DNA of 64,000 bases from Prolixibacter sp. NT017. Its GTDB lineage: Bacteria > Bacteroidota > Bacteroidia > Bacteroidales > Prolixibacteraceae. How positions within the stretch are numbered: position 1 is the stretch's first letter; every line of letters begins with the position of its first letter. The position numbers and the translations under genes were made by a program. Of this stretch, positions 1-64,000 are shown piece by piece. Below the pieces are notes generated by a model that saw only the letters and a list, made by a program, of their open reading frames with translations, did no database searches and was not told the origin of the DNA. The DNA lies in the NCBI RefSeq assembly GCF_009617875.1, contig NZ_BLAV01000001.1, positions 3,720,001-3,784,000 on the forward strand, in the 5' to 3' direction.

Positions 1-140
1 TGCTCTTTCAGTGTTTTTCCGGCTACGACACGATTCTCATCATACCATTTAAATGCCAGCGGATTACGTGAATCCGGTCCTTCAAATTTAACCTGCCCGA
101 TTTCGGGAAAATAAGCTTTCTTTCCTTTTAAAATTTCCAT
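1..140 (-). CDS. xylA: Xylose isomerase, N-terminal fragment
   Basis: Only the first 46 codons lie in the window; the gene runs off the left edge. The start reads [20 protein letters not shown], followed by [19 protein letters not shown], which matches the characteristic start of class II xylose isomerases (YFP-I--IKFEG-DS-NPLAF-YY). The enzyme interconverts D-xylose and D-xylulose in the cytoplasm. It lies 45 bases downstream of xylB on the same strand, so the two are probably co-transcribed, with the GntR regulator upstream of both. The metal-binding and catalytic residues are outside the window, so activity cannot be judged. Confidence 0.9.
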
Positions 141-185
141 GATTATTTGATTAAAGGTCTGTAAACGTTATATAATTGAATTGCT

Positions 186-1670
186 TTAAATAAATCGATT
201 CAGTGTATCTAACCATTTTTGATAGGCCGCTTCCGTTGCTTCGACTTTGCTCTGGTCCGGCTCAACTACTTCCAACCTTTTCAACCCGCTGAAAGCTTCT
301 TCAAAACCGGAATAGTAACCGGCCCCGATGCCCGCTCCACGCGCAGCCCCAACTGAGCCATCGGTATTGTACAACTCGATGGTAGCACCGGAGATATTGG
401 CCAGTGTTTCACGGAAGACCGGACTGAGGAACATGTTGGCTTTACCGGCCCGAATGACTTTCGCATCAATGCCCATCTCTTTCATGATGTCCATTCCGTA
501 TCGGAAAGAGAATACGATGCCTTCCTGCGCTGCACGGAACAGGTGCCTGCGATCGTGGATATTGAAATTCAGTCCGCTGATTTGTGCTCCGATTTCTTTG
601 TTTTCCAGCACGCGTTCAGCTCCGTTTCCAAAAGGAAGAACAGAAACACCGTCGGAACCAACCGGAACCTGCGCCGCCAAATCATTCATTTCAGGATACG
701 ATAAGGTTTCATTCCCCACATGGCGGTTCAACCAAGAATTAAGGATACCGGTACCGTTGATGCAAAGGAGTACTCCCAGGCGGTTAGCTGTTTCCGAATG
801 GTTCACGTGTGCAAAGCTATTCACACGCGAAAGCGGATCATATTTCACCGTATCGCTCACGCCGTACACAACCCCCGATGTTCCGGCTGTCGTAGCGATT
901 TCCCCAGGCTGCAACACATTTAGCGAAAGCGCATTGTTAGGCTGATCGCCGGCACGATATGCTACGGGAATACCGGCCTTGATGCCCAACTCTTTTGCGG
1001 CTTTATCGGTCACCAATCCCTGAATACCGAATGTGGGAACCAATTCAGCTGCCAGATTATCCTGAAAACCAAATTCCTTCATCAGCATTTCCGAAAGCCC
1101 GTTTTCACGGAAGTTCCAGAAAATTCCTTCCGACAGGCCGGAAATCGTTGTTCTTACTTCCCCGGTCATTTTCATACCAATGTAATCACCGGGCAGCATA
1201 AACTTATCGATGCGACCGAACAGTTCCGGTTCGTTCTCCTTCACCCACTTTAGCTTGGCAGCCGTAAAGTTTCCGGGGGAGTTCAGCAAATCGGCCAAGC
1301 AACGCTCTTCACCGAGCTTCTCAAACGCATTCTGCCCAATTTCCGAAGCCCGGCTGTCGCACCAAATAATAGAAGGCCGTAATACTTCCTGATGCTTATC
1401 TACCAATACCAGGCCGTGCATCTGGTAGGAAATCCCGATAGCACCAATGGCGTTGGCAGACACATTACCAACTTGCATCGCTTCCTGTGTTGCCAGTTTC
1501 AGATTCTCCCACCAACCCGATGGCTCTTGTTCGGCCCATCCCGCCTGCTTAGCGGTAATAGCCATTTCCTTTTTCGGATAAAAAGCCGAACTGACGATTT
1601 CGCCGGTTTCTCCGTTTAAAATGGAAGCTTTTACAGACGAGCTTCCTACATCAAATCCCAGTAGATACAT
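186..1670 (-). CDS. xylB: Xylulokinase (FGGY family)
   Basis: The 494-residue protein has the usual length for FGGY carbohydrate kinases. The N-terminal phosphate-binding motif GFDVGSSSVKA is at residues 5-15. The sugar-binding stretch SYQMHGLVLVD is near residue 80, the catalytic aspartate is expected in RAGDQPNNALS near residue 240, and the adenosine-side glycines are in TTAGTSGVVYG. The protein phosphorylates D-xylulose to xylulose 5-phosphate, feeding the pentose phosphate pathway. Its position between xylA and a GntR regulator supports xylulose over other FGGY substrates. An operator-like repeat lies 34-51 bases upstream of the ATG. Confidence 0.92.
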   Translation of the reverse strand: MYLLGFDVGSSSVKASILNGETGEIVSSAFYPKKEMAITAKQAGWAEQEPSGWWENLKLATQEAMQVGNVSANAIGAIGISYQMHGLVLVDKHQEVLRPSIIWCDSRASEIGQNAFEKLGEERCLADLLNSPGNFTAAKLKWVKENEPELFGRIDKFMLPGDYIGMKMTGEVRTTISGLSEGIFWNFRENGLSEMLMKEFGFQDNLAAELVPTFGIQGLVTDKAAKELGIKAGIPVAYRAGDQPNNALSLNVLQPGEIATTAGTSGVVYGVSDTVKYDPLSRVNSFAHVNHSETANRLGVLLCINGTGILNSWLNRHVGNETLSYPEMNDLAAQVPVGSDGVSVLPFGNGAERVLENKEIGAQISGLNFNIHDRRHLFRAAQEGIVFSFRYGMDIMKEMGIDAKVIRAGKANMFLSPVFRETLANISGATIELYNTDGSVGAARGAGIGAGYYSGFEEAFSGLKRLEVVEPDQSKVEATEAAYQKWLDTLNRFI

Positions 1671-1703
1671 TTGTTATGATTGTTTTCTTGGTTTGTCATT
1701 ACT

Positions 1704-1721
1704 ATTCTGTTCTGTTATGTT
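1704..1721 (-). promoter_or_regulatory. Candidate operator copy 1, upstream of xylB
   Basis: The plus-strand sequence ATTCTGTTCTGTTATGTT recurs with one difference at 2743-2760. It consists of three direct CTGTT/ATGTT pentamers. It lies in the 54-base gap between the regulator stop and xylB, 34-51 bases before the xylB start. Recurrence next to the regulator's own start suggests a binding site for the GntR protein, which is inference. Confidence 0.55.
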
Positions 1722-1724
1722 TAC

Positions 1725-2720
1725 CTACAATGATTCCCGAATGACCAGGTGGGTTGGAATCACCCTATCGAGCTTTTCATCGCCGGTTACAAAACCCGCA
1801 GCCGCTTCTCCCATCTTTACAAAATCGGTTGAAATAACCGTAATGCCTCCCATCACAAACTCTTTCATCGGGGTATCGTTATAGGACAAGATTCCAATAT
1901 CTCTTCCCAACTGGAACTTCTTGCTGCGCACCTGCTTTAACAAGCTCCCCAGGTCAATATCCTCAAATACCAGATAGGCCCTTCCGACGGTCATCTCCAA
2001 TTTCTTAACCTCTTTTACAACCGAAAATCGTAGACCTTTCTCCCTACAAAATCGCTCAATCGCCTCCACTGAATCGTAAGGGTGATACGTATATTCCGGA
2101 TATACACACACAATTTCTTCGTACTTCTGCAGAAGATGTTGGCCTTCTTCCAGACACTGAGTGACTGAATCGCCAAAATCCTGGTAAACACGAGAGTGTT
2201 CCGATCCGGCATTTATCTTCCAGTCGATAACCAGCAGCCTGTCAGCTGGTATTTTCTTAATAATGCGGGATACATCAGGATGGTCGAAATTCATGACAAT
2301 GTAGGTATTGTACTTACCTACACTGTTTTGGATAATACTCTCAAAAACATTGATGTTGTAGTGATGAAAATTCACATCGACCACGATATCTTCCGGAAGC
2401 GACTCTTTGAAAGATGAATACAAAACCTCCTTATAAGCCTTGAATGTATCGAGAAACAGAAACACACGCTGTTGATTGCTGGCCACGAAATATCCCTTAT
2501 TAGGAATGGCTTCGACAATCCCCCGCTTTTTGAGCTCAGCATATGCTTTAAATACCGTATCCCGCGACATCGACGACTCCTTAATCAACTGATTCACCGA
2601 CGGCAGGGCATCTCCTTCCTGTAAAGCTTTGCGGTTAATGGCATCAATCACAGCATCAACTAACTGCTGAAATTTCAGCACAGTCGAATCAGGATTCGGT
2701 GTAAACGAAAATTCATTCAT
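1725..2720 (-). CDS. GntR-family regulator with sugar-binding-like C-terminal domain (xylose regulator candidate)
   Basis: Residues 1-70 form a GntR winged helix, with the motifs EGDALPSVNQLIKESSMSRD and TVFKAYAELKKRGIVEAIPN and the wing ending in KGYFVA. The remainder (about 260 residues) resembles a LacI/periplasmic-binding-protein fold and ends in LGRDIGILSYNDTPMKEFV, a typical LacI-type segment. This architecture fits a sugar-responsive regulator. The start at 2720 (MNEFSF) is preferred; a start eight codons upstream at 2744 (MDVVKF) would place the initiation codon inside the operator-like repeat. The gene heads a regulator-xylB-xylA row on one strand. Control of xyl genes is inferred from context. 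Confidence 0.82.
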   Translation of the reverse strand: MNEFSFTPNPDSTVLKFQQLVDAVIDAINRKALQEGDALPSVNQLIKESSMSRDTVFKAYAELKKRGIVEAIPNKGYFVASNQQRVFLFLDTFKAYKEVLYSSFKESLPEDIVVDVNFHHYNINVFESIIQNSVGKYNTYIVMNFDHPDVSRIIKKIPADRLLVIDWKINAGSEHSRVYQDFGDSVTQCLEEGQHLLQKYEEIVCVYPEYTYHPYDSVEAIERFCREKGLRFSVVKEVKKLEMTVGRAYLVFEDIDLGSLLKQVRSKKFQLGRDIGILSYNDTPMKEFVMGGITVISTDFVKMGEAAAGFVTGDEKLDRVIPTHLVIRESL

Positions 2721-2742
2721 AGGTTGAAATTTCACAACATCC

Positions 2743-2760
2743 ATTCTGTTCTGTTGTGTT
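2743..2760 (-). promoter_or_regulatory. Candidate operator copy 2, at the regulator start
   Basis: The plus-strand sequence ATTCTGTTCTGTTGTGTT matches 1704-1721 at 17 of 18 positions. It abuts or overlaps the start of the GntR gene, a position suited to autorepression. No other match was noticed in the window. Confidence 0.55.
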
Positions 2761-2996
2761 CTGCTAAATTAGATCAAATTTTCTTTCGAAAGCACAGATC
2801 AAAACATTTTTTACAGCATATATCGAAAACGGAATGTGGTAAAATTGGCTCAACCGCCTTTATTTACCTGAATAGATAAGAAATGTTAAAACCTCAGCAC
2901 CAGTATAATTATATGTAAACAAACGGTCGGTTTCAGTCGTTTTCACATAAAGACGTCCCTACTTTAACCATCATGTCCTACTAAAAACCTTCAATC

Positions 2997-3776
2997 ATGA
3001 AAACGAAAGCAATCATTCTGACGATTTTGATATCAGCAGGCATTCACCTGACTGCAAAAGCGCAGGAAAATGAGACCGATGGGAAAAAACCGGTGTTTGT
3101 TACCGGCATTGTATTTGACAGGAAAGAGATGAAGCCTCTTCCGGAAACGGTATTCATGGTGAACCATCAAAATAGTTCGATCACCGACGACGATGGGAAG
3201 TTTTCGTTCTGGGGCTCGCCGGGCGACACTATCACCGCCAGGTATGTAGGATACAAAGAGGTAAACATGGTTGTTCCGGATACCTTATCCGCTTCGGAAT
3301 ACCTGATGGGAGTTTTCATGTCACCCGATACCGTGCAGATTAAAGAGGTTATTATTTTCCCAAGAAACTACAACCTGATGAGTGAAATGAAGCAATTGCC
3401 GGTGGATGAGAAAAATCTGATGAATGCTCAACAGAATGTTGACTTGGGAACGGTTCAGGGATTGACCCGATCGCCAAAAACGTATGATGCTGACATGAAT
3501 ACCCGGAATACCATGCGAAAATACCAGATGCAGGCGGAATATAAAGGATTGAAAGTAAGTCCGGCAAACAGTGTGGGCATCTCAACCGGAACCATTACTC
3601 CGTCGAACTTTCTTTACGGAAAACCGATTCTTCACAAGGGAAAACTGAAAAAACAGGTCATTTCGAACAACGAACAAGACGTAGTTATTGGACGGTACCA
3701 GGCATATCTTGCCAAAAAGTGGAAAAAATATGATGAGATAAAGAAGGAAAAACAAAAAGAGGTGAATCCGAATTAA
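2997..3776 (+). CDS. Secreted protein with carboxypeptidase-regulatory-like domain
   Basis: A signal peptide covers about residues 1-22 (hydrophobic core ILTILISAGIHLTA, then KAQ). Residues 33-110 resemble the CarboxypepD_reg-like beta-sandwich common at the N-termini of TonB-dependent receptors: VTGIVFDRKEMKPLPETVFM, SITDDDGKFSFWG, then a YVGYKEV element. The remaining 150 residues are charged, rich in Asn/Lys and without a recognisable domain. The protein is probably periplasmic or attached to the outer membrane. It stands alone between the xyl group and a shared hairpin terminator. Molecular function is unknown. Confidence 0.75.
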   Translation: MKTKAIILTILISAGIHLTAKAQENETDGKKPVFVTGIVFDRKEMKPLPETVFMVNHQNSSITDDDGKFSFWGSPGDTITARYVGYKEVNMVVPDTLSASEYLMGVFMSPDTVQIKEVIIFPRNYNLMSEMKQLPVDEKNLMNAQQNVDLGTVQGLTRSPKTYDADMNTRNTMRKYQMQAEYKGLKVSPANSVGISTGTITPSNFLYGKPILHKGKLKKQVISNNEQDVVIGRYQAYLAKKWKKYDEIKKEKQKEVNPN

Positions 3777-3800
3777 TCATTCGTCATATTATCGATACAC

Positions 3801-3840
3801 AAAAAAAGACCGCTCAGTGAATTGAACGGTCTTTCTTGTT
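3801..3840. terminator. Hairpin terminator between convergent genes
   Basis: The arms AAAGACCG and CGGTCTTT surround a 14-base loop, with an A-run before and T-rich sequence after. The hairpin can serve the plus-strand gene ending at 3776 and the minus-strand proline dehydrogenase ending at 3858. Confidence 0.8.
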
Positions 3841-3857
3841 TTTGGGAACCTATTTTG

Positions 3858-4769
3858 TCAACCGCGGACAAACAGAGCCTTGATGATCAACCATGCCATG
3901 TTCGGATTTTCTTTCAAACGGCGGGTTGAATAACCAAACCACTCCACTCCATAAGGTACGTAAACCCTCATGCGATGACCGGCACTCATGATGCGGCTGC
4001 GCAAATCAGGCGTTACTCCATACAACATCTGGAATTCGTATTTGTCCTTAGGTGTATTGTATTTCTCGAGTAATTCGAATGCTTTATCAACGAGATATTT
4101 GTCATGCGTAGCAATACCAACATAAATCCCGTTTTGCAACATGTACTCCAAATCCTCTAAATAGTGATCGCGAACTTCCTGGTATTTCTTGTAGGCAACT
4201 TCAACCGGCTCGACATAAATACCTTTGCACAACCGGAAATTCAGCGGAGCTTCTTCGGAATGCATATCCATCAGGTCGCGAACATCACTCAGCGTGCGAC
4301 GCATATACGACTGAACAACCAATCCTACACGGGTAGGAAATTCAGCTTTCAACCGACGGAAAATCTCAACTTCAGCGTCTGTGCAGGTGGAATCTTCCAT
4401 GTCTACCCGGATAAAGGAATCACACTCATCCGCTGCGGCAACAATTTCACGGATATTCTGGTAACAACTCTCCTTGTCGAGCAACAAGCCGAACATCGAC
4501 GGTTTTACCGAGAAATTACCATCAATCTTCTCGTCGGTAAACCGCTTGATAAGCTCGATATACTGTTTCTTGTTCTCAGTGGCTTCTGATAATTCTTTGA
4601 TATACTCACCCAAAATATCAACAGTCACCATGGTCTGTTCAGCATTCAGTTTTCTCGATTCCCGAAGTGCATCTTCAATATTTTCACCAGCAATGTAACG
4701 TTTGGAGAAAATCCAGACCAACTTTTTAGGCATGTAAGGCAGGATTCCTGCTATCATTTTATTGAACAT
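3858..4769 (-). CDS. Proline dehydrogenase family protein
   Basis: This 303-residue FAD-dependent TIM-barrel enzyme oxidises proline to pyrroline-5-carboxylate. Diagnostic segments are VKPSMFGLLLD (beta-strand 2), FIRVDMEDSTCTD, the strand ending in LCKGIYVEP, VGIATHDKYLVD, FQMLYGV, and the C-terminal signature RVYVPYGVEWFGYSTRRLKE, whose arginine pair contacts substrate carboxylate in this family. Length matches monofunctional bacterial PRODH, so the P5C dehydrogenase must be encoded elsewhere. The gene appears monocistronic, with a terminator downstream. Confidence 0.92.
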   Translation of the reverse strand: MFNKMIAGILPYMPKKLVWIFSKRYIAGENIEDALRESRKLNAEQTMVTVDILGEYIKELSEATENKKQYIELIKRFTDEKIDGNFSVKPSMFGLLLDKESCYQNIREIVAAADECDSFIRVDMEDSTCTDAEVEIFRRLKAEFPTRVGLVVQSYMRRTLSDVRDLMDMHSEEAPLNFRLCKGIYVEPVEVAYKKYQEVRDHYLEDLEYMLQNGIYVGIATHDKYLVDKAFELLEKYNTPKDKYEFQMLYGVTPDLRSRIMSAGHRMRVYVPYGVEWFGYSTRRLKENPNMAWLIIKALFVRG

Positions 4770-4933
4770 AGTCGTAATAGTACTAGTTAGAAATTTTTAC
4801 TCTTTTTCATCAAGAGGTAAAAGTAGTAAACGCAAAAGGCCCGATTTATGACGTTTATCAAGAGTAAGGGCTAATTTATTTCATGAATTATCAGAAATTG
4901 GTTTTCGCAGCCAACAAAATTTAAGGCGCATCC

Positions 4934-4963
4934 TTTGTGCATTCAGCAATTCGGTTATATTTG
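4934..4963 (+). promoter_or_regulatory. Bacteroidota-type promoter for the OmpH/Skp gene
   Basis: A -33 TTTG at 4934-4937 and a -7 TATATTTG at 4956-4963 are separated by 18 bases, close to the known TTTG-N19-TAnnTTTG consensus of this phylum. Transcription should begin about 35 bases before the ATG at 5004. Confidence 0.7.
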
Positions 4964-5003
4964 TCATTCCTAATTCCATACAAACAATCATTTTACGATT
5001 CAT

Positions 5004-5600
5004 ATGAAAAATAACTCTACACTCATTCATGTTATTTTGGCACTGGCTGTTATTGGCCTCTATGTATTATACTTTACAGGAAATAAAAAAGGCCAGTCAG
5101 ACCAGGCAACCACTGAAACACAAACGGGAAATGAACCAGTTAAGGTGGCATTTGTAAAACTCGACTCTGTGTTGGTCAACTACGATTTGGCAAAAGAATT
5201 AAACGATAACTTCAAGAGTAAGCAGGATGCCTACACAAATGAGTATGGCCAAAAACGAATCAACTTTGAGAAACAGGCCAACGCTTTCCAGGAAAAACTG
5301 AAGCGCGGTGGTTTCCTCACTCAGGAACGCGCCATGCAGGAACGCAACCGCCTTATAGGTATGCAGCAGGATATTCAAAAACTGGACAACGATCTTTCCA
5401 GCAAATTACAATCCATGCAACAGGAAATCAATCAGCAAATAATTGATAGTATTTCCAACTATGTGAAAATTTACAATGCTGATAAGAAATACGATTTGAT
5501 TTTCAGCAATGCCAATCTTCTGGAAGGTTCCGATCAGCACAACATCACCCGCGAAGTGATTACTGCGCTGAACAAGCGTTACCACAGTTCGAAAAAGTAA
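5004..5600 (+). CDS. OmpH/Skp-family periplasmic chaperone, membrane-anchored
   Basis: The 198-residue protein has an uncleaved-looking N-terminal membrane helix (LIHVILALAVIGLYVLYF, residues 7-24), an acidic/Thr linker, then the OmpH start VKVAFVKLDSVLVNYDLAKE at about residue 48. A long charged coiled coil follows (residues 68-150), rich in Gln and Lys, matching the tentacles of Skp. The C-terminal strand YDLIFSNANLLEG completes the body. Skp-like proteins hold outer-membrane proteins unfolded in the periplasm; anchoring in the inner membrane distinguishes this form from soluble Skp. It has its own promoter and terminator and so is probably a single-gene unit. Confidence 0.85.
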   Translation: MKNNSTLIHVILALAVIGLYVLYFTGNKKGQSDQATTETQTGNEPVKVAFVKLDSVLVNYDLAKELNDNFKSKQDAYTNEYGQKRINFEKQANAFQEKLKRGGFLTQERAMQERNRLIGMQQDIQKLDNDLSSKLQSMQQEINQQIIDSISNYVKIYNADKKYDLIFSNANLLEGSDQHNITREVITALNKRYHSSKK

Positions 5601-5624
5601 GACCCGATTATACGATATAACTTG

Positions 5625-5653
5625 AAAGCCCTGCAAAATCAGGGCTTTTTTTA
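5625..5653 (+). terminator. Strong terminator after the OmpH/Skp gene
   Basis: The perfect arms AAAGCCCTG and CAGGGCTTT enclose a six-base loop and are followed by a T-run. It ends only five bases before the ATG of the next gene on the same strand. Confidence 0.88.
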
Positions 5654-5658
5654 GCATT

Positions 5659-6930
5659 ATGCATAGCTTCGATTCCTATCTGAAAAAAAATGCCGGTTTT
5701 CCGCCGTTCATTACCGAAAAGCCGGAAGACCAACTCTCGTGTTGCGTGGTAATTCCTTGCTACCGCGAACCGGAATTGTTCAAAACCCTGGAATCGTTGT
5801 TGTCGGCGACACCGCCCTCTCTCCCAACCGAAGTCATTGTGGTGGTTAACTCACCCGAAGCGGCTCCTTCTGATGCCCTTGAAATTAACCAACAAACTAT
5901 CGCTCAATTTCAATCCTGGAAACAGAGAACTCCTTCCGGGAAGATTAGCTTCAAACTTATTCACATCCCGGAACTCAGGAAAAAATGGGCCGGAGCAGGT
6001 TGGGCACGCAAAATTGGCATGGATGAAGCTATTCATCGATTTAACCTTGCGGGGAATGAAAATGGAATCATCGTTTCGCTGGATGCAGATTGTCGCGTAT
6101 CGCCCAACTATTTTACGGCGATTGAAGAAGCTTTTCAGAGTTGTTCCAAATGCCAGCTCTTCACTGTCGGATTCGAACACGACCTGCAAGAACCCGGTCT
6201 GGATTCCGGCCTCCGAGACGGAATTACCCGGTACGAATTGTACATGCGTTACTACCGGCATGCCATGCAACTAACCGGTTATCCAAATGCCATTTATACG
6301 GTAGGTTCAGCGTTCGCTGTACGGGCCGGAGCCTGCGTAAAACAAGGCGGCATGAACCGCAAAAAAGCAGGAGAAGACTTTTACTTCCTGCACAAAGTCG
6401 TTCAGCTGGGAACGTTCGGGGAAATCAGTGAAGCGCTGGTTTTTCCAGGAATCCGAACCTCCGACCGGGTACCGTTTGGAACCGGACCAAAATTGGCTCA
6501 ATTCCTTTCCGGGGAAGATTCCATGGAAACGACTTATTCCTTTCGGGCTTTTGAAGAGCTGCAGCCTTTCTTCCGAAAAGTAAATGAACTCTACCACCTG
6601 GATCAGCAGCAACTTGCTGGAACAATCGATAGTCTTCCAGCTCCGCTTCGACGGTTTTTGATGCAGTCCGGAGCTACCGATGTGATACTTGAATTGCAGT
6701 CCAACTGCTCCGGTGATAGCATTTTTGCCAGACGTTTTTTTCATCGGTTTAACGCCTTCTGGATACTGAAGTATCTGAACTTTGTGCACGAAGAGGATTA
6801 CAAACCGGAATTGTTGCTGAAAGCCGCCCGGCAACTGTTGCAGGCAAAGGGCATCGAAAGCGCAGCATCCTCCGATTATTCTACACTTCTTCATATTTTC
6901 AGAAATATAGATTACTCAAATCATATTTGA
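5659..6930 (+). CDS. Glycosyltransferase family 2 protein
   Basis: This 423-residue protein has a GT-A fold. CCVVIPCYREPELFKTLESL (residues 28-47) is the nucleotide-binding start, VIVVVNSP follows, and the metal-binding DxD-like motif is in IVSLDADCRVSPNYF near residue 137. GEDFYFLHKV near residue 240 resembles the catalytic ED segment. It has no membrane helix, unlike many family 2 enzymes, so a cytoplasmic or peripheral location is likely. The substrate is not deducible. The ATG lies only five bases after a strong terminator, so a separate promoter or read-through is required. Confidence 0.85.
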   Translation: MHSFDSYLKKNAGFPPFITEKPEDQLSCCVVIPCYREPELFKTLESLLSATPPSLPTEVIVVVNSPEAAPSDALEINQQTIAQFQSWKQRTPSGKISFKLIHIPELRKKWAGAGWARKIGMDEAIHRFNLAGNENGIIVSLDADCRVSPNYFTAIEEAFQSCSKCQLFTVGFEHDLQEPGLDSGLRDGITRYELYMRYYRHAMQLTGYPNAIYTVGSAFAVRAGACVKQGGMNRKKAGEDFYFLHKVVQLGTFGEISEALVFPGIRTSDRVPFGTGPKLAQFLSGEDSMETTYSFRAFEELQPFFRKVNELYHLDQQQLAGTIDSLPAPLRRFLMQSGATDVILELQSNCSGDSIFARRFFHRFNAFWILKYLNFVHEEDYKPELLLKAARQLLQAKGIESAASSDYSTLLHIFRNIDYSNHI

Positions 6931-6932
6931 AC

Positions 6933-6940
6933 TATCTTTG
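6933..6940 (+). promoter_or_regulatory. Possible -7 element before the first small membrane protein
   Basis: TATCTTTG matches the TAnnTTTG -7 box and lies 20 bases before the ATG at 6961, overlapping the end of the preceding transcription unit. I see no good -33 element. Confidence 0.45.
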
Positions 6941-6960
6941 CACCAGAGAAAAGAGATGTT

Positions 6961-7191
6961 ATGGTTTTAGTAAAGGTAATTTTACTGGCCGTTGCTCTTG
7001 TTTCCCTGGCTTTCTTCGGGTTAGCCTTACAAATTGTTCTTAAAAAGAATGGGAAATTTCCGGACACGCATGTCGGACATAACCGCGAAATGAAAAAGCG
7101 TGGTATTGTTTGTGCTAAAACATTCGACCGGATAGAGCAGGCAAAAGTAAAGAAGGAACAGAAGCTTAAAAACCTGAAGCTCGCGAAGTAA
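6961..7191 (+). CDS. Small conserved membrane protein
   Basis: The protein has 76 residues: one N-terminal transmembrane helix (VILLAVALVSLAFFGLALQI), then a short cytoplasmic or periplasmic segment KKNGKFPDTHVGHNREMKKR, GIVCAKTFDRIEQAKVKKE, and a lysine-rich tail. The GKFP-TH-GHN motif and the single Cys resemble small uncharacterised proteins of other Bacteroidales, from memory and not checked. A second small protein with a similar N-terminal helix follows 115 bases downstream. Function is unknown. Confidence 0.75.
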   Translation: MVLVKVILLAVALVSLAFFGLALQIVLKKNGKFPDTHVGHNREMKKRGIVCAKTFDRIEQAKVKKEQKLKNLKLAK

Positions 7192-7208
7192 ACGGTATAT
7201 AGCTTTGA

Positions 7209-7243
7209 AATAATCACACCGGAGGAATCGGGTGATTATTTTT
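7209..7243 (+). terminator. Terminator between the two small-protein genes
   Basis: The arms AATAATCAC and GTGATTATT, with a 14-base loop, are followed by a short T-run. Confidence 0.7.
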
Positions 7244-7306
7244 GACTTCATTTAAGACCTTTTTATCTCTTTTATTATTACTTTTGAAGCACAAAACGTT
7301 AATGCT

Positions 7307-7498
7307 ATGTTGAAATTGTTTTTACTTGTTTTGGGCATGATCAGCTTCGTATTTTTTGCTTTGGGATTGCGTTTTCTCAAAACAAAAAAGGAAGTCACCG
7401 ACCCGACTCTGGCCGACCTGAGAACAGGTACCGGTTGCGGTTGTGGTGGCGGAAGCTGCGGTGTCAGTACCGATTCATCGTGCCATACCGATTTATAA
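7307..7498 (+). CDS. Small membrane protein with cysteine/glycine-rich tail
   Basis: The protein has 63 residues. A transmembrane helix (LFLLVLGMISFVFFALGLRF) is followed by LKTKKEV and an acidic linker, then a Gly/Cys tail with the pattern CGCGGGSCGVSTDSSC and a final His-Thr-Asp. Four cysteines and one histidine in the last 20 residues could bind metal or an Fe-S cluster, or form disulfides; none is proved. The N-terminal helix resembles that of the preceding small protein, suggesting paralogy followed by a different tail. A possible -7 box TACTTTTG is at 7279-7286. Confidence 0.75.
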   Translation: MLKLFLLVLGMISFVFFALGLRFLKTKKEVTDPTLADLRTGTGCGCGGGSCGVSTDSSCHTDL

Positions 7499-7518
7499 TA
7501 ATCAACGACTTTAATCAG

Positions 7519-7556
7519 AAAAAGCCGGTCTACTTATCGTAGCGCCGGCTTTTTTA
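7519..7556. terminator. Bidirectional terminator before the iron SOD gene
   Basis: The arms AAAAAGCCGG and CCGGCTTTTT lie between convergent genes (plus-strand gene ending 7498, minus-strand gene ending 7577), with A- and T-runs on both sides. Confidence 0.88.
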
Positions 7557-7576
7557 TGATCATTAATTTCTTCTGA

Positions 7577-8152
7577 TTAGAAACGCGATTCTACAACGTC
7601 CCAATCCAGAACTTTCCAAAATTCTTCGATGTACGCGGGACGAAGGTTTTGCTTATCAAGATAGTAAGCATGTTCCCACACATCGCAAGTTAACAACGGT
7701 GTTTTGCCATCGCGCAGCGGGTTGCCAGCATTGGCAGTCTGGACAATTTCCAGCTTGCCATCAGCATTTTTTACTAACCAGGCCCAACCCGATCCGAAAA
7801 GTGTAGCGGCAGCGTTGCTAAATTTTTCCTTGAAGTCTTCCAATGAACCAAAATCACGCTCGATAGCCGATTTCAGTGCTCCTTCCGGTGCTGTTTTGGG
7901 TGAGCCCGAAAGCTGGAAAAAGTAGAAAGTATGATTCCAAACCTGTGCTCCGTTGTTAAAAATACCGCCCTCGCTCTTCTTAATAATCTCTTCGAGATCG
8001 GCATTTTCAAAAGGGCTTCCGGGAACTAATCCGTTCAGTTTGTTTACATACCCCTGGTGATGTTTTCCGTAATGAAATTCAAGGGTTTTCTTACTAATGT
8101 GTGGTTCAAGCGCATCGAGTGCGTACGGCAATTTGGGTAATTCGAATGCCAT
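7577..8152 (-). CDS. sodB: Superoxide dismutase, iron type
   Basis: The 191-residue length is normal for Fe/Mn SOD. The metal ligands are visible: His in LEFHYGKHHQGY, His in VWNHTFYF, and Asp and His in [11 protein letters not shown]. Metal preference is readable from second-sphere residues: FNNGAQVWNH has the N-terminal-half Gln of FeSODs, and QTANAGNPL has Ala where MnSODs have Gln. It is therefore predicted to use iron. It converts superoxide to peroxide and oxygen and, with no signal peptide, is cytoplasmic. A manganese-type paralogue lies directly upstream with a terminator between them, so the two are separate transcripts. Confidence 0.95.
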   Translation of the reverse strand: MAFELPKLPYALDALEPHISKKTLEFHYGKHHQGYVNKLNGLVPGSPFENADLEEIIKKSEGGIFNNGAQVWNHTFYFFQLSGSPKTAPEGALKSAIERDFGSLEDFKEKFSNAAATLFGSGWAWLVKNADGKLEIVQTANAGNPLRDGKTPLLTCDVWEHAYYLDKQNLRPAYIEEFWKVLDWDVVESRF

Positions 8153-8250
8153 GATAAATTTATTTTAAAGGTTAATGATGATTTTTACTGCAAGAACGAA
8201 CGAAGATCGAAATTTGTTCGCTCTTTTCATGGTAAACTACCCCTAAAAGC

Positions 8251-8281
8251 AAAAAAAAGCCGGAGCATCACCTCCGGCTTC
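8251..8281 (-). terminator. Terminator after the manganese SOD gene
   Basis: The arms AAGCCGGAG and CTCCGGCTT, with an eight-base run of A on the plus strand giving the U-run of the minus-strand transcript. Confidence 0.88.
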
Positions 8282-8298
8282 TCAAACCAAAAAATCAA

Positions 8299-8898
8299 TT
8301 AACCTTTAAAACGTCTATCAACCTCGTCCCAGTTGATAACTTTCCAAAAAGCTTCGATGTATTCGGGACGCTTGTTCTGATACTTCAGATAATAAGCGTG
8401 TTCCCATACATCTATACCTAAAATGGGAGTTCCTTTCACATCAGAAACATCCATGAGCGGATTGTCCTGATTCGGTGTGGATTCCACCTTTAGTTCGTTT
8501 CCATCCTTCAGTAGCCATGCCCAGCCCGAACCGAAACGTCCGGCTGCTGATTTTGAAAATACATCCTTGAATGCTTCGAGTGAACCGAAAGCAGCGTTAA
8601 TTGCTTCTGCCAATTCACCTTTAGGCTCTGAACTTCCACCCGGTTGCATTACATCCCAATACAGGTTGTGGTTGTAGAACCCACCTGCGTTGTTACGCAC
8701 AGCCGCCGGAAATTTTGATACTACCGATAAAACTTCTTCAATGGTTTTACCGTCCAATTCGGTACCTTCAATGGCGTTATTCAACTTACTGGTATACCCT
8801 GCATGGTGCTTCGTGTAGTGAATTTCCATGGTGCGGGCATCAATGTATGGCTCAAGAGCCGTATAATCGTATTTAAGTTCTGGTTGAATAAAACTCAT
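8299..8898 (-). CDS. sodA: Superoxide dismutase, manganese type
   Basis: This 199-residue Fe/Mn-family SOD starts at [20 protein letters not shown]; an upstream ATG would add 12 residues with no family counterpart. The ligands are in [23 protein letters not shown] and [12 protein letters not shown]. Unlike its neighbour it has Gly-Gly in [11 protein letters not shown] and Gln in [11 protein letters not shown], the pattern of MnSODs. It therefore probably works with manganese or is cambialistic. No signal peptide is present. It is transcribed alone, judging from the terminator before sodB. Confidence 0.92.
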
Positions 8899-9048
8899 AT
8901 CACTTATGGTTTTTAGTAGTTCAATGTTTTTCAAAAGTAATCTTTATTTGGATTTGTTCCAAATTAAAATAAAAACTTTTTTGTCCTTTTTCTTCAAATT
9001 ATTTTTGAGGGCTGAATATGAACCATTAAGCATTAAAACCGCAACACC

Positions 9049-10350
9049 TTGAACCGTAAAATTCTTCACCTCGCCCTCCCCAACATTGTTAGCAACATCA
9101 CCGTTCCTCTGTTGGGACTGGTTGATATGACCCTGATGGGACACCTCGGATCGGCGGTTTATATCGGCGCCATCTCGCTTGGCGGCGTTATTTTCAACTT
9201 TTTGTACTGGATGTTTGCCTTCCTGAGAATGGGAACCAGCGGATTCACGGCTCAGGCAACCGGGCGGAAAGACTGGAAAGAGAGTGAACTGATCCTGGGA
9301 CGATCTTTTGCTCTGGCGTTGTTTTTCGGCGTTATGCTAATCATTCTTCAAGTCCCAATCGAATGGGTTAGCTTCCGTATCCTGGGAGGAAGCGAAGAAG
9401 TCAAGCAATTGGCCAGTCAGTATTTTTATATCCGAATCTGGGCTGCACCCGCTACCATTGGCCTCTATAGCCTGAACGGCTGGTTCATCGGGATGCAGAA
9501 TGCCAAAGTACCCATGACGGTAGCTATTATTATTAATGTAGCCAACATCATCTTCAGTGTCTTGTTTGTGTTTGCTTTCGGAATGAAGTCCGACGGAGTA
9601 GCCCTTGGAACCGTTCTTTCGCAATACATGGGCCTGTTTCTTTCGCTTTGGTTTGCCCGGAAAAAATTCGGTGCCCCGCTATCGCGCCTTTCGAAGAAGC
9701 AGGTTCTCGATATAAAAGCATTACGGATTTTCATGCTGGTGAACAGCGATATTTTCATCCGGACGCTTTGCATCATCGGTGTTTTCACCTTCTTCACCTC
9801 GAAATCGGCCGGAATGAACAACACGGTTCTGGCTGTCAATTCGCTGTTACTTCAGTTTTTCATGTTCTTCTCCTTTTTCATGGATGGATTTGCTTATGCC
9901 GGTGAAGCTCTGGCAGGGAAATACTTTGGAGCCGGAAGTAAAGCCAAACTCAAAAAGGTGACTCAGCTGCTGTTTCTTTGGGGTACTTCCTTGGCGATTG
10001 TGTTCTCTCTTATCTACCTCTTTGCCGGCAACCAGATTGTTGCCCTGTTGACCGACCAGGCTTCGCTCAGAGAAGCAGCCAGACCTTTTATCTGGTGGAC
10101 AGCATTGGTTCCCATCAGCGGATTTGCCGCCTTTATCTGGGACGGCATTTACATTGGGGCTACCGCTTCGAAAGGAATGCGCAATAGTATGTTGGCAGCA
10201 ACCTTTCTGCTGTTCGTTCCTGGCTTCCTGTTGTTCAAAGATTCCATGAGAAACGACGCCCTGTGGCTGGCGATGATTCTTTTTGTCTTTGGACGCGGGT
10301 TATTCCAAACCATCCTGGCAAAAAGGGCAATTTTCAACCGCATAACATAA
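9049..10350 (+). CDS. MATE-family efflux transporter (DinF-like)
   Basis: The 433-residue protein has about twelve hydrophobic segments in two halves. The first helix LHLALPNIVSNITVPLLGLV is followed by DMTLMGHLGSAVYIGAISLG, the standard MATE opening with the conserved Asp-Met. DSMRNDALW and similar loops occur at the C-terminus. MATE proteins export cationic drugs or metabolites using a Na+ or H+ gradient; the substrate cannot be told. Translation must begin at TTG at 9049, because an in-frame stop lies at 9034-9036 and no ATG precedes the first helix. It is divergent from sodA. Confidence 0.9.
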   Translation: MNRKILHLALPNIVSNITVPLLGLVDMTLMGHLGSAVYIGAISLGGVIFNFLYWMFAFLRMGTSGFTAQATGRKDWKESELILGRSFALALFFGVMLIILQVPIEWVSFRILGGSEEVKQLASQYFYIRIWAAPATIGLYSLNGWFIGMQNAKVPMTVAIIINVANIIFSVLFVFAFGMKSDGVALGTVLSQYMGLFLSLWFARKKFGAPLSRLSKKQVLDIKALRIFMLVNSDIFIRTLCIIGVFTFFTSKSAGMNNTVLAVNSLLLQFFMFFSFFMDGFAYAGEALAGKYFGAGSKAKLKKVTQLLFLWGTSLAIVFSLIYLFAGNQIVALLTDQASLREAARPFIWWTALVPISGFAAFIWDGIYIGATASKGMRNSMLAATFLLFVPGFLLFKDSMRNDALWLAMILFVFGRGLFQTILAKRAIFNRIT

Positions 10351-10378
10351 AAAAGCCCGCCAACCGGCGAGCTTTTGT
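10351..10378 (+). terminator. Terminator after the MATE gene
   Basis: The arms AAAAGCCCGCC and GGCGAGCTTTT, with one mismatch, and a short loop, between convergent genes. Confidence 0.78.
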
Positions 10379-10399
10379 TTTATCTGCAATTTCTGATTT

Positions 10400-12067
10400 T
10401 CAATAATTGAAACTACTTCCTCCCAGAAATTCGCGCAATACCGAAGTAGGTGGTATTTCCTGCGATGAGATTGGATAAAAGTAGGAAATGAATACCAGCA
10501 ACCGAACGGCTTCGGCATATTCTGGTGCGTTCTCTGGTACAAGCTCGAGCAGATGTTCTGCATACCGTTTCAAAACACCCAATTCATAAATCAGGGCCGA
10601 ATTAAACATCACATCGGCATTTTCCTGGTAAGGAAAAATATGTGTATCCTCTCCCCTTCGAACACTCGGCCAGCGTTGAATAGTCGTCCGGGCATCGTAG
10701 CCGCGGTATTTACTGTCGCGAATAATGCGCCTCAACAACCGGTTGTCCGTCGTGGGAATATAGGTGTGCTCATCAATCGATATCTGGGTCAGCGCCGAGA
10801 TGAAAATTTTAAAGGTTCGCCCGCTGTCGATTCCGGGAACCAGCCCCGGATTCAAGCCATGGATGCCTTCGATGATGAGAATGCTGTTCTCCTCCAGTTT
10901 CAGCATCTCCCCTTTGAATACCCGCTCCCCGCTATGGAAATCGAACACCGGACGTTCAACGGTTTCGCCGTTCATCAATTTGGTTAGAAACTCATTGAAA
11001 TACGCAATATCGATGGCTTCCAACGCTTCGAAATCATAATCGCCTGACTCGTCTCTGGGAGTGTGTTCCCTGTCCACAAAGAAGTCATCCAGGGAGATAG
11101 AAATCGGGCGCATTCCAACAACAGCCAGTTGAATTCCTAAGCGCTTGCTGAAGGTTGTCTTACCCGAACTCGACGGCCCGGCAATCAGTACCAGATTCAC
11201 CTTATTGCGGCGGGCATAAATCTGGTTCGCAATCTCTACAATTTTCTTTTCATGAAGCGCCTCCGATATCTTGATGATTTCGCCGGCTCGTTTTTGCCGA
11301 ACTTTCTCATTCAAACCGGCAATATCTTCTATCCTAAGAATTCCGGCCCACTCCTTGTGCTCGCGAAATATTTCGAAAAGTTTTTCCTGGCGGATTACCG
11401 GTTCCAACTCACCCGGGGAATCCGGATTGGGAACCCGCAACAAAAGTCCTTCATAATATTTCTCTAACCCAAAATGCTTCAAATAACCTGTAGAAGGCAA
11501 TACGTGACCATAGAAAAAGTCACGCCTTTCGGCCAGGCACAAAAGTGGCGCATAGATACGGCCGTACTCTTTGAAGAGTTCCGCTTTGCGGTGCAAACCT
11601 TCTTGCTCAAAGATTTTGACAGCCTCTTCGGTCAGTACCCTTTTTCGGGATATCGGTAAATCTTTGTCGATCAACTCATGCATTTCCTCCCGAAGTGTCC
11701 ACACATCCTGGTCGGTCAGCGGCCTTCCTAAATTCTCTATTTCACAGTAATAGCCTTTCGAAATAGCGTGGTCGATTTTCAATTGCGCCTCAGGCCAGAT
11801 ATTCCGCATTGCCACGTACAAAACAAACGATAGCGACCGAAGATACATTCGCTGCCCATCAGTGTTGCTGTAATCGAAGAATTCTATCTTCTTCGGCTTG
11901 ACCAACTCAAAATCGAGTGGTTTTACACGGTGGTTCACGTAAGCTCCCAAAATAGGAGACGGTAATGAGACTTCCATACTACCGGCTATTTCGCCGAGTG
12001 TGGTTCCCAGTGGGAAGTTGCATAGCTTTCCACTGTTTTCGCATTGCAATTCAATATCTCTTACCAT
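10400..12067 (-). CDS. Nucleoside kinase with threonyl-tRNA-synthetase-like N-terminal domains
   Basis: The protein has 555 residues. Residues 1-65 resemble a TGS domain, and residues 75-240 the second additional domain of threonyl/alanyl-tRNA synthetases (DHAISKGYYCEIE, with FFYGHVLPSTG). Residues 280-500 are a uridine-kinase-like P-loop domain: Walker A IAGPSSSGKTTFSKRLG, ISLDDFFVDREHTP, DFEALEAID, and IIEGIHGLNP. This three-part architecture is established for uridine kinase-like proteins of Bacteroidota and Thermotogae. It probably phosphorylates a nucleoside; substrate preference is unknown. The gene follows uvrA by 103 bases on the same strand. Confidence 0.88.
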   Translation of the reverse strand: MVRDIELQCENSGKLCNFPLGTTLGEIAGSMEVSLPSPILGAYVNHRVKPLDFELVKPKKIEFFDYSNTDGQRMYLRSLSFVLYVAMRNIWPEAQLKIDHAISKGYYCEIENLGRPLTDQDVWTLREEMHELIDKDLPISRKRVLTEEAVKIFEQEGLHRKAELFKEYGRIYAPLLCLAERRDFFYGHVLPSTGYLKHFGLEKYYEGLLLRVPNPDSPGELEPVIRQEKLFEIFREHKEWAGILRIEDIAGLNEKVRQKRAGEIIKISEALHEKKIVEIANQIYARRNKVNLVLIAGPSSSGKTTFSKRLGIQLAVVGMRPISISLDDFFVDREHTPRDESGDYDFEALEAIDIAYFNEFLTKLMNGETVERPVFDFHSGERVFKGEMLKLEENSILIIEGIHGLNPGLVPGIDSGRTFKIFISALTQISIDEHTYIPTTDNRLLRRIIRDSKYRGYDARTTIQRWPSVRRGEDTHIFPYQENADVMFNSALIYELGVLKRYAEHLLELVPENAPEYAEAVRLLVFISYFYPISSQEIPPTSVLREFLGGSSFNY

Positions 12068-12170
12068 AAAAAAGGCTGTTTTCTAATGAATGGGTGCATC
12101 AAGTTAACGCATTTTGTTCAATTGCATTCAAAATGTTCCATGCACTTTTTGGAGGTCATCCTGCCTGTGC

Positions 12171-14999
12171 TTATTTTCTTTTCAGCTCTTCCTTCAGGAA
12201 ACGAGCGGTGTAAGAATTCTTGTGTTTAACGACTTGCTCCGGTGTCCCGGCACAAACGACTTTTCCACCAGTTCGTCCGCCTTCCGGCCCAATATCAATG
12301 ATATGATCGGCCACCTTAATTACATCCATGTTGTGCTCGATAACGATCACCGTATTTCCCCGGTCGACCAGCTTGTTTAAGACATCGAGCAATACCCTGA
12401 TATCTTCAAAATGAAGACCGGTAGTGGGCTCATCCAGGATATAAATTGTTTTGCCGGTATCGCGTTTGCTGAGCTCTGATGCCAGTTTCACCCGCTGCGA
12501 TTCACCTCCCGATAAAGTCGTTGATGACTGCCCCAACGTAATGTAACCAAGGCCGACTTCCTGAAGACTTTTCAACTTGATTAAAATCGACGGGATATTC
12601 TCGAAGAATTCAACACCCTGATTGATGGTCATATCCAGCACATCGCTGATAGATTTTCCCTTGTGCCGCACTTCCAGCGTTTCGCGATTGTAGCGCCGCC
12701 CGTTACATTTATCACAATGCACGTACACATCCGGCAGGAAATTCATCTCGATAACCTTCATACCAGCTCCCTGGCACTCTTCGCAGCGCCCGCCTTTCAC
12801 GTTAAACGAGAAACGGCCGGGTTTATAGCCACGAACTTTCGATTCCGGCAACATCGCAAAGAGATTACGGATATCGGAAAATACGCCGGTGTAGGTTGCC
12901 GGATTGGAACGTGGCGTCCGTCCCAGCGGTGACTGGTCGACCTGGACTACTTTATCGATATGTTCAAGACCTTCAATTTTTTCGTAAGGAAGCGGATCTT
13001 TCACCGATTTATAGAAATGCTGACTCAGAATCGGCTGCAGAGTTTCGTTAATGAGCGTTGATTTTCCACTTCCGGAAACGCCTGTAACGCAGATGAATTT
13101 TCCTAACGGGAATTCGACATCAACCTTTTTCAGGTTGTTACCGCTCGCTCCTTTGATGCGAAGCACCTCACCGTTTCCTTCTCTCCTCTTTTCCGGGATG
13201 GCGATCTTTTTCACTCCGGTCAGGTAAGCTGATGTCAGCGTATCCAGCTTTAACAGCTCTTTCGGATTTCCGGCAGCAACGACTTCACCACCATGCCGAC
13301 CGGCAAACGGGCCCATGTCTACCAGGTAATCAGACTCCATAATCATGTCGCGGTCGTGCTCTACCACGACCACCGAATTTCCGGTATCCCGAAGTTGCTG
13401 CAATGAATTAATAAGACGCAGGTTATCGCGATGGTGCAAGCCGATGCTCGGCTCATCGAGGATATACAGTACATTCACCAGCTGTGAACCAATTTGCGTA
13501 GCCAACCGGATGCGCTGCGATTCTCCACCGGAAAGACTCCGCGCCGAACGATCGAGCGAAAGGTATTCCAACCCAACGTCCAAGAGGAATCGTAAGCGAT
13601 CCCGAATTTCTTTCAATACTTCCGAGCCAATCAGTCGCTGTCGTTCGGTTAACCGCGACTCGATATTTTCGAGGAACATCGAGAGTTCGCCAATGTCCAT
13701 CTTCGATAGTTCGGCAATATTTTTTTCGTCAATCTTGAAGTGGAGCGCTTCTTTATTCAACCGTTGTCCGTTACAAACCGGACAAACATTGGTTTTATGG
13801 AACTGGTCCGCCCACTTTTGCGCCTTTTTCGACGGATTGTCGCTTTTCTGATTGACGATATATTTCACCACTCCTTCGTAGCTCATCATGTAATTGACGG
13901 AGCTTCCCAACGGCGTATTTTTTAACTGAATCCGTTCACTTGTGCCAAAAAGAATGGCATCGATAGCTTCTTCCGGGTACTTACTCAAGGGAGTTTTTAA
14001 CGTCACTCCGTATTTCTCAGCCAACGCTTCGATTTGCCAAAATATCAGCGAGTTTTTATAGGAGCCCAACGGAGCAATTCCGCCTTTGGCAATACTTATT
14101 GACGGATCGGGAATAATCTTGTCAATATCGATTTCGGTCACTTCTCCCAGTCCGTTGCACTTCGGACAAGCTCCCTGCGGCGAGTTAAATGAGAAGCTGT
14201 GCGGCGCCGGTTCGTTGTACGAAATTCCGGTCGTCGGACACATCAGGTGACGGGAATAATACTTGGCTTCATCACTTCCTTTTTCCTGAATCATGATGAT
14301 TCCGCTTCCGTGTTTCATGGCTGTTTCCACCGAATCGCGCAAGCGCTTTCTGTCAGCCGAATCCACCACCAGCTTGTCGATGACAATTTCAATGTGGTGA
14401 TTCTTGTAACGATCGACTTTCAGACCATGCGTCATTTCGCGCACCTCACCATCGACTCGGGCGTACAGAAATCCCTTGCGGCGAATTTGCTCGAACAATT
14501 CACGGTAGTGCCCCTTACGCCCTTTTACTACCGGAGCCAGAATAATGGTTGGTTTGCCGTCGAAACGCTCCAGAATCAAATTGATGATCTGCTCGTCGGT
14601 GTACTTCACCATTTTCTCGCCGGTGTTGTAGGAATAAGCGATACCGGCACGGGCATACAGCAACCGGAGAAAGTCATAAATTTCAGTGACCGTTCCTACT
14701 GTAGACCGCGGATTTTTATTCGTTGTTTTCTGTTCGATGGAAATCACCGGGCTTAAGCCACTGATTTCGTCCACATCGGGGCGTTCCATGTTGCCCAGAA
14801 ATGAACGGGCATACGCCGAGAAAGTCTCGATGTAGCGTCGTTGTCCTTCTGCGTAAATGGTATCGAATGCCAGTGACGATTTTCCACTTCCCGATAGGCC
14901 GGAAATCACCGTCAGTTTGTTGCGTGGTATCTCAACATCAATGTTGCGGAGGTTGTGCACACGTGCGCCTCTCACAACAATTTTATCTTCTTTGTTCAT
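12171..14999 (-). CDS. uvrA: Excinuclease ABC subunit UvrA
   Basis: The 942 residues form two ABC ATPase modules. Walker A motifs are [14 protein letters not shown] near residue 33 and [14 protein letters not shown] near residue 640. Signature motifs [12 protein letters not shown] and [12 protein letters not shown] are each followed by Walker [14 protein letters not shown] or [13 protein letters not shown]. Zinc-binding cysteine sets appear as CPTTG-CPKCNG, CPVCNG, and [16 protein letters not shown]. UvrA recognises damaged DNA and loads UvrB in nucleotide excision repair. It starts nine bases after the lytic transglycosylase stop, so the two are likely co-transcribed. Confidence 0.97.
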
Positions 15000-15008
15000 T
15001 CAATCTAC

Positions 15009-16034
15009 TTATTCGTCCTGGTCGGAAATAGAATCCTGCTCTGCCTTATTCACTTCCTTGTCCCAATGAAAAGTGCGGTAACCTTCTTCAGGTAACCTGA
15101 TGACGTAAGTCTTTCCTGACGGATTGGACAAAGTTGTTTCCCTCAACCAGGGATTGAAATATTTCAATATTTTATAATTCACACCATGCTCCCGGGCAAA
15201 ATCGGCAAAATCATCTACCGGCCCGTCGATTGTTATGTTATAGGTCGGAATGATCGGATAGATTTCGTCCTTCGGGACTTTAAATCCATAGTTCTCCGGA
15301 TCGCTCAGAATCAATTTCAACGCCAGTATGCGATAAACATACCGCCCGGTTTCTTCACCTAATAACAAATCGTAATAATTGTGGTTCTTCTGACGAACAA
15401 TTTGCCGCGCCACACCGGTACGGCCAGCATTGTAAGCCGCTGCCACCATGGTCCAACTACCATATTTCTCGTAATTGTGCTTCAGGTATTTGCAAGCGGC
15501 CTGCGTGGCTTTCACCAGATTGTACCGTTCGTCCACCTCATTATTCACCTCCAAACCATAATCGCGGGCGGTCGGTTTCATAAACTGCCAAATGCCCACA
15601 GCACCCGCCGGACTCACTGCCCGGTCGAAAAAACTGCTTTCGGCCAAAGCCAGATATTTAAAGTCATCGGGAACGCCCTGTTCCTTCAGAATGGGCTCAA
15701 TCACGTGAAAATAGCGTGGTGCCTTCTTGATAAAAAGTAATGTTTGAGAATGAAAATAGGTATTCACCAACATCTCCCGATCGAGTGCTTCCTTCACATC
15801 AAAATCCTGTAAAGGAACCGGTTCGCCGGCAAAGTTAAGCGTATCGGGTAACTCAGGCGGACTGAAATAAACCTTTCCTGTATTGTCATTCAATGAATAT
15901 GGCGATTTGGTATTGTCATCACTGGTACTGTTGAAAAACAATCCTCCGATGATAACTCCAATGGCAATTACCGATAAAAAAATGGAAATGCTGTTCAGAC
16001 TCCCCCTCTCGCGTGATAAATTCCTCTCCTTCAA
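15009..16034 (-). CDS. Membrane-anchored lytic transglycosylase (Slt/MltD-like)
   Basis: The protein has 341 residues: an N-terminal membrane anchor ([19 protein letters not shown]), a linker, then a lysozyme-like SLT domain at about 105-230. The catalytic Glu is in [35 protein letters not shown] and [12 protein letters not shown] are the family motifs. A C-terminal 80-residue module with TYNITIDG resembles the tail of MltD, but I see no LysM repeat. It cleaves peptidoglycan glycan strands to 1,6-anhydro products in the periplasm. Initiation must be at TTG (16032-16034): an in-frame stop lies at 16047 and no ATG precedes the anchor. Confidence 0.88.
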
Positions 16035-16111
16035 TTTTCCAGGGTTTTAAATTCGAGTTTCAAAGATAACCTTTTTGAAAACCGATTCAAACCCCAAAAG
16101 CAGGCAGAATT

Positions 16112-17590
16112 TTAATTAAACGCATAGGTCAATCCCGTGTAAATACCCAACTGGTACGGACGGTAATTGATTTCACTGCTGGTACTAATGGAATTGAGAT
16201 AATATTTTATCCTTGGTTCCAGTGTCACGGTCACCCGCTTACTCAACTCATATCCCAACCCGAGGCCAACGGTTCCGGCATAAACCAGATCGCGCAGTTG
16301 ACTGGTTTCACCGCTTTGCGTCTTCACTCCGCTTTCGTAAAGAGAAGCTTTGTTGCCGACCAAAATGTTGGTGCTCATTCCTCCGGTTAAATCGACATTC
16401 ACTTTGCGGTCGATGAGATGGTAGGCTACCAAAACCGGAACCTCGATATACTCCAGGTTCTGCTTCAAATCGGCATTGCTGGCATAGGCAGTAGTACTAG
16501 TGCTCATACCATTAGACGAACTCACAGCTAAATATGCTCCGTCCTTTATTGACGACGGCGGTTTCCGGAAGTTAACCATCCCAACTTCGGTATTAGCTGC
16601 ATAGGCTGTCGAGTTGGAATTAACTCCGTAGTCAGTTCTGACGTTCGCAAATTCCGGATTATTGTCGCCAAAAACGGGAACCCGGCTGGTGTTATGCCTG
16701 ATCTTTGAGTACACGATACCCGATCTGACTGATAACCGCTTGTTGAGTTTATAACCAAACATCACTCCGCCTGAAAATGTGGGTTCTGTGGAAGTAGAGG
16801 ACTGAGAGACACTTGAAAACGCATTGGCTGCTGCATACAAATCGCCATGACCTCCTGATGACGACTGTCCTGAAAAAAGAGGAGATGCTTCTGCTGCCAA
16901 TCTCCATCGATTGATCGGTTTATTCTCTTTTTCGTCCTGGTACTTCTGAATGTTGTCAGCAATGATGCTCTGATCATTCAACTTCTGCTTTAAAACTGCC
17001 AGTTGCGAATCGTTATCATTGTCCAGCCCCAAATGCTTTGACAGGAATTGAATCCAGCTTTCATTTCGACCTGACAATGCGGAGTTACTACCAGAAGGAA
17101 CAGACGGTATGCGGGCGTTGATTTCCGACATGGTCTCATCCTGCTTTCTTTCGGCCATAGCCAAAACAGCCGCTTCGTTTATCTGTACAGTATGATTGCT
17201 TCCGTTACCGGGACCTCCGATCATTTTCACCGGCATCACAGAAGCCGAAAGTGTAGACATTTTGACCGGTACTACCGTTTGGGTTGTACCAGTTGTAGTT
17301 TTTTCACCGGCAACGTTGGTCGGTTGGGGCGTAACCGTTTTTTGCGGCACTACAGCCACTTCGTTTGCCGCTTGCTCCTGGTGTGGTTGGGTTACAACCC
17401 ATCCGGCGATAAACGCCAAAACCACCGCAGCTGCAATCGACAATCCCTTTATCAAAGCCAGCCTATACGCTTTCTTCCGCTTGTCCAGCGAATCTTCGAT
17501 ATTTTTCCAGACATACATAGGAGGAGTTTCTTCAAATCCCTCCAGCCTGTCCCGGAAAAGCTGGTCAATATCGTGTTTTTCAGCTAACAT
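16112..17590 (-). CDS. Inner-membrane-anchored outer-membrane beta-barrel protein, candidate anti-sigma factor
   Basis: The 492 residues have an unusual order. About 42 cytoplasmic residues (IDQLFRDRLEGFEETPP, then YVWKNIEDSLDKRKK) precede a transmembrane helix at 46-66 (KGLSIAAAVVLAFIAGWVV). A long Thr/Val/Gln-rich periplasmic linker follows to about 230, then a C-terminal barrel with alternating strands (GGVMFGYKLNKRLSVRSGIV, LEYIEVPVLVAYHLIDRKV, LGLGYELSKRVTVTLEPRIK) ending in the aromatic strand TGLTYAFN. The start overlaps the stop of the ECF sigma gene by seven bases. Such proteins in Bacteroides have been reported as dual membrane-spanning anti-sigma factors (Dma); assignment here rests on topology and context. 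Confidence 0.78.
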   Translation of the reverse strand: MLAEKHDIDQLFRDRLEGFEETPPMYVWKNIEDSLDKRKKAYRLALIKGLSIAAAVVLAFIAGWVVTQPHQEQAANEVAVVPQKTVTPQPTNVAGEKTTTGTTQTVVPVKMSTLSASVMPVKMIGGPGNGSNHTVQINEAAVLAMAERKQDETMSEINARIPSVPSGSNSALSGRNESWIQFLSKHLGLDNDNDSQLAVLKQKLNDQSIIADNIQKYQDEKENKPINRWRLAAEASPLFSGQSSSGGHGDLYAAANAFSSVSQSSTSTEPTFSGGVMFGYKLNKRLSVRSGIVYSKIRHNTSRVPVFGDNNPEFANVRTDYGVNSNSTAYAANTEVGMVNFRKPPSSIKDGAYLAVSSSNGMSTSTTAYASNADLKQNLEYIEVPVLVAYHLIDRKVNVDLTGGMSTNILVGNKASLYESGVKTQSGETSQLRDLVYAGTVGLGLGYELSKRVTVTLEPRIKYYLNSISTSSEINYRPYQLGIYTGLTYAFN

Positions 17591-18147
17591 ATTGTATTGT
17601 TGACTTTGCTCCTTTCAACACCAAATTTTTCATATACTTTCTTCTGTAATATCACCCGTGCCCTCGACAGGTTCGACTTGGAAGTTCCTTCTGAAATCCC
17701 CATCATTTCCCCGATTTCCTTGTGAGAAAATCCTTCAATCGCATACAGGTTGAACACCATACGATAACGGGCCGGCAGTTCCTGCACCAGCTTGAGCAAT
17801 TCATTGGCATTAATCTGCGCCAACAAATCTTCACTCAGTTGTTTCCCCTCATATAAGGTAATATCCTCTACCGGATACAGATTATTTTGCTTGCGGAATT
17901 TTTCAAGTGACGTGTTTACCATGATTCGTCTCATCCACCCCTCAAACGAACCTTTAAACTGAAACTGGTCAATCTTGGTAAAGACCCGGATAAACCCCTC
18001 CTGAAGATTATCCTCCGCTTCGGTGGCATCTTTGGAATACCGCAGACAGACCCCGTACATCTTGCCTGCGAAGCGTTGATATAACAGGGACTGCGACTTT
18101 CGGTCGCCAGCGGAGCATTTTTTTATGATATCATCCAGGTCGGTCAC
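17584..18147 (-). CDS. ECF-type RNA polymerase sigma factor
   Basis: The protein has 187 residues. Region 2 runs from about 20 to 85 (SLLYQRFAGKMYGVCLRYSK, EAEDNLQEGFIRVFTKIDQF, FEGWMRRIMVNTSLEKFRK), and region 4 from about 130 to 180 (LPARYRMVFNLYAIEGFSHK, EIGEMMGISEGTSKSNLSRA). No region 3 is present, as expected for the ECF group. The start codon is GTG. Overlap with the membrane-bridging barrel gene indicates translational coupling and a sigma/anti-sigma pair responding to envelope state (inference). The pair is separated from the divergent serpin gene by 300 bases. Confidence 0.92.
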   Translation of the reverse strand: MTDLDDIIKKCSAGDRKSQSLLYQRFAGKMYGVCLRYSKDATEAEDNLQEGFIRVFTKIDQFQFKGSFEGWMRRIMVNTSLEKFRKQNNLYPVEDITLYEGKQLSEDLLAQINANELLKLVQELPARYRMVFNLYAIEGFSHKEIGEMMGISEGTSKSNLSRARVILQKKVYEKFGVERSKVNNTIC

Positions 18148-18447
18148 GCAGTATACTTTAGTTCGAATTCTCGATCAAAAATCAGGCCCGAATCAAATTA
18201 AACTGCAACCTAAATAAATTCCACCAATATAAGAACGCAATGCACGAGCTATTTCTGTTAAAAAATGTTGATAAACTCTCTGTATTTGGGGATGAATATT
18301 CATTCTCATTTCATTTAGATTAACCGGTATTTTTCTAAACTCAATGATTAGACGCGAAGCCCGTCGCAAATGGTTGCGTCACTAGTCAGAATTTTATCTA
18401 CGCAACCAATTATGCTTTCCTCCCATCTAATTCCAAAATGCCAGGCC
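18148..18447. other. Intergenic region between sigma-factor operon and serpin
   Basis: This divergent spacer carries no ORF I can support. It holds an inverted repeat: TGGTTGCGT at 18371-18379 and ACGCAACCA at 18400-18408, separated by 20 bases, 40-77 bases before the serpin ATG. A smaller CGCAA/TTGCG hairpin (18365-18378) overlaps its left arm. Either could be an operator or an mRNA leader structure. I found no convincing TAnnTTTG box on either strand. Confidence 0.45.
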
Positions 18448-19686
18448 ATGAAGTTAACAAAACTAGTTACCCTGATTCTATTGCCGGTTTCGATGACCGG
18501 TTGTTCTTCCGGGGCGAATGATAATACACCCGGAACCGACATCAAACTCGATGAGAAGTCGACTGAAATAGTCAATTCAGATAATCAGTTTGGCTTTAAC
18601 CTGTTCGGCACATTGATTGAAAACAGTGAAGCCGGCACCAACCTGATGATATCACCGCTCAGTATATCGAGTGCTCTGAGCATGGCCCTCAACGGAGCAA
18701 ACGGCGACACCCGCACCGAAATGGAGCAGGTACTATCATCCAGCGGATTTACGACCGATGATATTAACTCTGCCTACCAGAAATTAATTCCCGCTTTGCG
18801 GAATTGCGACACCAGCGTTGACCTCGATATTGCCAATTCCATCTGGATTCGGAAAAATTTTGATGTACTGGAAAAGTTCATCAAAGTCAATAACGATTAT
18901 TACGACGCGGAAGTTACCCGACTTCCCTTCGATAACACTGCCGTGAATCAAATCAATGATTGGGTCAGCCGGAAAACGCACGACCGGATTCAGAAAATGG
19001 TGACCAACATCGATCCGAATGATGTGATGTACCTGTTGAATGCCATTTATTTCAAAGGAAGCTGGGCAGAGAAATTCGATTCGAATACTACGCAGAATAA
19101 GCCATTCACACTGACCGATAACAACACGGTCAACGTTCCGATGATGCGGAAAAATCTGAAGCTGTCGTACCTGGCGACCAACAAATTTCGGATGGCGGCT
19201 TTTCCTTACGGACGGGGGAAATTCAGGATGCTCGTAATGCTGCCCAACGAAGGGGTATCAAATACCGAGATATTGCAATCGCTGGACGCCGATTCATGGC
19301 AGACTTATTTGAAAGGAATGAGCCAACCGGTGGAACTGGATGTTTGGCTGCCCAAATTCACCTTTTCGTGGGAAACCGGACTGAAAGACGTGCTGGCCTC
19401 CTTGGGAATGCCCAAAGCCTTTTCGCAATCCGAGGCAGACTTCACAAATATCAACAGCGACGGAAGATTATACATCAGCAAAGTGAAACATAAGACATTT
19501 ATTGAAGTAAACGAGGAAGGAACGGAGGCGGCTGCTTCCACATCAGTGGGAATTAGTCTTAATTCCATTGGGCCTTCGGCTGTGGAGTTTCATGCCGACC
19601 ATCCTTTCCTTTTCTTCATTACGGAAGAAGATACCGGGGCTATTTTGTTTATGGGGCAACTGTCGGACCCGGAGACAGAAAGTTGA
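18448..19686 (+). CDS. Serpin-family protease inhibitor, lipoprotein
   Basis: The start at 18448 gives a lipoprotein signal MKLTKLVTLILLPVSMTGCS with the lipidated Cys at 19; an upstream ATG lacks a signal. The mature protein spans about 390 residues with the serpin landmarks NSIWIRKNF, VNDWVS-like INDWVSRKTHDRI, LLNAIYFKGSWAEKF, and the C-terminal FHADHPFLFFI. The reactive-loop hinge EEGTEAAASTSVGI carries the small-residue pattern of inhibitory serpins. Counting from it puts the scissile bond near ISLNSIG, suggesting P1 Asn or Leu (uncertain). It is convergent with a papain-type peptidase, which could be self or foreign target. Confidence 0.93.
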   Translation: MKLTKLVTLILLPVSMTGCSSGANDNTPGTDIKLDEKSTEIVNSDNQFGFNLFGTLIENSEAGTNLMISPLSISSALSMALNGANGDTRTEMEQVLSSSGFTTDDINSAYQKLIPALRNCDTSVDLDIANSIWIRKNFDVLEKFIKVNNDYYDAEVTRLPFDNTAVNQINDWVSRKTHDRIQKMVTNIDPNDVMYLLNAIYFKGSWAEKFDSNTTQNKPFTLTDNNTVNVPMMRKNLKLSYLATNKFRMAAFPYGRGKFRMLVMLPNEGVSNTEILQSLDADSWQTYLKGMSQPVELDVWLPKFTFSWETGLKDVLASLGMPKAFSQSEADFTNINSDGRLYISKVKHKTFIEVNEEGTEAAASTSVGISLNSIGPSAVEFHADHPFLFFITEEDTGAILFMGQLSDPETES

Positions 19687-19751
19687 GAGGGATCACACCA
19701 GGCCCGGCAACTAACCAGATTTTTTATTCATACCTCTGTGTTTTTAGGCAC

Positions 19752-19790
19752 AAAAAAGGGACGGCCCCAATGAGTCGTCCCTTCATTTTT
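19752..19790. terminator. Terminator between serpin and C1 peptidase genes
   Basis: The arms AAGGGACG and CGTCCCTT, with flanking A-run and T-run, between convergent genes. Confidence 0.85.
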
Positions 19791-19800
19791 TTATTTCCTA

Positions 19801-21189
19801 TCAGAACATCGGGTCCCACGGCGGCAGCATTTCTGCTTTTTCGCTCCAGGCTTTCAATGTTTTGCTATCGAGATATTTTTTGTTGATGACAAACCGGAAC
19901 ATGTATTGATTGAACCAGTTGTCGGTAAACGTCAGGTAACCGTGGTAATCAGAATCCGGGCCCCAGCTGTTTTCAAACTGCCACTTGGTGGGTTTTCCCT
20001 GGTCATTCACATCAACGGCAATCAGTGCCATTCCGTGCGACGAACCGCTTTCTCCCGTTAGGATACGCTGCTTCTTATCCATGCCGAATTTCACACCGTA
20101 AACCGCTCCATAGTCGTAATTCTCGGTAGACAATACGCCTGAACCTTTTACGTAGAAAGCACCAACATCGCAGGAAGCATACATCGGTTCGTTGTTTTTA
20201 ATCGACTCGATGGCAAACTGCTTGATGACATCGTTCGGGAGGTTCACATAGTTCCAGTTGATGCCTTCCTCGGTATTGCGGTAATTCTCGATTTCGTAGT
20301 GTTTGTAATACGGGCGCGTCGGGTCGTTCATCAGCATCACGTATTCCGACAGTTTGATATCACCCAAAACTTCATCGCGGAATTGCTGCGGTGTGTAGTT
20401 TTTGTATTCCGAGAGATTACCGTCTTTATCCTTGTATCTCCAACGGAACTGTTCCGGCGGATTTCCCAGGTTCAGGGCCAGCATCCGGTAAACGCCTTCC
20501 AGCATTTCTACCCGGCGGTTCTCTATATCAGTCTTCGATTTTTTGTCGGCTACCATCTGGCGGAGTTCCAATCCATCCTGACGCAACTTGGTCACGATAA
20601 ACTTCACCATCTTCCGGGTGTTCTCACTCGAATGAGTTTCGGGCATGGCACTCTTGGGAACCATCCCGTACTTGTTCACCAGGTTGACAAACGAGTTCCA
20701 AACGCCACCGTCGTCTACCGGCGATTTGAAATACCAGTTCACCTTCCGGCTCGTAAACGGAAGGTCAGCACTGGCAACCACGTTGTTCAGAAAGAGATTA
20801 GCCTTCTCGAAAATATCGTAGAAATAGAGGTAATTCTCCGAGAACTCAAACTCATCGACGTTGAAATGCCGCATGGCCACCGGTCGGAAGATATTCAGCG
20901 AGGTAAACATCCAGCAACGGCCCGAGCCTTTTTGGTCGGTGATGCCGGAAATATCATCTACTTTGTATTTGAAATGCTGGTCAACTTTGTCCACATTGTC
21001 GCGGTTCAGCGCCAGCTTGTTGATATCGTTGTTCGAAAGCGCATTTTCCATCGCTTTGGTGTACGAATCTTCCTTGTACGATTGTCTGATTTTCTGTAGT
21101 TGGTCTGCTGTCAGTGCCCCCGATTGAGCCCAGGCCGCTGTGGCACTCCACACTCCCAGCAACAACAGCAATGTCAGTTTTTTCATCAT
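19801..21189 (-). CDS. Secreted C1B-family cysteine peptidase (bleomycin hydrolase/aminopeptidase C-like)
   Basis: The 462 residues begin with the signal peptide MMKKLTLLLLLGVWSATAAW, then AQSG. The catalytic triad is visible: Cys in DQKGSGRCWMF (about 95), His in SSHGMALIAVDV, and Asn in FENSWGPDSDYHGY. The oxyanion Gln is in ITDQKG. The C-terminus is WDPMF; in cytosolic bleomycin hydrolase the C-terminal arm lies in the active site and sets aminopeptidase specificity. A signal peptide on this normally cytosolic family is typical of Bacteroidota homologues. The 41-bp repeat array lies 130 bases upstream. Confidence 0.92.
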   Translation of the reverse strand: MMKKLTLLLLLGVWSATAAWAQSGALTADQLQKIRQSYKEDSYTKAMENALSNNDINKLALNRDNVDKVDQHFKYKVDDISGITDQKGSGRCWMFTSLNIFRPVAMRHFNVDEFEFSENYLYFYDIFEKANLFLNNVVASADLPFTSRKVNWYFKSPVDDGGVWNSFVNLVNKYGMVPKSAMPETHSSENTRKMVKFIVTKLRQDGLELRQMVADKKSKTDIENRRVEMLEGVYRMLALNLGNPPEQFRWRYKDKDGNLSEYKNYTPQQFRDEVLGDIKLSEYVMLMNDPTRPYYKHYEIENYRNTEEGINWNYVNLPNDVIKQFAIESIKNNEPMYASCDVGAFYVKGSGVLSTENYDYGAVYGVKFGMDKKQRILTGESGSSHGMALIAVDVNDQGKPTKWQFENSWGPDSDYHGYLTFTDNWFNQYMFRFVINKKYLDSKTLKAWSEKAEMLPPWDPMF

Positions 21190-21564
21190 ATTCACTTATC
21201 GTTTTGTTTAAAGTTGAACGGTAAATATAATTATATGAAGAAACCTGTCGGGAAACTTTCGTCAGTTTTTAACTTAATGTGGCGCATTCAACCCCCAAAT
21301 GCCCGGATTTTGAGTTACTCCCGTTTTGCCGAAGTACTATTCTCATTGAATTGAAGTATCCCGGTTTCCCGGAAGGCATTCGTCACACTGAAAGAGGTGC
21401 CTCAGTTTCCGGAGGGTGTTCACCTCACTGAGATGAAGTGCCTGAGTTGCGATAGGAGACTCGTCACCCTGAAAAGAAGCTCCTCAGTTGTGGCAGGACA
21501 CTCATCACACTGAAATGAAGTGCCTCAGTTTCGGGAAGGCGTCCATCGCACTGAAACGAAACGT

Positions 21565-21661
21565 CTCAGTTTCGGGAGGACGCTTTTCACACCGAAAAGA
21601 GGTGCCTCAGTTCCCGGAGGGTATTCATCACGCTGAAGTGAAGTGCCTCAGTTTCGGGAGG
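21565..21661 (+). repeat. Higher-order repeat, copy A
   Basis: These 97 bases, spanning two full units and the core of a third, recur at 21730-21826 with three mismatches. Neighbouring units differ much more, so this is a later four-unit-offset duplication (165 bases) inside the array. Confidence 0.9.
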
Positions 21662-21729
21662 TACTAAATCAGATTTGAATTTTTTCCCTCAGTTTCGGGG
21701 AGATGTTCGTGCACGCTGCAATGAAGCGC

Positions 21730-21826
21730 CCCAGTTTCGGGAGGACGCTTTTCACACCGAAAGGAGGTGCCTCAGTTCCCGGAGGGTATTCATCACGCTG
21801 AAGTGAAGCGCCTCAGTTTCGGGAGG
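21730..21826 (+). repeat. Higher-order repeat, copy B
   Basis: Matches 21565-21661 at 94 of 97 positions by direct comparison. Similarity stops abruptly on both sides. Confidence 0.9.
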
Positions 21827-22020
21827 AGCTGCATTTAATTGCCGATGTGCTTCCCCGGTTTGAGGAAGTACGAAATCACATTCTGATTTAGTCCCTCCGT
21901 TTCCGGAAGTATTAAATCCGATCCGAATGAAGCGTCTCAGTTTCCGGGAGAATACCCGTTACAATGCGTGGAGGCGCTCCTTTGCACCTAACGGGAAAGA
22001 GACAAGGTTCAGGCAAGCAT

Positions 22021-22056
22021 AAAAAAACCCTCCGGTATGGCAGTAACCGGAGGGTT
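22021..22056 (-). terminator. Terminator after lpdA
   Basis: The perfect arms AACCCTCCGGT and ACCGGAGGGTT, with a nine-base loop; the plus-strand A7 run gives the U-run for the minus-strand transcript. It isolates lpdA from the repeat array. Confidence 0.88.
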
Positions 22057-22083
22057 CGTATCCCGATAGAATTAAATCTCTGT

Positions 22084-23475
22084 TTAAATGTGGATCACCT
22101 CGTCGAAAGCGGCAGCAGCAGCTTCCATCACTGCTTCGCTCATGGTTGGGTGCGGGTGAACCGATTTGATGAGCTCGTGACCGGTAATTTCCAGCTTGCG
22201 GGCTACTACCAGCTCGGCAATCATTTCGGTTACATTGGCACCAATCAGGTGGGCGCCGAGCAATTCGCCGTATTTGGCATCGAAAATCAGTTTCACAAAA
22301 CCGTCGGCAGCACCGGCCGATTTTGCTTTACCGGATGCCGTGAACGGGAATTTACCGACTTTCAGTTCGTAACCAGCTTCCTTCGCAGCTTTCTCGGTCA
22401 TACCGACTGAAGCAATCTCAGGGGTGGTGTACGTGTTGGCCGGAATATTTCCATAATCGAGCGGCTGCGGATTTTCACCGGCAATCTTCTCAACACAGAT
22501 AATACCTTCGGCGGAAGCCACGTGTGCCAGTGCCGGTCCGTGAACGATATCACCGATGGCATAAACACCTTCCACGTTGGTGCGGTAATAATCGTCTACC
22601 TTGATTTTACCTTTCTCGGTAGCAATCTTCATCTCTTCCAGGCCAATGCCCTCGAGGTTCGGCTCGATACCAACCGCTGAAAGTACGATGTCGGCTTCAA
22701 TCTGCTCTTCGCCTTTCTTGGTTTTCACGGTTACCTTGCATTTCTTGCCTGAAGTGTCAACCTTTTCGACCGAAGAATTCACCATTACTTTCATACCCAT
22801 TTTCTTGAACGAGCGTCCAAGCTGAGCAGCTACATCGGCGTCTTCGTTCGGAACCAGGGTCGGCATGAATTCGACCAACGTTACTTTGGTTCCGATAGCT
22901 GAATAGAAATAGGCAAACTCGCTTCCGATGGCTCCGGACCCGACAACCACCATGCTTTCGGGTTGTTTATCGAGTGAAAGAGCCTCGCGGTAACCGATAA
23001 TTTTTTTACCATCCTGCGGCAGGTTGGGCAGCTGCTTCGAGTGAGCACCTGTGGCCAACAGAATGTGCTTGGCTGTATACTTTTCTTTTTTCCCTTTGCT
23101 GTCGGTTACTTCAACGGTGTTTTTGGCAACGAGCTTTCCAAAACCTTCAATCTTTTCAACTTTATTCTTCTTGAAAAGAAACTGAACGCCGTTGCTCATG
23201 CCACCGGCTACGTCACGACTTCGTTTTACCATGCTGGTAAAATCGGCCTTGATATCGCCGTCGATGGCTACACCGTAATCGGCTGCGTGTTTGGTATATT
23301 CGAAAACCTGCGCGCTTTTCAGCAACGATTTGGTCGGAATACATCCCCAGTTCAGGCAGATTCCACCCACGTTTTCTTTCTCAACTACAGCTACTTTTAA
23401 ACCGAGCTGCGAGGCCCTGATAGCGGCAACATATCCGCCCGGACCACTTCCTATAACTAAAAGATCGTAGTTCAT
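22084..23475 (-). CDS. lpdA: Dihydrolipoyl dehydrogenase (E3)
   Basis: The 463-residue flavoprotein disulfide reductase opens with the FAD motif LLVIGSGPGGYVAAIRASQL. The redox pair is in GGICLNWGCIPTKSLL (Cys-X4-Cys). The NAD-binding VVGSGAIGSEFAYFY is near residue 180, and VYAIGDIVHGPALAHVAS follows. The dimerisation domain ends with the catalytic His-Glu in SVHPHPTMSEAVMEA. It reoxidises lipoamide in 2-oxoacid dehydrogenase complexes or the glycine cleavage system. No E1 or E2 gene lies beside it here, and it appears monocistronic. Confidence 0.96.
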   Translation of the reverse strand: MNYDLLVIGSGPGGYVAAIRASQLGLKVAVVEKENVGGICLNWGCIPTKSLLKSAQVFEYTKHAADYGVAIDGDIKADFTSMVKRSRDVAGGMSNGVQFLFKKNKVEKIEGFGKLVAKNTVEVTDSKGKKEKYTAKHILLATGAHSKQLPNLPQDGKKIIGYREALSLDKQPESMVVVGSGAIGSEFAYFYSAIGTKVTLVEFMPTLVPNEDADVAAQLGRSFKKMGMKVMVNSSVEKVDTSGKKCKVTVKTKKGEEQIEADIVLSAVGIEPNLEGIGLEEMKIATEKGKIKVDDYYRTNVEGVYAIGDIVHGPALAHVASAEGIICVEKIAGENPQPLDYGNIPANTYTTPEIASVGMTEKAAKEAGYELKVGKFPFTASGKAKSAGAADGFVKLIFDAKYGELLGAHLIGANVTEMIAELVVARKLEITGHELIKSVHPHPTMSEAVMEAAAAAFDEVIHI

Positions 23476-23558
23476 TTTTTTATCAATCGTTTTCCGGAAA
23501 AAAATTTTTCACTTCTTCCAACAAAGAAAAGTTCGTTATGTTCGGGGAAGCCGTAAGC

Positions 23559-23592
23559 AAAAAAAGCCGCCCCTTGCGGAACGGCTTTTTGG
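23559..23592 (-). terminator. Terminator after the TlpA-like gene
   Basis: The arms AAAAAGCCG and CGGCTTTTT flank a 12-base loop just beyond the stop at 23606. Confidence 0.85.
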
Positions 23593-23605
23593 TAGTACAA
23601 ATATT

Positions 23606-24703
23606 TTATTCGCCAAATACTTCTTTCAGCTTTTGCTCCAACGCCGGACCACGAAGGTTTTTAGCGATGATCTTTCCATCTTTATCCAACAACAGTGAGT
23701 GCGGAATACTGGTCACGCCATATTCGCGGGCCACTTTATTGTTCCAGTATTGCAGGTCGGAAACCTGGTGCCAGGTCAGGTGATCATCCTTAATGGCTTT
23801 CACCCACGCGTCATGATCACGATCGAGTGATACTCCCAGAACCGTGAAGCCTTTATCCTTGTACTCGTTGTACACTTTTACCACGTTCGGATTTTCCTGA
23901 CGACAGGGAGCACACCACGATGCCCAGAAATCGAGCAGTACATATTTTCCGCGAAGTGAAGACAATGTAAATGGATTTCCGTCCGGATCGTTCATGGTAA
24001 AATCGGGAGCCACGGCACCAATTCCGGTTACACGACGCTGATCGGCCATCTTCTGCAGCTCTTTTACATAAATCGATTCCTTGATAGAAGGATCGAAGGA
24101 TGCAATTAATGTATCCAGATCATTGTATGTTGCAGTCTGTCCAAACTGCCACAAAGCAACGAAAGGAGCAACTGTGCTGTTTTTGTGCTCACGAATAAAA
24201 TTCTTGGCAAAAACTTTCTGGTTGTCAACCATTGCCTCGATGTCAATCTGGGCTTTCTTCATGCCGTCTTCATCTCCACTCATGCGGGCTTTGGCATATC
24301 GTTGCTGAATATCTTTAGCCTCGCTGGAAAGACGCTTCATTTCATCAGTAAACTGCGTGAAAATTTCGTTAGACTCGGAACCGGTAACCACCGTTTTGTC
24401 CAAACTATCGGCGTAAGCTTTCACATTAATCTTTCCGTTTTCAGCAAAGAACTGGGAAACCAGTTTCTTCTGACCTAAACGAATAACGCGCAATTCAGGT
24501 AAATCCGTCTTGCCTTTCAGCACAAAATTGCCGTCCTCAAGCTTGGCTGTGTCTTCCACATTCCACTTGGTTCCGTCGTATTTTAACAAAGCCACTTCAC
24601 CAGTATTCTGGCCCTGGATATTTCCTTTAATAATAAATCCATCAGGTGATGAACAAGCTGCAAAAGCCGACAAGGCAAGCAGCAAAAACAGGAATTTTTT
24701 CAT
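23606..24703 (-). CDS. DUF4369/TlpA-like thioredoxin lipoprotein
   Basis: The lipoprotein signal MKKFLFLLLALSAFAACSS has the Cys at 17; another ATG six codons upstream would also work. Residues 22-125 match the DUF4369 beta-rich domain (FIIKGNIQGQNTGEVALL). A helical spacer follows, then a TlpA/AhpC-type thioredoxin domain from about 225 (APDFTMNDPDGNPFTLSSLR, GKYVLLDFWASWCAPCRQEN) with the redox pair in WCAPC and the cis-Pro in TSIPHS. It probably handles thiol-disulfide exchange in the periplasm; the partner is unknown. A -7-like box on the minus strand is at 24800-24807. Confidence 0.9.
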   Translation of the reverse strand: MKKFLFLLLALSAFAACSSPDGFIIKGNIQGQNTGEVALLKYDGTKWNVEDTAKLEDGNFVLKGKTDLPELRVIRLGQKKLVSQFFAENGKINVKAYADSLDKTVVTGSESNEIFTQFTDEMKRLSSEAKDIQQRYAKARMSGDEDGMKKAQIDIEAMVDNQKVFAKNFIREHKNSTVAPFVALWQFGQTATYNDLDTLIASFDPSIKESIYVKELQKMADQRRVTGIGAVAPDFTMNDPDGNPFTLSSLRGKYVLLDFWASWCAPCRQENPNVVKVYNEYKDKGFTVLGVSLDRDHDAWVKAIKDDHLTWHQVSDLQYWNNKVAREYGVTSIPHSLLLDKDGKIIAKNLRGPALEQKLKEVFGE

Positions 24704-24914
24704 TCGATTTAGTTTTTTCATAGTTGCTTATACTATCCTTCTATCAGATATTTTCTTACTCTAACAAAACAATAATTGAACATATTTCAATGTGATAAAC
24801 AAAGTTATCAAAAGATCTGAATCAGTAAAACGAATCTCAAATTCCTGGATTACATAACGTACACCGCAATATTTTTCTGAGTTTCAGGAGTTGTCATTAG
24901 CCGTTCAGGCAAAG

Positions 24915-26060
24915 TTATTCCGGCTTTTCATCTTTGCTTTCGAACGTTTTGAAGTAGATATCGAGCAACCTTCGGGCAGCCACAAACGAACTGATCTCGT
25001 CACTCAGAACTGCTTTTTCCATTCCATCCAACTGCTTTTTTATCTCCGGATTACCATAAAAATTGTTTCTCAGCGTTTCGTTTACCGATTCGTACATCCA
25101 GTATTTTGCTTGTTCCCGACGACGGTAATTGAAAAATCCATTCTTCCGGGTCCGATTAACGTAGTCATTCACCGTATCCCAAACTTCGGTGATGCCTGTG
25201 CCTACCAGCGATGAACAGGTGAGCACCTTCGGAATCCATCCCGATTCCGTGGGCGGGAAAAGATGCAGTGCATTGCGGAATTGCGAAGCGGCCATGTTGG
25301 CTTTCTCGATGTTACTGCCATCAGCCTTGTTGATGGCTATGGCATCGGACATCTCGATGATGCCGCGTTTGATTCCCTGCAACTCGTCGCCAGCTCCCGC
25401 TATTTGAATTAACAGGAAGAAATCGACCATCGAGTGCACTGCTGTTTCGGATTGTCCAACTCCTACGGTTTCGATAAAAATGGTATCAAATCCAGCGGCT
25501 TCGCATAGAACAATAGTTTCTCTTGTCTTCCGGGCCACGCCGCCCAGCGAACCTGCCGAAGGACTGGGACGGATGTAAGCGTTGGGATCACCAGACAAGC
25601 TTTCCATCCGGGTTTTGTCACCAAGAATTGAACCTTTCGTCCGCTCGGAACTTGGGTCAATGGCAAGAACGGCCAGCTTTCCACCATTTCCGGTGATGTG
25701 CTTGCCCAACGCCTCGATAAATGTACTTTTTCCCGCTCCGGGCACACCGGTAATTCCCAACCGGGTTGAGTTCCCGGCAAACGGCAGGCATTTAATAATA
25801 ATGTCCTGCGCCAGCTGCTGATGTTCGGGATTGCTACTTTCCACCAGCGTTACCGCCTGACTAAGCAGCGTACGGTTTCCATCCAGAATTCCTTTCACAT
25901 ACTCGTCCGCCGGAAGCAATTTGCGTTTTCGTTTGCTCAGAAACCGCTTCACAGAATCTTCATTCACCGAATCGGGCTGCTCAATTCCTTTATTTACGTT
26001 CAATCCGAGGTAGTTCGGATCATTTTCAGGGTGGTCGTTATGATGATTATCCTTGCTCAT
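24915..26060 (-). CDS. meaB: Methylmalonyl-CoA mutase-associated GTPase MeaB
   Basis: The 381-residue G3E-family P-loop protein has Walker A GITGVPGAGKSTFIEALG, KLAVLAIDPSSERTKGSILG, the base-recognition NKAD in DAIAINKADGSN, and the conserved IETVGVGQSETAVHSMVDFF. MeaB protects methylmalonyl-CoA mutase and gates cobalamin loading. The mutase genes are not adjacent. The start at 26060 (ATG) is chosen over an upstream GTG. The first 40 residues are His/Asn-rich and poorly conserved in appearance. Confidence 0.93.
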   Translation of the reverse strand: MSKDNHHNDHPENDPNYLGLNVNKGIEQPDSVNEDSVKRFLSKRKRKLLPADEYVKGILDGNRTLLSQAVTLVESSNPEHQQLAQDIIIKCLPFAGNSTRLGITGVPGAGKSTFIEALGKHITGNGGKLAVLAIDPSSERTKGSILGDKTRMESLSGDPNAYIRPSPSAGSLGGVARKTRETIVLCEAAGFDTIFIETVGVGQSETAVHSMVDFFLLIQIAGAGDELQGIKRGIIEMSDAIAINKADGSNIEKANMAASQFRNALHLFPPTESGWIPKVLTCSSLVGTGITEVWDTVNDYVNRTRKNGFFNYRRREQAKYWMYESVNETLRNNFYGNPEIKKQLDGMEKAVLSDEISSFVAARRLLDIYFKTFESKDEKPE

Positions 26061-26133
26061 TTTATTGTTCACTTTCCTGCGAAATTACAATTTTTTACCC
26101 CGTTTACACGGAATAATCAGCGTATTCGGACAT

Positions 26134-26162
26134 AAAAAAACCTCCATAAAAATGGAGGTTCT
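26134..26162 (-). terminator. Terminator after the DUF1573 gene
   Basis: The arms AACCTCCAT and ATGGAGGTT with a short loop; the A7 run on the plus strand gives the U-run of the minus-strand transcript. Confidence 0.82.
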
Positions 26163-26186
26163 CCTGATGAATATCTTTGAATCGGG

Positions 26187-27272
26187 TTATGACTTCACAT
26201 TTCCGGTAATCCGTAAAATCGTGGTTGGCTGATCGGGATCGTTCGTGATAACCGTAATCGATTTATTCTGACGACCACGCTTGCCATGCGAATTAAAGAC
26301 CACTTTCAAATCGGTGCTTTGGCCCGGCTTAATAACGGTTGTAGCCGGAGTAACGGCAGTACATCCGCACGATGCCCGGATGCGACGGATAACCAAATCG
26401 CTCTTACCGGTATTCTTAATCTGGAAAACGTGATTCACTTTCTGTCCTTCACTGATTTCGCCGAAATTAAACACGCGCTCGTCAAAACCAACTTTAGGCG
26501 AATTGGCCAACTGTTGCGGAGTGAGTTTCGAAAAGTCTTCCACAATCGTAGCGCTAACACCAATGGAGTAATTATAGTTCGATTCACCGTTTTCGGTCAA
26601 ATACACCCGGTCGATCACAAATCCGTATTCTTTCTTTTTCGAGGCATCGTAGGTTACCACGAAATGGCCTTTCTTACCCGGCTCTACCGTCTTCGGAACA
26701 ATGTCCACTTTCAGATATGACGGTGCCTGCTTCACACCAATCGTCACCGGCTTGTCGCCCAGGTTAACGAATTGAAGGCTGTCGGTTCTGACCTCATCAT
26801 CTTTAATTTTCACAAAAGCCAGATGATTGGTACGCATCCTGATCAAACCTACCTCGCGCGGGTAAAGCTCTTCAGGTGTTTTCACGCGGGGAATCACCTT
26901 ACCGCGAATCTTCAGAACCACCATCGGATTCGTTGCATTTGAGGAGATACTAATCGTCTTGGTAAAATTTCCCGGACGGTTACGCGGATTGTAAGTTACC
27001 CTGATATGGCCCTCGTCACCGGGTGACACAGGTTTCCGGGTCCACTCCGGGGTTGTACAACCACACGAAGAACGCACATAGGAAACAATCAAAGGCGCAT
27101 TACCCGTATTTTTAAATTTGAAATCATACGATACATTCCCTTGTTCTTCCTTGAATGTACCAAAGTTATGTTCCAGGTTATCGAATTTTATGGTGGCCCG
27201 GTTTTGTGCGACCGCCGAATTCAAACCCGCCATGAACAGAAATAATACTAAAACAGAAACAGTTCTCTTCAT
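26187..27272 (-). CDS. Secreted DUF1573 domain protein
   Basis: The protein has 361 residues: signal peptide (MKRTVSVLVLFLFMAGLNSA, then VAQN), followed by at least two immunoglobulin-like DUF1573 domains. Each contains the sequence pattern of N-F-G-F-E or N-F-GEI-EG, FK-NTG-ALI, and a Cys-Gly-Cys-Thr motif (VRSSCGCTTPEW at about 70, IRASCGCTAVTP at about 310). A middle domain of similar fold lacks the Cys motif. Such proteins are abundant in Bacteroidota and are thought to be surface or periplasmic; the function is unknown. A minus-strand -7-like box lies at 27293-27300. Confidence 0.88.
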   Translation of the reverse strand: MKRTVSVLVLFLFMAGLNSAVAQNRATIKFDNLEHNFGTFKEEQGNVSYDFKFKNTGNAPLIVSYVRSSCGCTTPEWTRKPVSPGDEGHIRVTYNPRNRPGNFTKTISISSNATNPMVVLKIRGKVIPRVKTPEELYPREVGLIRMRTNHLAFVKIKDDEVRTDSLQFVNLGDKPVTIGVKQAPSYLKVDIVPKTVEPGKKGHFVVTYDASKKKEYGFVIDRVYLTENGESNYNYSIGVSATIVEDFSKLTPQQLANSPKVGFDERVFNFGEISEGQKVNHVFQIKNTGKSDLVIRRIRASCGCTAVTPATTVIKPGQSTDLKVVFNSHGKRGRQNKSITVITNDPDQPTTILRITGNVKS

Positions 27273-27466
27273 AATACAACATTTTATCTGAACAAAACTA
27301 ATAAAATTATGATTCGCTTATTGAGACCAACTTCAGATAATGGCCTGTAAAAGCACCAGTTTTAACATTCTTTAATTCTATTTAGGAATTAGGCAGCGTC
27401 CGGCTCTTTACGTTCTAATAACGTTGTACTTTGGGAATTTCGTATCTTCGACAAAAACTATGATCT

Positions 27467-27835
27467 ATGGAACTATCGCAGGTTTTGTTGCTGGTTCTGG
27501 TCGGATTTACCGCCGGGATCGTTAGTGGAGCACTCGGTGTGGGCGGCGGTATTGTCCTGATTCCGGCTTTGGTCTATCTCTTCGGAATGGAACAACACAC
27601 CGCGCAGGGAACCAGTTTGGCTATCCTCTTACCGCCTACCGGGATTCTGGCAGCCATGGCTTACCAGAAACAGGGTTTCATCAACTGGAAATATGCTATT
27701 ATCATTACCTTAATCTTCGTTTTGGGTGCCTGGGTTGGAGCACAGTTTTCCATCGCCGTTCCCGAGAAGTTGATGCGACGAATCTTTGCGTTATTCCTGT
27801 TAATTGTCGGAGCTAAAATGTTTTTTGGAAAATGA
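27467..27835 (+). CDS. Half-size TauE/SafE-family (TSUP) permease
   Basis: The 122 residues form about four transmembrane helices and one TSUP repeat, with the signature GFTAGIVSGALGVGGGIVLI then PALVYLFGMEQHTAQGTSLA. Full-length members have two such repeats (about 250 residues), so this one would need to dimerise. The family exports sulfite, sulfoacetate and related anions; the substrate here is unknown. The stop overlaps the ATG of the M20 amidohydrolase (ATGA), so the two are translationally coupled. Confidence 0.85.
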   Translation: MELSQVLLLVLVGFTAGIVSGALGVGGGIVLIPALVYLFGMEQHTAQGTSLAILLPPTGILAAMAYQKQGFINWKYAIIITLIFVLGAWVGAQFSIAVPEKLMRRIFALFLLIVGAKMFFGK

Positions 27836-29034
27836 TGGAATTGAAGAAAGAGATACAACAACTGGCACAACAATATTTCAACGACACGGTCGCCATCCGT
27901 CGCCACTTACACCAATACCCCGAGTTGTCATTCGAAGAGTTTGAAACCTCCGATTTTATCCAAAAGCAATTGGACGAAATAGGTGTTTCCTATCGGACGG
28001 GAATTGTCAAAACCGGCATCATTGCCCGGCTTGACGGAAAACTGCCGGGAGGACGAACGATTGCGTTGCGCGCTGACATCGATGCCCTTCCGATTGTCGA
28101 AAACTCAAACGATAGTTACTGCTCCCTCAACCGGGGCGTGATGCATGCCTGCGGACACGATGCACACTCCGCCTCTTTATTGGGAGTTATTCGAATCTTG
28201 AAGAAACTGGAACACAAACTTCGCGGTACGTTCCTGTTTATCTTCCAGCCGGGAGAAGAACAATTCCCCGGAGGCGGAAAACTGTTATTGGAATCGGGAG
28301 CATTGAACGATCCGAAACCGGAACTGATTCTGGCTCAACATGTGCTACCGGAAATGGAAGCCGGCCATGTTGGTTTCCGACCCGGGATGTATATGGCTTC
28401 CGGCGACGAAATCTTTTTCACCGTTAGGGGAAAAGGCGGACACGGAGCTTTGCCACACAAACTGACGGATACCGTTTTAACAACCGCACACATCATTACT
28501 GCGCTGCAGCAAGTAGTGAGCCGTAACGCTCCGGCCGATATCCCATCGGTGCTTTCTTTCGGAAGAGTAATTGCTGAAGGAGCCACAAACATCATCCCCG
28601 ATGAAGTGTATGTATCCGGTACGTTCCGCACCATGGACGAAACCTGGCGAGCCGAAGCGAAGGAACGGATTCAAAAAATCGGCCAGGCAATAGCCGAAGG
28701 CATGGGAGCTACCTGTGAGTTTCAAATCAACCATGGCTACCCCATGCTGATGAACGACCACGAGGTGACCAAACAGGCCCGCGAGTTTGCCGTCGAATAT
28801 CTGGGTAAAGAAAGAGTAGAAGACATGGGATTGCGAATGACCTGCGAAGATTTTGCCTATTATTCGCAACAATTTCCGGTTGCCTTTTTCCGCTTTGGCG
28901 TGAAGAAACCCGGAAGCAGCGAAACCGCATCACTGCACTCGCCCACTTTCGACATCGACGAAAAAGCGTTGGAAACTTCTGTTGGACACATGGCCTACCT
29001 GGCGGCCCGTTTCTCGCAGCAGAAAAAGGAATAA
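27832..29034 (+). CDS. M20-family amidohydrolase (N-acyl-amino-acid hydrolase type)
   Basis: The 400-residue di-metal peptidase-fold protein shows RRHLHQYPELSFEEFETSDF, the metal-site segments LRADIDALPIVE, MHACGHDAHSASLLGV with the conserved Cys-Gly-His-Asp, FQPGEEQFPGGGKLLL with the catalytic Glu pair, and a late HSPTFDIDEKAL His. The dimerisation insert carries GKGGHGALPH. Relatives deacylate N-acyl amino acids, hippurate or indole-acetyl conjugates. No signal peptide is present, so it is cytoplasmic. Coupling to a TSUP permease suggests uptake or export of a substrate or product (inference). Confidence 0.9.
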   Translation: MMELKKEIQQLAQQYFNDTVAIRRHLHQYPELSFEEFETSDFIQKQLDEIGVSYRTGIVKTGIIARLDGKLPGGRTIALRADIDALPIVENSNDSYCSLNRGVMHACGHDAHSASLLGVIRILKKLEHKLRGTFLFIFQPGEEQFPGGGKLLLESGALNDPKPELILAQHVLPEMEAGHVGFRPGMYMASGDEIFFTVRGKGGHGALPHKLTDTVLTTAHIITALQQVVSRNAPADIPSVLSFGRVIAEGATNIIPDEVYVSGTFRTMDETWRAEAKERIQKIGQAIAEGMGATCEFQINHGYPMLMNDHEVTKQAREFAVEYLGKERVEDMGLRMTCEDFAYYSQQFPVAFFRFGVKKPGSSETASLHSPTFDIDEKALETSVGHMAYLAARFSQQKKE

Positions 29035-29040
29035 GCTAAA

Positions 29041-29838
29041 CTAGTCTGTCAGACCTTCGTCCCGGTACAACTTCGGACGTCGGTCCTGCAACCAGTTATT
29101 TCGATTTGTCAACGATTTGTCACGGGCCTGAAGCGGATCAATGGTTGTCATCAGCACCTGCTCTTTAGTAGCGTCTGCTTCGGCTAGTATTTCTCCTTTT
29201 ACTCCACAAATCAGGCTGCTTCCCGTAAAGGTAAGCTCCCTCTCCTGTCCGATTCGATTAGCTAAAGCGACGAAATACCGATTGGTGACGGCGTGTGCCG
29301 GAACTGTCCTTTGGGCCAGGCCGGGCAATACCAAATTGCTGAGATGACAAACAATGTCGGCTCCTTTCAGCCCCATGATTCTCCAGGCTTCGGGGAAAAC
29401 CCAGTCGAAACAAATTAGCATTCCCACGCGCACTTCACCCAACAAAAAAACCGGAAAACCTGTGTCTCCCGGTTCAAAAATATCTTTCTCGTTCAAAAAC
29501 AAATGTGCTTTCCGGTACGTACCGATCACACCATCTGCATCGAGTAAAACAGCCGAATTGAAAAGTTTGTCACCGTATCGCTCGTTAAATCCTGTCGCAA
29601 TCGCGAATTGGTGTTTCCTGCATTCTTCCGTAAGGAAGGAAAGAAAATGGCTTTCTTCCACGCATTCGGAAAGCGACCAGGCTTCTTCCTGTGAGGAAAA
29701 TGCATAACCTGAATTTGCCAGTTCAGGAAGGACGACCAAATCGGCCGCTGCAGCCTCTTTCAACAAAGAGCGAAGCCTGGCAACCGTCGCATCAGTATCT
29801 CCTATAACGGGCGCAAACTGAACCGTGGCAATCTTCAT
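29041..29838 (-). CDS. Nitrilase-superfamily carbon-nitrogen hydrolase
   Basis: The 265-residue protein is a single CN-hydrolase domain. The catalytic triad is visible: Glu in VLPELANSGY, Lys in YRKAHLFLNEKDIF, and Cys in MLICFDWVFPEAW. MKIATVQFAPVIGD is the expected start; upstream ATG or TTG codons add only two or three residues. It hydrolyses a non-peptide amide, but the exact substrate is not readable. It is convergent with the M20 amidohydrolase, six bases away, and lies 12 bases downstream of pfkA on the same strand, so it may share the pfkA transcript. Confidence 0.88.
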   Translation of the reverse strand: MKIATVQFAPVIGDTDATVARLRSLLKEAAAADLVVLPELANSGYAFSSQEEAWSLSECVEESHFLSFLTEECRKHQFAIATGFNERYGDKLFNSAVLLDADGVIGTYRKAHLFLNEKDIFEPGDTGFPVFLLGEVRVGMLICFDWVFPEAWRIMGLKGADIVCHLSNLVLPGLAQRTVPAHAVTNRYFVALANRIGQERELTFTGSSLICGVKGEILAEADATKEQVLMTTIDPLQARDKSLTNRNNWLQDRRPKLYRDEGLTD

Positions 29839-29859
29839 TTCCATCAAAAGATGAATAAA

Positions 29860-30891
29860 TTATTCGTCTCCAAACGAAACTCCAAGATTCCGGCCTTTCA
29901 GAATCAGTGGGTCAGACGGATCAACTAACCGCAATTTTCCGCCAACCTCATCCAGCGGGACAGCTGCTAAATCATTGTTCCGAACAGCGACCATATTATT
30001 ATAGGCTCCGTCGGCAATCAGTTCCGTTGCAAACGCTCCATACTGAGTTGCCAGAATTCGGTCCATTGGCGACGGCGTTCCACCTCGCTGGATATATCCC
30101 AGCCGGGTTTCGCGCGCCTCGATGCCGGTGTAAGTCTGAATATTTTCGACAACATAACGCGCAGCCGAAATCTTTTTCGGTTTATCAATTCCTTCGGCCA
30201 CCACTACAATCGAGTAGGGTTTTCCCTTAGCAAAACGTTCTTCGATGGTTTTACACACTTTGCCGATGTGGTAGTCAATTTCCGGAATCAGGATGATGTC
30301 ACCTCCACCGGCCATTCCGGCGTACAATGCAATCCATCCGGCATGGTGCCCCATTACTTCGATAACCATTGCACGTTGATGCGAGTTGGCTGTCGAGTGC
30401 AAACGGTCGATGGCTTCAGTAGCAATCCCAACGGCAGAATCGAATCCGAAAGTGACATCCGTTCCGTACACATCGTTGTCAATGGTTTTCGGTATACCGA
30501 TGACATTTAAACCTTCTTTCGCCATCATGCTGGCGGTTTTCATGGTACCATTACCACCGATACAAACCACACAATCGAGATCCAGCTCTTCATACGTTTG
30601 CCGGATCAAATCTGGTTTATCATTGAACTCTTCCCCTTTTTCCAGCTTATAGGGCTTCTCCCGGGAAGTTCCTAAAATCGTCCCGCCAAGGGTAATGATT
30701 CCGGACACTTTGGGCTCGTCGAGCTTAAAATACTCCTTGTTGATTAACCCACTGTAACCCGCAGTAAATCCGTAGACTTCCATACCGTGTTTTACAATGG
30801 CAGTTTTACCTACACCGCGAATTGCAGCATTCAGCCCGGGGCAGTCACCACCGGCCGTCAGAATTCCAATCTTTTTTCCTTTTTTACTCAT
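29860..30891 (-). CDS. pfkA: 6-phosphofructokinase
   Basis: The 343-residue glycolytic enzyme has nucleotide loop GILTAGGDCPGLNAAIRGV, ICIGGNGTMKTA-like segment CIGGNGTMKTASMMAKEG, PKTIDNDVYGTD, MGHHAGW, and LGYIQRGGTPSPMDRI. The Gly in GGNGT indicates ATP use, since PPi-dependent enzymes have Asp there, although the Lys in PKTIDND is shared with PPi enzymes and the group III ATP enzymes. Asn replaces the Asp of the usual GGDG. Allosteric regulation cannot be judged. Upstream lies a 418-base spacer; downstream is the nitrilase-like gene. Confidence 0.95.
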   Translation of the reverse strand: MSKKGKKIGILTAGGDCPGLNAAIRGVGKTAIVKHGMEVYGFTAGYSGLINKEYFKLDEPKVSGIITLGGTILGTSREKPYKLEKGEEFNDKPDLIRQTYEELDLDCVVCIGGNGTMKTASMMAKEGLNVIGIPKTIDNDVYGTDVTFGFDSAVGIATEAIDRLHSTANSHQRAMVIEVMGHHAGWIALYAGMAGGGDIILIPEIDYHIGKVCKTIEERFAKGKPYSIVVVAEGIDKPKKISAARYVVENIQTYTGIEARETRLGYIQRGGTPSPMDRILATQYGAFATELIADGAYNNMVAVRNNDLAAVPLDEVGGKLRLVDPSDPLILKGRNLGVSFGDE

Positions 30892-31309
30892 GCTGGATGG
30901 AGTTTATTCCTTATGATAGTAATTAAGAAATGTTATGAATTGCAGCTTTAAGAACGATTTTGCCTAACAAATTAATAGAATTACCGTGGGTATAGAAAAT
31001 TTATGCATTCAATTTTTCTTATTTTTGTGATTGGTTACAAGCTTGGGCTTGTCAACCAACCATTCGACCGAACCTAATTTCTTGCAAGTATAAAACACTT
31101 ATTCCCCGACAATAATATAATATTGCGTATCAGAGAAGTGTTCATCGAAACACCTTTTATTGGTACAGCCCTGTTGAACGAACAAGCAAAGGGATAAAAG
31201 TATTAATGAATACCCGCAGAAGTTCCTTAATACCGATCCCTTTTATCAATAAATTTTTAAATTAGCGAAGAAACTGAATCGTAACACTAACAAACAAAAG
31301 CATCAACTC
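30892..31309. other. Intergenic region between pfkA and DUF1080 gene, with palindrome
   Basis: This 418-base divergent spacer has no supported ORF. TATTTTTG at 31020-31027 fits a plus-strand -7 box. Immediately downstream is a 12-base-pair hairpin at 31031-31059: TTGGTTACAAGC, loop TTGG, GCTTGTCAACCAA with one bulged C. It is not followed by a T-run, so it is not a terminator; it could be an operator or the 5' end of a leader of about 275 nt for the DUF1080 gene. Confidence 0.5.
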
Positions 31310-32101
31310 ATGAAAAAAATTGTTTTGCTCCTGATGGTTGCAACCATCGCCTTTGCTGGCTGTAAAAATCAATCGAAAAAAGCGAATGACGAAAAAGCTA
31401 CTGCTGAAAAAGTAGAAAAGAGTGCACCCGCTCCCCTCAACACGTTAACTGATCAAGAAAAGAAAGACGGTTGGGTTCTGTTGTTCGACGGAAAAACCTC
31501 TGATGGCTGGCGCGGATATAAAAAAGATCACTTCCCGGCAGGTTGGGAAGTTGCTGACGGAACACTGCATTGCATCGGCTCCGGTCGTGGAGAAGCCGGT
31601 GCAGTTGACGGCGGAGACATCATTTATGATAAAAAGTTCGGCAACTTTGACCTAAAGCTTGACTGGAAAATTTCGGAAGGTGGAAACTCAGGTATCATGT
31701 ATCTCGGACAGGAAACCAAAGATCACATTTGGGAAACTGCTCCTGAAATGCAAATTCTGGACAACGAGCGTCACCCCGATGCCAAATTGGGTAAAGACGG
31801 AAACCGTCAGGCTGGTTCACTGTACGACCTGATTCCGGCCAAACCGCAAAATGCCAAGCCGGCTGGCGAATGGAACTCTATTGAAATTATCAGTTACAAG
31901 GGTACCATTGTGCATAAGCAAAATGGCGAAACCGTTGTTGAATACCACCTCTGGACTCCGGAATGGAACAAACTGGTGGCCGACTCTAAATTCCCGGCAT
32001 TAAACCCCGACTGGGCAAACGTGGCTACCGAAGGTTACATTGGTCTGCAGGATCACGGTGACGATGTTTGGTTCCGCAACATCAAAATCAAAGAACTCTA
32101 A
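31310..32101 (+). CDS. DUF1080 (3-keto-disaccharide hydrolase fold) lipoprotein
   Basis: The lipoprotein signal MKKIVLLLMVATIAFAGCKN has Cys at 18, followed by a Lys/Glu/Ala linker to about 45. Residues 55-262 are a concanavalin-like DUF1080 domain: GWVLLFDGKTSDGWRGYKKD, WEVADGTLHCIGSG, FDLKLDWKISEGGNSGIMYL, EMQILDNERHPDAK, GSLYDLIP, and the terminal GYIGLQDHGDDVWFRNIKIK. Members are now linked to hydrolysis or lyase action on 3-keto-glycosides and are often abundant. It is probably surface or periplasmic. It stands alone with a strong terminator. Confidence 0.92.
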   Translation: MKKIVLLLMVATIAFAGCKNQSKKANDEKATAEKVEKSAPAPLNTLTDQEKKDGWVLLFDGKTSDGWRGYKKDHFPAGWEVADGTLHCIGSGRGEAGAVDGGDIIYDKKFGNFDLKLDWKISEGGNSGIMYLGQETKDHIWETAPEMQILDNERHPDAKLGKDGNRQAGSLYDLIPAKPQNAKPAGEWNSIEIISYKGTIVHKQNGETVVEYHLWTPEWNKLVADSKFPALNPDWANVATEGYIGLQDHGDDVWFRNIKIKEL

Positions 32102-32121
32102 AAGAAGTTATATAAGAAAAA

Positions 32122-32148
32122 GGCCCGGAAATTTCCGGGCCTTTTTTA
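32122..32148. terminator. Terminator between DUF1080 and gldB genes
   Basis: A perfect inverted repeat GGCCCGGAAA/TTTCCGGGCC with flanking A and T runs, serving convergent genes. Confidence 0.9.
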
Positions 32149-32153
32149 TGTCG

Positions 32154-33164
32154 TCAATCAGGATTGTATCCCGAGCTGTTCAGAATCTCACTGTAATTCG
32201 TGTCGTTCATCAAGGCTTCCAGGGTAACTTCCTTGTGCTTTCGCATGTACTTGCGGACAATTTGCCAACCCAGCCATACACCTGTTCTTCCGGGAGATTC
32301 AGACGTGAAGCTATTAGTATATGGCGCCGGGTTAATGTAATGCAGAACTTCCAGTCGTTCGGTCGAGAAAAGTAACTTATGCCCTACCAGGTAAGTCCAC
32401 ATCGAACTTTCATTTTTCTTGCACCATTCCAGTTTTTTTTCCGGGTAGCCAATCTTCAAACTGTCTTCCATATCCGGGAACATCGCATCCAGAAAATACA
32501 TCAACTTTCCATGATAAATCATGTGATCGATGAGCTTGCTCTGAGATAATTTTTCGGGATATTCGGACATGGCCCAACCACGCATCGCATCCGGTGCTAT
32601 CATCTCAGGGCGCATGTTTTTTCTCCGGTAATCAGGCAGCGCCAGTTCTTTGTAGAACGAGTTATTCGCACCAAGGTAATTGTCCAGACTAATCCCCAAA
32701 ACTCCCTGCGCCATCACCACCGATTGATTAAAGCCCGAAATGCAGGTGTACACATCCGGCACTTTCTTATCGGGGAAATAATACTTATAGTGTTTGAACG
32801 CGCCTGTCAACTGCTTCTTCAGCCCCGACAAATCAGGATAAACTGAATCGACCCCTGCTTTGGCTTTCTGAATCATCGGATCGGTTAAAAACGTCTGCAG
32901 GTAATTTGGGTATTGAATATCATCCGGGTTCCCCAGCCGTATTATCCGATAGTTATAAAGTTTGAAGAAGTCGCCGTACTCCTTTTTTATTTGGGGAAGC
33001 AACGAATCCTCATTCAATGGAGTCACCTTAAATAAGTCCTGATCCAATCGTTTGATTTTTACCGAAACATCGATATTCGAAACATCTACTTTCAACCGAT
33101 TCTGCCGGCAGGCTGTAAAAACAATCAGAATAGCCGGAATTAACAGCAGGAAAACTTTCTTCAT
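32154..33164 (-). CDS. gldB: Gliding-motility-type lipoprotein GldB
   Basis: The start at 33164 gives the lipoprotein signal MKKVFLLLIPAILIVFTACR (Cys 19); a longer reading adds 12 polar residues. The mature protein of about 315 residues resembles GldB: VSNIDVSVKIKRLDQDLFKV near the N-terminus, FYKELALPDYRRKNMRPEMI, and the peptidase-like HMIYHGKLMYFLDAMFPD. The C-terminal TNSFTSESPGRTGVWLGWQI is a family hallmark. GldB is required for gliding in flavobacteria but is also found in non-gliding Bacteroidota; gliding here is not implied. The nearby PorT-like and nadE genes are divergent to it. Confidence 0.88.
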   Translation of the reverse strand: MKKVFLLLIPAILIVFTACRQNRLKVDVSNIDVSVKIKRLDQDLFKVTPLNEDSLLPQIKKEYGDFFKLYNYRIIRLGNPDDIQYPNYLQTFLTDPMIQKAKAGVDSVYPDLSGLKKQLTGAFKHYKYYFPDKKVPDVYTCISGFNQSVVMAQGVLGISLDNYLGANNSFYKELALPDYRRKNMRPEMIAPDAMRGWAMSEYPEKLSQSKLIDHMIYHGKLMYFLDAMFPDMEDSLKIGYPEKKLEWCKKNESSMWTYLVGHKLLFSTERLEVLHYINPAPYTNSFTSESPGRTGVWLGWQIVRKYMRKHKEVTLEALMNDTNYSEILNSSGYNPD

Positions 33165-33335
33165 CTGGTGCGATTTAGAATTATCATTAATTTTGTTCAA
33201 TTCACTTAAAAACCGGAGATTTGTGTCTTATCCGAAGTTGTCAAAAAGTCGCTCAAACAAACTGCTTTTTTGCAAACTTCGTGTAAAAATAAAAAACCAA
33301 CAGTAAATTATTTGTGTAATCTTGATTATCGTAAA

Positions 33336-33998
33336 ATGAAAAGACCTCTTGTACTCACCGCTATTTTAACGATGATGGTTCTCTCATCGTATGCTCAGCG
33401 CCCTTTTCGCCTGACATTCGTTGCCAACCCACAATTTTCGTGGTTAACCTCCGATTCGAAGAGTGTTAGTAACGACCAGGCTCACCTCGGATTCGATTAT
33501 GGTGTTGAAGCCGACATTTTTCTCGGGAACGAAAGTTATGCGCTGACGACCGGTTTAACGATGAACCAGACAGGAGGAAACCTGATTTACCAGACCGGAC
33601 AGAACTTTACGTTTGCCGGCGAATCGCTTCCTTCGGGAACGCAAATCGAGTATCGCTTGAAATACCTTGAAATGCCCCTGGCTATTAAGCTTCGATCGAA
33701 AGACTTTGGACGGCTAAATATCTACGCACAATTCGGATTGACAAACTGGCTGAATATTAAATCATCGGGTACCAGCAGCGACGGAACACTGAATGACGCC
33801 AGCATCAATGATGAGATTAAAATGTTCAGCATGGGCCTGAATATTGGTTTTGGTATCGAGCACGATCTGGGTGGGAACAATGCCCTCACAGCCGGTGTTG
33901 TTTACAACAACGGCTTCACCGATGTGACCTCCAATCCGTCTGTCAACGACAACACCAACCTCAAAACGCTGCGGTTTCGCCTCGGATTCATTTTTTAA
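33336..33998 (+). CDS. PorT-family outer-membrane barrel protein
   Basis: The start at 33336 gives a signal peptide MKRPLVLTAILTMMVLSSYA followed by QRPF. The mature 200 residues form an eight-strand-like barrel with alternating aromatic/polar strands: GFDYGVEADIFLGNESYALT, YRLKYLEMPLAIKLRSKDFG, LNIYAQFGLTNWLNIK, LNIGFGIEHDLGGNNALTAG, and the terminal LRFRLGFIF ending in Phe. KYLEMPLAIKL is the typical PorT-family strand. PorT itself functions in type IX secretion; whether this copy does is undetermined. It lies 33 bases before nadE, so they may be co-transcribed. Confidence 0.82.
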   Translation: MKRPLVLTAILTMMVLSSYAQRPFRLTFVANPQFSWLTSDSKSVSNDQAHLGFDYGVEADIFLGNESYALTTGLTMNQTGGNLIYQTGQNFTFAGESLPSGTQIEYRLKYLEMPLAIKLRSKDFGRLNIYAQFGLTNWLNIKSSGTSSDGTLNDASINDEIKMFSMGLNIGFGIEHDLGGNNALTAGVVYNNGFTDVTSNPSVNDNTNLKTLRFRLGFIF

Positions 33999-34031
33999 TT
34001 AGATAACTGACATTAAGCATACGCTGAAACA

Positions 34032-35681
34032 ATGAAAATTGCGCTGGCTCAACTCAATTACCACATTGGTAATTTTCAGGATAACAAGGAAAAAATCATC
34101 CGCCATATCGGAAAAGCCCGTGAAGCGGGGGCCGAACTGGTCGTTTTCTCTGAATTGTCGGTAACGGGATACTACCCGCACGATTTGCTCGAACGAAAAG
34201 AATTTATCGAGCATTCGCAGAAAACCATCGAAGAAATTGCCCGGCATTGTACCGGCATTGCAGCGTTGGTGGGCGGACCAAGTATCAACCGGAGCCCGAA
34301 GGGAAAAATGCTGTACAATAGTGCCTTTTTCCTGAAAGACGGCAAGATTGAAAGCGTGCACCACAAAACTTTGCTGCCGACCTACGATGTTTTTGATGAA
34401 TACCGCCATTTTGAGCCCAACCGTAATTTCGAATTGATCGAGCTGAACGGCAAAAAGCTGGCGGTGACCATTTGTGAGGACTTGTGGTACAACCAACCGG
34501 TGCTAAGCGCTTTCGGACGGGAAAAACTGTATGCGGTTTCCCCGATGAAGGAGTATGCCAAACAAAACCCTGATTTGGTTATCAACCTTTCTGCATCGCC
34601 GTTCTCCTACAACCAGGAAAAACTCCGCAAAGACATTTTGCTAAACAATGCCCGCGATTTCAATATCCCGATTGTTTACGTCAACCAGGTGGGAGCGCAA
34701 ACCGAAATCATTTTTGATGGCGGGTCACTCTTTATCGACGCCAATGGCGATGTGGTCAGTGAAATGGCTTATTTCGAAGAGGACTTTCGGATTATCGATA
34801 CAGAAAATACCAACTCGAAGGACACCTTACGCGAATACGAGCCGATTGAAAAAATTCACGATGCACTGGTTTTAGGTATCAGGGATTATTTCGGGAAAAT
34901 GGGCTTCAAACAGGCAACCCTGGGACTTTCCGGCGGAATCGATTCGGCTGTTACCGTTGTGCTGGCTGTTTTGGCTCTTGGACCTGAAAATGTGCGTGTG
35001 TTGCTAATGCCTTCTAAATATTCGTCGGAGCATTCCATTACCGACGCCCGCGATCTGGCTGAAAATCTGGGAATTCAGTATGAAATTGTCAATATCCACG
35101 AAATGGTCGACGCTTTCGATCATTCACTGGCTCCGGTTTTCGAAGGACGAGAGCCCGATGTAACCGAAGAAAATATACAAGCCCGCATCCGCGGAACACT
35201 AATGATGGCCATATCCAATAAGTTCGGACATATCCTTTTGAATACATCCAATAAAAGTGAAGCAGCCGTTGGCTACGGAACGCTGTATGGCGACATGAAC
35301 GGTGGCCTTTCGGTTTTAGGCGACGTATACAAATCGGATGTATTTGCCATGGCTCGCTTTATGAATCGCGAGCGGGAAGTGATTCCGGAAAATACGATCA
35401 TCAAGCCGCCGTCGGCCGAATTACGACCTGATCAAAAAGATTCAGATTCGTTACCTGATTATGATATTTTGGATAAAATTCTTTTCAACTATATCGAGTT
35501 GGCCAAAAGCCCGAGAGAAATCATCGAAATGGGATTTGAAGAGGACACGGTTCACATGGCTGTGCGAAAAGTTAACATAAACGAATACAAGCGATTCCAA
35601 ACGCCTCCAATCCTTCGGGTTTCCTCTAAAGCATTCGGCTTTGGACGTAAAATGCCACTGGTCGCAAAGTACCCTTATTGA
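34032..35681 (+). CDS. nadE: NAD+ synthetase with N-terminal nitrilase-type domain
   Basis: The 549-residue two-domain enzyme has an N-terminal CN-hydrolase domain with Glu in VFSELSVTGYYP, Lys in HHKTLLPTYDVFDEYRHFEP, and Cys in VTICEDLWYN, which releases ammonia from glutamine. The C-terminal NAD synthetase domain has the PP-loop LGLSGGIDSAVTVVLAV at about 297-313, LLNTSNKSEAAVGYGTLYGD, and KPPSAELRPDQKDSDSLPDY. It converts nicotinate adenine dinucleotide to NAD+ with ATP and Gln. It may be co-transcribed with the PorT-like gene. Confidence 0.96.
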   Translation: MKIALAQLNYHIGNFQDNKEKIIRHIGKAREAGAELVVFSELSVTGYYPHDLLERKEFIEHSQKTIEEIARHCTGIAALVGGPSINRSPKGKMLYNSAFFLKDGKIESVHHKTLLPTYDVFDEYRHFEPNRNFELIELNGKKLAVTICEDLWYNQPVLSAFGREKLYAVSPMKEYAKQNPDLVINLSASPFSYNQEKLRKDILLNNARDFNIPIVYVNQVGAQTEIIFDGGSLFIDANGDVVSEMAYFEEDFRIIDTENTNSKDTLREYEPIEKIHDALVLGIRDYFGKMGFKQATLGLSGGIDSAVTVVLAVLALGPENVRVLLMPSKYSSEHSITDARDLAENLGIQYEIVNIHEMVDAFDHSLAPVFEGREPDVTEENIQARIRGTLMMAISNKFGHILLNTSNKSEAAVGYGTLYGDMNGGLSVLGDVYKSDVFAMARFMNREREVIPENTIIKPPSAELRPDQKDSDSLPDYDILDKILFNYIELAKSPREIIEMGFEEDTVHMAVRKVNINEYKRFQTPPILRVSSKAFGFGRKMPLVAKYPY

Positions 35682-35774
35682 CAATATTAAGGTTTTATAT
35701 ATGGCATTTCCTCAGACCTCTTAAATCTGAGTTTACAATTCCTTCAAATTAATTTTATATTTGGATTAATTATT

Positions 35775-35782
35775 TAACTTTG
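35775..35782 (+). promoter_or_regulatory. Possible -7 element for the Crp/Fnr gene
   Basis: TAACTTTG matches TAnnTTTG and lies 29 bases before the ATG at 35812. No good -33 element is at the usual distance. Confidence 0.45.
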
Positions 35783-35811
35783 ATGCTGTATAACATAAAT
35801 GCCCGAATTAT

Positions 35812-36513
35812 ATGTTTAGTTCAAACTTTGACCTCGAAGGTCAATTTGAAGACAACAAAACAATATTTTATCTCCTGACTCCCGAGGAGAAGGCAGAAGT
35901 AGAGAAACATCAGACCTTAACCTATTACAAGAAAAATGAGTATATCTTCAAAGAAGGTGACAAACCTGCCGGAATGCAGTACCTGAAGGAAGGTAAAATC
36001 AAAATTTTCAAGGAAGGGGTTGGCGGTCGCGAGCAAATCATCCGGATGGTTAAACAGAACGGTTTGATTGGATACCGGTCCTTACTTGCCGATGAAATGC
36101 ATAATGGAACTGCAGTGGCAATTGAAGAGTCCGCCATCATCACCATTCCTCCGGATATTCTTTACAATGTATTGTTGCGCAACCACGATTTTTCGCTGGC
36201 ACTGATGAAAGATTTGGCCCGTGAGTTAGGTTTTTCCAACCAACGAACGGTTAGTCTCACACAGAAACATATCCGGGGACGTTTGGCCGAGTCATTATTG
36301 CTTCTTCGCAACCAGTATGGTTTCGAAAACGACGGCATGACGCTGAAGGTTTACCTGTCGCGTGAAGACATTGCGAACCTTTCGAATATGACAACTTCGA
36401 ATGCGATTCGGACACTTTCGACCTTTGCCGGTGAAAAAGTAATTGCGATTGATGGCCGGAAGATCAAAATACTGGATCTGCAGCAATTGCAGCGCATCAG
36501 TAAACTGGGATAA
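35812..36513 (+). CDS. Crp/Fnr-family transcriptional regulator
   Basis: The 233-residue protein has a cyclic-nucleotide-type beta-roll at about 15-135 (YYKKNEYIFKEGDKPAGMQY, LKEGKIKIFKEGVGGREQII) and a winged helix at 160-225 (HIRGRLAESLLLLRNQYG, YLSREDIANLSNMTTSNAIR). The effector pocket lacks the RS pair needed for cAMP, and no Fe-S cysteines are visible, so the ligand is unknown. It has its own spacer, a probable -7 box and a terminator, so it is likely transcribed alone. Confidence 0.9.
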   Translation: MFSSNFDLEGQFEDNKTIFYLLTPEEKAEVEKHQTLTYYKKNEYIFKEGDKPAGMQYLKEGKIKIFKEGVGGREQIIRMVKQNGLIGYRSLLADEMHNGTAVAIEESAIITIPPDILYNVLLRNHDFSLALMKDLARELGFSNQRTVSLTQKHIRGRLAESLLLLRNQYGFENDGMTLKVYLSREDIANLSNMTTSNAIRTLSTFAGEKVIAIDGRKIKILDLQQLQRISKLG

Positions 36514-36549
36514 CAAAATCAGTTCGACACATATCTAATCGAAATGCCG

Positions 36550-36584
36550 GTCCGGAGTCATACGAATGACTGCCGGACTTTTTT
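36550..36584. terminator. Terminator between Crp/Fnr and murF-alr genes
   Basis: The long arms GTCCGGAGTCAT and ATGACTGCCGGAC, with one bulged G, are followed by T6; located between convergent genes. Confidence 0.88.
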
Positions 36585-39066
36585 ATTCTGCAAAGTACAC
36601 GCGTTTCACCCGTTGTCCGACGGAAGTTAACACCTCATATGGAATCGTGTGCAAAGTTTCAGCCACTTCACTTACCGGAACTTCTTCACCGAATACAATC
36701 ACCCGGTCGCCTTCCTGAACACCGATACCGGTTACATCAACCATGCACATGTCCATGCAAATATTCCCAACGACCGGCGCCTTTCGGCCTTTTATGCTGA
36801 CGTATCCTGCACCATTACTCAACAAACGGTTGAAGCCGTCGGCATAACCAATGGGCAAAACAGCAATTTCCATTGCTTTATCTGCCACACCTTTTCGGCC
36901 ATAGCCAACTGTTTCGCCAGCTTGCACGGTTCGTATCTGTGAAATAGTGGTTCTCAGCGTTGCTACATTTTGTAGCTCATTTTGTATAAACGAACTCACA
37001 CCGTAGAGTCCAATCCCCAACCGAACCATATCGTATTGCCTTTCGGAAAAACGCTCTATTCCGGCTGAATTCAAGATGTGTTTTAATATTTTGTAATCGA
37101 ATCCGTCAGTAACAATCTTGCTCAATGCATCAAAGCGCTGAAACTGCTGCTCGCTGAATTCATCTTCGACCGGTTCATCAGAAACAGCCAGGTGCGAAAA
37201 CACGGAACGTATATATATAGTATCGCGAGACTGCACAAAAGCAACCAACTCTTTCAAATGTTCTTCCCTTTCGAATCCCAAGCGTTTCATACCCGTATCG
37301 AGCTTGACGTGGATGGGAAAATTACGCATGGCATTTCGTCGGAGTGCCGCTTCAAAGTCTTTCAATAATTCGAGTCGGTAAATATTCGGCTCCAGCCGGT
37401 TTTCAATCATCGCATCGAAGCTGTGTTCTTCAGGGTTCATCACCACAATGGGAAGTTCGATGCCTTCCCTACGAAGCGCTACCCCCTCGTCGGCAATTGC
37501 CACCGCCAGATAGTCTGCGCCGTGAAACTGCAATACACGAGCCACTTCCGTTGAACCCGTTCCATAGGAAAAGGCTTTTACCATAGCCATGATGAGGGTA
37601 TCCGGCTTCAATTTTTGACGGTAAACTTTCAGATTATGTGCCAGTGCTGACATATTAATTTCGAGCACTGTTTGGTGCACTTTCTCCTGCAGCATGTCCG
37701 AAATCAAATCGAACCGGAATGTCCGTGCTCCTTTTAGCAAAATCACCTCATCGTGAAAATGCCTTCCATTCAGGTGTTGCAGAAAATCGTCCGTGGAATT
37801 ATAAAATGCCTTGTCACCTACCGGGAAAAGCTCCTGGTGTTGGCTGATCTTAGGGCCGATGCCGATGAAGCGCTCCACCTTTCGTAAAGCGAGATATTCT
37901 GCCACTTGACCATAAAGTTGTTCATCGGGAATGCCTGACTGCAAAATATCTGATAAAATAACGGTACTACGTTTACCACTATTCCCGGCCTGCTGCTTCA
38001 AAAAATCGAGCGCATTGAGTAATGAACCGGTATCGGAGTTATACGAGTCATCAATTACGATAGCTCCATGCTGACCTTTCTTCAGCTCCAGCCGCATAGC
38101 AACCGGCGCCAAACGCGCGAACCGCGACTCGAAACTACCCGGCTCGTATCCCCTCGCCAGCATGGTTGCCCAGCAATGAATACCATCTTCTACGTAAGCA
38201 TCGTCGGTAAAAGGAAGGAAAATTTCGACTTCACGTTCGTTGAAGATTGCTTTTAATTGCGAGCCGTCCTTTTGTCTTTCTTCTTTACCGATATACAAGT
38301 CGGCACTTTCCTCTTCACGCGACCAGCGAAAAAGTTCAGCACTCCAACCTTCAGCCTTCTTAGCATCAACCGCTTTTTGCAATTCATCGAAATCCGAGCA
38401 AAAAACGAAATGCTTGCTGCGATTAAAAAGCTGCAGTTTTTCCTGAACCAAGTGACGCTGATTCCGGAAGTTCTCGAGGTGAGCCTGCCCCAGATGAGTG
38501 AAAACACCCCATTCAGGATGCAACAGTTTTTCGAGTTTCTCCATTTCGCCGGGTCTGGAGATACCCGCTTCGAATATGGAAAGATTGAATTGCTTGTCCA
38601 TCAACCAGACCGAAAGTGGATTTCCGATTTGCGAATTATAGCTGCGCGGACTGCGAATGATTTTGTACTCCGGGGCCATCAACTCGCTCAGCCACTCTTT
38701 CACAATGGTTTTGCCGTTACTTCCGGTTATTCCAATAACCGGATAATTAAAACGGTTTCGATGGTAAGTTGCCAATTTCTGAAGAGCTTCCAACGAATTG
38801 GGTACACGGATAAAAGAAGCGTCTGTCAACTCCGAATCTTCCGGAATATCTTCAACGATAAAAGCTCTGACTCCCCGCAAGTACGCATCCCTTACGTATT
38901 GGTGACCGTCCCGCAGATTCCCTTTCAGGGCAAAAAATAACGTTTCAGGTCCGGCCAGAATGGTGCGGCTATCGAATGACAAAAAACGGATTGGCTTCGC
39001 GTTTTTTTCTCCGTGCAACTCTCCATCTGTAATCTCCAATACATTTTGTAAGGAATAGGCTGTCAT
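36583..39066 (-). CDS. murF-alr: Bifunctional UDP-MurNAc-tripeptide D-Ala-D-Ala ligase / alanine racemase
   Basis: The protein has 827 residues. Residues 1-440 are MurF: FLSFDSRTILAGPETLFFAL, the P-loop VIGITGSNGKTIVKEWLSEL, and VIDDSYNSDTGSLLNALDFL. Residues 460-827 are a PLP alanine racemase: LEINMSALAHNLKVYRQKLK, MAMVKAFSYGTGSTEVARVL with the PLP Lys, and the catalytic Tyr in RLGIGLYGVSS or GETVGYGRKG. The fusion supplies D-Ala and attaches D-Ala-D-Ala to the murein precursor, and is established in Bacteroidota. It precedes no other wall gene here but lies seven bases downstream of tdk on the same strand. Confidence 0.96.
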   Translation of the reverse strand: MTAYSLQNVLEITDGELHGEKNAKPIRFLSFDSRTILAGPETLFFALKGNLRDGHQYVRDAYLRGVRAFIVEDIPEDSELTDASFIRVPNSLEALQKLATYHRNRFNYPVIGITGSNGKTIVKEWLSELMAPEYKIIRSPRSYNSQIGNPLSVWLMDKQFNLSIFEAGISRPGEMEKLEKLLHPEWGVFTHLGQAHLENFRNQRHLVQEKLQLFNRSKHFVFCSDFDELQKAVDAKKAEGWSAELFRWSREEESADLYIGKEERQKDGSQLKAIFNEREVEIFLPFTDDAYVEDGIHCWATMLARGYEPGSFESRFARLAPVAMRLELKKGQHGAIVIDDSYNSDTGSLLNALDFLKQQAGNSGKRSTVILSDILQSGIPDEQLYGQVAEYLALRKVERFIGIGPKISQHQELFPVGDKAFYNSTDDFLQHLNGRHFHDEVILLKGARTFRFDLISDMLQEKVHQTVLEINMSALAHNLKVYRQKLKPDTLIMAMVKAFSYGTGSTEVARVLQFHGADYLAVAIADEGVALRREGIELPIVVMNPEEHSFDAMIENRLEPNIYRLELLKDFEAALRRNAMRNFPIHVKLDTGMKRLGFEREEHLKELVAFVQSRDTIYIRSVFSHLAVSDEPVEDEFSEQQFQRFDALSKIVTDGFDYKILKHILNSAGIERFSERQYDMVRLGIGLYGVSSFIQNELQNVATLRTTISQIRTVQAGETVGYGRKGVADKAMEIAVLPIGYADGFNRLLSNGAGYVSIKGRKAPVVGNICMDMCMVDVTGIGVQEGDRVIVFGEEVPVSEVAETLHTIPYEVLTSVGQRVKRVYFAE

Positions 39067-39072
39067 AAAGCT

Positions 39073-39648
39073 TTATTTAGTCGCTTCGCGGTAGCATGAC
39101 CGACAAAGCGGTTCGTAGGCTTCTTTCTCTCCCAAAACCACCAGCTTGTCCGCATCCGTCAAACGGTGGCTGTAATGGGCTAAATTTCCACAACGCATGC
39201 AAATAGCATGTACCTTGGTGACATATTCGGCGCAAGCCATTAACCCCGGCATGGGACCGAACGGTTTGCCACGAAAATCCATATCGAGTCCTGCTGCAAT
39301 CACACGGACACCCTGATCGGCCAGTTTCACACACACTTCCACAATCCCCTCATCGAAAAACTGCGCCTCGTCGATGCCCACAACATCTACATTACTTGAC
39401 AACAAAAGAATGTTCGAGGAGTTCTCAACGGCTGTTGAACGAATGGCATTTTCGTCATGCGAAACAACGTCAGTCTCTGAATAGCGCACATCAACAGCCG
39501 GTTTGAATATTTCCACTTTCTGCCGGGCAATTTCGGCGCGGCGTAACCGGCGAATCAATTCCTCGGTTTTACCGGAAAACATGGACCCTGCAATCACTTC
39601 GATACAGCCATGTTTTGTTTTTGCATTTAGGTTCGTTTCGATAAACAT
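39073..39648 (-). CDS. tdk: Thymidine kinase
   Basis: The 191-residue type II thymidine kinase has P-loop [40 protein letters not shown] with the Walker B Asp-Glu, [16 protein letters not shown], and a zinc ribbon from [13 protein letters not shown] to CRSCYREAT. It salvages thymidine to dTMP in the cytoplasm. It starts the tdk-murF-alr pair on the minus strand; 203 bases separate it from the divergent gene at 39852. Confidence 0.96.
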
Positions 39649-39851
39649 GAGGTAAAAATAACCAAATTGTCACCGACCTCAGAGATTCTTTTCCCACAAT
39701 TGAACGAAATATGTTTTCAATCATTTTTCAACGGCGAGCAAAGCAAAATTAACCACCGATGATTAAGGATTAATAACGAACAAGATACACGCAGGACCTG
39801 ACTTTTTTATACTTTTACTTTCTCAAATACGAATCGCAAATCATCGTACAT

Positions 39852-40595
39852 ATGGAAGCCTCAATATTGTTGCAAATCATTAAGGATGACATCAAAATAT
39901 TAAATAACCTGGCAGCTGATTTATACACAGATACCGGGCTCACTTCGGATGAAGTGGAGATTGTTCTGGCCCGGGCCCGAAACGTCGTGAAAGAACTGGA
40001 ATTGCTGAAGTCGAAAGTTGTGGAAAAAGCAGAACCTTCCGCAGTGAAAACTTCACCGGAAAACCGCCAAAAGGTTGAAGAAAAGACTTTAGAATTAGAA
40101 GAAGAGGCTACTCCGGAAGTGAAAAAAGAAGAAATAACAAAAGACGAAAAGCAACCAGAAAGTAAAAAGCCCAAAGAACCTGAACAGGCAGAGACTGCAG
40201 CTGAAGAAAAAGAGGAGCCGGTTTCCGAAGAACAGCAAGAAGACCCAGACATGGAGTTGCTTGAAGTTGAACAGGAAAACAAGAAAACCTTAGGCGAATC
40301 GGTGGCAGCACAACGTTCGATAAACGACCTGATTGGTGAAGACTACAAGGAAGATTCGTTCACAAACCGACCGCTGGGAAGTATCCGTGAAGGCATCAGT
40401 CTGAACGACCGGTTCCTTTTTGTGAGAGAGCTTTTTGGTAACAACAGTGACAAGTTCAACGAAGCTGTCGACAAGCTGGATCGGGCCGAGAACATTCAGG
40501 AAGCTGTCCATTTCCTGAAATCAAATTATAAATGGAGTAAGACGGAAACCAGTCAGAAGTTTTTGTCATTGGTTAAACGCCGTTTTTTAAGCTAA
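39852..40595 (+). CDS. Uncharacterised protein with acidic linker between two helical ends
   Basis: The 247 residues have no signal or membrane segment. Residues 1-60 are helical (ILLQIIKDDIKILNNLAADL). Residues 62-150 are a Glu/Lys/Pro-rich linker of low complexity, probably disordered. Residues 155-247 form a compact end with VAAQRSINDLIGEDYKEDSF, RPLGSIREGISLNDRFLFVR, ELFGNNSDKFNEAVDKLDR and a YKWSKTE segment; the last 90 residues look conserved in relatives I recall from other Bacteroidota. It lies four bases before rsmI, so they are probably co-transcribed. Function unknown. Confidence 0.8.
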   Translation: MEASILLQIIKDDIKILNNLAADLYTDTGLTSDEVEIVLARARNVVKELELLKSKVVEKAEPSAVKTSPENRQKVEEKTLELEEEATPEVKKEEITKDEKQPESKKPKEPEQAETAAEEKEEPVSEEQQEDPDMELLEVEQENKKTLGESVAAQRSINDLIGEDYKEDSFTNRPLGSIREGISLNDRFLFVRELFGNNSDKFNEAVDKLDRAENIQEAVHFLKSNYKWSKTETSQKFLSLVKRRFLS

Positions 40596-40599
40596 TACT

Positions 40600-41322
40600 A
40601 TGGGAAAATTATTCCTCATCCCCACTCCTATCGGGAATCTGGAAGACATCACCTTCCGGGCCGTGAGAATTCTGAAAGAAGTGGACCTGATTTTGGCAGA
40701 AGATACCCGGACTTCGGGAAAATTATTGAAACACTACGAAATCGAAAATAAAGTCACTGCTCATCATAAATTCAACGAACACAAAACTGCCGGCCGTTTT
40801 GCCGAACGAATTCTGGCAGGCGAAAATATCGCCCTGATTTCAGATGCCGGAACTCCCGGTATTTCTGATCCCGGTTTTCTTTTGGTGCGCAGTTGCCTGG
40901 ACATGGGAGTCGAAGTGGAATGCTTACCCGGAGCAACGGCTTTTGTGCCGGCTCTTGTTAACTCAGGTCTTCCCTCTGATAAGTTTTGTTTCGAAGGATT
41001 CCTCCCTCAGAAAAAGGGTAGACAAAAAAGATTGACCGAACTGGAAACAGAAGAGCGCACCATCATTTTTTACGAGTCACCACACCGCCTGTTGAAAATG
41101 CTGGAACAATTTGCAGAGCATTTTGGAGAAGAGAGACAAATTTCGGTTTCGCGGGAGCTTTCAAAAATACACGAAGAAAATGTACGCGGCACCATTGCCG
41201 AGGTAACCGCTCATTTTACAGAAAAAGGGGTAAAAGGCGAGATTGTTGTGGTCCTGGAAGGTTTGCAACACGCCCTGAAGAACAAAGACAAAAATAAAAA
41301 CGAAGGTAATGGGATGATTTAA
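40600..41322 (+). CDS. rsmI: 16S rRNA (cytidine1402-2'-O)-methyltransferase RsmI
   Basis: The 240-residue tetrapyrrole-methylase-fold enzyme shows LFLIPTPIGNLEDITFRAVR, LAEDTRTSGKLLKHY, ALISDAGTPGISDPGFLLVR, CLPGATAFVPALVNSGLPSD, and FEGFLPQKKGRQKRL. It 2'-O-methylates C1402 in the ribosomal decoding centre with SAM. It lies between an uncharacterised gene and yjjG on the same strand, with small gaps of 4 and 27 bases that suggest one operon. Confidence 0.96.
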   Translation: MGKLFLIPTPIGNLEDITFRAVRILKEVDLILAEDTRTSGKLLKHYEIENKVTAHHKFNEHKTAGRFAERILAGENIALISDAGTPGISDPGFLLVRSCLDMGVEVECLPGATAFVPALVNSGLPSDKFCFEGFLPQKKGRQKRLTELETEERTIIFYESPHRLLKMLEQFAEHFGEERQISVSRELSKIHEENVRGTIAEVTAHFTEKGVKGEIVVVLEGLQHALKNKDKNKNEGNGMI

Positions 41323-41349
41323 TTCATCTCGCTCACGATATTTGATTTC

Positions 41350-42120
41350 ATGAAACAATACAAACACCTGTTTTTCGACCTGGATAATACGCTATGGGAT
41401 TTTGAAACCAACTCGTACGATGCTCTCGAGAGTGCTTTTCAACAATTGGGCTTACTGACAAAACTTGATAGTTTCGAAGATTACTTCAAGGTATATTTCC
41501 GTATTAATCACCATCTGTGGGAATTGTATCGAAACCGGGAGATTACCAAGGATAAGCTGACGGTCAAAAGGTTTGAAGATTCTTTACAGGAATATGGATT
41601 ACCTCAACTGGGGAAAGGGGCTGAAATCAACGAGGCTTATTTGTCCCAGATGCCACTGAAAACTCAATTGGTTGAAGGAGCCCGCGAAGTTCTGGAAGCT
41701 TTGCATAAAAAATTCAAAATCCACATCATTACCAATGGCTTTCGTGAAGTCCAGCATCAAAAGCTGGCAAACAGTCAATTGGACCACTTTTTCGACAAGA
41801 TATTTATATCGGAAGTAATCGGAGCCCCAAAACCGAGTCGCGAAATATTTGAACATGCCCTGAAATCAACCAATGCCCGCAAACAGGAATCATTGATGAT
41901 AGGAGACTCATGGGAAGCCGATATAAAAGGTGCGCTTGAATTTGGCATTGATCAAGTCTTTCTGTCCGATGATTTCTCAGACAACCTTGCTCAACTACTT
42001 GAATCGCCTCAGACTCAAAAAATCGAGAATAAAAAGACAGAATATATTCATCTGACCAACGGACGCACCTCCACTTATTTTATTCATCAGCTTCCGGAAT
42101 TATTGGATGTTGTGTATTGA
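41350..42120 (+). CDS. yjjG: HAD-family pyrimidine nucleotidase YjjG-like
   Basis: The 256-residue protein has the HAD motifs: FFDLDNTLWDFETNSYDALE with the nucleophile Asp pair, IHIITNGFREVQHQKL (motif II Thr), Lys in APKPSREIFEHAL, and MIGDSWEADIKGALEFGIDQ. The NGF sequence after motif II and the helical cap match YjjG, which dephosphorylates UMP, dUMP and dTMP and clears noncanonical nucleotides. It ends a three-gene run; a weak stem-loop with a T7 run lies at 42121-42146. Confidence 0.85.
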   Translation: MKQYKHLFFDLDNTLWDFETNSYDALESAFQQLGLLTKLDSFEDYFKVYFRINHHLWELYRNREITKDKLTVKRFEDSLQEYGLPQLGKGAEINEAYLSQMPLKTQLVEGAREVLEALHKKFKIHIITNGFREVQHQKLANSQLDHFFDKIFISEVIGAPKPSREIFEHALKSTNARKQESLMIGDSWEADIKGALEFGIDQVFLSDDFSDNLAQLLESPQTQKIENKKTEYIHLTNGRTSTYFIHQLPELLDVVY

Positions 42121-42146
42121 ATCAGGCAGTGCCTCTGATTTTTTTC
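42121..42146 (+). terminator. Probable terminator after yjjG
   Basis: An imperfect ATCAGGCA/TGCCTCTGAT hairpin follows the stop at once and ends in T7. The stem is short with a tiny loop. Confidence 0.45.
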
Positions 42147-42393
42147 ATCGTACTACCCAAAAGCCACAGTCACCAACGATTTAAAGCATTTTAGGGATAG
42201 ATACTAAAAGATTGTTACCCAAAACGCATAAACACCAGCGAAATTGACTATATTTGTTTATGTGAGTTTTGGATGCTAAAACGTTTTTTATCTCCCACTT
42301 TCGGTTACGTATTGAAAGTGTATTCGATATAGCACATAAGCCACTAACGCTCTTTAAAGCTGATTTTATGTCTTTAAAAAATACGACAAATGA
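42147..42393 (+). other. Intergenic region with -7 box, possible small RNA 5' part
   Basis: No ORF can be supported. TATATTTG at 42249-42256 is a perfect -7 element, lacking a well-placed -33. A transcript starting near 42263 would run about 210 nt to the hairpin element at 42394-42477. I see no gene between them, so a small RNA is plausible. Confidence 0.4.
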
Positions 42394-42477
42394 CAGGAGC
42401 CCAATCCGCTAGTTACTCATAGATTAAATTCGAATACAACAATCACACACACAATCTCTCCGGGCTCCTGTTTTTTA
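42394..42477 (+). repeat. GGAGCCC hairpin element, copy 1 (upstream of SusCD)
   Basis: The perfect nine-base arms CAGGAGCCC (42394-42402) and GGGCTCCTG (42462-42470) are followed by T6. The 59-base loop holds ACTCATAGATTA and ATACAACAATCACACACAC, both identical in copy 2 at 49133-49211. The T-run makes this copy a plausible intrinsic terminator with an unusually long loop. Confidence 0.85.
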
Positions 42478-42934
42478 TTTCAATTTTTCTAATTACCCCT
42501 GCAAATGGTTAACAATTTAAAGCTGGTATTCATTTCAGATTAAAACCGACTACTTCCAGACTGACTCTTTTCAAAATACAGTCTTTTCATCATGAGACCA
42601 CTCCATTTTTACGAACCAAACACCAAATTCAAAATTTTCAAACAACCACCCCCTCATCCTAACAGCATCCCGCAAAAAGTAAACACACATTTGCCGAACC
42701 CACCCCCTAAAATCAGCAGCTGAATGTTAATTAAAAATTACTTCTCTGTTTATATATTATTTAGATTGTGTCTAAATTAATATAGCGATTTATGTTTTAG
42801 AATGATTCTGTACAACATGAAAAATCCTCACATTCTGACAATTTCAAATTGAAAAAGGCAAGAAATGACTTCAATCATGGTTAAAAATCATTCTTAATAC
42901 CCCTCTCATGAACTTTCCTAAAGTATCTAAAAAG
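42478..42934. other. AT-rich intergenic region before the SusC promoter
   Basis: About 450 bases hold no convincing gene. A 43-codon proline-rich reading frame at 42592-42723 has no features supporting translation. No repeats or strong hairpins were seen. Confidence 0.5.
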
Positions 42935-42964
42935 TTGCATATAAATTTCATTTGAATATATTTG
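42935..42964 (+). promoter_or_regulatory. Bacteroidota promoter for the SusC/SusD operon
   Basis: A -33 TTG (42935-42937) and -7 TATATTTG (42957-42964) are separated by exactly 19 bases. Transcription should start near 42971, giving a leader of about 280 nt before the ATG at 43253. Confidence 0.75.
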
Positions 42965-43035
42965 CATCCGGTAACACTTTTTAACTAATGCGTTTATATT
43001 AGTTATGATTTAGAAGGAAGGTGTACCATAATGTA

Positions 43036-43156
43036 ACCGACTTGGCGGAGTCGGTCAGAAAGAGAAAAATTTAATATTGATTGATGCCCGGTAAAATACC
43101 GGATGAAGGGGGAGGCATGGTTCTAAAGCCATGTAAGGCCAGATTCACAAATCTGG
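43036..43156 (+). promoter_or_regulatory. Structured mRNA leader of the SusC/SusD operon: four hairpins
   Basis: Four successive stem-loops occur within 121 bases: ACCGACT/AGTCGGT at 43036-43055, CCGGTA/TACCGG at 43088-43102, CATGG/CCATG at 43116-43133, and CCAGATT/AATCTGG at 43139-43156. None has a terminator T-run. I do not recognise a known riboswitch class. The density suggests control by RNA folding or a bound RNA/protein (inference). Confidence 0.6.
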
Positions 43157-43252
43157 AGCGTGTGTAATTCTTAGTCCGTAAATGCTTGTAATTTTTATAA
43201 CCACCTGAAAATTGGGAATTAATGCTTACTGTTAAACGTTAAAACTATTTTT

Positions 43253-46200
43253 ATGAAAAAATTTTCGCTGTTACTTGCTCTCCTTGGGTTTCTTGGATTG
43301 CAGGTCGTTTTTGCACAAACCAGGGAAATTTCAGGTCTTGTGACTTCCAGCGAAGACGGAAGTTCAATACCTGGAGCATCTGTTGTTGTTAAGGGTACCA
43401 CTTTAGGTACGATTACCGACATGGATGGAAAATTTACATTGAAGGTACCGGAAAATGCGGCTGCCTTAACTGTCACTTTTGTGGGAATGAAATCACAGGA
43501 AATTCCCCTTACTTCTCAAAGTACTTACACAATTAAACTGGAACCGGAAAACGTTGCCGTGGACGAAGTGGTTGTAACCGCTCTCGGTATTTCCCGTGAG
43601 AAGAAATCTCTGGGATACGCTGTACAGAAGGTTAGCGGTGATGATCTGAGCACGGTGAAGACCGATAACTTCGCCAACCTGCTTTCAGGTCGTGCTGCCG
43701 GTGTACAGATTAAAGCCAACGGTAACATGGGTGGTTCTACCAACGTTGTTATTCGTGGTAATGCGTCATTGACCGGTAACAACCAGGCACTGTTCGTAGT
43801 AGATGGTATTCCGATTAATAATTCGACGACAAACAACTCGGGGCAACAAACAGGACGTAATGGCTACGATTATGGTAATGCCGCATCGGATATCAATCCC
43901 GATGATATCGCTTCGATTAGCGTACTGAAAGGTGCTGCTGCAACTGCACTTTACGGTTCGCGTGCAGCCAACGGCGTTATCATGATTACCACCAAATCAG
44001 GTAAGAAAAACAAAAAAGGTGTAGGTGTATCAATCAGCTCCAATCTCACAGTTGGAACAATTGATAAAACAACGTTTCCCAAATATCAGCACAATTACGG
44101 CGCTGGTTACGGCCCCTATTATAGCGGGGGAAAATATCCGGGTCTTTCAGAAGCTGACATTAACGGAGATGGAACTCCCGACCTGGTTGTCCCTACGACC
44201 GAAGATGCATCGATGGGAACAAAATTCGACCCAAGTTTGATGGTTTATCAGTATGATGCATTTGTTCCGGAATCGCCGAACTACGGCAAGGCTACCCCTT
44301 GGGTTGCTGCTAAAAATGGTCCGGATACATTCTTCAACACCGCTCTCACTAAATCGAACAGTATAGACATTAGTGGTGGAGGCGATAAATCAACTTTCCG
44401 CTTAGGATACACAAACTTCGACCAAACCGGTATTATGCCAAACAGTGAATTGAAGAAAAACAACTTCAACTTCAATGCTACGTATAATATTCTCGATAAC
44501 CTGAAGGTTACTGCCATGGCCAACTACATTAACACCCAAGGCAAAGGTCGTAACTCAACCGGTTATTCCGATAACATCCTGACTTCTTTCCGGCAGTGGT
44601 TTGAGGTAAACGTTGATATTAAAGAACAGGAAAGATTGTTCAAAGAAACTGGACAAAATATTACCTGGAACCGCCACTCTCCAACCAGCGGCACCCCCGA
44701 ATACTGGGACAACCCTTACTGGGTAAGATTCAAAAACTACGAAAAAGATAAGCGTAATCGGTTGATTGGTTATACAAAGCTAGACTGGACAGCCACTGAC
44801 TGGATGACCTTGACTGGTCGTGTTTCTGTCGATACTTACGACGAACTGCAGGAAGAAAGAAAAGCCGTGGGTTCTGTTGCCGGTGAGTTTGGCGTTGGCC
44901 GTCCTGATGTAACGTCTGGTTATTCAAGACTGAATCGCTCGTTCATCGAAACCAACATCGACCTGATGGCCAATTTCAATAAGAATCTGACAGAAAAACT
45001 CAATCTGACAGGTCTGCTCGGTATGAACATTCGCAAAACCAAGATTGACCAGGTTTATGCTTCAACCAACGGGGGATTAGCAGTTCCTGATGTATATGCA
45101 TTGAGCAACAGTACATCTCCTATGTTGCCTCCGGATGAACTTTACAGTATCGTTCAGGTGAATGGTGTATTTGCACAGGCTTCATTAGGCTATGACAACT
45201 TGTTGTTCCTTGACGCCGCTATCCGCAGAGACCAGTCATCAACACTTCCTATTAATAACAACGCTTATTATTATCCGTCAGTTTCAGGTAGTTTCATCTT
45301 CTCGAATTTGGTACAAAACGACTGGCTATCATTAGGTAAAGTTCGTTTGAACTACGCAGAAGTGGGTAACAGTGCACCTTTCGCTAGCATTAGAGATACC
45401 TACGTACAGAATTCTCCGTTCAACGGTAACCCAATGGTAACGGTTCCGAATACGAAAAACAATGAAAACCTGAAGCCGGAGAAAACAAATAGTTTGGAAG
45501 CCGGGTTGGAAATGAACTTCTGGAACAACCGACTTGGGTTTGATATTGCTTACTACGACAACCGCTCAGTCGACCAGATTATGCCCGTTGCAATTTCTTT
45601 AGCAACAGGATATTCAAGAAAATATGTAAATGCCGGTGAAGTACAAAACAAAGGTATTGAATTACAATTGAACGCTTCGCCTGTTGTTACTAACAAATTC
45701 CGTTGGGATATTAATGTAAACTGGTCGAAAAACGACAACAAGGTTATTTCTCTGGCCGAAGGTGTAGACAACCTCCAAATTGCAGCGTTGCAAGGTGGTG
45801 TCACCATCAATGCCCGCGTAGGTGAACCTTATGGAACGATCCAGGGTACTGACTTCGTTTACAAAGACGGGCAACCGGTTGTTGGTTCAAACGGTTATTA
45901 CGAAAAAACTTCCACTTCAGATATCGTAATCGGTAATGTGAATCCCGATTGGACTGGCGGTGTAAGCAACACTCTGACATATAGCAATTTTGCATTAAGC
46001 TTCCTTGTTGATGTACAACAAGGTGGTAGCGTCTTCTCACTTGACCAATGGTACGGAATGGCTACCGGCCTTTACGCCGAAACGGATTTTACAAACGATC
46101 TGGGTAACCCCGTGCGCAACACAATTGCAAACGGAGGAGGCCTAGTTCTTCCTGGCGTTAAAGAGGATGGTACACCCAACGACATCCGTGTCCCAGGTAA

Positions 46201-46498
46201 TGACTATCGTGTATTCGGATACTCCAAAAACCCGAATAGTAAATTTGTATATGATGCATCTTACGTGAAACTGCGTTCGGCATCGCTGACCTACAACCTC
46301 CCGAAAACATTGCTTAATAACACCTTTATTACTGGTGCTTCATTGAGCGTTGTAGGCTCGAACCTTTGGATCATTCACAAAAATCTTCCGCATGCCGATC
46401 CTGAAGCAGGCCAGGGTGCCGGTAATATTCAAGGATGGCAGAGTGGTGTAATGCCCACTACCCGGAATATTGGTTTTAGTGTAAAAGTTCAATTCTAA
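43253..46498 (+). CDS. SusC/RagA-family TonB-dependent outer-membrane receptor
   Basis: The 1081-residue protein has signal peptide MKKFSLLLALLGFLGLQVVF (then AQT), and a carboxypeptidase-like domain at 25-105 (REISGLVTSSEDGSSIPGAS). The plug domain from about 110 carries VDEVVVTALGISREKKSLGY, VQIKANGNMGGSTNVVIRGN, and LFVVDGIPINNST. The barrel ends in TRNIGFSVKVQF with the terminal Phe. The SusC signature DDIASISVLKGAAATALYGS is present. It imports a nutrient with its SusD partner, energised by TonB. No glycosidase, peptidase or sigma regulator gene is nearby, so the substrate is unknown. Confidence 0.95.
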   Translation: MKKFSLLLALLGFLGLQVVFAQTREISGLVTSSEDGSSIPGASVVVKGTTLGTITDMDGKFTLKVPENAAALTVTFVGMKSQEIPLTSQSTYTIKLEPENVAVDEVVVTALGISREKKSLGYAVQKVSGDDLSTVKTDNFANLLSGRAAGVQIKANGNMGGSTNVVIRGNASLTGNNQALFVVDGIPINNSTTNNSGQQTGRNGYDYGNAASDINPDDIASISVLKGAAATALYGSRAANGVIMITTKSGKKNKKGVGVSISSNLTVGTIDKTTFPKYQHNYGAGYGPYYSGGKYPGLSEADINGDGTPDLVVPTTEDASMGTKFDPSLMVYQYDAFVPESPNYGKATPWVAAKNGPDTFFNTALTKSNSIDISGGGDKSTFRLGYTNFDQTGIMPNSELKKNNFNFNATYNILDNLKVTAMANYINTQGKGRNSTGYSDNILTSFRQWFEVNVDIKEQERLFKETGQNITWNRHSPTSGTPEYWDNPYWVRFKNYEKDKRNRLIGYTKLDWTATDWMTLTGRVSVDTYDELQEERKAVGSVAGEFGVGRPDVTSGYSRLNRSFIETNIDLMANFNKNLTEKLNLTGLLGMNIRKTKIDQVYASTNGGLAVPDVYALSNSTSPMLPPDELYSIVQVNGVFAQASLGYDNLLFLDAAIRRDQSSTLPINNNAYYYPSVSGSFIFSNLVQNDWLSLGKVRLNYAEVGNSAPFASIRDTYVQNSPFNGNPMVTVPNTKNNENLKPEKTNSLEAGLEMNFWNNRLGFDIAYYDNRSVDQIMPVAISLATGYSRKYVNAGEVQNKGIELQLNASPVVTNKFRWDINVNWSKNDNKVISLAEGVDNLQIAALQGGVTINARVGEPYGTIQGTDFVYKDGQPVVGSNGYYEKTSTSDIVIGNVNPDWTGGVSNTLTYSNFALSFLVDVQQGGSVFSLDQWYGMATGLYAETDFTNDLGNPVRNTIANGGGLVLPGVKEDGTPNDIRVPGNDYRVFGYSKNPNSKFVYDASYVKLRSASLTYNLPKTLLNNTFITGASLSVVGSNLWIIHKNLPHADPEAGQGAGNIQGWQSGVMPTTRNIGFSVKVQF

Positions 46499-46512
46499 AC
46501 ATCGACGCAACT

Positions 46513-47979
46513 ATGAAAAACAGATATTGGTTATTATTGGTAGTGATTGCACTTCTCGCGTCATGTACCGATAAATTTGAAGAATATAACACCGACACAA
46601 AGAACCCGTCGGAAGTTCAGGGAGAATGGCTCTTCTCCAATGCAGAGAAGACCCTCTCGGACCAGATTTCCAGCACAAACGTCAACAACAACGTATGGAA
46701 GTTGTGGGCGCAGTACTGGACGGAAACAACTTATACTGACGAGGCCAACTACGACATCGTTAACCGTACCATTGCAGACTGGACATTCTATTACTATTAT
46801 ACCGGTGCAGTATCGAATGATGGTGTATTGAGTGACCTGCAGCGCGCCAAAGAGCTAATAACCGCTCAAACACCTTCTTCCGACGCTGGTAAAACGGTAC
46901 AAAAAAATAAACTTTACATTATTGATTTGTTACAGGCTTACTCTTATGAGCGGCTGGTTGATATCTTCGGAAGTGTTCCTTATTCTGAAGCACTAGATAT
47001 CAATAATATTCATCCAAAGTATGACGATGGAATGAGTATCTATCAGGACCTCATCAAGCGGGTAGATGCTGACATTGCAGGTCTTGATGATTCCGGTGAC
47101 AGTTTCGGCTCAGCTGACTTATACTACGGTGGTGATGTGGCTTCCTGGAAGAAGTTTGCCAATACGCTCAAAGTTAAGTTAGGTATCACGTTGGCCGATG
47201 TAGACCCATCTCTGGCTCAATCAACTGTTGAAAGCGCCTATCAGAACGCTTTCACCTCATCTGACGATGACTGCCTGATGCCATACCTGACTAACACCCC
47301 GAATACGAACACCCTCTATGAGGACCTCGTATTGAGTGGACGTCACGATTTCGTTCCGGCTAACACTATCGTTGATATCATGAACAACCTGAACGACCCT
47401 CGTCTGCCATTGTATTTCTCGGAAAACGGAGACAGCTATGTAGGAGGTACATACGGGGAAAGTTCTCCTTTCGACAACTACTCTCACGTATCGGATAAGT
47501 TGCTCGATCCTACTTTCCCGGGCTTTATCCTGACATACACAGAACTTCAGTTTTATCTGGCTGAAGCAGCCGCAAGGGGGTACAACGTAGGAAAAACAGC
47601 CGAAGACTATTACAACGAAGGAGTTAAGTCTTCTATCATTTGGTGGGGTGGAACCGCCGCCGAAGCGTCCGCATACCTCGATAAGCCGTCGGTTAACTAT
47701 ACTTCAGCGGTAAGCTCAACGGGCAGTTGGAAAGAAGTAATTGGAACTCAATCCTGGTTAGCTTCCTACACAAGAGGTTTGATAGGTTATACAACATGGC
47801 GTCGTCTGGATTACCCGATATTCAATCTGGCTCCGACAATTGACAGCTATGATCAAATTCCTGTTAGGTTTACTTTCCCGATTAACGAGCAGACGTTGAA
47901 CAAAGACAACTACGAAGCTGCAGCATCTGCAATCGGAGGGGACTTACTGACCACGAAAATCTTCTGGGATAAATACTAA
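46513..47979 (+). CDS. SusD/RagB-type nutrient-binding outer-membrane lipoprotein
   Basis: The 488-residue protein has lipoprotein signal MKNRYWLLLVVIALLASCTD (Cys 18). It fits the SusD-like family with N-terminal DKFEEYNTDTKNPSEVQ. Helical repeats run throughout (YIIDLLQAYSYERLVDIFGS, VPYSEALDINNIHPKYDDG), followed by FILTYTELQFYLAEAAARGY and YTTWRRLDYP. It caps the SusC barrel and binds substrate at the surface. It lies 14 bases after susC, so co-transcription is nearly certain. The family resembles the branch often not tied to polysaccharide loci. Confidence 0.93.
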   Translation: MKNRYWLLLVVIALLASCTDKFEEYNTDTKNPSEVQGEWLFSNAEKTLSDQISSTNVNNNVWKLWAQYWTETTYTDEANYDIVNRTIADWTFYYYYTGAVSNDGVLSDLQRAKELITAQTPSSDAGKTVQKNKLYIIDLLQAYSYERLVDIFGSVPYSEALDINNIHPKYDDGMSIYQDLIKRVDADIAGLDDSGDSFGSADLYYGGDVASWKKFANTLKVKLGITLADVDPSLAQSTVESAYQNAFTSSDDDCLMPYLTNTPNTNTLYEDLVLSGRHDFVPANTIVDIMNNLNDPRLPLYFSENGDSYVGGTYGESSPFDNYSHVSDKLLDPTFPGFILTYTELQFYLAEAAARGYNVGKTAEDYYNEGVKSSIIWWGGTAAEASAYLDKPSVNYTSAVSSTGSWKEVIGTQSWLASYTRGLIGYTTWRRLDYPIFNLAPTIDSYDQIPVRFTFPINEQTLNKDNYEAAASAIGGDLLTTKIFWDKY

Positions 47980-47999
47980 CAATATTAATCTTGAATCAA

Positions 48000-49115
48000 A
48001 TGAAAAAATATATAATCTTATCTGTGGGAATAGCTTTCACTCTTTTCATGACGGCATGTCAGCAAGATGAAGCTAACAAAGTAGATTTTACGAATCTCGG
48101 CACAGAGTTCTTTATTTCAAGTGATGGCTTAACAAGCCTCGACAATTCTGCCACGGTATCAATTGAAAACCAGCAGAAGAACCTTTCTTCTTTGAGTGTT
48201 ACTCTATTGAGTAGCTCCGATGCAGACGGCAATGTCCTTTCAGATACACAAAAAGATCTTGGGACTATTGATTTGACTGACGGTAGCGGCTCGATGACAC
48301 TCACCAATAGCCAGTTAGGCATATCAGGCATCGATTATTCAGCAAGTCTGCAATTTTCAGGCTCATACAACGGTAAAAACATAACTCGTTATAAAACAAT
48401 TACCGTTGCTGATCCAATTTCGATTGAAGTTCCTGATGTGACTCACCGTACCGACACTGTTTTTCATGTGAAATTCGCCGTTGAACCGGTAACAGAATCA
48501 GTCGACGGAGTTACTGTTGAAACAAAAGTCGGCGCGAATGGAACTTATGCTGCGATGGCTGGTCCTTTCAATACAAGCGATTCAATTGAGGTAAAAGGAA
48601 CTGATTACCAGGTAGGCGATACGCTTTATGTAAAAGTAACTGGTACAGCCGGTAGCAAAACAGCCTCTTCAGTTGCCCCGGTCCCGATTGCTCCTTACAG
48701 TCTTGCCAATGTTGAAACTTTCACTCTGGATACTACCAGCAACCAGGCATACGACCTGATGAAAGCAAGACTCGTTGATACGGCGACTGCCGGCGATAGT
48801 GCGGATGTACAGTTTACAGCTGCTTATCCAATACTGGGTGGTCCGGTTGAAGTCGGTTTTAATGCACTGAACAATGCTCAATTGGTTAAAGCCAGCGATG
48901 AGGATTACAAGAATGCCGACATGGCAGCCATTGAAGCAACTGATTTCTCAGGAGCCGTAACATCTGTTCCTAATGCTTCTGCAGGTGATGTATACATCTT
49001 CCGCACCAAACGTGGTACCGGTGATTACATGTATGGCATCCTGATGGTGACTGCCGTTAACAAACCGCAAGGTGTTTTGGAAGACTCATCGATTGAAATT
49101 GAGTATAAATACTAA
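48000..49115 (+). CDS. Surface lipoprotein of the SusCD operon, unknown family
   Basis: The 371-residue protein has a lipoprotein signal MKKYIILSVGIAFTLFMTAC (Cys 20). The mature part is rich in Ser, Thr, Asp and Val in short beta-strand patterns, consistent with two or three immunoglobulin-like domains (SLSVTLLSSSDADGNVLSD, YKTITVADPISIEVPDVTH). It sits in the place of SusE/SusF-like binding proteins. ATG at 48000 is preferred to an upstream TTG. No enzyme motif is seen; a role in substrate capture at the surface is inference. A hairpin element begins 17 bases after its stop. Confidence 0.82.
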   Translation: MKKYIILSVGIAFTLFMTACQQDEANKVDFTNLGTEFFISSDGLTSLDNSATVSIENQQKNLSSLSVTLLSSSDADGNVLSDTQKDLGTIDLTDGSGSMTLTNSQLGISGIDYSASLQFSGSYNGKNITRYKTITVADPISIEVPDVTHRTDTVFHVKFAVEPVTESVDGVTVETKVGANGTYAAMAGPFNTSDSIEVKGTDYQVGDTLYVKVTGTAGSKTASSVAPVPIAPYSLANVETFTLDTTSNQAYDLMKARLVDTATAGDSADVQFTAAYPILGGPVEVGFNALNNAQLVKASDEDYKNADMAAIEATDFSGAVTSVPNASAGDVYIFRTKRGTGDYMYGILMVTAVNKPQGVLEDSSIEIEYKY

Positions 49116-49132
49116 AACATACTGAGAATATA

Positions 49133-49211
49133 CAGGAGCCCGTTTTTAATACTACCTATACTCATAGATTAGAGATACAACAATCACACACACTCTCTCT
49201 CCGGGCTCCTG
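49133..49211 (+). repeat. GGAGCCC hairpin element, copy 2 (downstream of SusCD)
   Basis: The same arms as copy 1, CAGGAGCCC (49133-49141) and GGGCTCCTG (49203-49211), enclose a 61-base loop. ACTCATAGATTA, ATACAACAATCACACACAC and TCTCTCC are shared with copy 1, while the loop's first 18 bases differ. The tail is poor in T compared with copy 1. Confidence 0.85.
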
Positions 49212-49338
49212 TTCTTCAAGTAAAATACAATTCCCCGCAAGGGGGATTTTAATCTAAACCCAGGCTTTTAATTGACTGGTTGAATAGCAAAAGATTTTAC
49301 TATTCCAGCTATTCCCAATTTATTCCCTGGTTTAGTAT

Positions 49339-49375
49339 GAGCAGGAAATCTCCGGAATTCCTGCTCTTTTTTTTT
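49339..49375 (+). terminator. Strong terminator downstream of the SusCD operon
   Basis: The perfect arms GAGCAGGAA and TTCCTGCTC enclose a 10-base loop and are followed by a run of nine T. Confidence 0.88.
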
Positions 49376-49413
49376 GTACTCGTTAAAATAGTATGACACC
49401 ATATGGTAAATAA

Positions 49414-49448
49414 AAAACCCCGCCGAAAATTAATTTCAGCGGGGTTTT
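49414..49448 (-). terminator. Terminator after the HU-like gene
   Basis: The arms AAAACCCCGC and GCGGGGTTTT, plus inner GAAA/TTTC pairing, just beyond the minus-strand stop at 49468. Confidence 0.85.
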
Positions 49449-49467
49449 CTTAGGCACTTAACTACGT

Positions 49468-49845
49468 CTATTTAGCAGCAAAATGTGCGCGTTTTATCTC
49501 CTCTTTTATCAGCTTCCCCGGGGTAAAGATGACCTTCACGTTTTTAATTTTCGAGGTCGAAAAATCCTCCTCCGACTCGACCCCCTCACTACTAAAACTG
49601 ATTCGTAGCGTTCCTAACTCGCCTAAGCTGACTGATTGTCCGTCAAGAAGAATCTTCGGTATTCTTTCAACCAAATTAATAATTACACTATTAATATCTC
49701 CCCTGCTTAACGAAGAGATATCCATAATATCAGAACTCAATGACTGGATGTCTTTTTTCCCGTTTATAACAGGCATAGCATATAGCTTCTTGGGAGCTTC
49801 GGGATTTCCGGGAACCCCTCGTTCGATTAGTTTGTAATTTAGCAT
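49468..49845 (-). CDS. HU-related DNA-binding protein
   Basis: The 125-residue start MLNYKLIERGVPGNPEAPKK (49845) matches the HU-related family of Bacteroidota (MAIKY-LV-R-NP--PEAP-KYYA); an upstream start adds 12 residues of no family value. The core has an HU-like strand/arm pattern: LSSDIMDISSLSRGDINSVI, SLGELGTLRISFSSEGVES, then IKNVKVIFTPGKLIKEEIKR. It lacks the long classical HU arm Pro but retains the fold. It probably shapes DNA; targets are unknown. Four 22-bp phased repeats lie 118-205 bases upstream. Confidence 0.85.
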   Translation of the reverse strand: MLNYKLIERGVPGNPEAPKKLYAMPVINGKKDIQSLSSDIMDISSLSRGDINSVIINLVERIPKILLDGQSVSLGELGTLRISFSSEGVESEEDFSTSKIKNVKVIFTPGKLIKEEIKRAHFAAK

Positions 49846-49962
49846 AACTAAATTTTTATTGGTGGAACATAAATTTATCATGAATGAATTTAGAACTTTA
49901 TTCTCAAAAATTCAATTTTTCCACACAACATAAATTTCTCAGCTATAGCAGACAAACAGCTT

Positions 49963-50050
49963 CATCAGGAAGGAAATTTACTTTCATCCCGATGGAATAA
50001 TATTTTCATCAGGATGAAAAAAAATTTCTATCAAGGTGATTTTTTTTTCA
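49963..50050. repeat. Four 22-bp phased direct repeats with A/T tracts
   Basis: CATC or TATC starts at 49963, 49985, 50007 and 50029, exactly 22 bases apart, each followed by a GA-rich piece and an A/T tract (consensus near CATCAGGATGGAAAAAAATT). The 22-base step is about two helical turns, so the tracts lie on one face and could bend DNA. The site is in the upstream region of the HU-like gene (minus strand) and downstream of the 50162 gene stop. The rest of 49846-50161 (316 bases) shows no gene. Confidence 0.75.
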
Positions 50051-50161
50051 TTTCCAACGCGTACTCGACAAAAAAGAGAGGAATTTAAGAGTTAATTTGC
50101 CAATAAGGCGGCTAATACAAAACTCAAACGTTACAACTTTAACGGGAAGGAAGTGCGTTTG

Positions 50162-51421
50162 CTAAGTTTTATGTTTCTTTTTACGCGCGGCAGGAAATAA
50201 AACATTATTTAAGATTAGCCGGTAGCCGGGTGAGTTGGGATGAAGGCTTAAATCGGTCGGTGGATCGCCCACTAAATGCCGGTAATCTTCCGGATCGTGG
50301 CCGCCGTAAAAAGAGAAAAAACCCTTTCCATAATCACCGTGAATATAACGCGCCTCATGGGCTGCTTTATTTTCACCCATGATGAGAATATTCGCTTTTA
50401 ATTTATCCTCGTTAAACGCCGTAGTTTGCCCCATAAAACCTTTAATAATCCGAGTGTGGTCCTGTGTGAGCATCGTTGGCACGGGATCCCACTTTGCTGA
50501 ATAATCAAACAAGGTGAAATAATCGTCTTCCGGCTTTACTTTTCTGGTTTCCGTTACGTCAATATCGGAAAACTCATAAGCGTAGGGGTCTTTGACAATG
50601 TGAAAATTCTGAAAAGCCAGCGTGTTGCCAAAGTCCAACTTGCTATCCATGTCCGGATCTTCCGGGTCGCCGTCATACATAGGCCCACAAATATCGGTGT
50701 TGTGGGCAGCCAGAGCAATGTCGTAGGTATCGGTTGCTGCACACATGGCAAACAGAAAGCCGCCGTTTTTGACGAAATTTTTAATGATTTCTGCGACCTT
50801 AAGCTTGAGCTTGGAAACTTTCTGAAATCCGTTTTTTTCCGCCATTTCGCGATTAACACGTACCTCCTCCTGGTACCATGGCATGTTATGATAGTTCCGG
50901 TAGAACTTCCCAAACTCACCGGTGAAATCTTCGTGATGAAGGTGCAACCAGTCGTAATTCTTTAACTTCCCATCAAGAATTTCTTGATCGTAAACAACAT
51001 CGTATGGAATTTCCGCATAGCTTAACACGAGGGTTACCGCATCATCCCAGGGTTGCTTATTTGGAGGGGAATAGACTGCAATTTTAGGCGCTTTCTGCAT
51101 GGCAACGGCATCCATGTTCACGTCTTCACGTGCAATGTACTGAAGGATTGATGAAGCTTTCGCATCTGGAATCGTCTCTACGCTAACGCCACGAATCAGG
51201 CACTCGTCATGGACATTCCGGTTCGATGGCATCAGGAAACTTCCTCCCCGGTAATTCAACAGCCACTTCACTTCCACATCCTGCTGAAGAGCCCAATAAA
51301 CAACGCCATAAGCTTTGAGGTGATTTTTCTGCTGATCATCCATGGGAATCAGCAAAAAAGCTGCGTGTGCTTTTACTACCAAGATAAACAGTAGAGTCAC
51401 CAGAGAGAAAATTCGCTTCAT
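50162..51421 (-). CDS. Secreted protein of uncertain function (family often auto-labelled asparagine synthetase B)
   Basis: The 419-residue protein starts MKRIFSLVTLLFILVVKAHA, a clear signal peptide. The rest shows IDDQQKNHL-like MDDQQKNHLKAYGVVYWALQ, YDWLHLHHEDFTGEFGKFY, VKNGGFLFAMCAATDTYDIA, and GKGFFSFYGGHDPEDYRHL, a pattern resembling a glutamine-amidotransferase-like flavodoxin fold with Cys in FAMCAAT. It has no N-terminal Cys nucleophile, no P-loop or PP-loop, so it is not a true asparagine synthetase. It is probably periplasmic. It lies 27 bases after dnaB on the same strand. Confidence 0.7.
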   Translation of the reverse strand: MKRIFSLVTLLFILVVKAHAAFLLIPMDDQQKNHLKAYGVVYWALQQDVEVKWLLNYRGGSFLMPSNRNVHDECLIRGVSVETIPDAKASSILQYIAREDVNMDAVAMQKAPKIAVYSPPNKQPWDDAVTLVLSYAEIPYDVVYDQEILDGKLKNYDWLHLHHEDFTGEFGKFYRNYHNMPWYQEEVRVNREMAEKNGFQKVSKLKLKVAEIIKNFVKNGGFLFAMCAATDTYDIALAAHNTDICGPMYDGDPEDPDMDSKLDFGNTLAFQNFHIVKDPYAYEFSDIDVTETRKVKPEDDYFTLFDYSAKWDPVPTMLTQDHTRIIKGFMGQTTAFNEDKLKANILIMGENKAAHEARYIHGDYGKGFFSFYGGHDPEDYRHLVGDPPTDLSLHPNSPGYRLILNNVLFPAARKKKHKT

Positions 51422-51447
51422 ATTCAACCTGTTTTGAGAAGTCCTTC

Positions 51448-53010
51448 TCAGAAAGGTGTCTCGTCGTCGAGACCTCCGCCGGCAGCCGGGAAGCCTTGTG
51501 TGCCCAAACTCTTTTCGAACGGACCATTGTCGTCTTCGTTCATCTTTGAACTAAAACGAGCACCAACCTGCCCATTTCCCAAATCTTCAGGCATGGTTCC
51601 TAGACTTTCTTCATCGGGGTCACTAAAGCGCGCCAAATGGCTCTTAAATGCCAAATGAACATCACCCACGGCGCCGTTACGATGCTTAGCGATGATAATT
51701 TCAGCCATCCCGATAAGGGAATTACCACTTTCGTCTTCCGTGATGCCGTAATATTCCGGGCGGTGAATAAACATAACCATATCCGCATCCTGCTCAATCG
51801 CACCCGATTCACGAAGGTCGGAAAGCTGCGGACGTTTTCCATCGCGCGATTCAACCGAACGGTTCAGCTGCGACAACGCGATAATAGGCACATCCACCTC
51901 TTTCGCTATCGCTTTCAGGTTACGTGAAATCGTACTCACCTCCTGTTCTCGGCTTCCTCTTCCTTCCGAACCGGCTGTCATCAGCTGCAAATAGTCGACA
52001 ATGATAATGCCGATGTTGTGTTGCATCTTTAAACGCCGGGCTTTTGCCCTGAACTCGAAAATGGAAAGTGCGGGTGTATCGTCAATGAAAAGTGAGGCTT
52101 CCTCTAAGTTTTTTATTTTGCGGTTCAGCTGTTCCCATTCCCAGTTTTCCAACCGGCCGGTCTTCAGTTTTTCTGAACCCAGTTCCGTTTCAGCAGCAAT
52201 CAATCGATTCACCAGCTGAATCGACGACATCTCCAATGAGAATACAGCGACAGGCACATGGTGATCAACGGCCATGTTACGGGCCATCGACAAGACAAAA
52301 GCTGTTTTTCCCATCGCCGGACGAGCAGCAATAATCATCAGGTCCGTTTTCTGCCAACCGGAAGTCATCCTATCCAGACGCGTAAAGCCCGAAGGAACAC
52401 CGCTCAGTCCTTCTTCCTTCTTCGAGTTCTCTTCAATCTGTTCGATGGCTTCCCTCAAAATAGGCTTAATAGGCTGCGATTCCTTGGTGATACTACCTTC
52501 GGTTACTTTGAACAAAGAACCTTCGGCATAATCGATCAAATCCTCCAGTTCCATGGTATCGTCGTACGACTTGGTCTGGATTTCGGTGGAAATACGAATG
52601 AGTTCACGCTGGATGTGCTTCTGCGCAATGATGCGAGCGTGAAACTCAATGTGCGCCGCGGAGGCTACTTTGCTGGTCAGCTGCGTAATGTAAAGCGGGC
52701 CGCCAACTTCTTCCAACTCTTCCCGGTTCTTCAGCTCCTGCGTTACCATGAGCAAGTCGACCGGTTTTTCGTTGGCACTTAAATCCTGGATGGCTTTGAA
52801 AATTCTCTGATGCTCCTCCTTATAAAAACTTTCGGGCTTCAAAATATCCGCCACAGCAATGTAAGCATCCCGCTCGAGCATGAGCGCTCCCAATACGGCC
52901 TCCTCTACCTCGAGCGCTTGCGGCGGTATTTTACCGTATTGCGCGTTGAGTTGATCCAGTGTTAACTTACCTCTGTTTTTATTGCGGTTATTGTAATTTT
53001 CGCCAGCCAT
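51448..53010 (-). CDS. dnaB: Replicative DNA helicase DnaB
   Basis: The 520-residue protein has an N-terminal domain at 25-130 (KIPPQALEVEEAVLGALMLE), a linker helix, and a RecA-type helicase domain from about 200 (SGVPSGFTRLDRMTSGWQKT, LMIIAARPAMGKTAFVLSMA). Further motifs are VFSLEMSSIQLVNRLIAAET, Walker B IIVDYLQLM, and the LSQLNRSVESR then RPQLSDLRESGAIEQDADMV region. The C-terminal 50 residues are Gly/Asp-rich and probably disordered. It unwinds DNA ahead of the replisome. No intein is visible. Confidence 0.97.
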   Translation of the reverse strand: MAGENYNNRNKNRGKLTLDQLNAQYGKIPPQALEVEEAVLGALMLERDAYIAVADILKPESFYKEEHQRIFKAIQDLSANEKPVDLLMVTQELKNREELEEVGGPLYITQLTSKVASAAHIEFHARIIAQKHIQRELIRISTEIQTKSYDDTMELEDLIDYAEGSLFKVTEGSITKESQPIKPILREAIEQIEENSKKEEGLSGVPSGFTRLDRMTSGWQKTDLMIIAARPAMGKTAFVLSMARNMAVDHHVPVAVFSLEMSSIQLVNRLIAAETELGSEKLKTGRLENWEWEQLNRKIKNLEEASLFIDDTPALSIFEFRAKARRLKMQHNIGIIIVDYLQLMTAGSEGRGSREQEVSTISRNLKAIAKEVDVPIIALSQLNRSVESRDGKRPQLSDLRESGAIEQDADMVMFIHRPEYYGITEDESGNSLIGMAEIIIAKHRNGAVGDVHLAFKSHLARFSDPDEESLGTMPEDLGNGQVGARFSSKMNEDDNGPFEKSLGTQGFPAAGGGLDDETPF

Positions 53011-53215
53011 TTAACTTAAAAATTAGTGCGTTCTTGGGTCTGCAAAGATTCAAAAATAACGATTCCGACCATGTCATATGGGATATTTTATCCACCATCG
53101 GCAGTACATGTGCGTTCTATCAGCACGTTACCTATTTACTCACAAGAAATCACCAACACCGTAAACACCCTGTAAACAGAGTTGTCAACAAGATGTGAAC
53201 AATTTCAGTTGATAA

Positions 53216-54208
53216 CTACACTTTAGCCTTATTAATTCCCTCTTCGATGATTTCTGTTAATAACTCTTTCAAATCGAGCTCCATGGCCTCTACTTGCTGT
53301 GGAATAAAGCTGGTTCCGGTCATGCCGGGAATGGTATTTACTTCGAGAAAATAGAAACGTCCCTCGTGCCGGATGAAGTCGATACGAACAATTCCGTTGC
53401 AGCCACACAGGTCATAAATCTGGGACGACAGCGCCTGAATTTCCAGCATCGCCTCTTCCGATATCCGGGCCGGAGTAATCTCTTCGGCCATTCCGGCTAC
53501 ATATTTCGATTCGTAATTGAAGAACTCGTTCCTGGGAATAATTTCGGTTGCCGGGAAAACCAGCTTTTTTTCGCCGATTTTCACCAGACCACAAGTGAAC
53601 TCGGTTCCCGAGATAAATTCATCGACCAGTACTTCATCATCCTCTTCAAATGCTTTTTCGATAGCAGGCTTCAGCTCATCAGCCGTTTTTACTTTCGTGA
53701 TACCAAAGCTGGACCCACCCGCATTTGGCTTTACAAAAATGGGCAATCCCAATTCCGACAGAATCACATCAATATCATAGTCATCTCCTTTCACGAGATG
53801 AAACGAACGCGCCATTTCAATTCCCGATGTCCGGAGAAAATTATTGCAATAGAATTTATTAAATGTCAACGCCGACGATTCGGTATCGCTCGAAGAGTAC
53901 GGAATACCAATCAGATCGAAATAACCTTGCAGAATACCATTCTCGCCCGGAGAACCGTGAATGATGATATAAGCATATTCAAGCTGAATCTTTTTACCAT
54001 CAACCGAAAATGAGAAATCCGACTTATCGACATTGGCGATCTTCGTTTCACCGTCAATCACTTCCCACACACCGTTCCTCATTTTTACCATCCACGGTGT
54101 AAAGTGCTCCCGATCGATTGATTTCATCACATTGGCGCCACTATTCATCGAAACTACATACTCCGACGAATCGCCGCCAACCACTACTGCAATGTTTCTC
54201 TTTGTCAT
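53216..54208 (-). CDS. ddl: D-alanine--D-alanine ligase
   Basis: The 330-residue ATP-grasp enzyme starts at MTKRNIAVVVGGDSSEYVVS; a start 16 codons upstream would overlap the end of rluD and adds no family sequence. It shows IIHGSPGENGILQGYFDLIG, YSSSDTESSALTFNKFYCNN, IFVKPNAGGSSFGITKVK, EVLVDEFISGTEFTCGL, and VRIDFIRHEGRFYFLEVNTI with the metal ligands. It makes D-Ala-D-Ala for MurF. It follows rluD and the PASTA protein on the same strand, a cluster typical of this phylum. Confidence 0.95.
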   Translation of the reverse strand: MTKRNIAVVVGGDSSEYVVSMNSGANVMKSIDREHFTPWMVKMRNGVWEVIDGETKIANVDKSDFSFSVDGKKIQLEYAYIIIHGSPGENGILQGYFDLIGIPYSSSDTESSALTFNKFYCNNFLRTSGIEMARSFHLVKGDDYDIDVILSELGLPIFVKPNAGGSSFGITKVKTADELKPAIEKAFEEDDEVLVDEFISGTEFTCGLVKIGEKKLVFPATEIIPRNEFFNYESKYVAGMAEEITPARISEEAMLEIQALSSQIYDLCGCNGIVRIDFIRHEGRFYFLEVNTIPGMTGTSFIPQQVEAMELDLKELLTEIIEEGINKAKV

Positions 54209-54219
54209 TCCGGTTACGA

Positions 54220-55275
54220 TTAAAACTGGTTTCTGTTTGAAATATAGGTTCGCCACTTTTCGATTACCTGCGTCATGTCTTCAGGCAATTCCGAATCAAA
54301 AATCATTTCTTCACCGGTACGCGGGTGTATAAATCCCAGCATTTTAGCGTGCAGCGCCTGCCGGGGAAGAAGCTGGAAACAGTTTTCCACAAACTGCTTG
54401 TATTTCGTGAAGGTGGTTCCTTTCAAAATTTTATCGCCGCCATAATTGTCATCGTTGAACAGCGGATGGCCAATGTAGCGCATGTGCACCCTGATTTGAT
54501 GCGTGCGTCCGGTTTCCAGTACACATTCGACCAGGTTGACGTACCCAAGCTTTTCAATCACTTTGTAATGCGTCACGGCAGGCTTGCCATAATCTCCTTC
54601 CGGGAAAACCGTGAACACCTGCCGGTTTTTCAAACTACGGCCGATGTTACCTTCAATTGTTCCTTCGTCCTCCTTCAGGTTTCCCCAAACAATGGCGTTA
54701 TACTTTCGCTTGGTTGTCTTATTGAAAAACTGTGCTGCCAAATGATTCTTAGCCATTTCGGTCTTGGCAACAACCAACAATCCCGTCGTATTTTTATCGA
54801 TGCGGTGCACCAGTCCCGGGCGCGGATCGTCGCCGCCGTAAAGCGGCAAGTCCTTGTAGCGATAGGCCAATGCATTCACCAGTGTTCCGGAATAATTTCC
54901 GTGCCCGGGATGAACCACCAATCCGGCCGGTTTATTAATCACCAGCAAGTCGTCGTCTTCGTATACGATGTCGAGCGGAATATCTTCCGGAATAATTTTC
55001 AGCTCGCGACGCGGGTAATCCATCACAATGGAAATCTCATCATCGGGCTTTACCTTGTAGTTGGCTTTTACAGAGACATTATTCACCAGAATACTACCGG
55101 CTTCGGCAGCTGACTGAATCCGACTGCGGGAAGCGGTATCGATGCGGTTGACTAAAAATTTATCGATGCGCAAAGGCTTCTGCCCCGGATCGACGGTGAG
55201 CCGGTAATGCTCAAACATTTCATTATCGTCATCCTGCTCGTCCCGATCATCTACCGGCAAATTCTTTTCTGTCAT
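54220..55275 (-). CDS. rluD: RluA-family pseudouridine synthase (RluD-like)
   Basis: The 351-residue protein starts at MTEKNLPVDDRDEQDDDNEM; a longer reading would overlap the PASTA gene. The acidic N-tail is followed by an S4 domain (LRIDKFLVNRIDTASRSRIQ) and the synthase domain with the catalytic Asp in RPGLVHRIDKNTTGLLVVAK and RTHQIRVHMRYIGHPLFND. Length and S4 fusion fit RluC/RluD, which modify 23S rRNA. The neighbour upstream ends 10 bases before; ddl begins 11 bases after. Confidence 0.9.
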   Translation of the reverse strand: MTEKNLPVDDRDEQDDDNEMFEHYRLTVDPGQKPLRIDKFLVNRIDTASRSRIQSAAEAGSILVNNVSVKANYKVKPDDEISIVMDYPRRELKIIPEDIPLDIVYEDDDLLVINKPAGLVVHPGHGNYSGTLVNALAYRYKDLPLYGGDDPRPGLVHRIDKNTTGLLVVAKTEMAKNHLAAQFFNKTTKRKYNAIVWGNLKEDEGTIEGNIGRSLKNRQVFTVFPEGDYGKPAVTHYKVIEKLGYVNLVECVLETGRTHQIRVHMRYIGHPLFNDDNYGGDKILKGTTFTKYKQFVENCFQLLPRQALHAKMLGFIHPRTGEEMIFDSELPEDMTQVIEKWRTYISNRNQF

Positions 55276-55285
55276 CAAAAACTCC

Positions 55286-56089
55286 TTATTTATTATCGTC
55301 GCCCGAAGAAAGGCTGTCAACCGGAAGCTTCAGCCACAGATCGACCGAATGGCCAATTTCGACACCTTCGTGCCTGTTAAATTCCGGCGATTGCTGCCAA
55401 ATGACCGCATTCGTCGAATCTTCCTCTGTCTTGACATCTTTGCTGTAAATAACAGCACCAACCGTCAAAGACACATCCTGCAAAATTTTTCGCCCTTCAT
55501 CATATGTGTATCCGGTCAAATCGGGTACAACCGTCCGCTTATTCTCCATGGTCTTTCCTACAACCAAATCGATAGCTGTTCCCCGGGGAACCAGAATACC
55601 CGGATCAATACTGGAACCGTGCAGCTTCTGCGCAAGCACCAAATTATTGAACTCCGAAGGGCTGAAGGTCACATCGCCTAATTTCAGACTCTTAGATTGA
55701 AGCAATACCCGGGCTTCCCGTAACGAAACATCGGTCAACTTAGGCAGTTGGACCATTTCCGGCTTAACCGCTGCAATGGTTACATAAACCGTGCGTCCCG
55801 CCTTAATGTAGTGCCCACTCCTGGGCATCTGCTCAATCACCGAACCCGGCGAGAAATCGGTGTGGTACACCGAATCACGAATAACCACGTCAATATCTTT
55901 GTTCTTGGCTACTTTTTCCCAATCCGTCTGCTCCAGTCCGGTAAGATTTGGAGTTGGAAATGCTTCGCCGTGATGCGTATACTTCGACAGCGCATACATC
56001 GTCAACCACAGCAAAATAAGCGTAAGCACAACGGCCAGAATTACATTCAGCCAAAAAACCTTGCTTTTCAGAAATTTTCGGAATGACAT
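55286..56089 (-). CDS. Membrane-anchored PASTA-domain protein
   Basis: The 267-residue protein has a short cytoplasmic tail, a transmembrane helix (VFWLNVILAVVLTLILLWLT at 11-30), then three PASTA repeats: TPNLTGLEQTDWEKVAKNKD, VQLPKLTDVSLREARVLLQS, and VVPDLTGYTYDEGRKILQDV. PASTA domains bind peptidoglycan fragments or beta-lactams, normally on Ser/Thr kinases or transpeptidases; here no enzymatic domain is attached. The gene starts the PASTA-rluD-ddl row, so a role in wall sensing is plausible but unproven. Confidence 0.9.
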   Translation of the reverse strand: MSFRKFLKSKVFWLNVILAVVLTLILLWLTMYALSKYTHHGEAFPTPNLTGLEQTDWEKVAKNKDIDVVIRDSVYHTDFSPGSVIEQMPRSGHYIKAGRTVYVTIAAVKPEMVQLPKLTDVSLREARVLLQSKSLKLGDVTFSPSEFNNLVLAQKLHGSSIDPGILVPRGTAIDLVVGKTMENKRTVVPDLTGYTYDEGRKILQDVSLTVGAVIYSKDVKTEEDSTNAVIWQQSPEFNRHEGVEIGHSVDLWLKLPVDSLSSGDDNK

Positions 56090-56263
56090 ATCTTCTTATC
56101 TAGGGTGAATATGACCTTGCAACAAAATTAATCCTAAAGTCGAAAAGTAAAAATTTATCGCACCTGTTGCCCACAAAAAAACCGAAGGCGTGTATCTTCA
56201 TCATTGGATGAAAATTTCACGCTCCGGTTTCAATATCTCTTTGCTGATAAATTCTCAGTGCAA

Positions 56264-57394
56264 TTAATCGAAACGACGAACGATATTGTACAACGTATCG
56301 CGTTCGACAGGCACTTTACCAGCCGTCTTAATCATTTTAACCAACTCATCGGTCGAAGCAGACGGATTCTGCTCTTCAGCACCCGCCATCGAGTAAATCT
56401 TTGTCGAATCATCAATGGTTCCGTCCAAATCATCAACACCAAAAGCAAGTGACAACTGAGCTACCGATTTTCCAATCATCGGCCAGTAGGCTTTCAGGTG
56501 TGGAATATTGTCGAGGAAAATCCGGGCAACCGCGTAGTTTTTCAAATCTTCCAATGTTGTCGATTCAGCAATATGCGAGAATGCATTATTGGAATGACGG
56601 AACTTCAACGGAATAAAGGTATTGAAGCCATGGGTCTGGTCCTGCAATTCCCTCAAACGATTCATGTGATCGACGCGGTGCTCGTAAGTTTCAATCAATC
56701 CGTAAAGCATGGTTGCATTACTCGGAATTCCCAGCTTGTGCGCCGTTTCATGAATCTTCAACCAACCGGCTGTATCGGTTTTGTCGGGGCAGATACGGGC
56801 TCTCGTCTTTTCATCAAAAATTTCAGCACCACCACCCGGCATCGAATCCAAACCGGCTTTTTTCAGGGTCTGCAATCCTTCTTCCAACGATAGTCCTGCT
56901 TTCTTAATCATCGCATCCACCTCAACAGCTGTGAAGCCTTTGATATGAATATCAGGCAATACCGACTTGACCGTTTGAACTAAATCGGCATAATAGAAAA
57001 GATCGCGGTTGGGGTGTACAGCACCCACGATGTGTACTTCCGTAATATCTTTCCCTACATAACTTTCGGATTTGCGCCGAATATCGTTCAAACTGTGTTC
57101 CCAGCTTCCTTCTTCACCATTGTCACGACGATAGGAACAAAATGAGCAGTGGCTTTCGCAAATATTCGTCGGCTCAATATGAAAGTTGCGATTGAAATAG
57201 ACATATTCGTCATTGATACGCTGACGCACTGCATTGGATAACATCGACAAAAAAGGAATCTCGCCTTCCTGATAAAGTGTAACTCCTTCATCGAAAGTAA
57301 TACGTTCTCCATTAAGTGCTTTTCCAGCTATATCCAGTAATCTGCTGTTCGATACGGTGGTCTTCAGCAGAGAGAAAACATCACTGTTTTGCAT
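56264..57394 (-). CDS. mqnE: Aminofutalosine synthase MqnE (radical SAM)
   Basis: The 376-residue protein has the radical-SAM cluster ligands in TNICESHCSFCSYRRD (Cys-X3-Cys-X2-Cys), followed by TEVHIVGAVHPNRDLFYYAD, HIKGFTAVEVDAMIKKAGLS, and DSMPGGGAEIFDEKTRARIC, the distinguishing motif of MqnE over MqnC. It adds S-adenosyl radical to 3-[(1-carboxyvinyl)oxy]benzoate, making aminofutalosine in the alternative menaquinone pathway. Other mqn genes are not adjacent. It stands between the PASTA cluster and rpmH, all minus strand. Confidence 0.93.
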   Translation of the reverse strand: MQNSDVFSLLKTTVSNSRLLDIAGKALNGERITFDEGVTLYQEGEIPFLSMLSNAVRQRINDEYVYFNRNFHIEPTNICESHCSFCSYRRDNGEEGSWEHSLNDIRRKSESYVGKDITEVHIVGAVHPNRDLFYYADLVQTVKSVLPDIHIKGFTAVEVDAMIKKAGLSLEEGLQTLKKAGLDSMPGGGAEIFDEKTRARICPDKTDTAGWLKIHETAHKLGIPSNATMLYGLIETYEHRVDHMNRLRELQDQTHGFNTFIPLKFRHSNNAFSHIAESTTLEDLKNYAVARIFLDNIPHLKAYWPMIGKSVAQLSLAFGVDDLDGTIDDSTKIYSMAGAEEQNPSASTDELVKMIKTAGKVPVERDTLYNIVRRFD

Positions 57395-57565
57395 GATTTC
57401 CAGTTTTTCTGAATTATACGTCCGGATTTCCCGGAATCAGCGACTAAAGTACAAAAAAATACCTTGGTGTCCGCTAAAAAACAGGCCAACATCGGCCATA
57501 AACAACAAAAGGTAAAGAGTATTAGCTCCTTACCTTCCGTATATCGTACTCGAAAATAATGTTCA

Positions 57566-57724
57566 TTATCTCTTGTGACGCGGCTCATCTGAAACAGTCA
57601 GTTTTTTCCGACCTTTCGCACGACGAGCTTTAAGAACTTTGCGACCGTTTACAGTCGCCATTCTTTCACGGAAACCATGTTTGTTTTTCCTTTTCCTGTT
57701 ATGCGGCTGAAATGTTCTTTTCAT
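57566..57724 (-). CDS. rpmH: 50S ribosomal protein L34
   Basis: This 52-residue basic protein is short and easily missed. It reads [20 protein letters not shown] followed by [20 protein letters not shown] and a short acidic-then-basic tail, the universal L34 pattern. The start is fixed by the family's MKRTFQP. A good minus-strand promoter lies about 55 bases upstream. The gene is not beside dnaA or rnpA here, unlike in Proteobacteria. Confidence 0.96.
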
Positions 57725-58073
57725 CTCTGAAAATATTTTACTGTTTAATTTCTTTTGTACTTCCTTGCCAATTCGGACTGCAAAATTAACTCTTTTTTTC
57801 TTTGCTCCAAACGAATCGGGTTTTTTATAGCTTTTTCTCCGGCAATAATTTCCAGCCAGACAGACGCTGCAAATATATTATTTTGAGGGACAAATTTCAT
57901 CCCTGATATGTTTCAAAAATGGCCTGTAAAATATTTTATCTTTACGCCCGTTAAGTTTTATGGCATACTATATGTTATATACAGGCGAATCAAGACAATT
58001 CAATTGACAAATTGTTTTTTGATTTTCCCGTATGAAAAGAGACATTCTTAAAAACGTGCTTAAAAAACACCCA
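57725..58073. other. Divergent intergenic region between rpmH and a lipoprotein gene
   Basis: About 350 AT-rich bases hold the rpmH promoter and no supported ORF. For the plus-strand lipoprotein gene I see only a weak TATCTTTA near 57938. Confidence 0.5.
57781..57811 (-). promoter_or_regulatory. Bacteroidota promoter for rpmH
   Basis: On the minus strand, TTTG (57808-57811) and TAATTTTG (57781-57788) are separated by exactly 19 bases. Transcription should start near 57775. Confidence 0.75.
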
Positions 58074-59243
58074 ATGAAAAACTTGCATTATTTACTGTTC
58101 TTCGTCCTGCTGGTGACCTCTTGTGCATCGCCGAAGAAATACCTGGCCAATCAAAACTACGATGCGGCGATTGGAAAAGCCGTGCATAAACTACTCAAGT
58201 CGCCCCGCAAAGCGGAACTGATGGCAACCATCGACCGGGCTTATAAGCTGGCCAACCAACAAGACCTGGAACGGGTTAAATTCCTCGAGCAGGAAGGGAG
58301 TCCGCGAAACTATGATGAAGCAGTGGATATCTACCGCCGTTTGAAAAACCGCCAGGCGCTGGTAAATACGGTTACGCCATTCCGTTACAACGGGAAAGTT
58401 TACAATTACCCGCTGGTGGATTATGACCAGAAACTCATCGCATCGAAAAGAAAAGCGGCTGATTATCTTTACGCTCACGGTAACAAACTGATGCAAAACG
58501 GCGACAAAGAATCTTTCCGGAAAGCTTATCAAGAATTCGCTAAAGTGAAAGAGTACACCGGAGATTACACCGATATCGATCAAAAAATGGCAGAAGCCCA
58601 TGATAAGGGAATGAGCCGTGTTCTGGTCCAGGCCATCAACAATACCCACTTAAAGTTTTCGCCCCAATTCATGGACAATCTGCTGACTATTGATAACAGT
58701 GGATTAAACAGTGACTGGGTGGAGTATGATTTCCGCGATATGGACCGGCAGATGCAGTATGACTACTACGTCAATGTCAATCTGAACAATATCCAGATTT
58801 CTCCCGACCAATCGGAAGAAAAAGATTACACCGAACAAAAGAAGGTGGAAGATGGCTGGAACTATGCGCTTGACAGCCGCGGCAACGTGATGAAAGACTC
58901 CCTTGGCAATGACATTAAAATCAAAAAATACAAAGAGTTGAAGTGTACGGTTATCGAAACCCATCAGCATAAGACCTGCCAGGTGAACGGCGTGGTAGAA
59001 TACCTGCAGAATAATCCGTCGAAATTACTTCGAAAAGTACCTATTGGCACCAACCTCGATTTCGATCATTCATGGGCTCGCGCTGTTGGTGATTTGGGGG
59101 CACTCAGCGAAGAATCGAAGAAAAAATGCCAGGTAAAAGCGATGCCTTTCCCATCCAACCTCGATATGGTTTATGAAGGAACCGATAAATTGAAGCTGGC
59201 AATTACCAATGTCATCAGAAATAACCGGCAGTTTATTTATTAA
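58074..59243 (+). CDS. Uncharacterised lipoprotein with helical N-terminal repeats
   Basis: The start at 58074 gives a lipoprotein signal MKNLHYLLFFVLLVTSCASP (Cys 17); a longer reading adds a polar tail before it. Residues 20-200 are helical and TPR-like (YLANQNYDAAIGKAVHKLLK, NYDEAVDIYRRLKNRQALVN, FRKAYQEFAKVKEYTGDYT). The second half is mixed (DWVEYDFRDMDRQMQYDYYV, KCTVIETHQHKTCQVNGVVE) with no recognised domain. It may be a periplasmic scaffold protein. Convergent rsmG ends nine bases away. Confidence 0.8.
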   Translation: MKNLHYLLFFVLLVTSCASPKKYLANQNYDAAIGKAVHKLLKSPRKAELMATIDRAYKLANQQDLERVKFLEQEGSPRNYDEAVDIYRRLKNRQALVNTVTPFRYNGKVYNYPLVDYDQKLIASKRKAADYLYAHGNKLMQNGDKESFRKAYQEFAKVKEYTGDYTDIDQKMAEAHDKGMSRVLVQAINNTHLKFSPQFMDNLLTIDNSGLNSDWVEYDFRDMDRQMQYDYYVNVNLNNIQISPDQSEEKDYTEQKKVEDGWNYALDSRGNVMKDSLGNDIKIKKYKELKCTVIETHQHKTCQVNGVVEYLQNNPSKLLRKVPIGTNLDFDHSWARAVGDLGALSEESKKKCQVKAMPFPSNLDMVYEGTDKLKLAITNVIRNNRQFIY

Positions 59244-59252
59244 CCGGAAAAC

Positions 59253-59885
59253 TTAAAGCGAAAGGCAGACCACTTTTTTGGTCTCGAAGAAAGATTCGCT
59301 GAAAAAATCAGCAATCGAATATAGTTCCACGTCCCGTCGGAATGGTTTTATTTCATCGGCAAAGTCGCCACCCTTGAGATAAATGATTCCGTTGGGACGT
59401 GCGTTTTTTTGCTCTTTGGCTATGTTTTTCCGAACCATCGCCACAAACTTCGGGAAAGCTGTTACGGCCCGGCTAACCACGAAATCGAAAGGCTCTTTCA
59501 CCTGTTGAACACGGGTATGAACTCCTTTCACGTTCGTTAATCCCAATGCTGCCGCTACTTCATTCACCACTTTTATTTTCTTACCAATCGAATCAACCAA
59601 TAAGAATTCCGTTTCCGGAAATAAAATAGCCAATGGTATTCCCGGAAAACCGCCTCCTGTGCCTACGTCCATGATGCGCGTTCCCGGCACAAAATTTATC
59701 ACTTTGGCAATGGCCATCGAATGCAAAACGTGGTGGATATAAAGCTCGTCAATATCCTTCCGGGAAATCACGTTAATTTTCTCGTTCCATTCACGGTAAA
59801 GCGCTCCAAGCCGGGCAAAACGGTCGTATTGCTCCTGTGTTAAATCGGGAAAGTACTTCTGAATAATCTCCATTGCGATGCTCAT
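59253..59885 (-). CDS. rsmG: 16S rRNA (guanine527-N7)-methyltransferase RsmG
   Basis: The 210-residue protein shows NEKINVISRKDIDELYIHHV, IMDVGTGGGFPGIPLAILFP (SAM motif I), KIKVVNEVAAALGLTNVKGV, and FDFVVSRAVTAFPKFVAMVR. It N7-methylates G527 of 16S rRNA. It is translationally coupled to the sigma-factor gene upstream: the sigma TGA and the rsmG ATG overlap (ATGA). This order suggests shared transcription of glycosyltransferase, sigma factor and rsmG. Confidence 0.95.
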   Translation of the reverse strand: MSIAMEIIQKYFPDLTQEQYDRFARLGALYREWNEKINVISRKDIDELYIHHVLHSMAIAKVINFVPGTRIMDVGTGGGFPGIPLAILFPETEFLLVDSIGKKIKVVNEVAAALGLTNVKGVHTRVQQVKEPFDFVVSRAVTAFPKFVAMVRKNIAKEQKNARPNGIIYLKGGDFADEIKPFRRDVELYSIADFFSESFFETKKVVCLSL

Positions 59886-60502
59886 TTGCCCGTTTTATCG
59901 GAACCCATTTCGGTTTTCTTCAACAGGTTAAACAGCATTTCGCGGGCACGAAAGAGCTGCACTTTGACGGTTCCAAGGGGCAAATTTAACTCTTTTGCTA
60001 TTTCGTCATACGAATACTCTTTGAAATATCGGAGTTCGACCAACATGCGGTAACGCGGCTTCAGGCGACTCACCATCCGGCGAAGAATATTGGCACGCTG
60101 CTGACGAATATATTTTTCTTCGGGCGAAAGTGTTTCTGATTTGAAATTCGGATTGTATTCCGAATCTTTCCGGTCGGTATCGGGATTCTCCAGCGGAACC
60201 GTATTGGCTCTTCGCTTACGCAGAAAATCGATCCCATTGTTTGAGGCAATCCGGAACAACCAGGTACTAAAAGCAAACTTGGGTGAATATTGATGAAGAT
60301 TGGTAAAAGCTTTTCCAAAAGCCTCGATGGTTAAATCTTCCGCATCGGCGCGGTTATTAACCATTTTTAGCAACATAAAATAAATAGCATCTTTATAACG
60401 GTTCATCAACCGCGCAAAAGCATACTCGTCCCCTTCCCTTGCCAGCTTTACAAGCTCAAGGTCTCTACGTGCATTCTCTGACAAATTGGGGTTTATTTCC
60501 AT
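59882..60502 (-). CDS. RNA polymerase sigma-70 factor (ECF/SigW type)
   Basis: The 206-residue form starts at MEINPNLSENARRDLELVKL; an earlier ATG (60544) would overlap the glycosyltransferase by 52 bases. Region 2 is at 25-95 (YAFARLMNRYKDAIYFMLLK, DAEDLTIEAFGKAFTNLHQY, FAFSTWLFRIASNNGIDFLR), region 4 at 140-195 (LKPRYRMLVELRYFKEYSYD, EIAKELNLPLGTVKVQLFRA). No anti-sigma gene is adjacent. The arrangement fits a widely conserved Bacteroidota sigma factor with general duties rather than a nutrient-specific one. Confidence 0.92.
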   Translation of the reverse strand: MEINPNLSENARRDLELVKLAREGDEYAFARLMNRYKDAIYFMLLKMVNNRADAEDLTIEAFGKAFTNLHQYSPKFAFSTWLFRIASNNGIDFLRKRRANTVPLENPDTDRKDSEYNPNFKSETLSPEEKYIRQQRANILRRMVSRLKPRYRMLVELRYFKEYSYDEIAKELNLPLGTVKVQLFRAREMLFNLLKKTEMGSDKTGK

Positions 60503-61620
60503 TTCTTCCTCTCCGCCGCAATGTGCTGTCTCCAGCTCATCCAACCATTAATCAGCGGCAGGCAGGTTCTGTACAGAAAGCTTCGCAACACCAATCCTCT
60601 ATCACCCAAACGATTCGAGGCAACTATCATCAGGATAAATTCCAGCAAAAACCGAAATGCCCATATGCCCAGAATCCAAAACCGATAAGGTGATATAACC
60701 AGAAGAACCAGCAAGGCAACATCTGTCAAAATCCTGCTTACCATATCAAGCGATAAATAAAACCGCTGGGATACAGAAAATTTTCTTCTTAATAACAAAT
60801 GTTTCTTTTTTAAGTTCATCCAGTCATAGTACATCAGCGGACCTGAAATACCCACAGAAGTGGCAGCACCGAAGGCCACTGCAGAATTCTTCTTACGCGA
60901 TAATTTGTTGACGAACATTTCGTTTTCACCGAAAGGTGTATCCAGTTGAGCGGCAAATCCCCGCTTTTCAAGGAAATATTTCCGGCGATAAGCCAGGTTA
61001 ATATTCGAAATAGGCATCGGTAATCCGAAAAACCACGCCGGACCGTATCGAAGTGCCAGCGTGAAATTCTCAATACGCGTCCACCATCTTCCATAACCGG
61101 AAGTACGCGAGTAATTAACGTATCCAAACACAATATCTTTTCCCGGTTCGAGATAAGCAGAATAGGCATCGAGCCAGCCTGAGCCGGGAACTACCACCTG
61201 CGGATCGAGGAAGATTAACCAATCGTTGGTGGCAGCCCGAATACCAACTGTCAACGCCAGCGCATTGGCAAAATCAGTTTCCTGTTTCACGATGGTTGTC
61301 TTCAACTGTAGATACTTGCTTTTCATTACCCTCAACACGGCATCCGTATGATCGGTCGAGCAATCGTCAACCACTATGACTTCGTAATTCGGGTAATTCT
61401 GTTCCAGCAGAGGCGGCAAAGTTTCCTTTAATTCTTCGGCATAGTTCCGGGAAGTAATAATCAGCGAAACCGAAGGCTTCTCTGACGAAGGTTGTTGCTT
61501 CTTTCGAAAGATCAATGAGGCGAGCGAAATCAGATAAACCAACTGAATAAGCGTTCCTATTGCCAAAACAGCCATTCCGATAAGTTCCACCAAACTAAAT
61601 GTAAGATTATCTGTCAGCAT
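60493..61620 (-). CDS. Membrane glycosyltransferase family 2 protein
   Basis: The 375-residue protein has an N-terminal membrane helix (LVELIGMAVLAIGTLIQLVY), a GT-A domain (SLIITSRNYAEELKETLPPL, VIVVDDCSTDHTDAVL, DWLIFLDPQVVVPGSGWLDA) and two C-terminal helices (DVALLVLLVISPYRFW, FRFLLEFILMIVAS). The DDCSTD and LDPQ (in place of DxD) motifs bind nucleotide sugar and metal. Substrate unknown. It heads a minus-strand run with the sigma and rsmG genes, overlapping the sigma start by about 10 bases. Confidence 0.88.
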   Translation of the reverse strand: MLTDNLTFSLVELIGMAVLAIGTLIQLVYLISLASLIFRKKQQPSSEKPSVSLIITSRNYAEELKETLPPLLEQNYPNYEVIVVDDCSTDHTDAVLRVMKSKYLQLKTTIVKQETDFANALALTVGIRAATNDWLIFLDPQVVVPGSGWLDAYSAYLEPGKDIVFGYVNYSRTSGYGRWWTRIENFTLALRYGPAWFFGLPMPISNINLAYRRKYFLEKRGFAAQLDTPFGENEMFVNKLSRKKNSAVAFGAATSVGISGPLMYYDWMNLKKKHLLLRRKFSVSQRFYLSLDMVSRILTDVALLVLLVISPYRFWILGIWAFRFLLEFILMIVASNRLGDRGLVLRSFLYRTCLPLINGWMSWRQHIAAERKKWK

Positions 61621-61743
61621 TATTCTTTTGGTTTTCCGAGTCTCCCAAAAATAGATAATGACGGAGTATAATACCTACATATCGTTAATTTTTTTTCACA
61701 TATCTCAATCATAAGGTCTCCGGGGATATTACACCATAATAAT

Positions 61744-61751
61744 TATCTTTG
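61744..61751 (+). promoter_or_regulatory. Possible -7 element for tgt
   Basis: TATCTTTG matches the -7 box 19 bases before the ATG at 61771. No clear -33 element is seen. Confidence 0.5.
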
Positions 61752-61770
61752 TGCGTCACAATTTTTGGTA

Positions 61771-62901
61771 ATGAAGTTCGAACTACAATATACACTGCAG
61801 GGAACCAAAGCCCGTGCGGGAAAACTTTATACTGCTCACGGCGAAATTGAAACGCCGATTTTTATGCCTGTCGGAACGGTTGGCTCGGTAAAAGGCGTCC
61901 ATTTTCGGGATCTGAAAGATGATGTAAACGCCCAGATTATTCTGGGAAACACCTACCACCTGTATCTTCGTCCGGGCATGGATACCATTGAAAAAGCTGG
62001 AGGTTTGCACAAATTCAACGGCTGGGACGGTCCCATCCTGACTGATAGCGGCGGTTTCCAGGTTTTCTCGCTGGGCGATATTCGTAAACTATCGGAAGAA
62101 GGAGCCAAATTTCAGTCGCACATCGATGGTTCCCGACATATGTTTACGCCGGAAAATGTGGTTGATATTCAACGGACCATTGGTGCCGATATCATCATGG
62201 CTTTCGACGAATGCCCTCCGGGAGATTCGGATTTCGATTACGCCAAAAAGTCGCTGGAGCTTACCCAGCGTTGGCTGGAACGTTGCATCAAACGTTTCGA
62301 TAAAACGGACCCCAAATATGGCTACGACCAAACGCTCTTCCCTATTGTTCAGGGTGGAATTTATCCGGAATTGAGAAGAAAAGCGGCTGAGCATGTCATC
62401 TCGTTTGAACGTGACGGTTATGCCATTGGCGGTCTTTCGGTAGGAGAAAAAGAGGAAGATATGTATTCGACCATTGAAGTCGTGAATGAAATTCTTCCGG
62501 AAGACAAACCCCGCTACCTGATGGGAGTCGGTACGCCGGTCAATATTCTGGAAGCCATTGACAGAGGCGTGGACATGTTCGATTGCGTGATGCCCACCCG
62601 GAACGGACGAAACGGAATGTTATTCACCAGCGAAGGCATTATCAACATCAAGAATAAGAAATGGGAGAACGACTTTTCACCGGTCGACCCGAATGGCACC
62701 TCGTTTGTTGATCATCATTACACGCGGGCTTATTTGCGGCACTTGTTCCAGGCAAAAGAAATGCTGGGTGCGCAAATCGGAAGTCTCCACAACCTGGCCT
62801 TCTACCTTTGGCTGGTTGGTGAAGCCCGTGAACAGATTAAGGCAGGAACATTCAAACAATGGAAGAATGTAATGGTGGAAAAAGTGAGTCGTCGTTTGTA
62901 G
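61771..62901 (+). CDS. tgt: tRNA-guanine transglycosylase (queuine/preQ1 insertion)
   Basis: The 376-residue TIM barrel starts MKFELQYTLQGTKARAGKLY. It shows TPIFMPVGTVGSVKGV, LGNTYHLYLRPGMD, ILTDSGGFQVFSLGDIRKLS with the base-binding Asp, LMGVGTPVNILEAIDRGVDM, and FDCVMPTRNGRNGMLFTSEG with the nucleophilic Asp region. The zinc ligands of the usual C-X-C-X2-C site are replaced here by a SFVDHHYTRAYLRHLFQAKE stretch. It exchanges G34 of certain tRNAs for preQ1. The downstream permease lies 36 bases away. Confidence 0.95.
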   Translation: MKFELQYTLQGTKARAGKLYTAHGEIETPIFMPVGTVGSVKGVHFRDLKDDVNAQIILGNTYHLYLRPGMDTIEKAGGLHKFNGWDGPILTDSGGFQVFSLGDIRKLSEEGAKFQSHIDGSRHMFTPENVVDIQRTIGADIIMAFDECPPGDSDFDYAKKSLELTQRWLERCIKRFDKTDPKYGYDQTLFPIVQGGIYPELRRKAAEHVISFERDGYAIGGLSVGEKEEDMYSTIEVVNEILPEDKPRYLMGVGTPVNILEAIDRGVDMFDCVMPTRNGRNGMLFTSEGIINIKNKKWENDFSPVDPNGTSFVDHHYTRAYLRHLFQAKEMLGAQIGSLHNLAFYLWLVGEAREQIKAGTFKQWKNVMVEKVSRRL

Positions 62902-62937
62902 TTTACTATTAAATTCGCAGAAAATACGCTTAGTCGC

Positions 62938-64000
62938 ATGCAGCTACTGTCAAAACCATATTTAAAAAAAATTGACGTATACATCATCAAAAAGTTTTTG
63001 GGTACCTTTTTCCTGGCAATTGCCCTGATTATTGGTATCTCGATTGTTTTTGACATCTCCGAGCACATCGACGAGTTTATCAGTCGCCATGCTCCGCTGC
63101 GCGCAATTGTTTTCGATTTTTACCTGAATTTCATTCCCTACTTTGCGAACCTGTTCAGTAGTCTGTTCACCTTCATCGCGGTTATTTATTTTACCTCGAA
63201 GATGGCTTACAACTCCGAAATTATTGCCATCCTCGCCAGTGGAGTAACATACAAACGATTGATGCGCCCCTATATGATCGGTGCAGGAATTATCGCTTTA
63301 ATGTCGTGGACATTGGGAAATTTTGTCATTCCGCCAGCCAATACTATTCGTATCGATTTCACCAATAAATACCTGAAAGGAGAATACAATAACCAGGACC
63401 GAAACATCCACAGGCAGTTGGAACCGGGACTCTATATCTACATGCGGAACTACAACAATAAAAACGATGTAGGATATAAATTCTCTATCGAGAAATTCAA
63501 AGATCACAAACTGGTTTCGAAACTGATCTCCGATTATGTGAAGTGGGACCGCGACAAGAAAAAATGGGTGATTCACAACTACTACATTCGTGACCTGAGC
63601 GGACCGACAGAGAAAATCACATCGGGTGCGGTAATTGATACCACCCTCCGAATGAAACCGGAAGATTTTGGCCGGCAAAAGAACCTCGAAGAGACCATGA
63701 ACTACTGGGAGTTGAATCATTACATCGAGGATTTGAAGTTGCGCGGTGTGGACAATGTCGTGCAGTACGAAATCGAAAAACATAAACGAACATCCGGACC
63801 ATTTTCCACATTTATCCTCTCGATCATCGGTGCAGCACTCGCTTCGCGGAAAATCAGGGGTGGAATGGGACTCCACCTGGGTATCGGACTGTTACTCAGC
63901 TTTTCTTACATTATGTTCCTCCAGGTATCGACCGTTTTTGCCACCAAGGGAGGGATGGATCCGTTTATTGCGGTCTGGATACCCAACCTCCTGTATTCCA
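62938..64000 (+). CDS. LptF/LptG-family (YjgP/YjgQ) permease, C-terminus cut by window edge
   Basis: The open frame runs from ATG at 62938 to the window end (354 codons without a stop). It starts MQLLSKPYLKKIDVYIIKKF, followed by hydrophobic LGTFFLAIALIIGISIVFDI, a second helix set around IAVIYFTSKMAYNSEIIAIL, ASGVTYKRLMRPYMIGAGII, a periplasmic jellyroll-like segment, and a late GGMGLHLGIGLLLSFSYIMF. This is the LptFG pattern: the permease that, with LptB and LptC, extracts lipopolysaccharide from the inner membrane. LptF versus LptG is not decided. Confidence 0.92.
   Translation, partial: MQLLSKPYLKKIDVYIIKKFLGTFFLAIALIIGISIVFDISEHIDEFISRHAPLRAIVFDFYLNFIPYFANLFSSLFTFIAVIYFTSKMAYNSEIIAILASGVTYKRLMRPYMIGAGIIALMSWTLGNFVIPPANTIRIDFTNKYLKGEYNNQDRNIHRQLEPGLYIYMRNYNNKNDVGYKFSIEKFKDHKLVSKLISDYVKWDRDKKKWVIHNYYIRDLSGPTEKITSGAVIDTTLRMKPEDFGRQKNLEETMNYWELNHYIEDLKLRGVDNVVQYEIEKHKRTSGPFSTFILSIIGAALASRKIRGGMGLHLGIGLLLSFSYIMFLQVSTVFATKGGMDPFIAVWIPNLLYS

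What the first reader, a model, noticed from the sequence alone, without database searches (positions are those of the whole stretch)
21319..22017. Non-coding array of seventeen 41-bp tandem repeats held in almost strict register
Units diverge widely in sequence yet keep 41-base steps (two are 42) over 700 bases. A step of 41-42 bases is about four turns of DNA, so every unit would face the same side, as expected for a protein-binding array rather than neutral decay. The conserved core CTCAGTTTCGGGAGG contains CCTC/GAGG and can pair as a small hairpin in many units. The array sits between a strong lpdA terminator and the signal-peptide C1 peptidase, so it is not the tail of a gene. I do not know this repeat from any described family.
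Basis: partly seen in the sequence, partly recalled or inferred. Interest (0 to 1): 0.85.

Follow-up and report, generated by a model that had tools for sequence, protein, structure and literature searches.

The report
Forty-one-base intergenic repeat arrays
A real non-coding stretch of a 41-base sequence repeated about sixteen times, which gains and loses whole copies between sister species and belongs to a wider set of intergenic arrays in the same bacterium whose repeat lengths are nearly always close to 21 or 41 bases, for reasons not yet known.

Summary
The array is real: 14 anchored cores at 21403-21938 with steps of 41 (11) or 42 (2), plus degenerate edges. Host genus: Prolixibacter. 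The units form a genus-restricted family in two to four intergenic arrays per genome, at mostly conserved sites with largely species-typical units. Copies change mainly as whole units, which explains the register. Short indels are not clearly suppressed, and the phase drifts by about one turn, so the 'same face' argument fails. Each unit holds two quasi-palindromes about 20.5 bp apart. The one spanning the unit boundary (TTCAT-N9-ATGAA or TAAAT-N9-ATTTA) covaries, best of 1189 candidate helices. Main surprise: in 1.257 Mb sampled from this genome, 21 of 22 non-CRISPR non-coding arrays (TRF score 60 or more, period 14 or more) have periods 21-22 or 41-42, in about a dozen sequence families. Published Porphyromonas repeats of 22, 23 and 41 nt fit. 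Best reading: a hairpin-prone minisatellite, function not shown. Open possibility: a length rule of about 21 bp in Bacteroidales intergenic arrays.

The parts
21302..21985 (+). 41-bp tandem array, including degenerate edge units
21403..21950 (+). 14 anchored unit cores (CAGTTTCGGGAGG-like), steps 41 or 42
21624..21642 (.). one example of dyad B across a unit boundary (columns 37-41, 9-base loop, columns 10-14 of the next unit)
   Evidence: sequence; covariation over all junctions
21646..21661 (.). one example of dyad A inside a unit (CCTC, 8-base loop, GAGG)
   Evidence: sequence; no covariation beyond shuffles
19801..21195 (-). C1-like peptidase gene (PF03051); its 5' end faces the array
22084..23475 (-). 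lpdA-like gene (Pyr_redox_2, Pyr_redox_dim); its 3' end faces the array
22021..22054 (-). intrinsic terminator of the lpdA side (9-bp stem, 9-base loop, T7)
   Evidence: read directly; not listed because its loop exceeds 8
21224..21251 (-). promoter-like site between array and peptidase gene; if real, the array lies upstream of the peptidase transcript
   Evidence: 2 sites found in 21100-22130 against 0.4 expected; consensus match only, and this promoter type may not suit the phylum

Best explanation
The array is a non-coding minisatellite of a Prolixibacter family. Its unit is a pair of quasi-palindromic modules about 20.5 bp apart (dyad B, 3 bases, dyad A, 3 bases). It lengthens and shortens mainly by whole units through slippage or unequal exchange, probably helped by hairpins in single-stranded DNA. 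That copying, and not selection for helical phase, keeps the 41-base register while the sequence drifts. Arrays at separate sites of one genome tend to share a species-typical unit type, so units are probably also exchanged or copied between sites. Shown: non-coding status, whole-unit differences between orthologs, conserved sites, largely species-typical units, covariation of dyad B. Inferred: slippage and hairpin involvement, exchange between sites, absence of a selected function.
For: Gaps of 40, 41 and 83 between the window array and its P. denitrificans ortholog, 93% identity elsewhere in it, against 95% in the peptidase-side flank, 94% in the peptidase gene, 97% in lpdA and 100% of 88 bases on the terminator side. 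Higher-order periods: 123 in the window array, 82 and 165 in the P. denitrificans array L040. An array at the lpdA/peptidase site in 4 of 4 genus genomes, with 16, 11, 10 and 5 aligned rows including partial ones. Homology between different sites confined to the array (second family). Dyad B pairs better than within-array shuffles, 0.853 against 0.776, 0 of 2000 reach it, 86 junctions; first of 1189 candidate helices, z 5.67; first of 1148 after removing near-identical windows (61 of 92 kept), z 3.75.
Against: Slippage alone does not explain why arrays of different sequence in this genome almost all have periods of 21-22 or 41-42. Not all gaps are whole units: the third-site comparison P. denitrificans/P. 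bellariivorans has gaps of 28 and 39 and only 60% identity, below its flanks (84 and 87%). Hairpin energy of the window array is only z -2.0, P 0.04, against column permutations, and other arrays show none. The consensus unit is no more mirror-symmetric than shuffled units (P 0.84). With near-duplicates removed the dyad B result is only about 0.1 after correction for all helices (my estimate). Covariation may come from template-switch correction of palindromes.
Confidence: 0.6

Rival explanations
1. A DNA-level site array: a dimeric protein of the genus binds the dyads, spaced about two turns apart, and selection keeps the 20.5 and 41 bp steps.
For: Dyads about 20.5 bp apart; dyad B covaries as a symmetric protein site would; periods near 21 and 41 recur in arrays of other sequence; a mild deficit of short indels; the array lies upstream of a promoter-like site of the peptidase gene.
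Against: Phase drifts by about one turn over the array (positions); a 22-base family steps by 22 or 23, mean 22.4 over 32 steps (positions), so no common helical pitch fits; only two to four arrays of this family per genome.
Confidence: 0.18
2. A transcribed chain of small RNA hairpins (5-bp and 4-bp stems with 9- and 8-base loops) acting in an untranslated region or as an RNA sponge.
For: Whole-array RNA folding beats dinucleotide shuffles on both strands, z -4.15 and -4.63 with 20 shuffles each; dyad B covaries.
Against: Those shuffles destroy the repetition itself; against column permutations z is -2.0 (DNA parameters). G-T against A-C mismatches give no strand signal. No Rfam match. It lies after a terminator and before a promoter-like site.
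Confidence: 0.1
3. A mobile repeat: REP/BIME copied by a RAYT, or a MITE holding a minisatellite.
For: The family sits at several sites; Y1_Tnp matches exist in 4 of 4 genus genomes, 9 in G000; P. gingivalis MITEs hold 23- and 41-nt tandem repeats (PMC4596501).
Against: No shared leader or tail around arrays at different sites and no flanking terminal inverted repeats at the window site; no listed Y1_Tnp match lies within 50 kb of an array of this family (coordinates); sites are mostly shared between species.
Confidence: 0.08
4. Decayed remains of a protein-coding repeat.
For: A 123-base period is a multiple of three.
Against: The unit is 41, no ORF of 60 aa or more lies in the array, and the period holds at intergenic sites of four species.
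Confidence: 0.01

Closest known systems
BrickBuilt, a 23-nt minisatellite in a MITE of Porphyromonas gingivalis (PMC4596501; abstract, sections 5, 8, 9 and part 1 of section 7 read)
   Same: Intergenic tandem repeat in the Bacteroidia, narrow host range, whole-unit expansion and contraction at conserved loci, predicted stem-loops.
   Different: BrickBuilt has leader and tail with terminal inverted repeats and signs of transposition; none found here. Unit 23 against 41.
464/PgRS elements of P. gingivalis with 41-nt tandem direct repeats (as reported in PMC4596501, section 7 part 1)
   Same: Same 41-nt unit length.
   Different: PgRS is a MITE-like element with terminal inverted repeats; its sequence was not compared here.
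Prokaryotic satellites (PMC6749651; parts 1 and 2 of 5 of the text read)
   Same: Meets their basic definition: at least 4 tandem units of 10-200 nt.
   Different: That survey reports mostly multiples of three among long repeats; here non-coding units cluster near 21-22 and 41-42.
REP/BIME elements (recalled)
   Same: Short palindromic intergenic repeats at several sites.
   Different: Strict head-to-tail register, no Y1_Tnp gene near the arrays, mostly conserved sites.

Membership tests
Minisatellite / prokaryotic satellite | At least four head-to-tail units of 10-200 nt | tested here: met
Minisatellite / prokaryotic satellite | Copy number changes by whole units | tested here: met
   gaps of 40, 41, 83 at the window site against P. 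denitrificans, 40 at the second site; gaps of 28 and 39 in one third-site comparison
BrickBuilt / PgRS type MITE | Shared leader and tail or terminal inverted repeats around the array | tested here: not met
   between-site homology confined to arrays; the four inverted repeats at the window site are internal (1) or pair array units with the lpdA terminator (3)
BrickBuilt / PgRS type MITE | Target site duplication or empty site | not tested
   no empty site was searched for
BrickBuilt / PgRS type MITE | Sequence homology of the 41-nt unit to PgRS | not tested
   the PgRS sequence was not obtained
REP/BIME | Companion RAYT (Y1_Tnp) gene close to repeats | tested here: not met
   no listed Y1_Tnp match within 50 kb of an array of this family
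CRISPR | Conserved repeats separated by unique spacers | tested here: not met
   the whole 41-base unit is repeated
Known structured RNA | Rfam gathering-score match | tested here: not met
   0 matches in the window
Protein-binding phased array | Constant helical phase along the array | tested here: not met
   535 bp over 13 steps is about 50.95 turns at 10.5 bp, one turn short of 52; other helical pitches cannot be excluded
Protein-binding phased array | A protein that binds the unit | not testable with these tools
   needs pull-down or footprinting

The most novel reading that the evidence does not exclude
Intergenic DNA of Bacteroidales obeys a length rule: whatever their sequence, tandem arrays are built from a quantum of about 20.5-22.5 bp or its double, so some replication, repair or DNA-binding step that measures about 21 bp creates or keeps them, and the 41-bp window array is a double-unit case of it.
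Probability: 0.35. Interest if true: 0.75.

Novelty: new variant of a known kind. Interest (0 to 1): 0.5.

Why it matters
If intergenic tandem arrays of different sequence in one lineage really have only two favoured unit lengths, ordinary slippage is not enough and a length-measuring step is waiting to be found. Prolixibacter, with several array families in one genome and sister species that differ by whole units, makes that testable. If the length rule fails elsewhere, the array is still a well-defined, site-conserved minisatellite that may serve as a strain marker.

Tried and rejected
Helical phasing as the reason for the step: rejected as stated (phase drift, 22/23 steps of another family, indel counts). 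Hairpins as a universal property of such arrays: 25 arrays against column permutations gave a mixed picture (Stouffer z about -5.9, but no signal in L083, L077, L138 and others). Mirror symmetry of consensus units: not significant for most arrays, window P 0.84. Strand of a possible RNA from G-T versus A-C mismatches: no signal. An orientation rule (41-42 base arrays only between genes on one strand) held at 7 of 7 loci of the G000 sample but failed on further loci of a second 41-base family, several of them convergent or divergent by my reading of the ORFs. Y1_Tnp link: none close by. A promoter motif recalled for the phylum (TAnnTTTG): 0 exact matches in L001. The one terminator-like site listed, inside the array at 21814-21831, is at chance level (1 found, 1.2 expected). 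A TRF bias towards 21 and 41 bases: simulated recall is 0.57-0.77 across periods 17-60, without a peak there. The 64-67 base arrays of G003 (10 rows) and the 65-base array of G000 were dropped from the period counts as CRISPR-like (shared repeat). Controls outside the phylum are weak: E. coli K-12, 200 kb with 23 kb non-coding, one array at score 60 or more (period 98); two megaplasmids, 400 kb with 53 kb non-coding, none. They show low density, not a different period spectrum. A fresh G000 sample, meant as a pre-stated test, could not be fetched.

Full report
What is there. The array lies between an lpdA-like gene and a C1-like peptidase gene, both on the minus strand. Fourteen unit cores from 21403 to 21938 step by 41 (11 times) or 42 (twice). 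TRF gives period 41 and a 123-base higher-order period. Degenerate units extend it to about 21302-21985. No ORF of 60 aa or more lies inside and no Rfam family matches.

Where else it occurs. The window is part of G000, a 5.14 Mb single-contig genome. Equal contig lengths identify two sister genomes as Prolixibacter denitrificans (G002) and P. bellariivorans (G001). The repeat is found in 4 of 61 genomes searched with the array DNA, G000 included, and in 4 of 100 family genomes searched with a 41-position sequence model under stricter filters; both times these are the four genus members. In them the strong unit matches fall in four arrays (G000), three (G002, G003) and two (G001), with 150 candidates scored per genome. 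The lpdA/peptidase site has an array in 4 of 4 species. A second site, beside a DUF6261 gene (tested in G000), has one in G000, G002 and G003; a third, near gnd, in all four; a fourth was seen only in G000. Between different sites only the array is similar, not the flanks.

How it evolves. Against P. denitrificans the aligned parts of the window array are 93% identical (peptidase-side flank 95%, peptidase gene 94%, lpdA 97%, terminator side 100% of 88 bases) and the large gaps are 40, 41 and 83 bases. The second site shows a gap of 40 and 82% identity, like its right flank (83%). The third site is 80% identical between G000 and G002, but only 60% between G002 and G001, below its flanks (84 and 87%), with gaps of 28 and 39: there units were replaced by another type. 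Short indels against substitutions: arrays 9 to 340 (four comparisons), non-coding flanks 18 to 366 (six comparisons); a 5-base gap in each set comes from how I cut the ends. The register is therefore kept mainly by whole-unit copying, with at most a mild deficit of short indels. Unit types are largely species-typical across sites: CAGATTC...ATTTAG...TACTAAAT in G003, mostly CACACTG/CACGCTG...ATGAAG...TTCAT in G000 and G002, a further type with TATTTGTACAG in G001; G000 holds a few G003-like units. This suggests exchange between sites. At the second site the array is inverted in G003 relative to its flank.

Anatomy. A unit is loop B (9), arm (5), 3 bases, arm (4), loop A (8, AGTTTCGG), arm (4), 3 bases, arm (5). 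Pairing across the unit boundary (columns 37-41 with 10-14 of the next unit) is 0.853 including G-T pairs, against 0.776 in within-array shuffles (0 of 2000; 86 junctions). Pairing inside the unit near loop A is 0.782 against 0.771 (230 of 2000 reach it). In a scan of 1189 five-pair helices the boundary helix ranks first, z 5.67, distribution sd 1.33. With near-identical windows removed (61 of 92 kept) it still ranks first of 1148, z 3.75. Complementarity could mean hairpins, symmetric protein sites or palindrome correction by template switching; mismatch types do not separate these. The consensus unit by itself is not unusually palindromic, and its hairpin energy is only modestly better than column permutations (z -2.0).

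The wider pattern. I sampled 1.257 Mb of G000 (the window and 60 stretches; 163 kb non-coding by an ORF mask; TRF periods up to 150; the shorter of overlapping periods was kept if it scored at least 55% of the best). Of 23 arrays with score 60 or more and period 14 or more, one (65 bases) is CRISPR-like. Of the other 22, 12 have period 21-22, 9 have 41-42 and one has 16. At the lower cut of 45 there are 31, the extra eight having periods 14 (4), 15, 16 (2) and 20. Some rows are two or three segments of one array, and the window array is among them. Consensus comparison (60 shuffles a pair) and shared cores group them into about a dozen families; besides clear groups (L083a/b, L132a/b with L147, L077/L133/L193, an AT-rich 21-22 group) a few further weak similarities appear. 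In G003 (460 kb) the 8 non-CRISPR arrays have periods 21 (3), 41 (2), 16, 19 and 24; ten CRISPR rows were dropped. Other genera of the family gave three arrays (22, 60, 66), other families of the order six (14, 21, 22, 23, 23, 84), peptidase-neighbour loci of other genera seven (18, 21 four times, 22, 42). So the pattern is strong in G000 and only suggestive outside. Simulated arrays show no TRF preference for these periods. A second 41-base family recurs in G000, G001 and G003, with period 41 or 42 in 10 of 10 loci fetched, one being the query itself and two overlapping. In a 42-base family the motif GAAGCTC (one mismatch allowed) recurs at 21-base steps, and over eleven 41-42 base arrays lag 21 has the highest autocorrelation between lags 6 and 40, though small (0.044), so a double unit can arise from a 21-base quantum. 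A 22-base family steps 22 or 23. In P. gingivalis 41-, 23- and 22-nt tandem repeats are reported, those of 23 and 41 inside MITE-like elements (PMC4596501; abstract, sections 5, 8, 9 and part 1 of 7 read).

Reading. The window array is best seen as a hairpin-prone minisatellite kept in register by whole-unit copying. Helical phasing fails on arithmetic and on the 22.4-base family. What remains unexplained is why the unit lengths are so restricted. I saw no paper on such a restriction in the listings of seven searches of the held library, most of which were not aimed exactly at it; most subscription papers are not held.

Noticed in passing
window 49961-50027: A 22-base tandem array (3 copies, TTCATCAGGATGGAAAAATATT) with fairly mirror-symmetric units (0.73 against 0.56, P 0.06).
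   Followed up: partly
L077, L133, L140, L141, L188, L190, L193 (G000): 21-22 base arrays of G000 lie in gaps between convergent genes at 7 of 9 loci with both neighbours seen, while convergent gaps hold about 16% of the non-coding bases between ORFs. Not confirmed on fresh loci.
   Followed up: partly
L083 7305-7850; L224-L233: A second, dispersed 41-base array family of other sequence in G000, G001 and G003, without a match in G002.
   Followed up: partly
L178 15702-15930: A 42-base family whose motif GAAGCTC recurs at 21-base steps, a visible double of 21-base units; further matches in G000, G001 and G003.
   Followed up: partly
window 22024-22035 against 21409-21420, 21614-21625, 21779-21790: Three array units match an arm of the lpdA terminator as 12-base inverted repeats, 92% complementary; the terminator may have seeded the family, or this may be chance.
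   Followed up: no
G000:C1:460819, 1105662, 2091851, 2888973, 4586415, 4788800: Dispersed 22-23 base arrays with core GAGAACCGTATAAAG, also in G001 and G002, none in G003 with up to one mismatch.
   Followed up: partly
L022 3084-3118 (minus) and L030 2348-2379 (minus): Single units in inverted orientation beside the main array of the third site.
   Followed up: no
L201 (G003) and L074 870-1652 (G000): CRISPR-like arrays with closely similar repeats of about 30 bases in both genomes.
   Followed up: no
L043 5615-6009: AT-rich tandem repeats of period 21, 42 and 83 downstream of the peptidase gene of another Bacteroidales genome.
   Followed up: no
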